From: Chitinophaga pinensis
GTDB taxonomy: Bacteria; Bacteroidota; Bacteroidia; Chitinophagales; UBA10324
Assembly (NCBI GenBank): GCA_945903305.1
Contig: CAMDOA010000030.1
Location: forward strand, 1 to 32,255
Direction: 5' to 3'
DNA: 32,255 nt
Shown piece by piece: positions 1-32,255 of this stretch (position 1 is the stretch's first letter; each line of letters begins with the position of its first letter). A model generated the notes under the pieces. The model was given only the letters and a program-made list of their open reading frames with translations, did no database searches and was not told where the DNA came from. The translations under genes were made by a program, and so were the position numbers.

Positions 1-72
1 ACATTTTTTTTCTGAATCAGAATTATCTTACAAAGCTAACCGCAAATAATGTGGTTTGAATAAGAAACAAAA

Positions 73-100
73 AAAGACGCTGAAAAAAATCAGCGTCTTT
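73..100 (-). terminator. Rho-independent terminator after tRNA-Cys
   Basis: An 11-bp perfect stem (arms 73-83 and 90-100) encloses a 6-base loop. Read on the minus strand it is followed by a run of T. It lies 7 bases past the 3' end of tRNA-Cys and most likely ends that transcript. Confidence 0.85.
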
Positions 101-107
101 ATTATTG

Positions 108-178
108 AGGTCGGAAGCGGATTCGAACCGCTGTAGAAGCTTTTGCAGAGCTTTGCCTAGCCGCTCGGCCATCCGACC
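108..178 (-). tRNA. tRNA-Cys (anticodon GCA)
   Basis: The reverse complement folds as a full cloverleaf. The acceptor arms are GGTCGGA and TCCGACC, the anticodon stem is AAGCT/AGCTT around loop CTGCAAA (anticodon GCA), and the T arm has loop TTCGAAT. The discriminator base is U73, as expected for tRNA-Cys. CCA is not encoded. A terminator hairpin follows directly. Confidence 0.95.
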
Positions 179-218
179 TGATGTCAGCAAATGTAAATGA
201 TAAACCTGTTTATACAAA

Positions 219-1745
219 TCACTTTACTTCTTGCATTAATTTTTTCACGAGTGGCGATATTATTATTAATACCAATCCTGATATAAATGCATAAATGGCT
301 AATTGATAATATCCGTCGGTATATGAAATTAATTTTTCAGCTACAGAAGCATTTTCATTTGGACTGGTCATTCCGGCTCCTAAAATTCCAGCAGCATATT
401 GCCCGTAGGCGCTTGCCAAAAACCACATACCCATCATAACTCCCTGCAATGCTTTCGGAGAAAGTTTTGTCATTATGGATAATCCGATTGGCGACAAACA
501 CAATTCACCAAATGTGATAATGAAGTAGGCGAGTGTAAAAACATCAAGTGAAGTCATGCCTTCTGCATTTGCAAAAAATCGTGTGGCATAGAAAACATAA
601 AACGCGAGAGCTAAAAACAAAAACCCCATTCCGAATTTTACAACCGTATTGGGTTCAATCTTCTTTTTTGCCATCCAAATCCAAATCAGCCCTAATAATG
701 GTGCGAACATGATTACAAACAAAGCATTGGCTGCATTATTCACCCCGTTAGGATCTAGTGGAATTCCAACTACTGTATTATCTAAATTGTTAGCTGCGAA
801 AATGCTGAGTGATCCTCCACTTTGTTCGAAGAATGCCCAAAACAAAACAGAGAAAATAATAAATACCAACGCTGCTAATAATTTCCTTTGTTCAGCCCAT
901 GAATACTTTGTCATCTCATAAAAAATATAAAGTAAAGCACCAGGTCCTACAACATACATAAACCAATCGGTGTATTCGGTTTTCGCAACCATGACCATTA
1001 TTAATGGAATGACTAACAATGACCCGGCATACACGGCATAATCGTACCACTTTCTGTTTTTATTATCATTGGCATTTGCAAAAGGCGACAATCCTATTGG
1101 ACCCAAACTGCGCTGTGTAAAAACAAATGTCAACAAACTGATAGTCATAACAATCGCCGCAAATCCAAATGCAAGATTCCACGAATAATCTTTTCCAATA
1201 GCTATGCAAACATATCCGCCAAGCAATGCGCCAACATTTATTCCTGCATAGAAAAGTGAAAAACCTGCATCTCTTCTTGAATCGCCACTTTTATAAAGCG
1301 ACCCGACCATTGTAGAAATATTGGGCTTAAAAAAACCGGTACCAATAATTGTAAAGCTGATTCCAAGAAAGAAAAATTCATGTGGGTTAATAGCCAGAAT
1401 GCAACTGCCGGCAATCATTAACAATCCGCCCCAGAAAAGCGATTTTCGGAATCCTAAAATTTTATCTGCGAATAATCCTCCGATAAAAGTAAATGCATAA
1501 ACAAATGCCTGTGTTGCACCATATTGAAGATTGGCATTACTTTCATCCATCATCAATTGATTCACCATAAAAAAAGTGAGCATTCCGCGCATTCCATAGA
1601 AACAGAAGCGCTCCCACATTTCACTGAAAAATAAATACCACAATTGCTTGGGATACTTACCTGTGAAGTTTTGAATTTTTTCTAAAGCCGCATCCATTTC
1701 CTGATTCCCTTTTTTAATTATTATTTCATCTATTGGTTCTCCCAT
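219..1745 (-). CDS. POT-family proton-dependent oligopeptide transporter
   Basis: This 508-residue inner-membrane protein belongs to the proton-coupled oligopeptide transporter (POT/PTR2) family of the major facilitator superfamily, which imports di- and tripeptides. The family signature EMWERFCFYGMRGML (ExxER followed by an aromatic-rich FYG) is at about residues 42-56, and a second PTR2-type motif, FFKPNIS, is at about 138-144. The remaining sequence is about 12-14 hydrophobic segments, a normal length for the family. The first ATG is used here; an internal Met (MDAALEK, residue 17) is a possible alternative. It is divergent from hmgA, 182 bases apart, so peptide uptake may be linked to amino-acid catabolism, which is inference. 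Substrate range cannot be read from the sequence. Confidence 0.93.
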   Translation of the reverse strand: MGEPIDEIIIKKGNQEMDAALEKIQNFTGKYPKQLWYLFFSEMWERFCFYGMRGMLTFFMVNQLMMDESNANLQYGATQAFVYAFTFIGGLFADKILGFRKSLFWGGLLMIAGSCILAINPHEFFFLGISFTIIGTGFFKPNISTMVGSLYKSGDSRRDAGFSLFYAGINVGALLGGYVCIAIGKDYSWNLAFGFAAIVMTISLLTFVFTQRSLGPIGLSPFANANDNKNRKWYDYAVYAGSLLVIPLIMVMVAKTEYTDWFMYVVGPGALLYIFYEMTKYSWAEQRKLLAALVFIIFSVLFWAFFEQSGGSLSIFAANNLDNTVVGIPLDPNGVNNAANALFVIMFAPLLGLIWIWMAKKKIEPNTVVKFGMGFLFLALAFYVFYATRFFANAEGMTSLDVFTLAYFIITFGELCLSPIGLSIMTKLSPKALQGVMMGMWFLASAYGQYAAGILGAGMTSPNENASVAEKLISYTDGYYQLAIYAFISGLVLIIISPLVKKLMQEVK

Positions 1746-1764
1746 GATTTATTTTTTAATCGTG

Positions 1765-1794
1765 AAAAGATAATACGGCATTTGAAATTTCAAA
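1765..1794 (-). promoter_or_regulatory. Predicted promoter of the POT transporter
   Basis: On the minus strand a TTTG box (1791-1794) is followed after 18 bases by TATCTTTT (1765-1772), one base off the Bacteroidota -7 consensus TAnnTTTG. The start codon is 20 bases downstream of the -7 box. Confidence 0.5.
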
Positions 1795-1927
1795 GTTGAG
1801 ATCATACACAATTCACTTTTATACATTGAATTTTGTTTGTGTTTTTTATGAATTGAAAACCCCTTCACTGACAAAAATCATTTCTGAAAACATTTTTCAT
1901 TATGTCCTTTGAAAAAAATTAGTTCTT

Positions 1928-3100
1928 ATGCCAGTATACAAAAGTGTTGGAAAAATTCCTTCCAAAAGACACATTGTTTTCAGAAATGAAAAGGGAAATT
2001 TATTCCATGAAGAACTATTTGGCACCGAAGGTTTTTCTGGTCTTGCTTCCTTGGTTTATCATATTCATCCTCCAACAAAAGTATTATCTGTTGGAAAACC
2101 TGTTTCATTTAAATCTGAAATTGCCATTGAAGAAAACATGCGCGCTATGAGCTTTCTTTCGTTTAATGTTGAACCTGAAAATGATTTTCTCGACAGCCGT
2201 AAAACCATTTTTGTAAACAACGATTTGCAATGTGGTGTTGCAGCGCCTGGTGTTTCAATGCGCGACTACTTTTATAAAAACGCTACATCCGATGAAATGC
2301 TTTTCATTCATAAAGGTTCAGGCACATTGAAAACAATGTTTGGTTCCATTGCTTTTAGTTATGGTGATTACTTAATTATTCCAAGAGGAATTGTTTATCA
2401 GATTCATTTCGATACTGAAGACAATCATATATTGTTTTTGGAATCAAACAGTCCGATTGAAACACCGGATCGTTACAGAAATAATTATGGACAGTTTTTA
2501 GAAACTTCTCCATTCTGTGAGCGGGATTTTCGTGCACCAATAAATCTTGAAACACATGATGAAACTGGTGAATTCTTAGTAAAAATAAAAAAGCGTGGGA
2601 TGATCTGGGATTATTTTTATGAAACTCATCCGTTTGATGTGGTGGGTTGGGATGGGATGAGTTATCCGTATGTGTTTTCCATTTTCAATTTCGAACCTAT
2701 CACTGGTCGCATTCATATGCCACCTCCAATTCATCAGACTTTTCAGGCGAAAAATTTTGTTATCTGTTCATTCGTTCCTCGTCTTTATGATTATCATCCC
2801 AATGCCATTCCTGCTCCATACCATCACAGCAACATTGATTCCGATGAAATCCTGTACTATGTAGATGGCGATTTCATGAGCCGGAACAATATTCATAAAG
2901 GACAAATCACTTTGCATCCCAGCGGAGTGCCGCACGGCCCTCATCCGGGAGCTATAGAAAGAAGTATAGGTAAGAAAGAAACAAATGAAATGGCGGTAAT
3001 GATTGACCCGTTCAATCCGGTGATGATTACAAAAGATGCTATGAAAATGGAAGTGAAAAATTATTTCCGCTCGTGGATTGAAGAAGAAATTTTAAGTTAA
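1928..3100 (+). CDS. hmgA: Homogentisate 1,2-dioxygenase
   Basis: This cytosolic Fe(II) enzyme opens the aromatic ring of homogentisate to give maleylacetoacetate in tyrosine and phenylalanine degradation. The 390-residue product carries the cupin metal region typical of the family: His299/300 and Glu307 in YHHSNIDSDEILYYVDGD, then His336 in VPHGPHPG. These align with the iron ligands H335, E341 and H371 of the human enzyme; the alignment was made by eye. It is shorter than the human protein (about 445 residues), which I believe is normal for the Bacteroidota form. The hppD gene, making the previous enzyme of the pathway, begins 27 bases downstream on the same strand, so the two are probably cotranscribed. 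The later pathway genes (maleylacetoacetate isomerase, fumarylacetoacetase) are not in the window. Confidence 0.93.
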   Translation: MPVYKSVGKIPSKRHIVFRNEKGNLFHEELFGTEGFSGLASLVYHIHPPTKVLSVGKPVSFKSEIAIEENMRAMSFLSFNVEPENDFLDSRKTIFVNNDLQCGVAAPGVSMRDYFYKNATSDEMLFIHKGSGTLKTMFGSIAFSYGDYLIIPRGIVYQIHFDTEDNHILFLESNSPIETPDRYRNNYGQFLETSPFCERDFRAPINLETHDETGEFLVKIKKRGMIWDYFYETHPFDVVGWDGMSYPYVFSIFNFEPITGRIHMPPPIHQTFQAKNFVICSFVPRLYDYHPNAIPAPYHHSNIDSDEILYYVDGDFMSRNNIHKGQITLHPSGVPHGPHPGAIERSIGKKETNEMAVMIDPFNPVMITKDAMKMEVKNYFRSWIEEEILS

Positions 3101-3127
3101 TAAAGTAAAATCCAAACGAATATCACA

Positions 3128-4120
3128 ATGGAAAACTTAACAACCGTAAAAAATTACAATTACTCCGGCGAAAAAATTTTTGAAGAAGCGAAAGACTTTT
3201 TACCAATTAACGGAACTGATTATGTTGAACTATATGTAGGAAATGCAAAGCAGGCAGCACATCATTATAAAACTGCTTTCGAATTTCAATCGCTTGCTTA
3301 TGCAGGTTTGGAAACAGGCGTGCGCGATCGCACATCTTATGTGTTGCAACAAGATAAAATCAGATTAATACTCACTACTCCATTTAATCCTGAGAGTGAA
3401 ATTTCCAATCACATTCGCAATCACGGCGATGGAGTAAAAGTGATTTCACTTTGGGTGGATGATGCAAAAGATGCTTTCGAACAAACTGTGAAGCGCGGAG
3501 CAAAACCATACTTTGAACCTTACGAGAAGAAAGATGAAAACGGAAGTGTAACACTCTCGGGCATTCATACTTATGGCGATACTGTTCACATTTTTGTGGA
3601 GCGAAAAAATTACAAAGGAATTTTTCTTCCCGGATTTGAAAAATGGAAATCTGAATACAACCCAACTCCGATCGGATTAAAATACATTGACCACATGGTT
3701 GGCAATGTTGAACTCGGACATATGAATGAGTGGGCGAAATTTTATAAAGAGGTAATGGGCTTCGCCAATCTTGTCACATTCGACGACAAGGATATTTCTA
3801 CAGAATACACAGCACTCATGAGTAAAGTGATGACCAATGGAAATGGAAGAATAAAATTCCCGATAAACGAACCGGCTCACGGAAAAAAGAAATCGCAGAT
3901 TGAAGAGTACATTGAATTTTACAAAGGAGCAGGTTGCCAGCACATCGCAGTTGCAACAGATGATATTGTGTTCACCGTTTCAGAATTTAAAAAACGCGGC
4001 GTGGAATTTTTGCATGTGCCCGGAACATACTACGACACAGTTGCAGACCGTGTTGGAATTATAGAAGAAGATTTATCAGTGTTGAAAAAATACGGCATCA
4101 TGGTTGACCGTGATGAAGAA

Positions 4121-4123
<3 letters not shown>
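3128..4123 (+). CDS. hppD: 4-hydroxyphenylpyruvate dioxygenase, ended early by an in-frame TGA
   Basis: This enzyme converts 4-hydroxyphenylpyruvate to homogentisate, the substrate of the neighbouring hmgA product. It consists of two vicinal-oxygen-chelate (glyoxalase-like) halves. Iron ligands are visible at His189 (KYIDHMVGNV) and His272 (CQHIAVATDD). The frame stops at codon 332 (TGA, 4121-4123), giving 331 residues. The family normally has about 360-385, and the rest of the protein continues in the same frame to a TAA at 4277-4279. The expected residue at codon 332 is Gly (family pattern DEDGYLLQIFT), so one base change, GGA to TGA, explains the stop. The third iron ligand, Glu351 in [10 protein letters not shown], lies beyond the stop, so the 331-residue product should be inactive unless the stop is read through. 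A sequencing or assembly error is the simplest alternative. Confidence 0.9.
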
Positions 4124-4279
<156 letters not shown>

Positions 4280-4344
4280 TCAAACAGAAAATTCTTTCAT
4301 AAATAATTGCCGGAAAATTTATCTTCCGCTTCTAAAATTATTTT

Positions 4345-5031
4345 ATGTCAGAAAATTTCATCCGCATTCTCATTTACACGCACGCAACATTCGGTGGCAT
4401 TTCGTTGCTCGTTGGATTAGTTGCGCTTATTGTAACAAAAGGTAATAATCTGCATCGTTCAGCTGGAAAAATTTTTTACTGGTGCATGTTAATCGGTGGC
4501 CTTCTCGCAATAATAATTTCCGTTTTACCAAATCACGAAAATTCATTTCTGTTTTCAATTGGCATTTTCAGTTGTTACATGATTCTGTCTGGTAAACAGA
4601 TTCTTCATTTAAAAAAATTATTCAGGGGAGAAAAGCCTGCGATGAAAGAATTTTTCCTTCCAACATTAATGCTTGTAACCGGAATAGGAATGATGGTTTA
4701 TGGAATTATATTGTTGAGTAAAAACGACAATCACGGTATTGTATTAATTGTTTTTTCCTACATCGGAAGTATCATGGCCATTCGTGACATGCAGCTATTT
4801 CGCAAAACCCCCAATGACAAAAAATTCTGGCTGTACCAACACATTTCAAAAATGAGTGGCGGATACATTGCAGCTGTTACTGCTTTTGTAGTTGTGAACG
4901 GAATTCTACCCGGAATTTACGGCTGGTTGTTACCATCAGTTATTGGCACCATATACATTGTATACCATCAATCGCGATTCAGAAAGAAAGGAGAAAGGAT
5001 TCTTGCTGATAGAAATATTGAAAATGGTTGA
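4345..5031 (+). CDS. DUF2306-like multi-pass membrane protein
   Basis: This 228-residue protein has about seven hydrophobic segments. A His-rich first segment (RILIYTHATFGGISLLVG) is followed by a short positive loop, LHRSAGKIFYW. His plus Gly in helix 1 and an LHR..GK loop are typical of a Bacteroidota membrane family usually labelled DUF2306; I place it there from memory, not from a search. The paired membrane histidines could bind haem or metal, but nothing proves it. Its stop codon overlaps the start of the downstream MmcQ gene by 8 bases (ATGGTTGA), so the two are probably translationally coupled. It begins 65 bases after the true end of hppD. Function unknown. Confidence 0.75.
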   Translation: MSENFIRILIYTHATFGGISLLVGLVALIVTKGNNLHRSAGKIFYWCMLIGGLLAIIISVLPNHENSFLFSIGIFSCYMILSGKQILHLKKLFRGEKPAMKEFFLPTLMLVTGIGMMVYGIILLSKNDNHGIVLIVFSYIGSIMAIRDMQLFRKTPNDKKFWLYQHISKMSGGYIAAVTAFVVVNGILPGIYGWLLPSVIGTIYIVYHQSRFRKKGERILADRNIENG

Positions 5032-5362
5032 CCAAAAAACTTTTCGTGAAATAGCGATTTCGTTTCCCGAAGCAATTGAATTACCGCATTTCGGTATTCC
5101 ATCCTTCCGTATAAACAAAAATATATTTACAACACTTTGGGAGAAGGAAAATAAAGTAATGATTAAGCTTCCTTTAAATGAACAATCTGTTTTCTGTTCG
5201 TTCGATTCGAAAATAATTTATCCCGTGCCGGGTGGTTGGGGAAAACAAGGTGCCACCTTTTTCGAATTATCAAAAATGAAAAAATCAATTTTGAAGGATG
5301 CACTGACTATTGCCTATTGCAATGTTGCCCCGAAAAGATTAGCTGAGAAATTCAGCAAGTGA
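5024..5362 (+). CDS. MmcQ/YjbR family protein
   Basis: This 112-residue small soluble protein of the MmcQ/YjbR family has a double-wing fold often called DNA-binding, though its real role is unsettled. The sequence MVDQKTFREIAISFPEA, then LPHFGIPSFRINKNIFTTLW and VMIKLPLNE, follows the family pattern of a helix with a FPEA-like motif, a buried FRI strand and a K(L/I) strand. The open frame extends 27 codons further upstream, but that part lies inside the membrane-protein gene and does not look like the family. I therefore choose the ATG at 5024, where the family homology begins and where it overlaps the preceding stop by 8 bases. RsmI follows after 58 bases. Confidence 0.8.
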   Translation: MVDQKTFREIAISFPEAIELPHFGIPSFRINKNIFTTLWEKENKVMIKLPLNEQSVFCSFDSKIIYPVPGGWGKQGATFFELSKMKKSILKDALTIAYCNVAPKRLAEKFSK

Positions 5363-5420
5363 ATCTTCGTTGCTACTTGCAAAATTTTTCTTCTCTACAT
5401 TTCGGCTTTAATTTTTTCTC

Positions 5421-6095
5421 TTGTCCAAACTTTTCATTGTCCCCACTCCTATCGGCAATCTCGAAGACATCACGCATCGCGCGATAAAAGTTTTGAAAGA
5501 GGTGAACCTGATTTTGTGTGAAGACACACGCACCAGTAATTTTTTACTGAAGCATTTTGAGATTACCACTTCTTCAATCGGATTTCATCAGCACAACGAA
5601 CACACACTCACTCCGCAATTAGTTAAGCGAATGAAAATGGGTGAAACTATGGCACTCATCAGCGATGCAGGAACTCCTGGAATTTCGGATGCTGCATTTT
5701 TATTGGTGCGTGAATGTGTGAAAGAAAATGTGAAAGTCGAGTGCCTGCCCGGCGCTGTAGCATTCATTCCCGCATTAGTTGAATCAGGATTTCCACTGAA
5801 TCGTTTTTGCTTCGAAGGATTTCTTCCGCACAAAAAAGGGAGACAAACAAGATTGAAAGCACTGGCAGAAGAAACACGCACCATTGTTTTTTACGAATCG
5901 CCAAACCGATTAATAAAATTGATGGAAGAGTTAAAAGATATAGTTGGTGAAGAAAGACAGGCAAGTGTTTCGCGTGAACTCACAAAAGTTTATGCTGAAA
6001 CAGTGAGAGGAACTTTAGCGGAATTGATATCACATTTTACTAATATTCCACCTCGAGGGGAAATTGTATTTGTTTTAGCAGGGAATGATGAATAA
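5421..6095 (+). CDS. rsmI: 16S rRNA (cytidine-1402-2'-O)-methyltransferase
   Basis: RsmI 2'-O-methylates C1402 in the decoding centre of 16S rRNA, using S-adenosylmethionine. The 224-residue protein shows the tetrapyrrole-methylase-type fold motifs: VPTPIGNLEDITHRAIKVL near the N-terminus, LILCEDTRTSNFLLKHF, and the Gly-rich MALISDAGTPGISDA that forms the cofactor pocket. FYESPNRL and SRELTKVYAET towards the C-terminus are also characteristic. It starts at TTG; no in-frame ATG fits, and the conserved motif begins immediately after. The length is slightly short of the E. coli protein (286) but normal for the compact Bacteroidota form. Confidence 0.93.
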   Translation: MSKLFIVPTPIGNLEDITHRAIKVLKEVNLILCEDTRTSNFLLKHFEITTSSIGFHQHNEHTLTPQLVKRMKMGETMALISDAGTPGISDAAFLLVRECVKENVKVECLPGAVAFIPALVESGFPLNRFCFEGFLPHKKGRQTRLKALAEETRTIVFYESPNRLIKLMEELKDIVGEERQASVSRELTKVYAETVRGTLAELISHFTNIPPRGEIVFVLAGNDE

Positions 6096-6112
6096 TTTCA
6101 AAATACATAACC

Positions 6113-6186
6113 GCCGAGACGCAAAGTCGCAGAGTTTTAAAATTATATTCTCCGCGTCTCTGCGCCTCCCGACAAATACATCGGGA
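6113..6186. repeat. Degenerate GCAGAGACGC-type inverted repeat plus a small CCCGA hairpin
   Basis: In the gap between rsmI and lnt, an imperfect inverted repeat (arms 6113-6134 and 6150-6168) is built from the words GAGACGCAAAG and CGTCTCTGCGCC. It resembles the long repeat at 10899-10975. A second hairpin, TCCCGA/TCGGGA (6167-6172 and 6181-6186, 8-base loop), overlaps its end. No T-run makes it a standard terminator. This type of word is scattered through many Bacteroidota intergenic regions. Confidence 0.6.
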
Positions 6187-6212
6187 TGTTCCAACTTCGG
6201 TAAATTTTCAAT

Positions 6213-7829
6213 ATGCAGCACTTAAAATATTTCACTTATTCGCTTCTCTTTGCTTCACTCATGTGGTTGGGGTGGCCACCACTTCCTTTTTCATTCACTT
6301 TATTTTTTGCATTTGTTCCGCTTCTGAAATTATTGGATGAATTAAAAAACAATGCAGCATCTGCCTGGTCAATATTTTTATACTGCTATTTATCTTTTTT
6401 ATTCTGGAATTTATTTTGTTGCTGGTGGGTGGGAAACACTTACTACGGAACACAGGATATTTCGAGTGTCATTGCCGGATTAATGGTTTGTTCGGTAAAT
6501 CCATTGTTGATGTGCATTCCGGTTTTCCTGTCTATAAGAACAAGAAAAAAGTTGGGTTTAAAAATCGGCTTGATTTCGTTGCCGCTATATTGGATGTGTT
6601 TTGAATGGCTTCATTTAAATTGGGATCTTGCTTTCCCTTGGCTCAATCTCGGCAATGGTTTGGCGAAATATCCACAAGTGATTCAGTGGTACGAATACAC
6701 CGGAACATTCGGTGGTTCACTTTGGATTTGGATAGTAAATATTCTGATTTATTATTTTTTCTTCAGTCCTAATTGCGAAATAAAAAAAATTCGAAAATGG
6801 ATTTCAATTGCTTCAGTAATTGTTCTGCCAATTATAATTTCTACGGAAATTTATTCATTAAACAATCCGGTTTTAATAAAAGCAAAAAAGAAAAATATTG
6901 TTGTCGTTCAACCGAACATTGACCCGTACAACACCAAATTTGATTTCAATACACTTGATGAACAACTTGAATTATTATTTAAATTAAGTGCTGAAAAAGC
7001 TGATGCATTTACCCATTATATTGTTTGGCCCGAAACTGCAATCCCAAAAGGAATTTGGCTAAATGAAATTGACAGCAACAAAACAATTTTAAAAATCCGA
7101 AATTTTCTTCGTTCATATCCGAAAGCAAAATTGGTAACCGGATTTTCTGCTTATAAATATTATGAATCGCAACCCACTGTTACTTCTCGCCAATTCAGTG
7201 ATGGTTCAGGATTTTATGATTCATTCAATTCTGCCATTCAATTAGATTCAACAAACAAGTACCAACTCTATCATAAATCAAAATTGGTAACGGGTGTTGA
7301 AAGTGTTCCATATCCCGCACTCTTTCATTATCTTGAACCATTGATGGTGCAATTAGGTGGTATATCAGTTTCACTTGGTTCACAAAAAAATCGCACTGTT
7401 TTTTTTGCCGATGATTCTACAGGTGTTGCTCCTGTTATTTGTTTCGAAAGTATTTTCGGAGAGTACTGCAATGAGTATGTGAAACTAGGAGCAAATTTTA
7501 TTTTCATTGTGACAAATGATGGCTGGTGGGGAAACACAGCAGGACACATTCAACACCAACATTATGCATCGTTGCGCGCCATTGAAACACGCCGGTGCAT
7601 TGCACGCTCGGCAAACACTGGCACCAGTTGTTTCATAAACTCTCGCGGAGAAATTTCAGATGAAACAGAATATTGGAAACCCGCTGTGATAAAAGCAACA
7701 CTTCCTGTTTTATCTGAAGAAACTTTTTATGTAAAGCATGGTGATTACATCGCGCGAATTGCCTTGATACTTTCTGCTTTGATTTATATCTCTACTTTTT
7801 TCTTTAAGAAGAAAATTTATGCAACTTAG
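6213..7829 (+). CDS. lnt: Apolipoprotein N-acyltransferase
   Basis: Lnt adds the third acyl chain to the N-terminal Cys of lipoproteins on the periplasmic face of the inner membrane. The 538-residue protein has six or so N-terminal membrane segments (residues 8-215), then a nitrilase-like CN-hydrolase domain (about 228-500) and a final membrane helix. The catalytic triad is visible: Glu274 in WPETAIP, Lys355 in YHKSKLV, and Cys410 in PVICFESIFGEY. The substrate-pocket sequence VTNDGWWGNTAGHIQHQ also matches the family. Its end overlaps the next gene by 11 bases, so it heads a four-gene cluster. The window also carries lspA, the preceding enzyme of lipoprotein maturation, at 18777-19301. Confidence 0.95.
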   Translation: MQHLKYFTYSLLFASLMWLGWPPLPFSFTLFFAFVPLLKLLDELKNNAASAWSIFLYCYLSFLFWNLFCCWWVGNTYYGTQDISSVIAGLMVCSVNPLLMCIPVFLSIRTRKKLGLKIGLISLPLYWMCFEWLHLNWDLAFPWLNLGNGLAKYPQVIQWYEYTGTFGGSLWIWIVNILIYYFFFSPNCEIKKIRKWISIASVIVLPIIISTEIYSLNNPVLIKAKKKNIVVVQPNIDPYNTKFDFNTLDEQLELLFKLSAEKADAFTHYIVWPETAIPKGIWLNEIDSNKTILKIRNFLRSYPKAKLVTGFSAYKYYESQPTVTSRQFSDGSGFYDSFNSAIQLDSTNKYQLYHKSKLVTGVESVPYPALFHYLEPLMVQLGGISVSLGSQKNRTVFFADDSTGVAPVICFESIFGEYCNEYVKLGANFIFIVTNDGWWGNTAGHIQHQHYASLRAIETRRCIARSANTGTSCFINSRGEISDETEYWKPAVIKATLPVLSEETFYVKHGDYIARIALILSALIYISTFFFKKKIYAT

Positions 7830-8601
7830 TGAATTGACAGAAAGAGTTATTGAAGTCAGTAAATCCGCCGGCGCATTTATCCGCGAACAATATTTTTTGT
7901 TCAATGAAAAACAGGTTGAAGTAAAAAGTTTAAACAGTCTCGTTTCATTCGTTGATATCACTGCGGAGAAAATGATTGTGAAAGAATTGAAAAATATTTT
8001 TCCGGAAGCCGCATTTCTGACTGAAGAAAAAACTATTGAAGAAACAATATCAGAATGGCTTTGGATAATTGACCCATTGGATGGTACCACCAATTTCATA
8101 CATGGCATTCCAACTTTTGCAGTGAGCATTGGCTTAATTCACAAAGGAAAAATGAAACTCGGAGTGGTTTATGAAATTATGCGCGATGAATGTTTCTCGG
8201 CTTACGAGGGAAGTCAGTCAATGATGAATGGAAAATTCATTCATGTTTCTGAAAGAAAAACATTATCTGATAGTTTAATCGCTACCGGTTTCCCCTATGA
8301 TAAATTTGATTTCGTTCCACAATATTTAAAAATACTTTCTTATCTCATGCAGCACACACGAGGCATTCGCCGAATTGGTTCTGCTGCGGTTGATTTGGCT
8401 TATACAGCTTGCGGTCGCTTCGATGGATTCTTCGAATACAATTTAAATGCATGGGATGTCGCGGCAGGTGCGTTCATTGTTCAGCAGTCAGGAGGATCTG
8501 TGACAGACTTTTCTGGCGGCGATAATTCTATTTTCGGAAAAGAAATACTTGCAGGCAATGGAATAATAAATGAAGGGCTTAGAAAAATAATCACCCAATG
8601 A
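7819..8601 (+). CDS. Inositol monophosphatase family protein (SuhB-like)
   Basis: This 260-residue Mg2+- and Li+-sensitive phosphatase-fold protein hydrolyses inositol-1-phosphate or related sugar phosphates. The metal-site motifs are intact: the TEE motif (Glu69/Glu70), WIIDPLDGTTNF with Asp85 and Asp88, and AWDVAAGAF with Asp213. The length is typical. It overlaps lnt by 11 bases and shares ATGA with the next gene, so it is translationally embedded in this cluster. Whether it acts on inositol phosphate, as a SuhB-like ribosome-assembly factor, or on another sugar phosphate cannot be told from the sequence. Confidence 0.93.
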   Translation: MQLSELTERVIEVSKSAGAFIREQYFLFNEKQVEVKSLNSLVSFVDITAEKMIVKELKNIFPEAAFLTEEKTIEETISEWLWIIDPLDGTTNFIHGIPTFAVSIGLIHKGKMKLGVVYEIMRDECFSAYEGSQSMMNGKFIHVSERKTLSDSLIATGFPYDKFDFVPQYLKILSYLMQHTRGIRRIGSAAVDLAYTACGRFDGFFEYNLNAWDVAAGAFIVQQSGGSVTDFSGGDNSIFGKEILAGNGIINEGLRKIITQ

Positions 8602-10100
8602 AAAAAACAATTCTTCTGCTTCTTATTTTTCTGATTTCAGTTGCGGTAAGAATTCCGGTCATCAACAATCATTTGTCTATTCATCATGGATGGGTAACGG
8701 CGCATACACTACTGACTTTACAAACCTGGCATGAGAATGGGATTTCAAATTTTCATGGCGCTCCGGTTTATACGCCACAAAATGATGGTGATAAATTCAT
8801 TCCCGCTCTCGCAGGTGTAATTGATATGAAGGGTGATGCTTATTATGTGTCATATCCTCCACTTGGATTTTATGCTCCGTATTTATTTATGAAAGTGTTT
8901 TTTCTACAGCCAACTATTCTATCGCTTATTATTTTCAATCTGCTGCTTCATTTTCTCTCTGCCTTTTTAATATATAAAATTGTAAAGCGACTATTAAAAA
9001 ACAACTCTTCATCAGAGTTTGCACCTGTCATTGCATTCATCATTTATTTATTTACTCCGGTAACACTATGGTTTCAGAGCAATGTATATTTTGTTGACAT
9101 GCTCGAACAGTTTTTATGGCTAATCACCTTCTATTTCACCTTGAAATTGAATGATGATTATTCACGAAAAAATATTTTTATGTTTTCGATTTTACTTTTT
9201 GCTTGTTGTTATACCGAATGGCTTGGATTTTTTTATGCATTCATGTCATTCATTTATTTCGGAATCAAATCAATTCATAAAAAACAAATTCCTGTCGTCA
9301 ATTTGATTTGTGTGGGAGTTGTATTACTCAGTATCGGATTATTTGTTTGGCAGTATTCTCAGATTTCAGGATTTCAATCATTGATTGACAGCTTGACAAA
9401 CAAGTACAAAACCCGCAGTGGTTTTTATGGCGAGAACACCAGTGAATTCGGATTGAGCATTGGCAATCCGTATTCATTCAAGCGTTTGTTGGAACATTAC
9501 TTCACCAACTTTTTCAATCTTGTTTTTCTTCTACCAATAATTGCTTTTGCATTCATTTTCATTCGGAAGAAAAATAAATTAGAAAATAAATATTGGTTAA
9601 TGGTACTTGCATTTTTAATTGTTCCTGTTGGTATGCATCACTTGATTTTTTTCAACTTCACTTCACTGCATGATTTTTCTGTTTTGAAATCAGCCGTTCC
9701 ATTGTCGGTGATTGCAGGATTAATGATTGCTTCATTCGAAAACAATTTTAGTAAAAAAATATTTATTTCTATTTCCTCAATCACTTTGTTGCTGTATTCC
9801 ATTATTGGAGTGAAAGAATTTTATTCAGTGTATCATCAGTATGGATTAACTGATTCGTGTGAAAAACTGGCAACTTGTATAAACGAAAATGTAAAAGCCG
9901 ATGAAGCAATATTTATTAAGGCAGATTATCCATTGGTTTCTCCAATGACCTATTATCATGCTCAACGATTAGTAACCAATGCAATTGATTTGAATGAAGC
10001 AAAAATTCTTTCTAATCATTTCAATCATTTAAAAGGAGTTTATATTGAGTGCGATGCCAATGGAAACTGTTTAACCATTCAACATTTCACTTTGCCATAA
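8598..10100 (+). CDS. GT-C-like multi-pass membrane protein (putative glycosyltransferase)
   Basis: This 500-residue membrane protein has about ten or eleven hydrophobic segments and a large first periplasmic loop between helices 1 and 2, which contains WVTAHTLLTLQTWHENG and YYVSYPPLGFYAPYLF. A long loop with a YPPLG motif after helix 1 is typical of GT-C (ArnT/PMT-like) glycosyltransferases that use lipid-linked sugar donors. The C-terminal 90 residues form a soluble domain. The ATGA overlap with the phosphatase gene and the 21-base gap to tatD put it in one transcript with them. I assign only the fold class; donor and acceptor are unknown. Confidence 0.7.
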   Translation: MKKTILLLLIFLISVAVRIPVINNHLSIHHGWVTAHTLLTLQTWHENGISNFHGAPVYTPQNDGDKFIPALAGVIDMKGDAYYVSYPPLGFYAPYLFMKVFFLQPTILSLIIFNLLLHFLSAFLIYKIVKRLLKNNSSSEFAPVIAFIIYLFTPVTLWFQSNVYFVDMLEQFLWLITFYFTLKLNDDYSRKNIFMFSILLFACCYTEWLGFFYAFMSFIYFGIKSIHKKQIPVVNLICVGVVLLSIGLFVWQYSQISGFQSLIDSLTNKYKTRSGFYGENTSEFGLSIGNPYSFKRLLEHYFTNFFNLVFLLPIIAFAFIFIRKKNKLENKYWLMVLAFLIVPVGMHHLIFFNFTSLHDFSVLKSAVPLSVIAGLMIASFENNFSKKIFISISSITLLLYSIIGVKEFYSVYHQYGLTDSCEKLATCINENVKADEAIFIKADYPLVSPMTYYHAQRLVTNAIDLNEAKILSNHFNHLKGVYIECDANGNCLTIQHFTLP

Positions 10101-10121
10101 TTCATTTCCAACTTTGCATTT

Positions 10122-10898
10122 ATGCTAATCGTTGACTCGCACACACATATTTATCTTGAGGATTTCAATTCAGAAATTGATGAAGTGATTCAACGCGCAA
10201 AAAATATCGGTGTGAAATATTTCATGCTTCCGAATATCGACAGCACTTCAATAGCACAGGTAAAAACACTGCATCATAAATTTCCGGAAGTTTGTTTACC
10301 CATGATGGGATTGCATCCATGTTCGGTGAAAGAAAATTTTCAACAGGAATTGAAAATGGCCGAAGAAGAATTGTTCAATAATGCAGAAACAAAATATTAC
10401 GGAGTGGGTGAATGTGGTTTGGATTATTACTGGGATAAAACTTTTATTTTATTACAAAAAGAAGCGCTTCACGTTCAAGCGAAGTGGGCGAAAGATTTAA
10501 ATCTGCCAATTATCTTGCACACGCGCGATTCGATGGATGATGGAATTGAATTAATGAACGAAGAACAAAATGGAAGACTGAAAGGAATTTTTCATTGCTT
10601 CGGCGGAACTGTTACACAAGCGCAACAGATTATTGATTTAGGGTTTTTATTGGGAATAGGCGGAGTACTTACCTATAAAAAATCAGGATTGGATGAAGTG
10701 CTGAAGAATATCGATTTGAAATATTTAGTATTGGAAACTGATTCTCCCTACCTCACTCCTGTTCCATTCAGAGGAAAAAGAAATGAGCCGGCCTATCTCG
10801 AATATATTTTAACACGATTGGCTGAAGTAAAAAATTGTTCGAAAGAAGAAGTAGCAAAAATCACTTCTGAAAATGCATTGAATCTTTTCCGATTTTGA
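10122..10898 (+). CDS. tatD: TatD family metal-dependent hydrolase/DNase
   Basis: This 258-residue TIM-barrel metalloenzyme of the TatD/YcfH family has reported 3'-5' exonuclease activity in several bacteria. The ordered metal ligands are present: DSHTHIYLED (His7, His9), GVGECGLDYYW (Glu), LHTRDS (His), IFHCFGGT (His) and LETDSPYLTPVP (Asp). It is last in the lnt cluster. Its TGA abuts the left arm of a 29-bp inverted repeat which is shared as a terminator with the convergent kynA. TatD and YcfH paralogues cannot be separated by eye. Confidence 0.92.
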   Translation: MLIVDSHTHIYLEDFNSEIDEVIQRAKNIGVKYFMLPNIDSTSIAQVKTLHHKFPEVCLPMMGLHPCSVKENFQQELKMAEEELFNNAETKYYGVGECGLDYYWDKTFILLQKEALHVQAKWAKDLNLPIILHTRDSMDDGIELMNEEQNGRLKGIFHCFGGTVTQAQQIIDLGFLLGIGGVLTYKKSGLDEVLKNIDLKYLVLETDSPYLTPVPFRGKRNEPAYLEYILTRLAEVKNCSKEEVAKITSENALNLFRF

Positions 10899-10975
10899 TT
10901 TACCGCAGAGGCGCGGAGACGCAAAGAAAAATAATTAGTAAAAAAATCTTTGCGTCTCTGCGCCTCTGCGGTAAA
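10899..10975. repeat. 29-bp near-perfect inverted repeat between convergent tatD and kynA
   Basis: Arms 10899-10927 and 10947-10975 pair with one mismatch (G-U in RNA) around a 19-base A-rich loop. They fill almost the whole gap between the two convergent stop codons. The words CGCAGAGGCGC and GAGACGCAAAG recur in weaker form at 6113-6168. It probably acts as a bidirectional transcription end or RNA-protecting hairpin. The sequence is much more GC-rich than its surroundings and looks like a dispersed intergenic repeat. Confidence 0.85.
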
Positions 10976-10980
10976 GTTTT

Positions 10981-12018
10981 TTACTCGAAGCTTAAAGCTT
11001 TTTGCAATCCATCGCTCAGCTTCGGCAATTTTCCACGCTGACTTAAGAACGAAGTTAAATCGGCAATTTCCTTGAATACATAATGAGAATCTGCCGCCGA
11101 CTTTAAATATTCGGCACCAGTGCTTCCACCTGTTCCGATTCTTCTGCCAATCATTCGCTGCACCATATTCATGTGACGATAGCGCCATTGCGCCAGCAAC
11201 TCATCAATATCAAGTACCGAATTCAATAACTGATACGGCTGCAACAGCAACGGATAATCGCGATACAACATGATGAACAATGCACTGCGGTTTGCTTTTG
11301 CACTGAAATTTCTTTCAACAGGATAATTGGCATCATTCAGAAAAAGTTTTTCAAAATTTTCTAAGTTTTGTTTTTCTCCTGTCTGTAATGATGAAGAATA
11401 AGTTTGTAAATAATTTTTCCAGAATGGATGTTCGGCATTATTGCTCAACGATTTTTCATTCCAGTATTTTTCCCCGTTAAAAAATGGCATCCGTTCCAAC
11501 CAATTGTTAATCAATTCCAATAATGATTTTTCATTTTCGGCATCCTTCACCAGTTTCACATCTTCGGGTTTCAATTGACTCACATAATATTCATGTCCGA
11601 ATCGGTTTTTAAATTTTAAACCAAGTGCCGCTTCCATAATTTTAAACTGAATGCTTTGAAATCCACTTGCCGGACGCAGCAAATCTCGAAAGTCGAGAAA
11701 ATCAAGCGGAGTCATAGTTTCCATCACATCAAACTGATGAATCAATACCTGAAGAATTGTTCCAACTCTTTTCAGCCGATGTTGTGCCTGATATAAATCA
11801 GGAGAGCTGTCTTTAATTTCTGATTGATTAAAAATTCCGCGTACCAGATTCACTTCAAACAAAATTTGCTTAAACCATAATTCATACGCCTGATGAATTA
11901 CAATGAAAAGCATTTCGTCGTTAGCCACCACACCTTCTTTTTCGCTTTCAGGCAATTGTGCAGTCAGGATTTTATCCAACTGCAGGTACTCACTATAGTA
12001 AACCGATTTTCTTTCCAT
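10981..12018 (-). CDS. kynA: Tryptophan 2,3-dioxygenase
   Basis: This haem enzyme converts L-tryptophan to N-formylkynurenine, the first step of the kynurenine route. The 345-residue protein carries the conserved substrate-pocket motif IVIHQAYELWFKQ with the distal His, RLLRPASGFQS-like sequence (FRDLLRPASGFQS), and the haem-ligand region WRYRHMNMVQRMIG followed by GTGGSTG. It is somewhat longer than the Xanthomonas enzyme (about 300 residues) because of an insert around residues 165-215. No other kynurenine-pathway gene is adjacent. It stands alone, convergent with tatD. A promoter was not obvious in the 194-base gap upstream. Confidence 0.95.
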   Translation of the reverse strand: MERKSVYYSEYLQLDKILTAQLPESEKEGVVANDEMLFIVIHQAYELWFKQILFEVNLVRGIFNQSEIKDSSPDLYQAQHRLKRVGTILQVLIHQFDVMETMTPLDFLDFRDLLRPASGFQSIQFKIMEAALGLKFKNRFGHEYYVSQLKPEDVKLVKDAENEKSLLELINNWLERMPFFNGEKYWNEKSLSNNAEHPFWKNYLQTYSSSLQTGEKQNLENFEKLFLNDANYPVERNFSAKANRSALFIMLYRDYPLLLQPYQLLNSVLDIDELLAQWRYRHMNMVQRMIGRRIGTGGSTGAEYLKSAADSHYVFKEIADLTSFLSQRGKLPKLSDGLQKALSFE

Positions 12019-12212
12019 AAAAAATTTTTACGGTGTGAAAGAAAGTAAAATGACGCAGATAAAAAATGAGGAAGTCATCTTCAATAAAATTACTTTCACC
12101 AGAAATGTTTTTTCAGGTATAAAAAACATACTCGAGCTAACAAATATCATTTTGCATATCGCTTACAAAGTCTTTTTTTATCTAAAGAAAATTTAATTTA
12201 AAAAATTACACA

Positions 12213-12707
12213 ATGAACCAGACACACCTTCATCTTCTGCTGAATCATGTTGCAATCATGGCTGCTTTGTTTTCAATTGTTATTTTTTTTTATGGTAGTA
12301 TAATAAGAAACAAGTCCATCACCAATCTTGCATTGATTGGTTTTGTTTTTGCCGCACTTACTGCAATTCCGGTTTATTTAACCGGAGAACCGGCAGAGGA
12401 ATCAATAGAACATATAGCTGGTGTGACAGAAGAAAGTATTCATGAACATGAAGAATCAGCAGAAGTTTCAATCTGGCTGATTGAACTCTCAGGGGCAATA
12501 GCCTTTACGGCTTTGGTTTTAAAAAATGCAAAGTTCTTTTCAACTGCTGCATTTGCTTTAATCATGACACTGATAAGCTTATGTTCAGGCCTGTCAATTT
12601 CTTACACCGGATATCTCGGTGGATTTATAAGGCATCCTGAAATTTCTTCAACTGAAAAACTACAAAATTCACAAAGTGAACAGGCCGGTGAAGAAGATGG
12701 GGATTGA
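12213..12707 (+). CDS. Small four-helix membrane protein, function unknown
   Basis: This 164-residue protein has four hydrophobic segments (about 8-28, 35-56, 87-104 and 110-132). A His-containing start (MNQTHLHLLLNHVAIM) and a central acidic/His loop, TGEPAEESIEHI...HEHEESAE, face outside helices 2 and 3. The pattern of NH in helix 1 and TGEPAEE after helix 2 resembles Bacteroidota membrane proteins related to DUF2231, but I cannot confirm membership. The His/Glu cluster could bind metal or haem, which is inference. No neighbour suggests a role: it lies between the divergent kynA and a tRNA gene. Confidence 0.7.
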   Translation: MNQTHLHLLLNHVAIMAALFSIVIFFYGSIIRNKSITNLALIGFVFAALTAIPVYLTGEPAEESIEHIAGVTEESIHEHEESAEVSIWLIELSGAIAFTALVLKNAKFFSTAAFALIMTLISLCSGLSISYTGYLGGFIRHPEISSTEKLQNSQSEQAGEEDGD

Positions 12708-12775
12708 AAAATTCTGCCCTCTGTAAAACAAATAACCTAACAATTTATAACCCATCAACTTGCAATTTCAATATG

Positions 12776-12863
12776 CGGAGAGAAAGGGATTCGAACCCTT
12801 GATACCCTTTTGAGGTATACACACTTTCCAGGCGTGCTCCTTCGGCCACTCGGACATCTCTCC
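12776..12863 (-). tRNA. tRNA-Ser (anticodon GGA)
   Basis: The reverse complement gives an 88-base class II tRNA. The acceptor arms are GGAGAGA and TCTCTCC, the anticodon loop is CTGGAAA (GGA) and the T arm has loop TTCGAAT. A long variable arm (TATACCTCAAAAGGGTATCA) and the G73 discriminator are both typical of tRNA-Ser. CCA is not encoded. Confidence 0.95.
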
Positions 12864-12914
12864 AGTTTTTTAAGGGTCGCAAAAATCAACAATTAACATC
12901 AGCAAACAAACTGA

Positions 12915-13316
12915 TTAAGAATATACCCGAAGAATATTATTTATTTTCTGCACATTATACTTTGTAAGTGCTGATGCTGCCGATCCAAAAATTACTATTC
13001 CATCAGTATTATAATGACTTTGACAACAAGGGCAAATAAATTCATTAGTTGTATCGAACTCAATAAGACATGCATCGTAAGTACACAGAGCAGAAAAAGC
13101 TATATAATTATTGCTTGTATCATTAGCTACAATCACTGCAGAGTTAAATACTTTATAACCACCTAAAGTGGTTAAATCAAAATTTGCAGGGTCATCCAAA
13201 TCAACAGTAAAATCAATTTGCTGAACTTTATCTCTGTTACACGATTCAAAAATTGAAAATGTTGCTAAAGATGCTGTAGTGACAGCAACAATATTTAAAA
13301 ATTGTTTTCTTTTCAT
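12915..13316 (-). CDS. Rieske-like lipoprotein with substituted histidine ligands
   Basis: This 133-residue exported protein has a basic N-terminus MKRKQFLNIV, a hydrophobic core and Cys26 after SIFES, so it is probably a lipoprotein, although the lipobox (FESC) is atypical. The C-terminal half has the Rieske [2Fe-2S] layout with two ligand loops: C78-T-Y-D-A-C83 and C95-P-C-C-Q-S-H-Y102. In true Rieske proteins these read C-x-H-x-x-C and C-P-C-H-G-S-x-F, so both His ligands are replaced, H80 by Tyr and H98 by Cys. The four cluster and disulfide cysteines are kept. I chose the ATG at 13316 because the 13 residues before it do not fit a signal peptide. The cluster may be lost, or rebuilt with other ligands such as C98 or H101. 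Confidence 0.75.
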   Translation of the reverse strand: MKRKQFLNIVAVTTASLATFSIFESCNRDKVQQIDFTVDLDDPANFDLTTLGGYKVFNSAVIVANDTSNNYIAFSALCTYDACLIEFDTTNEFICPCCQSHYNTDGIVIFGSAASALTKYNVQKINNILRVYS

Positions 13317-13374
13317 ACGAGTAATTTCTGAGGTGAATTTATAAAAAAGTTGCACTTATAAATTTTAAAAACAA

Positions 13375-13406
13375 AAAAGGGTAACTTCTTTCGAAGTTAC
13401 CCTTTT
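13375..13406 (-). terminator. Terminator after the four-PKD secreted protein gene
   Basis: A 13-bp perfect stem (13375-13387 and 13394-13406) with a 6-base CTTTCG loop begins 22 bases past the stop codon at 13429. It is followed on the minus strand by a T-rich run. It marks the end of the sigma/PKD locus. Confidence 0.88.
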
Positions 13407-13428
13407 CAATAAACCTAAGAACCAATTT

Positions 13429-15432
13429 TTATTTCACCACAGTGAGTTTCATATTAAAGGTGCTGATGGCATCTGCAACACGAACCATGTAAAGTCCGGC
13501 TGCAAAATTCTGAACAGAAAGTTTTACTAAGTTTTCTCCCTGAATCAATGATACAGTTTCAGTATTAATTACTCTTCCGGTCATATCTGCAATTTGAACA
13601 CTGTAATTTCCCGACTGAGTTAAATGCAAATTTAATGTTGCGCTTCCTCGTGCAGGGTTCGGATAAATTAATGCTGATTCAATATTTGTGATATCAATGT
13701 ATGGAGCATAAGTAGTTACTTCATTTGTATTTACAATTACTGCAACATCACTAATTAATGGAGTAGTTGCATCAATTGTAACAATTGCAGGGTATGTTAC
13801 TTTGTTCAGAATCTCTGCATACACTTTATAAGTACCGTAGGCAATATTGTCGAAACTGTATTCGCCATTTGCATCAGAATAAGTATTGGCAACAGCGGTA
13901 TTACTCATATCCAGTAACATGATTTGAATTCCTGAAAGCGGATCACCTTCTGCTTCCATTTTGTTTGCTCCTTGCGAAACCAAGCCACCGATGAAACCAG
14001 GACCTCCTGGATTTACACCCTGAATTAAATTAATATTCACTCCATACTGACTCGGACCAACATTTACAAACGAAGCCGAACTCCAGAACAATGAGTTATT
14101 GTAATAAGTAGGAATCAAAGCAGCAAAATCAACAGCGCCGGTATCTGCAGCTGCTTTTACAAGGTAAGAACCCGCAGAAAGATTTCCGAAAAAGTAACCG
14201 GAAGAATCAAACACACTCACTTCATAAGTACTGATCAAATTTAATGATTGAGTTAATGAGTCATACTGAATTAAATAAACCTCGGCAAAATCCATCGGGC
14301 TGTTGTTACCGAATATCATTCCGGCTATAAAATAATTACTGTTTGGCACACCCAAAGTAATGGTTACACAATACACATCCTGACAAGATCCTGTACTGTC
14401 GCTGATGGTTAAACAAATTGTCCATGGGCCATTAGATGTATAAGTATGAGTTGCACCAGTTAATCCGGATGCACCTGTTCCATCGCCAAAACTCCATTGT
14501 GCGTTTGTATAATTTCCGATTGATGTATTTACAAATGTTACAGTATTTACAACCGCATTAAAAGTAAATGATGCGCTGCATGAACTTGAACTACCATTGA
14601 CATAAACGCTGTCGCAATAAGTATCGAAACATGAAGCAGATGAATCTGAAATGGTTAAACAAACAAGATAACCTCCGGAAGTTGCATAAGTATGAGTCGG
14701 ATTCATTTGATTAGAAGTAGAGCCATCGCCAAAATCCCAAGAGTAACCTGCAAATGCTCCGACTGTAGATGTGTTACTGAAAGTTATGGTGTTTCCTGAA
14801 TTGTTAGCCGAATTAAAACCTGCTGTGCATCCGCTGCTTCCGCCACTGATATAAATATAATTACAATAAGAACTTGTGCATCCTGCACTGTCTGTTGTAT
14901 AAAGACAAACAAGGTAGTAACCCGGATTTACATAAATGTGTGTTGGATTAGCTCCTGTTCCGCTTGAATTATCTCCAAAATCCCATGCCCATGAATTTGT
15001 GCCGGATGATGAAGCATCAGTAAAGCTAACTAAACTGTCAACTACTGTTGAAGTAAAGTAGGCTGTACAACCGCCTCCACCTGAACTCAGATAAATACTA
15101 TCGCAATAAGTACTAGTGCACCCAATAATAGAATCTGTAACAGTTAGGCATACATAATATAATCCGGTGGTGTTATAAGTTACTATTGGATTTAGCTGAT
15201 TTGAACCGGTTCCGTTTCCGAATGACCACTGACTGGCATAAATACCGGAGGTAGTAGTTGAACTATCCCAGAACTGTACGGTGGTTCCGGTAATTGTGTA
15301 TTGAAATTCGGCGCTGCAAAAGAATTGTGCCGATGATTTCATTGGTGCAAAAGCGAAAAGAGAAATGATGGCAGCAAGCGAAAAGATTTTCGCGAGTGAG
15401 TTTCTCATTGTATTTGTGTGTTTCATTTTCAT
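13429..15432 (-). CDS. Secreted multi-PKD protein with T9SS sorting domain
   Basis: This 667-residue exported protein has a signal peptide ending near KSSAQ (residue 36). Four PKD-type beta domains follow at about 38-118, 120-197, 200-280 and 283-360, recognised by W(S/D)FG(D/N)G and (T/I)YxxxGxYxVCLT. A low-complexity-free domain covers 365-480, then a carboxypeptidase-regulatory-like or Cna-B-like domain at about 485-585 (DPLSGIQIMLLD, ANGEYSFDNIAYGTYKV). The last 80 residues are a type A T9SS C-terminal domain (IYPNPARGSATLNL ... GLYMVRV). Each PKD unit carries a repeating Cys pattern ending in YC. The protein is therefore expected to cross the outer membrane by T9SS and stay on the surface or be released. 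A predicted ECF promoter identical to that of the 17730-18659 gene lies 81-112 bases upstream. Alternative starts at Met3 and Met9 exist. Ligand unknown. Confidence 0.9.
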   Translation of the reverse strand: MKMKHTNTMRNSLAKIFSLAAIISLFAFAPMKSSAQFFCSAEFQYTITGTTVQFWDSSTTTSGIYASQWSFGNGTGSNQLNPIVTYNTTGLYYVCLTVTDSIIGCTSTYCDSIYLSSGGGGCTAYFTSTVVDSLVSFTDASSSGTNSWAWDFGDNSSGTGANPTHIYVNPGYYLVCLYTTDSAGCTSSYCNYIYISGGSSGCTAGFNSANNSGNTITFSNTSTVGAFAGYSWDFGDGSTSNQMNPTHTYATSGGYLVCLTISDSSASCFDTYCDSVYVNGSSSSCSASFTFNAVVNTVTFVNTSIGNYTNAQWSFGDGTGASGLTGATHTYTSNGPWTICLTISDSTGSCQDVYCVTITLGVPNSNYFIAGMIFGNNSPMDFAEVYLIQYDSLTQSLNLISTYEVSVFDSSGYFFGNLSAGSYLVKAAADTGAVDFAALIPTYYNNSLFWSSASFVNVGPSQYGVNINLIQGVNPGGPGFIGGLVSQGANKMEAEGDPLSGIQIMLLDMSNTAVANTYSDANGEYSFDNIAYGTYKVYAEILNKVTYPAIVTIDATTPLISDVAVIVNTNEVTTYAPYIDITNIESALIYPNPARGSATLNLHLTQSGNYSVQIADMTGRVINTETVSLIQGENLVKLSVQNFAAGLYMVRVADAISTFNMKLTVVK

Positions 15433-15512
15433 TTTATTAAAGTTTAAAAGTATGATTTGATTTTTGATTTTATTTTTTCCGGAATTGAAGCTTCACTTTC
15501 GATTTCATTTAT

Positions 15513-15544
15513 ATACACGAATAATTTATTGCGGATGGTTGGGT
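15513..15544 (-). promoter_or_regulatory. Predicted ECF sigma promoter, copy 1 (four-PKD gene)
   Basis: On the minus strand ACCCAACCA (15536-15544) is followed after exactly 15 bases by TCGTGTAT (15513-15520). The same two boxes with the same spacing occur at 18698-18729. The -10-like box contains CGT, common in ECF promoters. It sits 11 bases after the stop of the anti-sigma-like gene and 81 bases before the PKD gene start, so the second PKD gene should have its own transcript. Confidence 0.8.
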
Positions 15545-15554
15545 TGAACTTGAT

Positions 15555-17159
15555 TTATCTATTAATGAAATTATATCGGATACTGATGTTAGCACCTGTT
15601 GTTTTGAAAACTTTTTTAGTTCCGTATTCCGATTTTTCAATTGGGCTCATTGTTCTTCTTTGAAAACATCCTAATTCTAAATCAACCTGTTTTGTAACGG
15701 GAACTGCCACTCCTGCATTTAATGAATATCCTAAAACAAGGGTGTTAATCATTTTCAATGCAAACGGGTTTTCTAAACCTGTAATATTTTTATTCAGATA
15801 ATACGAATTCCATTTTACAGGAGTAGAAGCAAAGCCACCAACACCAAATTGCAGTTTCAGAATTTTTAATGGAATGGAATAATTTATCTGCAGTGGAATA
15901 CCGATATAAGTGTTGACAGCTTTTCCATTTCTCGAACTTATTCCATTATTCAATTGCGTGTGAACTTGTAAAGTATCATAGCCAATTGTTGGATTTCCTT
16001 CAATAGTAAAACACAAACCTTGATTATCGTATTGAATATTTTCTCCAAAACGCATCACATCCATTCCGGTTTCGAATTGAAAATTTTTAATATTCATTCC
16101 TACATGAAAATTATAGTTGAAAGTGTATGTTGACTTTTCATTTTTATATCTGGCTATATAATATAAAGTGTCAATCTGGTATTCAATGGGGTTTATGTAG
16201 GCTCCATGAAAACCAAGTGCAGGAGTGTTTTTCATATAACTGCTTCCAGCTTCAATAAACCATTTTGATTTTTTTTCCTTAGTAATCGGATTTGCAGAAA
16301 TTGATTCTGGTGTTCCTCCGGTATTTATAACCGCAGCAGAATCAGGTAGAGTTTCATTTTCATTAGTAGCAGAAATTTCATTGTTGATTGTATTTGTATT
16401 TTGGTTTTTAGTTATTGAATCATTCGAATGATCTCCGGTAGTTGAAGATGAAGGTGTATTTTCAGAAACAGAATTTCCAGTTTCGTTCTTTGAATTTAAT
16501 TGGGAATTAGAATTCTCTTTCTGCGAATTATCAATTTCGGTTTTTGAATCATTTGTTGAATTTGAATGTGGGATTGAAGCATTTTCATTCTTCTTTATTT
16601 CATTCGAAGATTTTTTTTCAATTGGCTTACCTATAGTTTTATTTGAAGCAGATAGATTTCCGGATGAAGAATTTTTTATAATAGTTGCTTGATTTCCGGG
16701 TGAAGAATTTTTTGTATCGGTTGTTTGATTTCCAATTGAAGAATTATTTTGTTCCGCAGTTGAATTTTTATTTACAGTAATTGAATTTGATTTTGAATCA
16801 GGAGTGTTTGAAGATGAATTTATAGTTGAAGAGTTATTGGCAGGAACAGAATGATTTGATTCAGTAGTTGAATTAAATGGAGGTTCATTTCCGGATTTTT
16901 TATTTTCAGTTGGCGCAACTTTCTCAAATATCGCGAGCTGATTATCAGAATGAATATTGAAGAAAGCGAAGTACGAACCAACTACTCCGAATAACAAAAC
17001 CGCACACAGCAAAAACCACAATCCAAAACGACGATTTGGCTTTTTATCTTCCAGTTTTGCTTCAATTTCACTCCACAACAAATCGTCTGGCGCCAGCTGA
17101 TCTTCATTCAGCTTTCGTCGGAACAATTCGTCGAGTGGATTTTTCTTTTTGTTTTCCAT
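15555..17159 (-). CDS. Probable dual membrane-spanning anti-sigma factor (TM + linker + outer-membrane barrel)
   Basis: The architecture of this 534-residue protein is unusual. Residues 1-44 are a cytoplasmic, charged, anti-sigma-like segment (PLDELFRRKLNED, LLWSEIEAKLEDKK). Residues 45-67 are one membrane helix. Residues 69-298 are a Ser/Asn/Thr/Lys-rich linker containing a 12-residue tandem repeat. Residues 299-534 are rich in alternating aromatic/hydrophobic strands ending in ISIRYNFINR, like a PorT/OmpX-type outer-membrane barrel. It starts in the TGATG overlap with the sigma gene stop, so it is translationally coupled to it. This matches the dual membrane-spanning anti-sigma (Dma) type described in Bacteroides, in which one chain links the outer membrane to a cytoplasmic ECF factor. 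Its function as anti-sigma is inferred from layout and pairing. The alternative is a plain anchored barrel protein. Confidence 0.82.
   Translation of the reverse strand: MENKKKNPLDELFRRKLNEDQLAPDDLLWSEIEAKLEDKKPNRRFGLWFLLCAVLLFGVVGSYFAFFNIHSDNQLAIFEKVAPTENKKSGNEPPFNSTTESNHSVPANNSSTINSSSNTPDSKSNSITVNKNSTAEQNNSSIGNQTTDTKNSSPGNQATIIKNSSSGNLSASNKTIGKPIEKKSSNEIKKNENASIPHSNSTNDSKTEIDNSQKENSNSQLNSKNETGNSVSENTPSSSTTGDHSNDSITKNQNTNTINNEISATNENETLPDSAAVINTGGTPESISANPITKEKKSKWFIEAGSSYMKNTPALGFHGAYINPIEYQIDTLYYIARYKNEKSTYTFNYNFHVGMNIKNFQFETGMDVMRFGENIQYDNQGLCFTIEGNPTIGYDTLQVHTQLNNGISSRNGKAVNTYIGIPLQINYSIPLKILKLQFGVGGFASTPVKWNSYYLNKNITGLENPFALKMINTLVLGYSLNAGVAVPVTKQVDLELGCFQRRTMSPIEKSEYGTKKVFKTTGANISIRYNFINR
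16638..16745 (-). repeat. Three 36-bp tandem repeats encoding a 12-residue linker unit
   Basis: Residues 139-174 of the anti-sigma-like protein are three consecutive 12-residue units: NSSIGNQTTDTK, NSSPGNQATIIK and NSSSGNLSASNK. The DNA repeats share GATTTCC and GAAGAATT words (plus strand). The linker therefore seems to have grown by tandem duplication, and its length may vary between strains. Confidence 0.8.
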
Positions 17160-17725
17160 CAGACTTGTTCTGTTTTAAAAGTTGTACTCAATTGTTTCAT
17201 CAGTTTTTTCCGCGCATCACTCACATGCCACTTACTGGTGTTTTCTGAGATGCCAAGCGCCGCCGCAATTTCTTTGTGTGTGTATTCGTCAATGGCAAAA
17301 AGTGAAAAAACTTTTCGTGTTGCTTCCGGTAATTGTTTGAGCATGCTCAGTGCCTGCTCGGTGTTCATTTGTTTTTCGTATTCATTTATATCTGCTACAT
17401 TTTTAAATTCCAATTCATCACTGTCAACGAACTGATGATGATGATTGAAGTTTAAATGTTTGCGGTGTTCGTCAATTATGGTGTTAATCATCACTCTTGA
17501 AATCCATGATTCGAACGGCATTTGTGATTGATACTTTTCTAAGTTGTTCAGTATTTTCAGAAACCCTATCGTGAATAATTCCCGCGCCTCCTCGCTATTG
17601 CGCGCATAGCGACGACAGATGTTCATCAGGCGGGCATAGGAATTTTTGTAAAGCATGTTTTGTGCTCTTCGGTCCTGGTTAATGCAGGATTTAATCAGTT
17701 CGTTATTGATTAAATGTTCCGTCAT
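17159..17725 (-). CDS. ECF-type RNA polymerase sigma factor
   Basis: This 188-residue group 4 sigma factor has region 2 at about residues 20-90 (ARLMNICRRYARNSEEARELF, then PFESWISRVMINTIIDEHRK) and region 4 at about 122-178, with the helix-turn-helix HKEIAAALGISENTSKWHV followed by DARKKL. Region 1.1 and region 3 are absent, as usual for ECF factors. It starts 4 bases after the stop of the upstream T9SS/PKD gene, and its TGA overlaps the ATG of the anti-sigma-like gene, so all three are read from one message. It probably recognises the ACCCAACCA-N15-TCGTGTAT element found before that operon and before the four-PKD gene, which would give positive autoregulation once the anti-sigma releases it. 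Confidence 0.95.
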   Translation of the reverse strand: MTEHLINNELIKSCINQDRRAQNMLYKNSYARLMNICRRYARNSEEARELFTIGFLKILNNLEKYQSQMPFESWISRVMINTIIDEHRKHLNFNHHHQFVDSDELEFKNVADINEYEKQMNTEQALSMLKQLPEATRKVFSLFAIDEYTHKEIAAALGISENTSKWHVSDARKKLMKQLSTTFKTEQV

Positions 17726-17729
17726 TCAC

Positions 17730-18659
17730 TTATTTAGCAAACACAGTCGTCAATCTTTTTCCTCCGGATTTTACAGTGATAAAATAATTTCCGGCGGCGA
17801 GCTCATTCAAATTAAAATGGTAAGTGTTGTTTCCCTTCATTGATTTTTCCGAAAATGATTTTACTTCCTGACCAATCAGGTTAAAGATTTTCAGTTCGAA
17901 AATATTTTCTTCATCAGCATAAAAATTCACCCTTGCATTATCACCTGAAGGATTTGGGGAAACAGTAATAGAATTAGAAAGAATTTCATCTAGAATTTTT
18001 GTTCCGGGGGCAATCACTTTTATAATCAGTCCTGAACCTTCTGTTCGAGTCACCACATTTCCATTGTTATCAAAACCAATCTGATGACAAAAACTGCAAA
18101 CAGTATCCTGAATGGTTGATGAAATTACATTGAGGCATACATCAAATAAATTGTGCGAACTGAAAACATGATAGGGAAAAGTCTGAGTGGAAGAATTTCC
18201 ATCGCCGAAATTCCAGAGCAAAGTTTTATTACCTAATCCTGAAGTATCCAATTCCAAATAAAAAGTATCGTTGCAGGTACAGTAGTTTGATTTGAACGAA
18301 ACCGTGCAAGTATCGGGTGGTATTACAATTGACGGGCAGAAATCGGAATTCCAAACTGACTGAGTTGATCCGAACGGAGGAAAAATGGTATCGGTTATAA
18401 CTCCAATGCAATTGAGATAACTACAGCTTATTGTATCAAAAGAATTAAGTGAAATTGTAATTGCGAAAGCTCCGCTTGAATCGGTATAAACACTATCTAC
18501 CATTGGAAATCCGCTTGAATCTGCGTGCTCAATTGCAATAGCAACGATGGTAAAATTTGTGTTTACAAGTTGCCCTGAAACAGTAAAAAAAAGTTGTGCC
18601 TGAGATTTGAATGCGAACAAGGTGCAAACAACGAACAGAACTAAAAATTTAATTTTCAT
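17730..18659 (-). CDS. Secreted single-PKD protein with T9SS sorting domain
   Basis: This 309-residue exported protein has a signal peptide cleaved near FKSQAQ (residues 17-22). An N-terminal beta domain (about 25-90) has a carboxypeptidase-regulatory-like pattern (DSVYTDSSGAFAITI). One PKD domain (about 115-195) has LLWNFGDGNSSTQTFPYHVF and the same VCLN...C..C cysteine pattern as the four-PKD protein. The last 82 residues are a T9SS type A domain (VSPNPSGDNARVNF ... AAGNYFITVKSGGKR). The open frame reaches 27 codons further upstream, but the ATG at 18659 directly precedes a clean signal peptide. It is first in the operon with the ECF factor (4-base gap) and carries the predicted ECF promoter 39-70 bases upstream. 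It could be the signal, a cargo reporter of T9SS state, or simply a regulon member. Confidence 0.88.
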   Translation of the reverse strand: MKIKFLVLFVVCTLFAFKSQAQLFFTVSGQLVNTNFTIVAIAIEHADSSGFPMVDSVYTDSSGAFAITISLNSFDTISCSYLNCIGVITDTIFPPFGSTQSVWNSDFCPSIVIPPDTCTVSFKSNYCTCNDTFYLELDTSGLGNKTLLWNFGDGNSSTQTFPYHVFSSHNLFDVCLNVISSTIQDTVCSFCHQIGFDNNGNVVTRTEGSGLIIKVIAPGTKILDEILSNSITVSPNPSGDNARVNFYADEENIFELKIFNLIGQEVKSFSEKSMKGNNTYHFNLNELAAGNYFITVKSGGKRLTTVFAK

Positions 18660-18697
18660 TTCACTCAGTTTTAAATTAGAATTATCACTCCATCTGC

Positions 18698-18729
18698 ATA
18701 CACGAGAATTGATACATGATTGGTTGGGT
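18698..18729 (-). promoter_or_regulatory. Predicted ECF sigma promoter, copy 2 (PKD-sigma-anti-sigma operon)
   Basis: On the minus strand ACCCAACCA (18721-18729), 15 bases, then TCGTGTAT (18698-18705). All 17 box positions and the spacer length are identical to the copy at 15513-15544, while the spacers themselves differ. Transcription should start near 18690, leaving a leader of about 30 bases before the ATG at 18659. Confidence 0.82.
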
Positions 18730-18776
18730 AGCAGGTGCAATAATTTCGCTAAAGTAAAAGCTATGAAACAGCCTTA

Positions 18777-19301
18777 CTATTCTGTCGGCTGGTTTTCTGA
18801 CACTTTCAGATTTTCATCTTTCTTGCCGCGATAAAAAAGCAGTAGTGAAACAACGACAAACGAAACAAATAAATCGGCAAAATTGAAAATGCCGGTGCGC
18901 AGGTTATGAATACCAAGAATCATAAAATCAGTTACATGTCGGTCGTATAAAATGCGGTCAATGATATTTCCCATTCCGCCGGCGAGAATTAATGCGAATC
19001 CAAGCAGTTTTATCCAGTTCATTTCTTTTGATTTTACAATCACATACATCAACAACGAAATCAAAAAGGCTATGGGAACAATTATAAAAATCCAAAGGCT
19101 CACAGAATCAGAAAGTTCATTTCCTAAACTAAAAAATGCTCCTGTGTTCTCAGCATATTTTAAAACAAAGAAATTTTTGAAATAAGAAATTATCTGACCA
19201 TCCATCAGGTGTTCCTTCGCAAAATTCTTGATTATCCTGTCAAACCCGATTAATGCACAAGCGGCAATGCAGAACAGAAATATTTTTAACCAGGGTTTCA
19301 T
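18777..19301 (-). CDS. lspA: Lipoprotein signal peptidase II
   Basis: LspA is an inner-membrane aspartyl protease that removes the signal peptide from diacylglyceryl-modified prolipoproteins. The 174-residue protein has four membrane helices. It also has the family motifs VLKYAENTGAFFSLG (about 47-60), GGMGNIIDRI with catalytic Asp115, and FNFADLFV with catalytic Asp143. The length is normal. The gene ends 118 bases upstream of the PKD-sigma operon start on the same strand. A TCTTTG-containing box (CATCTTTG on the minus strand, one base off TAnnTTTG) lies upstream but is weak. It is the target enzyme of globomycin in other bacteria. Confidence 0.95.
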   Translation of the reverse strand: MKPWLKIFLFCIAACALIGFDRIIKNFAKEHLMDGQIISYFKNFFVLKYAENTGAFFSLGNELSDSVSLWIFIIVPIAFLISLLMYVIVKSKEMNWIKLLGFALILAGGMGNIIDRILYDRHVTDFMILGIHNLRTGIFNFADLFVSFVVVSLLLFYRGKKDENLKVSENQPTE

Positions 19302-19380
19302 GATCGCACTAATTTTTTATTCGATAGCAAAGATGCGCTGCCCGTTTTGTTTGATTGTTAAAATTATTTTGAGACAATCA

Positions 19381-20469
19381 TTATTTATTTTCTTTCAGTA
19401 TCGCCATCAATTGATGATTGAGGTATAATTTTTCTTTGCCCACCATTATACTTTTCAGAAATCCCTTTTCTTCCAAACTGTTTAAATAACTTCCGGAAGT
19501 TTTTTTGTTTCCCAAACCCGCGCTTTCGATAAAATTCCTTTTGGTGTACGGTAATCTGAAAAGTGTTTCCACTAAATCCTTAGAGTAAATTTTCGGAAGT
19601 AGTTTTTGAATTTTTTCTCCCATTGACTTCATCAGTTTTTCAATTTTCAAAATTCTATTCCTTCCATTTTTTGCGGTCTCTTCAATCATATCAAGTATAA
19701 AAAGTATCCAGCTTTCCCAATCACCTTTCTCGGTCACATTTCGCAGGTTGAGGTAGTATTCGTTTTTATTTTTAAGAATGTAACTGCTTAAATACAGTGC
19801 AGGCAAATCCATCAGTCCGCAAAGTTTTAAATACAACAACAGAATAATTCTGCCGGTTCTTCCATTTCCATCAAAAAACGGATGAATGGCTTCGAACTGG
19901 TAATGAATCAAAGCAAGTTTAACGAGATGGTCAATGTCATCGTCTGTATTTATTAACTGCTCTAAAGCTTTCAGTTTATCTCTTATAATATTTTCGCCTT
20001 CAGGTGGCGTATAAATTATTTTTTTTGTAACAGGATTAAGCAATTGCGTTCCGGGTAAATTCCGGATGCCTGATTGATTTTCTTTTATGATGCGCATAAT
20101 GGCAATAAACAAATTGGTAGTCAATATCGGTTTCCTTTTTATCTGATTCACACCATACCACAAAGCATCCTTATAGTGAATCACTTCTTTAGTTGCATCG
20201 GTTTCAATTTTTACATCAGCAATGGTTGCTTGAAAAAGCGCTTCTTGAGTAGTGATGATATTTTCAATTTCAGAACTGGCTTGTGCTTCCTGTAAGTTTA
20301 TAGTATCAATAAATAAAAGCGGATTGGGTAAATTCGTAATCGCACCTTTTAATTCAGAGAGCGCCCTGCTTGCAGAAATTATTTTCTTCAAAATAATTTT
20401 AGTTTCAATATCCTTTTTCGGGGGTAAATCAGGTAGGTTGTTGTATGGTTTAAGCGGGTTGAATTTCAT
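19381..20469 (-). CDS. Fic family protein, class II (N-terminal inhibitory motif)
   Basis: Fic enzymes transfer AMP (or another nucleotide part) to hydroxyl side chains of target proteins. This 362-residue protein has an N-terminal helical Fic_N/DUF4172-like region and an inhibitory helix motif (S/T)xxxE(G/N), seen as SSEIEN at residues 65-70, so Glu69 should block ATP gamma-phosphate placement. The active-site motif is HPFFDGNGRTGR at 196-207. A winged-helix-like tail (about 300-362) contains RNFIESAGLGNKKTSGSYLNSL and GFLKSIMVGKEKLYL. All catalytic residues are intact. Because the inhibitory helix is within the same chain, no separate antitoxin is needed. The DNA-binding-like tail and the repeat-filled promoter suggest autoregulation, which is inference. 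Its target is unknown. Confidence 0.92.
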   Translation of the reverse strand: MKFNPLKPYNNLPDLPPKKDIETKIILKKIISASRALSELKGAITNLPNPLLFIDTINLQEAQASSEIENIITTQEALFQATIADVKIETDATKEVIHYKDALWYGVNQIKRKPILTTNLFIAIMRIIKENQSGIRNLPGTQLLNPVTKKIIYTPPEGENIIRDKLKALEQLINTDDDIDHLVKLALIHYQFEAIHPFFDGNGRTGRIILLLYLKLCGLMDLPALYLSSYILKNKNEYYLNLRNVTEKGDWESWILFILDMIEETAKNGRNRILKIEKLMKSMGEKIQKLLPKIYSKDLVETLFRLPYTKRNFIESAGLGNKKTSGSYLNSLEEKGFLKSIMVGKEKLYLNHQLMAILKENK

Positions 20470-20473
20470 TTTT

Positions 20474-20569
20474 GAACGAGGGCGGGTTTTACCTTCGACT
20501 TTCGAACGAGGGCAAAATTAGTTCTTTTTCGCCCTCGTTCAAATAACGAGGGCAAACTTTGCCCTCGTT
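20474..20569. repeat. Five-copy AACGAGGGC operator-like cluster upstream of fic
   Basis: The nonamer AACGAGGGC, usually preceded by G, occurs at 20474-20483 (+), 20504-20513 (+), 20531-20540 (-), 20545-20553 (+) and 20561-20569 (-). The last two form a perfect inverted repeat with 12-bp arms (AACGAGGGCAAA) and one central base, 20545-20569. Copies 2 and 3 form a second inverted pair around the promoter -7 region. The copies abut or overlap both promoter boxes of fic. Confidence 0.88.
20513..20543 (-). promoter_or_regulatory. Predicted fic promoter inside the repeat cluster
   Basis: On the minus strand TTTG (20540-20543), 19 bases, then TAATTTTG (20513-20520), an exact match to the Bacteroidota TAnnTTTG box. 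A repeat copy follows directly after each box, so a bound protein would cover the promoter. The start codon is 44 bases downstream. Confidence 0.7.
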
Positions 20570-20597
20570 TGTTTCATGTATTTTTTAAAGAAATATT

Positions 20598-21161
20598 TTA
20601 ATTCAATCCCAAAGCCGAACAATAAACTTTTGTGATGGCGGCTTTCAACTGTGTGCCCTTTTTCGAATCTCTGATTTTAATTCGCTTGGTTGAGTTGGGA
20701 AGTATTTTGTAGTAAGGTCCGATTAAGTAATCAACCTCGGCACCTTTTTCGTTCAAGTATGAAACCCGCATCTCAATTGATTCCATCTGGTAGTCGGTAT
20801 TGTTTATCACTTTTATATAAGCATTGTAAACTCCGCCAAGCGGCTTCACAACAAATCCATCTGTCACTACACGAAGGTTGCCGTTCAGGTTGCGCTTCAC
20901 CGTTTCAATTTCATTGTCGTATTGCTTGCTGAATTGGTTGGTTTCAATTTGTTTTTCTTTTGCTGAATTCAACTGAATGATTTCGTGATATTGTTGAGTG
21001 ATTGAATTCAACTCCTTCTTTGTTTCAAAATATTTATAACAGAAAATAATGGCTGCAGCCAATGACACAATAGAAATAAATACTGCTACACTTAATTTTC
21101 TGTTTGAAGTAGTTGCCATGAAACCGGATTTTTCATTTTTTGTGAAGATACTTTTTTCCAT
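20598..21161 (-). CDS. Membrane-anchored coiled-coil protein with FxLYD-like domain
   Basis: In this 187-residue protein, residues 1-22 are cytoplasmic, 23-42 are a single membrane helix, and about 46-90 are charged heptad-like sequence (KKELNSITQQYHEIIQLN, AKEKQIETNQFSKQYDNEIETVKRNL), likely a coiled coil. About 98-175 form a beta domain (VYNAYIKVINNTDYQMESIEMRVSYL as two pieces around INN, then GPYYKILPNSTKRIKI) like FxLYD domains of exported bacterial proteins. A Met at residue 15 is a possible alternative start. No partner gene is evident. It is monocistronic, between the fic operator region and the divergent PadR gene. Function unknown; it probably faces the periplasm. Confidence 0.75.
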   Translation of the reverse strand: MEKSIFTKNEKSGFMATTSNRKLSVAVFISIVSLAAAIIFCYKYFETKKELNSITQQYHEIIQLNSAKEKQIETNQFSKQYDNEIETVKRNLNGNLRVVTDGFVVKPLGGVYNAYIKVINNTDYQMESIEMRVSYLNEKGAEVDYLIGPYYKILPNSTKRIKIRDSKKGTQLKAAITKVYCSALGLN

Positions 21162-21305
21162 TCAAACCAGTTTCCTGCCTTTTCAAAAAAATATTTCAAA
21201 GAATTTTTAAATTATTTTTGAAGGAATTCCAAACATATAAACCTTGGTTTTTCATTGGAGAAATGATGAAATTACATTCTTAACCCACTACCGCTCTAAA
21301 GCCAC

Positions 21306-21363
21306 TACTAAAATATATTTAGTACTATGTATTGCACAGTTCAAGGTTTTGTATTTATATTTG
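21306..21363 (+). promoter_or_regulatory. Predicted PadR promoter with palindromic operator-like site
   Basis: An exact TATATTTG box (21356-21363) lies 24 bases before the PadR start codon. Upstream, ACTAAA-ATATA-TTTAGT forms a palindrome, followed directly by ACTATGTA. This is the kind of AT-rich dyad to which PadR proteins bind, so autorepression is likely but unproven. Confidence 0.5.
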
Positions 21364-21387
21364 CCCCGTCAAACAAAATTTCAAATC

Positions 21388-21723
21388 ATGGACATCGAGA
21401 ATACTAAAGCGCAGATGCGAAAGGGAATCCTGGAGTTCTGTATTCTCTCCATCATTTACAGCGACGACGAATGCTATGCTTCAGAAATTATTGAGAAAAT
21501 GAAGATTGCAAAGTTGCTGGTGGTGGAAGGAACACTGTACCCCATTCTCACTCGCCTCAAAAACGATGGTTACCTCACCTACCAATGGGTAGAGAGCAAG
21601 AGCGGACCACCACGGAAATACTACAAGCTCACAGGGCTTGGCGAAAAATTTCTGAAAGAATTACAAAAAACCTGGACCGAACTTGAAGCGGCTGTTTCAT
21701 TAACCACTAAAAAATCCCATTAA
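21388..21723 (+). CDS. PadR family transcriptional regulator
   Basis: This 111-residue winged-helix repressor has the pattern KGILEFCILSIIYSDDECYASEI-like helix 1-2, then VEGTLYPILTRLKNDGYL (recognition helix and wing start) and SGPPRKYYKLTGLGEKFL, the PadR signature wing. The frame is open for 48 more codons upstream, but the ATG at 21388 is where the family sequence begins and it follows a TATATTTG promoter, so I use it. The PspC-domain gene starts 4 bases after its stop, so both share one transcript. This PadR-PspC pairing is common in Bacteroidota and suggests a response to envelope stress. The inducer is unknown. Confidence 0.93.
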   Translation: MDIENTKAQMRKGILEFCILSIIYSDDECYASEIIEKMKIAKLLVVEGTLYPILTRLKNDGYLTYQWVESKSGPPRKYYKLTGLGEKFLKELQKTWTELEAAVSLTTKKSH

Positions 21724-21726
21724 ACC

Positions 21727-23379
21727 ATGAACAGAACTATCACCATAAACCTAAGTGGAATTGTTTTCCATATAGATGAGAATGCTTACGATAAATTGAA
21801 GCAATATCTCGAAAAGTTAAAAAGTCATTTTAACTCTATTCAAGGCAATGACGAAATAATTCACGACATTGAAAGCAGGATTGCTGAAATGTTTTCAGAA
21901 AAAATTTCTGAAGCAAAAAATGTAATCACGCTGGACGAAGTGAATAGTGTGATTGAAGCAATGGGAAATCCGGAAGAAGTTGCAGGCGAAGAAAAAGCCA
22001 CAACTTCGAATCAATCAACTCAAAGTAATTCTTCAACTAACAGCGATACTTATTTTACGACCAACAAACGGTTTTTCAGAAACACAGATGATAAAGTTTT
22101 CGGAGGAGTGTGTTCAGGCATTGCCGCTTACTTTGATTTCGACCCTGTGTGGTTGCGATTGGTTTTTGCACTCAGTTTCTTTTTTGCCGGAACCGGTTTA
22201 TTACTCTATATAATATTATGGGCAATAGTACCAGCCGCCAAAACTACTGCTGAAAAATTACAAATGCGTGGTGAGCGTGTAAACATTTCGAACATCGAAA
22301 AAAACATTCGTGAAGAAATGGGAGGTGTAAAAGAGACTGTAGAAAACTTTGGAAAAAAAATAAACTCTGATTCTAACAGACAAAGAATAAAAGATGGATC
22401 TATTAAAGCAGTATCTTTTGCAGGCGATGTATTCAGGGCATTCTTTATGGTTATCGGAAAAATTATCGGTTTCATAATTACCGTTATCAGTATCGCATTT
22501 TTAATAGCGCTTACAATAGTTGTTTTCAGTTTGTTTGGTATTTTTTCTTTCGGTGTTCCCGGAATTTTTGCACATATGATTTTTTCTCCGGCTGATTCAA
22601 TCTGGTTAATTATCGGTTCCATTTTATTAATCGGAATTCCATTGGTGCTTTTATTATTAAATGGAATAAAAATTCTGTTCTCTTTTAAACTGAATTTGAA
22701 AAAAATTGGATTTGTGATGTTGTTCTTCTGGTTAACAGGAGTTGCACTCGCAACTTATGAAGGAGTGAAATTGGCCAAGGAATTTACAAAGGAAGGAACC
22801 GTACGCGAACAAAGCACTCTATCCATTTACTCAGATACTTTACAATTAGTTCTCAGTCCCAATAAAGCCGAATGGAAGGAAATGGAAAATGAATTCAACA
22901 GTTTTGATGGAGGAATTTTTATTCATGAAAACGAAGATTCAATATACATAAGAACAGTTTGTTTTGATATACAGCAAAGCAAAACAGATTCTGTTGAGTT
23001 GGTAATTAACCGGCGTTCAAGAGGTTCATCAACCAAGGAAGCTCGTGAACTGGCAAACAATATTGATTATAATTATTCATCAACTGGAAATTCAATAACA
23101 CTGTCGCCGATATTAATGATTCTTACTTCTGATAAATTCAGAGCACAAAATGTGAATGTGATTTTGAAATTGCCAGTTGGTAAATCCATTTATCTTCCAA
23201 AAGATTCAAGAATGATTCTGGATGATGTACAGAACATAACTGACACTGATGATTATGAAATGGTTGGTCATACATGGACAATGACAAAGGATGGATTGGA
23301 ATGCAAAGATTTTGCAGGCGACCAACCCAATCCGAAAAAATGGAAACACCTTCACAAGGTTGAAGTCAATGTGAACTAA
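21727..23379 (+). CDS. PspC-domain membrane protein
   Basis: The first ~90 residues of this 550-residue protein form a soluble domain with a ferredoxin-like or HAAS-like pattern (MNRTITINLSGIVFHID, NVITLDEVNSVIEAMGNPEEV). After a Ser/Asn linker comes a PspC domain at about 115-171 (DDKVFGGVCSGIAAYF, DPVWLRLVFAL, YIILWAIVP) with a membrane helix pair. Three to four further membrane segments lie at about 235-335. A C-terminal beta-rich region (about 365-550, adhesin-like, TLSIYSDTLQLVLS) is predicted outside the cytoplasm. PspC proteins act in envelope stress sensing in other bacteria. Here it is cotranscribed with the PadR regulator (4-base gap) and a small secreted protein. Confidence 0.9.
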   Translation: MNRTITINLSGIVFHIDENAYDKLKQYLEKLKSHFNSIQGNDEIIHDIESRIAEMFSEKISEAKNVITLDEVNSVIEAMGNPEEVAGEEKATTSNQSTQSNSSTNSDTYFTTNKRFFRNTDDKVFGGVCSGIAAYFDFDPVWLRLVFALSFFFAGTGLLLYIILWAIVPAAKTTAEKLQMRGERVNISNIEKNIREEMGGVKETVENFGKKINSDSNRQRIKDGSIKAVSFAGDVFRAFFMVIGKIIGFIITVISIAFLIALTIVVFSLFGIFSFGVPGIFAHMIFSPADSIWLIIGSILLIGIPLVLLLLNGIKILFSFKLNLKKIGFVMLFFWLTGVALATYEGVKLAKEFTKEGTVREQSTLSIYSDTLQLVLSPNKAEWKEMENEFNSFDGGIFIHENEDSIYIRTVCFDIQQSKTDSVELVINRRSRGSSTKEARELANNIDYNYSSTGNSITLSPILMILTSDKFRAQNVNVILKLPVGKSIYLPKDSRMILDDVQNITDTDDYEMVGHTWTMTKDGLECKDFAGDQPNPKKWKHLHKVEVNVN

Positions 23380-23430
23380 AATTATTTTTAAAGTAACTGT
23401 AACTTTTAATAACTCATCAACGCTAAACTC

Positions 23431-23799
23431 ATGAAATCAACAAAAAAGAATTTCTCTCCAATGAAAATATATGTTACCGTGTTTATAATTCTCCTCTCCT
23501 TTGCTCCTGCGCTCACATTCGCTCAAACTGCAAACGAAGGAAATAATAAGAAGCCAAAAACAACTGAAGTAAAAATAATTTTGGTAAATAATAACTGCAC
23601 ATCAGAAGTAAAATCTGAAAGCAAAACACAAAGCATTCTGGACATGCTCCAGAAAGAATCAGAAGAAACAGTGATTTATCCATTGGTACAATTAGCACAT
23701 AGGATTCGCGAAAAAGTACAAAGCATGGATAAGAAAAATATGGTTTCGTCAGGCTCTGCCGGTACTGAGGGAGAGGCCGGTGGTGGTCCATCGAGATGA
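23431..23799 (+). CDS. Small secreted protein of unknown function
   Basis: This 122-residue product has a clear signal peptide (hydrophobic MKIYVTVFIILLSF, cleavage near LTFAQ, residue 32). The mature 90-residue part is Lys/Glu-rich with one Cys (NNNCTSEVKSES), a possible helix around LDMLQKESEETVIYPLVQLAHRI (two parts) and a Gly-rich end. An internal ATG at 23461 would give an equally good signal peptide. It is 51 bases after the PspC gene and just before a strong terminator, so it is probably the third gene of the PadR-PspC transcript. I recognise no family. Confidence 0.65.
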   Translation: MKSTKKNFSPMKIYVTVFIILLSFAPALTFAQTANEGNNKKPKTTEVKIILVNNNCTSEVKSESKTQSILDMLQKESEETVIYPLVQLAHRIREKVQSMDKKNMVSSGSAGTEGEAGGGPSR

Positions 23800-23820
23800 T
23801 GAGCACGAAACCATCAAACA

Positions 23821-23848
23821 AAAGGCAGTTCGGAAACGAACTGCCTTT
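23821..23848. terminator. Bidirectional terminator between the PadR-PspC cluster and rny
   Basis: A 12-bp perfect stem (AAAGGCAGTTCG, 23821-23832, with 23837-23848) closes on a GAAA tetraloop. T-runs follow on the plus strand and, less strongly, on the minus strand. It serves both convergent genes. Confidence 0.92.
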
Positions 23849-23874
23849 TTGTTTTAATTCAGTTTATAAATATT

Positions 23875-25452
23875 TTATCGTGCAAAATTCACAGCGCGTT
23901 TCTCGCGAATGACCGTAACTTTTATTTGTCCGGGATAAGTCATTTCATTCTGAATTTTTTGTGCCATGGTAAATGATAATTCTTCGGCTTGTTTATCCTG
24001 AATTTTATCAGCTTCAACAATCACGCGCAATTCTCTTCCGGCTTGTATGGCATATGCTTTTTCCACTCCTTCGTATCCCATTGCCAATGCTTCTAAATCT
24101 TTTAGTCGCTTGAGGTAACTCTCCATCATTTCGCGACGAGCTCCCGGCCTTGCACCTGAAATAGAATCACAAGCTTGTATAATCGGAGAAATCACATACT
24201 GCATTTCCATTTCGTCGTGATGAGCACCAATGGCATTTACGATTGCAGGTGATTCGCCAAACTCTTCAGCAATTTTTGCTCCGAGCAATGCATGACTCAA
24301 TTCAGTTTCTTTATCCGGAACTTTTCCAATGTCGTGAAGCAATCCTGCCCGCTTCGCCATCTTCGGATTGATGCCTAATTCAGAAGCCATAACCGCGCAG
24401 AGGTTTGCAACTTCTTTAGAGTGTTGTAATAAATTTTGTCCGTAAGAAGAACGGAACCGCATGCGACCAACCATCCGCACCAACTCGCGTTGCATACCGT
24501 GAATTCCTAATTCAATAATAGTGCGCTCGCCTATTTCCATTATCTGATCTTCGAGTTGCTTCTTGGTTTTTTCTACTATCTCTTCAATACGCGCAGGGTG
24601 AATTCTTCCATCAGCTACTAATCGTTGTAATGAGAGTCGTGCAATTTCGCGGCGCACAGGATCGAATCCAGAAATAACAATTGCTTCCGGTGTATCGTCC
24701 ACAATAATTTCTACTCCGGTTGCAGCTTCAAGCGCTTTGATGTTACGGCCTTCGCGACCAATAATTTGTCCCTTGATATCATCGCTTTCAATGTGAAAAA
24801 CCGAAACTGTATTTTCTATTGCATGTTCAGCGGCGGTGCGCTGAATGGTATTGATAATTACTTTTTTTGCTTCCTTGTTCGCCCGAACTTTAGTTTCATC
24901 TATAATTTCTTTTTCATATCGAAGTGCTTCTGCTTTCGCGGCATCCTTTAATGACTCAATTAATTGTTGTTTGGCTTCAACGGCAGTCAATTTTGCAATG
25001 CCTTCCAATTTGCGCACATGTTCTTCGTGCGATTTATCCAATTCAGCTTTTCGAGTTTGCACCAATTCCAACTGGCGATTCATGTTCTCGCGAATGGTAT
25101 CGTTCTCGGTTTCTTTGCGGGTAGCGTTCTCAATTTTCTGATTGAGCGATTGTTCCTTTTGTTTGTACGACTGCTCCTTTTGTTCTAACCCACGGGTGCG
25201 CGACGACATGTCTTTTTCATGCTCAGCTTTCTGCTGAATCATTTGTTCTTTCGCTTCGAGCAACTTGTCGCGCTTTAATGAGTCGGCCTCTTTCTTGGCG
25301 CTTTCAATAATTTTTGCTGCTTCCTTTTCTGCGATTTCTTTTTCCTGTTGCGATTTCTTTCCGGCGGTTAGTTTACCAATCAAAAAGCCGAGGGCAATGG
25401 CCACGACGGCGGTTATAGCTATAGCTATATAAAGTATTGAAGATTCGTACAT
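23875..25452 (-). CDS. rny: Ribonuclease Y
   Basis: RNase Y is a membrane-anchored endoribonuclease that starts mRNA decay. The 525-residue protein shows the full domain order: an N-terminal membrane helix (about 5-27, [18 protein letters not shown]), a long Lys/Glu/Gln coiled coil (about 35-200), a KH domain (about 215-280, [17 protein letters not shown]), and an HD domain (about 340-430) with [12 protein letters not shown] and [12 protein letters not shown] as metal-binding motifs. The C-terminal domain ends in [11 protein letters not shown]. The length is typical (510-530). In many Bacteroidota rny follows zapA; here an outer-membrane barrel gene and an LVIVD gene separate them. Confidence 0.96.
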
Positions 25453-25536
25453 TGTGGTTGTGTTCTTTTAAAAACATTTTAAGGAATTTGATTCAAACGG
25501 CCCTAACAAGCGCAATGCTTGTCAATCCAATGTTGC

Positions 25537-25566
25537 CAAAAGTAAGAATTAAGTAAGTGAATCAAA
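25537..25566 (-). promoter_or_regulatory. Predicted rny promoter
   Basis: On the minus strand TTTG (25563-25566), 18 bases, then TACTTTTG (25537-25544), an exact TAnnTTTG match. The leader would be about 75 bases and contain a 6-bp hairpin ACAAGC/GCTTGT (25506-25511 and 25517-25522). The rest of the 298-base gap (25453-25750) holds AT-rich sequence and the hairpin at 25677-25721. Confidence 0.65.
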
Positions 25567-25676
25567 TCCTCATTTTAACAATAGGTTACTAAATTGTAGA
25601 ATTTAGTTGAAAAAGCTCAAAAATGGAACGCGGATTCATTATGATTTTTATGATTTACGCTGATAGTAAAAATAAA

Positions 25677-25721
25677 AAGATGAATTATGATTCTCGCTGA
25701 TTGAAAATAATAATTCATCTT
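25677..25721 (-). terminator. Putative terminator of the outer-membrane barrel gene
   Basis: A 12-bp perfect inverted repeat (AAGATGAATTAT, 25677-25688, with 25710-25721) with a 21-base loop begins 30 bases past the stop of the barrel gene. It is followed on the minus strand by TTTATTTTTA. The loop is long and the stem AT-rich. The surrounding words (GCGGATTCAT, TTTACGCTGAT, ATCTGTGTCTATCC) look like a degenerate intergenic repeat common in this phylum. Confidence 0.45.
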
Positions 25722-25750
25722 AAACATCTTAATAAATCTGTGTCTATCCT

Positions 25751-26497
25751 CTAAAACTCCAGTCCGAGTTTTAAAACCATGCGCTGATAATTGTAATCAT
25801 AATGGTTATGCGTATCGAGGTATTTATAGTCGCGGCTCAATTTTTCAATTTTATACGACCAGCTTATGAGAAAGGCACAATCGCCTCGGGTATTAATTTT
25901 TACACCAACTCCGGCGCCGGCATTCAGCCCGCCTTTATTGGTTGTATAATCCTGATCATTATAATAGTAATAGTTATTTCTACCGCCAACATAAAAATTG
26001 TATCCGCAATCAACATGCACGAACGGAGTTGATTTTCCTTTTAACAAATCGCTACGAATCGAAAGATACAATGGCATCAAAACAATATCGGTGTATTCAA
26101 TTCCAACTCCGCCGCCTACTGCTAAAAAATGATTGAAACGGTAACCATTCACCGTTTCAAATAGGGCACCGGCTCCATTTTCACCGGCCATTAATCCAAG
26201 TGCGGTTACATTAAAATATCCTTTTGATTTAATGTTCATTGTAGTTTGACTTTTTCCTTTTATTAATTCCTGCTTCATAGAATCAATGGAACCCTTGTTC
26301 AAGACAATCAGGTTATTTCCCATAGTCAAAAGCTTAATGGAACCATCTGCATTTATACCTGAAATTTCGCCCCGATAAATACTTCCATCGTGCATGTAAA
26401 TAACATCCTGCTTATTGGTTTGTGCCGAAGACTGCTGAACAGAAAAAAGGAAAGTTAGAATAAAAGTGAAAGAGTAAAGAGTGATTTTGTTTTTCAT
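25751..26497 (-). CDS. Outer-membrane beta-barrel protein
   Basis: This 248-residue exported protein has a signal peptide ending SVQQSSAQ (residue 26). A short domain follows, with IYMHDGSIYRGEISGINADG and ITLLTMGNN-like pattern (SIKLLTMGNNLIVL), similar to small beta modules that precede barrels. About eight amphipathic strands then run from residue 95 to the end (YFNVTALGLMAG, YRFNHFLAVGGGVGIEY, MVLKLGLEF). A final aromatic residue (F248) fits outer-membrane barrel assembly. It is divergent from the LVIVD lipoprotein gene. I cannot say what it transports or binds. Confidence 0.8.
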   Translation of the reverse strand: MKNKITLYSFTFILTFLFSVQQSSAQTNKQDVIYMHDGSIYRGEISGINADGSIKLLTMGNNLIVLNKGSIDSMKQELIKGKSQTTMNIKSKGYFNVTALGLMAGENGAGALFETVNGYRFNHFLAVGGGVGIEYTDIVLMPLYLSIRSDLLKGKSTPFVHVDCGYNFYVGGRNNYYYYNDQDYTTNKGGLNAGAGVGVKINTRGDCAFLISWSYKIEKLSRDYKYLDTHNHYDYNYQRMVLKLGLEF

Positions 26498-26571
26498 TTT
26501 GAAATTTTTTTTGTGGTTAATGCAGCATTCAAGTTTTGTTTGAAGTCAATAAAGACAAACAATCAATAACT

Positions 26572-27888
26572 ATGAAAACTTTTCATGCATCAATGACTAT
26601 CAACCAAAGCAAAATGCTGCTTGGCACCTTATTTATTTTTCTGCAATCTGTTTTATTCAGCAGTTGTTTGAAAGATAAATGCGAACAAACCAGTTCGTAT
26701 AAATATTTCAAACCGGTTTATATGAGTTATACTGATTTACGCGATGCTGTAAAATCTACTCCTTCGCAGGAACTGAACGAAGTTGGAAAAGTGTATTATA
26801 AAGACAATTTTATTTATGTGAATGAAGTAAACAAAGGCATTCATGTAATTGATAATACAAATCCTTCCTCTCCGCAAAATGTATCGTTTATTAATATTCC
26901 GGGCAACATTGACATGGCTGTGAAAGGAAATATTTTGTATGCCGATAGTTACATTGACCTTGTTGCCATAGACATCAGTAATCCAACAAATATTGCGGAA
27001 GTGAATCGGGTGACTGAGGTATTTCCGACACGCATTTATACATATGGTTATGTAGGTGATATTTCAGCCGGAGTAATTGTGGATTGGATTGAACGGGACA
27101 CAATTGTAGTACAAGATTGCAATACTTATTACCCGCTTAGCTATGAAAATCAATACAGTGGCGATGTGTTAATGATGTCAAGCAGTTTTTCATCATCAAC
27201 TACGACAACAACTACTTCTTCACCGGGTACAGGCCTTGCCGGTTCAATGGCGCGCTTCTGCATTTATCAGAATTATTTATACACGCTTGATGACCGCAAT
27301 ATGAAACTGTTTGATATTAATAATCCATCGAACCCGATTCCGGGAAACATCATAAACATTGGCTGGAATATTGAAACTATTTTTCCATACATGGATAAAT
27401 TATTTATCGGGTCAACCAACGGAGTTTTTATTTTCAATAATTCAAATCCATCATCACCTACACAAATTGCACAGTTTGTTCATGCCACAAGTTGCGACCC
27501 TGTAATTGTTTCAGGAAATTATGCATACTCCACGCTTCGTTCAGGAACATCGTGTCAAGGATTCACCAACCAACTGGATATTATTGATATCACTAACATA
27601 AGTAATCCGGTTTTGAAAGTGAGTTATCAAATGACTAATCCGCACGGATTAGGAATGGATGGAACTACTTTATTTATCTGCGATGCTGCAGGCGGATTAA
27701 GAGTATATGATACAACTGACCCATTAAATATGATCAGCAAGCAAGTGATTTCAGGTTTCATTCCGTTTGATGTAATTCCGGTAAACAATGTTTTAATTGT
27801 TGTTGCAACTGATGGGTTGTATCAATATGATTATAGCAATACAAGCAGTTTGCAGTTGCTGAGTAAGATTACGATTGTGCAGGAATAA
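26572..27888 (+). CDS. LVIVD-repeat surface lipoprotein
   Basis: This 438-residue protein has a lipoprotein signal peptide (MLLGTLFIFLQSVLFSSC, lipid-modified Cys32 predicted). The mature part is made of repeated units of the LVIVD type (YVNEVNKGIHVIDNTNPSSP, LYADSYIDLVAIDISNP, MKLFDINNPSNP, LDIIDITNISNP, LRVYDTTDPLN), which fold as a beta-propeller in related proteins. A Ser/Thr-rich insert (SSSFSSSTTTTTTSSP) interrupts the middle. The frame is open 12 codons further upstream, but ATG 26572 starts the better signal peptide. Such proteins are usually outer-membrane surface lipoproteins of unknown ligand. It ends 23 bases before a strong terminator. Confidence 0.88.
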   Translation: MKTFHASMTINQSKMLLGTLFIFLQSVLFSSCLKDKCEQTSSYKYFKPVYMSYTDLRDAVKSTPSQELNEVGKVYYKDNFIYVNEVNKGIHVIDNTNPSSPQNVSFINIPGNIDMAVKGNILYADSYIDLVAIDISNPTNIAEVNRVTEVFPTRIYTYGYVGDISAGVIVDWIERDTIVVQDCNTYYPLSYENQYSGDVLMMSSSFSSSTTTTTTSSPGTGLAGSMARFCIYQNYLYTLDDRNMKLFDINNPSNPIPGNIINIGWNIETIFPYMDKLFIGSTNGVFIFNNSNPSSPTQIAQFVHATSCDPVIVSGNYAYSTLRSGTSCQGFTNQLDIIDITNISNPVLKVSYQMTNPHGLGMDGTTLFICDAAGGLRVYDTTDPLNMISKQVISGFIPFDVIPVNNVLIVVATDGLYQYDYSNTSSLQLLSKITIVQE

Positions 27889-27910
27889 ATTTGGCGAAAG
27901 TGGTTAACTT

Positions 27911-27949
27911 AAAAAGGGCTGAACGAGAAATTTCGTTCAGCCCCTTTTT
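27911..27949. terminator. Bidirectional terminator between LVIVD gene and zapA
   Basis: The left arm AAAAAGGGCTGAACGA (27911-27926) pairs with 27933-27949, with one bulged C. T-runs flank both sides. It lies between the convergent stop codons of the LVIVD gene and zapA. Confidence 0.9.
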
Positions 27950-27968
27950 ATTTTTTATATATAATCCC

Positions 27969-28262
27969 TTAACTCTTCATTACCTTCATCAACTCAATAT
28001 TTGCCGAGTCAAGTTTGGAAGAAATTTCTTCTAATAGTGATTCATCAGGCGAAGATTTTTTTAATTGCTCAGTCATATTCATGATGGCACTCATAGCTAA
28101 GTGGTCTTGTGAATCGCTGGATTGAAAATGCAATTTCATTTCCTGAAATTTTTTGTTCAGCAATTCCGCTGCTGCCTGCACAGTTTGCGAATCGCTCTTG
28201 CTCACTTTCAGCGAGTAACTTCTTCCGGCAATATTTACAGTGGTGCGAATCTGCTCTTCCAT
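27969..28262 (-). CDS. zapA: Cell division protein ZapA
   Basis: ZapA is a small cytoplasmic protein that cross-links FtsZ filaments at the division ring. The 97-residue product has the family pattern: an N-terminal beta hairpin (IRTTVNIAGRSYSLKV), then AAELLNKKFQEMKLHF, and a long C-terminal helix/coiled coil (LAMSAIMNMTEQLKK, LLEEISSKLDSANIELMKV). The length is typical. It starts 1 base after the stop of the coiled-coil gene, which itself overlaps pheT, so division and tRNA charging genes share a transcript, as in other Bacteroidota. Confidence 0.92.
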   Translation of the reverse strand: MEEQIRTTVNIAGRSYSLKVSKSDSQTVQAAAELLNKKFQEMKLHFQSSDSQDHLAMSAIMNMTEQLKKSSPDESLLEEISSKLDSANIELMKVMKS

Positions 28263-28263
28263 T

Positions 28264-28560
28264 TTAAATTGCTTTTATAAAATTGATGCAACGGTCAACT
28301 TCACGAATATATTCGTTCAGTTTCTTTTTCAGTTCCTGTGTGTCTTCCGAATTTTGCAAAGCAGCATTGCCAATGTTTATCACCTTCATGGATTGCTCTA
28401 ATTCTTCGAGCTGCTTTTTCTTTGCTTTCAATTCACTGCGAAGCGATTCTACTTCCGATTTCAGTTTTGTGTTTTGCTCAATCAATATGGTGTGTCGCTC
28501 AGCCACTCTTCTGGAGCGAGCTAAAATATCATCCGCCTGTTTGAGCAATTCGTTTTTCAT
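28264..28560 (-). CDS. Small coiled-coil protein between pheT and zapA
   Basis: This 98-residue protein is almost entirely charged helix. Heptad-like sequence runs from about 25 to 60 (LIEQNTKLKSEVESLRSEL, KAKKKQLEELEQS) and again at 72-95. It overlaps the pheT stop by 4 bases (ATGA) and ends 1 base before zapA. Its place and coiled-coil nature suggest a ZapB-like partner of ZapA, but there is no sequence family I can name, so this is inference. Cytoplasmic; no signal or membrane segment. Confidence 0.8.
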   Translation of the reverse strand: MKNELLKQADDILARSRRVAERHTILIEQNTKLKSEVESLRSELKAKKKQLEELEQSMKVINIGNAALQNSEDTQELKKKLNEYIREVDRCINFIKAI

Positions 28561-31001
28561 GTTCTGATTATTGCATTCACTTGTGTTTCTAAAGCTGTAA
28601 TCAATTTGTTCATGAGCACTTCAGTTTCTTCGTCGGTCATGGTTTTGTTTTCATCACGAAGTGTGAGACTGATGGCATACGATTTTTTTTCTGAACCGAT
28701 TTTCTCTCCTCTGAACACATCGAACAACTGCACTTCTTCCAATTGTTTGCCGGCTGTTTTTCTGCAAATTGTTTCCACTTCGGCAAACGAAATTTTTTCG
28801 TCCATCACCAATGCAAGGTCGCGATTCACTGCCTGAAACTTCGGCAACTCTTTGAACTGCATTTTCTTCTTTCCCGAAATTACAAGCATTGCATCTAAAT
28901 CCAAATCTGCGTAATACACATTGCGACGCAAATCATATTGCTTCAGTAATTTTTCATTAACGAATCCAACTGTTCCGATTAATTTTTTATTGACCAACAC
29001 TTCCAATGCAGGTGTCAGTTGCGTGTTGTCAGTTGTTGGTGTGATGAATGAAATTGTTTTGGCACCGCACAAATTCAAAACAGATTCAACAAAAGATTTC
29101 AATTCATACAAATCTGCTTCAACCGGTTTTGATTTCCAGTGTTCCACTTTTGATTTTCCGGAAGTGAGAATGGCGAGGCGAAATTCTTCCACATACTTTC
29201 CATCGCGCTTCGAAAATATTTTTCCGGTTTCAAACAATCGTAAATTTTCTTCCTTGCGGTTTTGGTTGTAACGAATGACTTCAAGTGCAGACAACAACAA
29301 CGAATTGCGCAAACCATCTAATCCGGCATTTACAAAATTCTGAAAGCGCACCAATTGTTCTTCCTGCTCCGGAAAAAGAGTGGAAATATTTTTTGTGTTA
29401 ACGATGCTGTTATTCATCATCTCCGAAAATCCATTTGCCGAAAGATGATTGCTGATGCTTTCCAATTGCGCGCGCTGCACATCTTCGTTACGGCGATTGC
29501 TGATACTTGAATGAATGTATCCGGGAAAAGGAATTTGTTCGAAGCCGGTGATGCGCAAAATTTCTTCCGTCACATCTTCAAACAATTCCACATCAATTTT
29601 ATGAGAAGGAACCGACCAGGTTGATTGCACCGTATTTTTTTCCGACTGAATAAATCCCAATGACGAAAGTGATTTGTCAACCTGTGCTTCATCCAGATTG
29701 TAACCGGCTAATTCATTCAATCGCGAATAATTAAATTCCACTTTTTTAACTGTTACAGTTGAAGGATAAACATCAACAATCCGGTATTCAATTTTTGCTC
29801 CGGCAAATTCCTGCATCAATAAAGCTGCCCGACGAATAGCATATTCAGTCAGTGAAATATCAATTCCTTTTTCGAAATGAATGGCTGCATCGGTGCGAAG
29901 ATTATGTCGGACTGCTGTTTTGCGAATAGTGCCCGAATGAAAATTAGCGCTCTCTAAAAAAATATTTTTCGTTGCATTAGTCACACCGCTTTTCTTTCCG
30001 CCAAAAACTCCGGCAATACACATTCCTTCATCTGCATTACAAATCATCAAATCATCTTTCGAAAGTTTTATTTCTTTTTCATCGAGTGTGATGAAAGGAG
30101 TTCCTTCCGGAAGTTTTTTTACAATCACTTTATTTCCTGCAATACAGTCCGCATCAAAAGCATGCAACGGCTGACCACATTCGTGCAAAACAAAATTAGT
30201 GATGTCCACCACATTATTAATGGAACGCAAACCAATACTTTCTATCCGGTGCTTCAACCACTCAGGTGATTCGTGTACTGATACACCTGTGATCAGCACA
30301 CCCATGTATCGCGGACATGCAATTTTATCTTCAACAATTATTTCAATCGGTGAGGGCTTCAGGTTTTTTTCATCTGAAAAACTCGTGGAAGGAATATTCA
30401 GTTGCTGCGAATAATTTTTATGCGTAGCTAACCACGCACGCAAATCGCGCGCAACACCTATGTGAGAAAAAGCATCGGAGCGATTGGGTGTTAATCCTAT
30501 CTCTAATGTGTAATCATCTTTCAGATTGAATAAATTTTTTACATCGCTTCCGACAATTGCATCTGCCTGCAAAATCAATATGCCTTCATGATTTCCGCTT
30601 AAACCGATTTCGTCTTCAGCGCAAATCATTCCCTCACTAACCTCTCCTCTGATTTTTGATTTTTTTATTTTGAAGGGTTCACCTGTAACCGGATAAACAG
30701 TTGTGCCATCAACCGCCACAATTACTTTTTGTCCGGCTGCCACATTGGGTGCGCCGCAAACAATTTGCAAATCTGTTACACCACCAACATCCACTTTTGT
30801 GATTCGTAATTTATCAGCATTCGGATGAGCGACAACTTCTTTTACAAACCCAACTTTCAATCCTGCGAGACCACCACGAATGGATTCGTGCTTAATAATA
30901 TCTTCAACTTCCAACCCGATGCGGGTGAGAATATCGGCGGCTTCGTTTACATCAATATCAGTCGGTAAATATTCCTTGAGCCAGTTCCAGCTAATTTTCA
31001 T
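28557..31001 (-). CDS. pheT: Phenylalanine-tRNA ligase beta subunit
   Basis: The beta subunit forms the alpha2-beta2 enzyme that charges tRNA-Phe. The 814-residue protein has the full bacterial order. The N-terminal MKISWNWLKEYLP is followed by the tRNA-binding OB domain at about 40-150 (HPNADKLRITKVDVGG, QIVCGAPNVAAGQKV). The B3/B4 editing domain spans about 210-395 (HAFDADCI, GVFGGKKSGVT), the B5 domain about 400-480, and the core catalytic-like domain about 490-700. The C-terminal FDX-ACB domain is at about 720-814 (FPKFQAVNRDLALV-like, KELPKFQAVNRDLALVMDE). The usual partner pheS is not in the window. It starts 9 bases after the Omp28-like gene. Confidence 0.97.
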   Translation of the reverse strand: MKISWNWLKEYLPTDIDVNEAADILTRIGLEVEDIIKHESIRGGLAGLKVGFVKEVVAHPNADKLRITKVDVGGVTDLQIVCGAPNVAAGQKVIVAVDGTTVYPVTGEPFKIKKSKIRGEVSEGMICAEDEIGLSGNHEGILILQADAIVGSDVKNLFNLKDDYTLEIGLTPNRSDAFSHIGVARDLRAWLATHKNYSQQLNIPSTSFSDEKNLKPSPIEIIVEDKIACPRYMGVLITGVSVHESPEWLKHRIESIGLRSINNVVDITNFVLHECGQPLHAFDADCIAGNKVIVKKLPEGTPFITLDEKEIKLSKDDLMICNADEGMCIAGVFGGKKSGVTNATKNIFLESANFHSGTIRKTAVRHNLRTDAAIHFEKGIDISLTEYAIRRAALLMQEFAGAKIEYRIVDVYPSTVTVKKVEFNYSRLNELAGYNLDEAQVDKSLSSLGFIQSEKNTVQSTWSVPSHKIDVELFEDVTEEILRITGFEQIPFPGYIHSSISNRRNEDVQRAQLESISNHLSANGFSEMMNNSIVNTKNISTLFPEQEEQLVRFQNFVNAGLDGLRNSLLLSALEVIRYNQNRKEENLRLFETGKIFSKRDGKYVEEFRLAILTSGKSKVEHWKSKPVEADLYELKSFVESVLNLCGAKTISFITPTTDNTQLTPALEVLVNKKLIGTVGFVNEKLLKQYDLRRNVYYADLDLDAMLVISGKKKMQFKELPKFQAVNRDLALVMDEKISFAEVETICRKTAGKQLEEVQLFDVFRGEKIGSEKKSYAISLTLRDENKTMTDEETEVLMNKLITALETQVNAIIRT

Positions 31002-31010
31002 TTGTGTTTT

Positions 31011-31904
31011 TTACTTCAGCTTATTTTCTATCACCTGCAATACATTCAAACTATCAGTAACCGTTACAAAGGTTACGATGTGAACACTATCCGCATTCCA
31101 CGAAGCAGGAATTTCAAAATCGGGCATCAGGTACTTTGTGGCATGACCGGGAGATTTATTTCCAATAATGGGAGAGCCAACCGAAGGAGTAATCATATCG
31201 CGAAGCACATGATTGTGTACATAAAAAGTATCAATACCTGTTGGGCCTCCATTCGGGCCGCCTAATTGAGGTTCTATCAATCCGCTTTCAGTAAGCATAA
31301 CATGCATGTTAAGATTATTTGAAATTGATTCAGCAAACTGTAAAATAATATCGAGCGACAAAATGCGGGTTGCATTATCGAATGTATGCTCAGTTTTCAT
31401 TTGCACTTTCGGAATGGAATCAGCCATTTCCTGTGCTACAAAGCCAGACCATAACGATCTCGCTACTGGTCTACCCGACTGGCCTGAAAATAATCTGCGA
31501 TTAATATCGCCGATAGGCTTTGATGAAATAGGACCAACTAATGATTCGATATCATCCCCCTCTGTTGTTCTGAAATCGTGAGTTCCAAATGGATAGGGAC
31601 CAGTTAAAATAATTCCTGAATGCAGGGCAACTGTTACCACTCTTCCTTCTGCATATGAATCCTGAATTGTTTTAGCCACCAGATGACCATCCGGACAATT
31701 GACACATCTTACTCCTGTGTAATCCTGCAAAATCACATTTCTTTTTTGTGAAGCAAGTGTTGCATCGAGTGGAACGGAAACCGTATCGCCAGTTACTGGT
31801 GTCGTAAAAATTACACCCGGACAGGTTTCTTCACAACTTTGAAAAAAAATAACGGCGGAGAATAAAATTGAAAGTGTTGAAATATTTTTTATCAATGATT
31901 TCAT
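31011..31904 (-). CDS. Omp28-related lipoprotein with thioredoxin-like motif
   Basis: This 297-residue exported protein has a hydrophobic signal peptide ending FFQSC, so Cys24 is the probable lipid-modified residue. The Omp28-type domain follows, beginning QKRNVILQDYTGVRCVNCPDG with a CxxC pair at Cys67/Cys70 in a thioredoxin-like context (V-x-L-x-D-Y/F-T-G-x-x-C). The C-terminal half is beta-rich. The family is named for a Porphyromonas outer-membrane protein. It starts 12 bases after the DUF6029-like gene stop and ends 9 bases before pheT, so all may share a message. A redox role is possible but not shown. Confidence 0.85.
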   Translation of the reverse strand: MKSLIKNISTLSILFSAVIFFQSCEETCPGVIFTTPVTGDTVSVPLDATLASQKRNVILQDYTGVRCVNCPDGHLVAKTIQDSYAEGRVVTVALHSGIILTGPYPFGTHDFRTTEGDDIESLVGPISSKPIGDINRRLFSGQSGRPVARSLWSGFVAQEMADSIPKVQMKTEHTFDNATRILSLDIILQFAESISNNLNMHVMLTESGLIEPQLGGPNGGPTGIDTFYVHNHVLRDMITPSVGSPIIGNKSPGHATKYLMPDFEIPASWNADSVHIVTFVTVTDSLNVLQVIENKLK

Positions 31905-31916
31905 AATTGATTGCTT

Positions 31917-32255
31917 TTAAAAAGTTGAATTAATTCCAAGTTTCACTCCGCTGAATGCCGGTTCGTAACGACAAACTCCACCGGTGCAATTGTATCCTTC
32001 CACTTGTTTTACATAAGAGATAGAAAAGCGCGAAGCATTTTGTGTAAACCCGAAAAAGAAATTGTAGTAATGTTTTTTGTCCGGATTTTTTTCAGGGTTA
32101 GGTTTTACATTGTACATATCAGAAACCGAGAAAGAAAATTTAGGTGCAATATTGAATTCCAATAACGCAAATGCCCAACTTCCATAATCCTGTTCTGAAG
32201 AAAGATATTGCAACTCAGTACGCACCGATTTTTTCTTATTGATTTTATAAGTTGC
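31917..32255 (-). CDS. DUF6029-like outer-membrane protein, 5' part outside the window
   Basis: The frame is open to the window edge, so only the last 112 residues are seen, and any start inside the window (for example GTG at 32225) is internal. The sequence alternates like outer-membrane strands (SWAFALLEFNIAPKFSFSV, HYYNFFFGF, RFSISYVKQ) and ends ...VKLGINSTF with a terminal Phe, as in barrel proteins. A Cys pair (YNCTGGVCRYEP) lies in a likely surface loop. In Bacteroidota the gene before an Omp28-like gene is often a DUF6029 protein, and the strands look similar; this is from memory and was not searched. Confidence 0.75.
   Translation of the reverse strand, partial: ATYKINKKKSVRTELQYLSSEQDYGSWAFALLEFNIAPKFSFSVSDMYNVKPNPEKNPDKKHYYNFFFGFTQNASRFSISYVKQVEGYNCTGGVCRYEPAFSGVKLGINSTF

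Follow-up and report, generated by a model that had tools for sequence, protein, structure and literature searches.

The locus lies on the minus strand of a 32,255-nucleotide stretch of DNA, the window, and consists, in minus-strand order, of a paired sequence element (site 1), a 309-aa gene, an ECF sigma factor gene, a gene for an anti-sigma candidate, a second paired element (site 2), a 667-aa gene and a hairpin. The 309-aa gene (17730..18659) has its ATG at 18659, directly after which a signal peptide is encoded, and specifies a protein exported by the type IX secretion system (T9SS), with a Por_Secre_tail domain (E 1e-10) and a partial PKD domain (PKD_4, E 2.3e-4, just under the cut-off). 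The sigma factor (188 aa, 17159..17725) contains only Sigma70 regions 2 and 4 (Sigma70_r2 and Sigma70_r4_2, both above the curated Pfam cut-offs), the domain content of an ECF sigma factor. It scores 90.3 bits against TIGR02937 (sigma70-ECF; cut-off 42.9) and 83.1 against the Bacteroidetes subfamily TIGR02985, below the cut-off of 126.4. The anti-sigma candidate (534 aa, 15555..17159) follows. Because only 4 nt separate the 309-aa gene from the sigma gene, which in turn shares one base with the anti-sigma gene, these three genes look like one operon. The 667-aa T9SS-exported protein (13429..15432), a putative regulon target, has four PKD stretches (PKD_4, E 2e-48) and a Por_Secre_tail (E 1.2e-12). 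A pattern scan finds a terminator-like hairpin of 15 pairs with a T-rich tail at 13374..13407, which would close the four-PKD transcription unit. The stop codon of the anti-sigma gene is only 10 nt before site 2, so that read-through from the sigma operon into the four-PKD gene is also possible. A SoFic-like Fic-family gene (19381-20469, minus strand) is located upstream of lspA (18777-19301), near the sigma operon; no link between it and the sigma regulon is evident.

Sites 1 and 2 are exact minus-strand copies of ACCCAACCA-N15-TCGTGTAT, at 18698-18729 and 15513-15544, respectively. The original prediction described this pair as unique in the window, and a pattern scan of the window reproduces both copies and finds no further one; none is expected from 100 dinucleotide shuffles. 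A chance match, which had been judged very unlikely, is thus disfavoured by the shuffles and also by the conservation of the boxes in relatives. Alignment of the two copies shows 17 of 17 box bases and the 15-base gap to be identical, and the spacers, as had been noted, and the outer flanks to be unlike. Both sites are intergenic, in gaps of about 120 bases (18660-18776 and 15433-15554) whose coordinates agree with the predicted placement before the sigma operon and the four-PKD gene, and each has the same orientation as the gene directly 3' of it. In the predicted promoter of the sigma operon, the -35 box ACCCAACCA occupies 18721-18729 and the -10 box TCGTGTAT 18698-18705; in that of the four-PKD gene, the -35 box occupies 15536-15544 and the -10 box 15513-15520.

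The source genome (G000; 99% complete, 138 contigs) has only these 2 exact copies of the 32-base pattern, both in the window, among the 3,117,621 bases scanned. A third copy with one mismatch (C5:11231) precedes the gene of another T9SS-exported protein. The whole-genome scan finds no copy with two mismatches and none of a reversed control pattern; when three mismatches are allowed, 12 matches are obtained versus 4 for the reversed control, which is near background. The leader of the four-PKD gene also contains a 12-base palindrome, TTGAAGCTTCAA, present here as TTGAAGCTTCAC with one mismatch (15485-15496), about 20 nt downstream of the -10 box. It recurs in G002, G003, G004 and G005, is missing from G010, and could be an operator or a leader hairpin.

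The predicted structure of the anti-sigma candidate consists of helices 8-18, 26-37 and 41-72, a disordered stretch to residue 294 and eight strands between 300 and 530. Helix 41-72 covers a hydrophobic segment, and the tether comprises about 220 disordered, Ser/Asn-rich residues. In a fold search, which informs the barrel alone, the strands match the solved 8-strand outer-membrane barrels NspA and OmpA with Z of 16-19. Confidence is high only for the strands, with pLDDT near 45-50 in the N-terminal part, and a Pfam search detects no known anti-sigma domain in the protein. The predicted order of an N-terminal region, a membrane helix, a disordered tether and a barrel is the layout of the dual membrane-spanning anti-sigma (Dma) proteins. 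The candidate is predicted to span both membranes and probably controls the sigma factor. A second ECF sigma gene with a barrel-ending anti-sigma gene of the same layout is found elsewhere in the source genome (L101, C37:1082-2963). Dma-type pairs are therefore probably multiple in this genome; the box is absent before this second pair.

Five relatives carry the locus together with the source genome; the named relatives are metagenome-assembled Chitinophagaceae/Bacteroidota. All 16 readable orthologous upstream regions in these six genomes contain the box: 5 before the sigma operon (G000, G002, G004, G005 and G010), 6 before the multi-PKD gene (the same five and G003) and 5 before the SprB-repeat T9SS gene found at the unlinked third site. 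The conservation that was to be looked for in the same gaps of related genomes is thus present. In G003 the contig breaks off inside the anti-sigma gene, so that the sigma gene is not seen. Sigma orthologues have changed very little (98% identity in G002 and G004, 87% in G005 and 80% in G010, which belongs to another genus), and the anti-sigma candidates are 42-72% identical, with the tether as the most variable part. The third target is a protein of 1046 aa with SprB repeats, DUF7619 and a T9SS sorting domain, whose gene is unlinked to the sigma locus. Its orthologues in G002, G003, G005 and G010 share 59-79% identity; G004 has none. In 5 of 5 copies the box lies about 18-41 nt before the ATG. 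The -10 box appears as the variant CCGTTTA before the multi-PKD gene of G002 and the SprB-repeat gene of G005, both of which were found by position. Genes for the two closest P0003-like PKD/T9SS proteins (in G002 and G010) have accessory sites upstream, as does the gene for a putative lipoprotein (G002, C427) that lacks a Por_Secre_tail. A C-terminal Por_Secre_tail above the curated cut-off is shared by both window targets and the 1046-aa protein. The outputs had been predicted to be T9SS-exported PKD proteins. Export by the T9SS holds, but in the third conserved output SprB repeats and DUF7619 take the place of PKD domains, so that the regulon is better described as one of T9SS-exported proteins than of PKD proteins alone.

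When CCCAACY-N15..17-YCGTKTA is scanned in 60 genomes of the order, the six locus-bearing genomes give 18 matches and the other 54 genomes together 14. Seventeen of the 18 have an N16 spacer and lie just upstream of an exported-protein gene in the same orientation; the remaining one (G005, N15) is within an open frame. Most of those examined among the 14 are intragenic. G001, which is of the same genus and has other ECF sigma factors without this one, has no N16 regulon site. The proposed genome-wide check on the motif therefore comes out in its favour, since matches are few and fall upstream of exported T9SS genes. Lone intragenic matches, such as those on C2 and C3 of the source genome, are rejected as background. 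A near-match, CCCAACT-N16-TCGTATA, is shared by an intergenic region of G004 (L094, C32:33033) and G005 (L095, C24:39821); it adjoins a T9SS-like gene of 1160-1239 aa and is oriented away from that gene.

A profile of 19 sites refines the consensus to CCCAACY-N16-YCGTKTA, with AAC in the -35 box and CGT in the -10 box invariant, the spacing fixed, and the flanks and spacer weakly conserved; the profile is partly biased because most of its sites were picked up with the pattern itself. The boxes correspond to AAC-N18-CGT, a spacing in the usual range for ECF promoters, and by these boxes and this spacing the element is classed as a predicted ECF-type promoter. Because AAC and CGT are general hallmarks of ECF promoters, the element belongs to a known kind of promoter and is new in its specificity. 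The statement that the motif was not recognised from any described ECF group is corrected to this extent.

In G008, G031 and G054, more distant sigma homologues, at 38-44% identity, are accompanied by these boxes as well, the spacer being one base shorter (AAC-N17-CGT), a result in favour of the prediction. In G008, of another genus, the box precedes an operon of a five-PKD T9SS protein, sigma factor and anti-sigma; in G031, of another family, it precedes an operon of a 945-aa T9SS protein, sigma factor and anti-sigma. G054, of a third family, has exactly two matches to ACCCAACC-N15..17-CGTGWW, one before the sigma gene and the other before an unlinked five-PKD T9SS protein; the seven matches in the remaining genomes are all within open reading frames. 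The combination of a T9SS-cargo gene with ECF sigma and anti-sigma genes recurs as an apparent operon in G031 (L207) and G008 (L049), with different cargo proteins. A looser pattern, AACC-N15-18-CGT, sought before all sigma homologues, gives sites near several start codons; some of these are chance matches, and the conclusions therefore rest on the extended boxes only.

When 29 sigma factors are placed on a tree, all eight that have the motif lie to one side of a moderately supported branch (82/74), and the G031 sigma factor has a long branch. None of 500 label shuffles gives as good a grouping; this test is inflated by near-identical orthologues, and the four distant lineages still stay together. 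L146, a lichen homologue, and G007 show only part of the motif and were not counted as carriers in this test. The joint inheritance of the sigma clade and the promoter is the strongest evidence that this sigma factor reads these boxes.

Judged from sequence, both elements are very probably promoters to which RNA polymerase is directed by the ECF sigma factor whose gene lies between them, and the locus would belong to a small autoregulated T9SS-cargo regulon; the original prediction is thus largely supported. The sequences themselves establish the sites with their orientation and conservation, the small size of the regulon, the co-inheritance with the sigma clade and the order of domains, whereas sigma binding, start sites, anti-sigma activity, topology and the kind of signal are inferred. 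In the resting state, the sigma factor would be kept at the inner membrane by the N-terminus of the anti-sigma, whose C-terminal barrel would be inserted in the outer membrane. Detection of a signal there or at the cell surface would release the sigma factor, which would bind the predicted promoters, initiate transcription downstream of their -10 boxes and produce more of its own operon and exported cargo. Site 1 would make the sigma operon (T9SS-exported PKD protein, sigma factor and anti-sigma) self-activating, site 2 would drive the four-PKD T9SS protein, and the third, unlinked site of the source genome would drive the 1046-aa SprB-repeat T9SS protein. Because the activated operon includes the inhibitor, the proposed switch would also reset itself.

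As in the present locus, the operons of G008 and G031 start with a T9SS-cargo gene, although the encoded protein is a different one; this fits, without showing it, a reading in which the cargo or its successful secretion is the signal. The leading exported protein may then be the ligand of the anti-sigma's own barrel, closing a cargo-sensing feedback loop, although we regard this as rather unlikely. If true, the outer membrane would be where the cell gauges its type IX secretion or its surface coat, and one protein would relay the signal across both membranes to the sigma factor.

Other explanations of the boxes have to be set against promoter recognition by this sigma factor. Conserved bipartite sites upstream of a regulon are also what the sites of an activator look like, and a separate conserved palindrome is present in the leader of the four-PKD gene. 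The boxes might accordingly be the operator of another transcription factor, such as a response regulator, with the sigma factor reading other sequences. However, the two boxes differ from each other and form neither repeats nor a palindrome, all regulon sites have one orientation and equal spacing at 18-80 nt before the start codon, and the boxes bear ECF hallmarks in a motif that tracks the sigma clade across families. These features make an operator improbable.

Promoters read by different or several ECF sigma factors, of which the neighbouring one would be only one or incidental, would be consistent with the 11 matches to this sigma factor encoded in the source genome and with the overlap of ECF regulons suggested for Flavobacterium psychrophilum (PMC9723704). 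Such promiscuity is nevertheless very improbable, given that G001 has other ECF sigma factors but neither this sigma factor nor N16 regulon sites, and that eight genomes have the box in front of the operon encoding a member of this sigma clade. The proximity of the two copies, 3 kb apart in one locus, might by itself suggest that the repeat arose by chance or that one intergenic region was recently duplicated. However, the spacers and outer flanks of the copies are unlike, the boxes stay fixed while their surroundings diverge between genera, and an unlinked third gene has the box in five genomes. Conservation with diverged flanks rules this origin out for practical purposes. The likely interpretation is that a Dma-type switch controls a small, autoregulated set of T9SS-cargo genes.

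There are precedents for each component: AAC/CGT boxes in ECF promoters, autoregulation of sigma operons, and Dma-type anti-sigma factors. A partial search of the literature did not find a Dma-type switch combined with T9SS cargo as both operon member and output and with this extended motif; the combination, with a well-conserved small regulon of a known kind, seems to be new. Similarly, no promoter sequence for the sigma factors of the recently described Dma-type anti-sigma factors was found in the searchable part of the literature. The locus thus offers a compact conserved regulon with a defined predicted promoter, visible in several families, and links T9SS cargo with a Dma-type trans-envelope switch in a part of the Bacteroidota known here from metagenomes. 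The motif can be used to find target genes of related sigma factors, and the idea of an exported protein as the signal becomes directly testable.

The closest likeness in architecture is to the Das/Dma systems of Bacteroides thetaiotaomicron, in which an ECF21 sigma factor is paired with a dual membrane-spanning anti-sigma (PMC13088901). Dma proteins consist of an N-terminal anti-sigma domain, a membrane helix, a disordered tether and a barrel, and their genes adjoin an ECF sigma gene (PMC13088901); here, too, the sigma gene adjoins that of a single tethered-barrel anti-sigma, which is likened to Dma by this architecture. Deletion of Dma2 in B. thetaiotaomicron induces mostly its own operon (PMC13088901), which is what autoregulation predicts for the present locus. 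The Dma paper describes no promoter motif, and outer membrane vesicles and polysaccharide loci are the subject of the Dma studies (PMC13088901), whereas the present operon starts with a gene for a T9SS-exported protein and the predicted outputs are likewise exported by the T9SS. In F. psychrophilum SM6, an ECF-type promoter with a CGT -10 box precedes T9SS-related genes and an ECF sigma/anti-sigma pair (PMC9723704). The likeness to SM6 concerns that box and the promoter type, and the SM6 genes named encode T9SS machinery (GldN and PorU) and others, unlike the exported cargo found here. An ECF sigma factor is also linked to type IX secretion in the PorXY-SigP system of Porphyromonas gingivalis, where SigP is reported to act together with a two-component system and to control components of the secretion machinery (PMC4800418, PMC7712824), and the T9SS CTD protein PorA is reported to affect SigP signalling (PMC7712824). 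In contrast, the sigma gene of the present locus adjoins a Dma-type anti-sigma gene, and its predicted targets are cargo genes.
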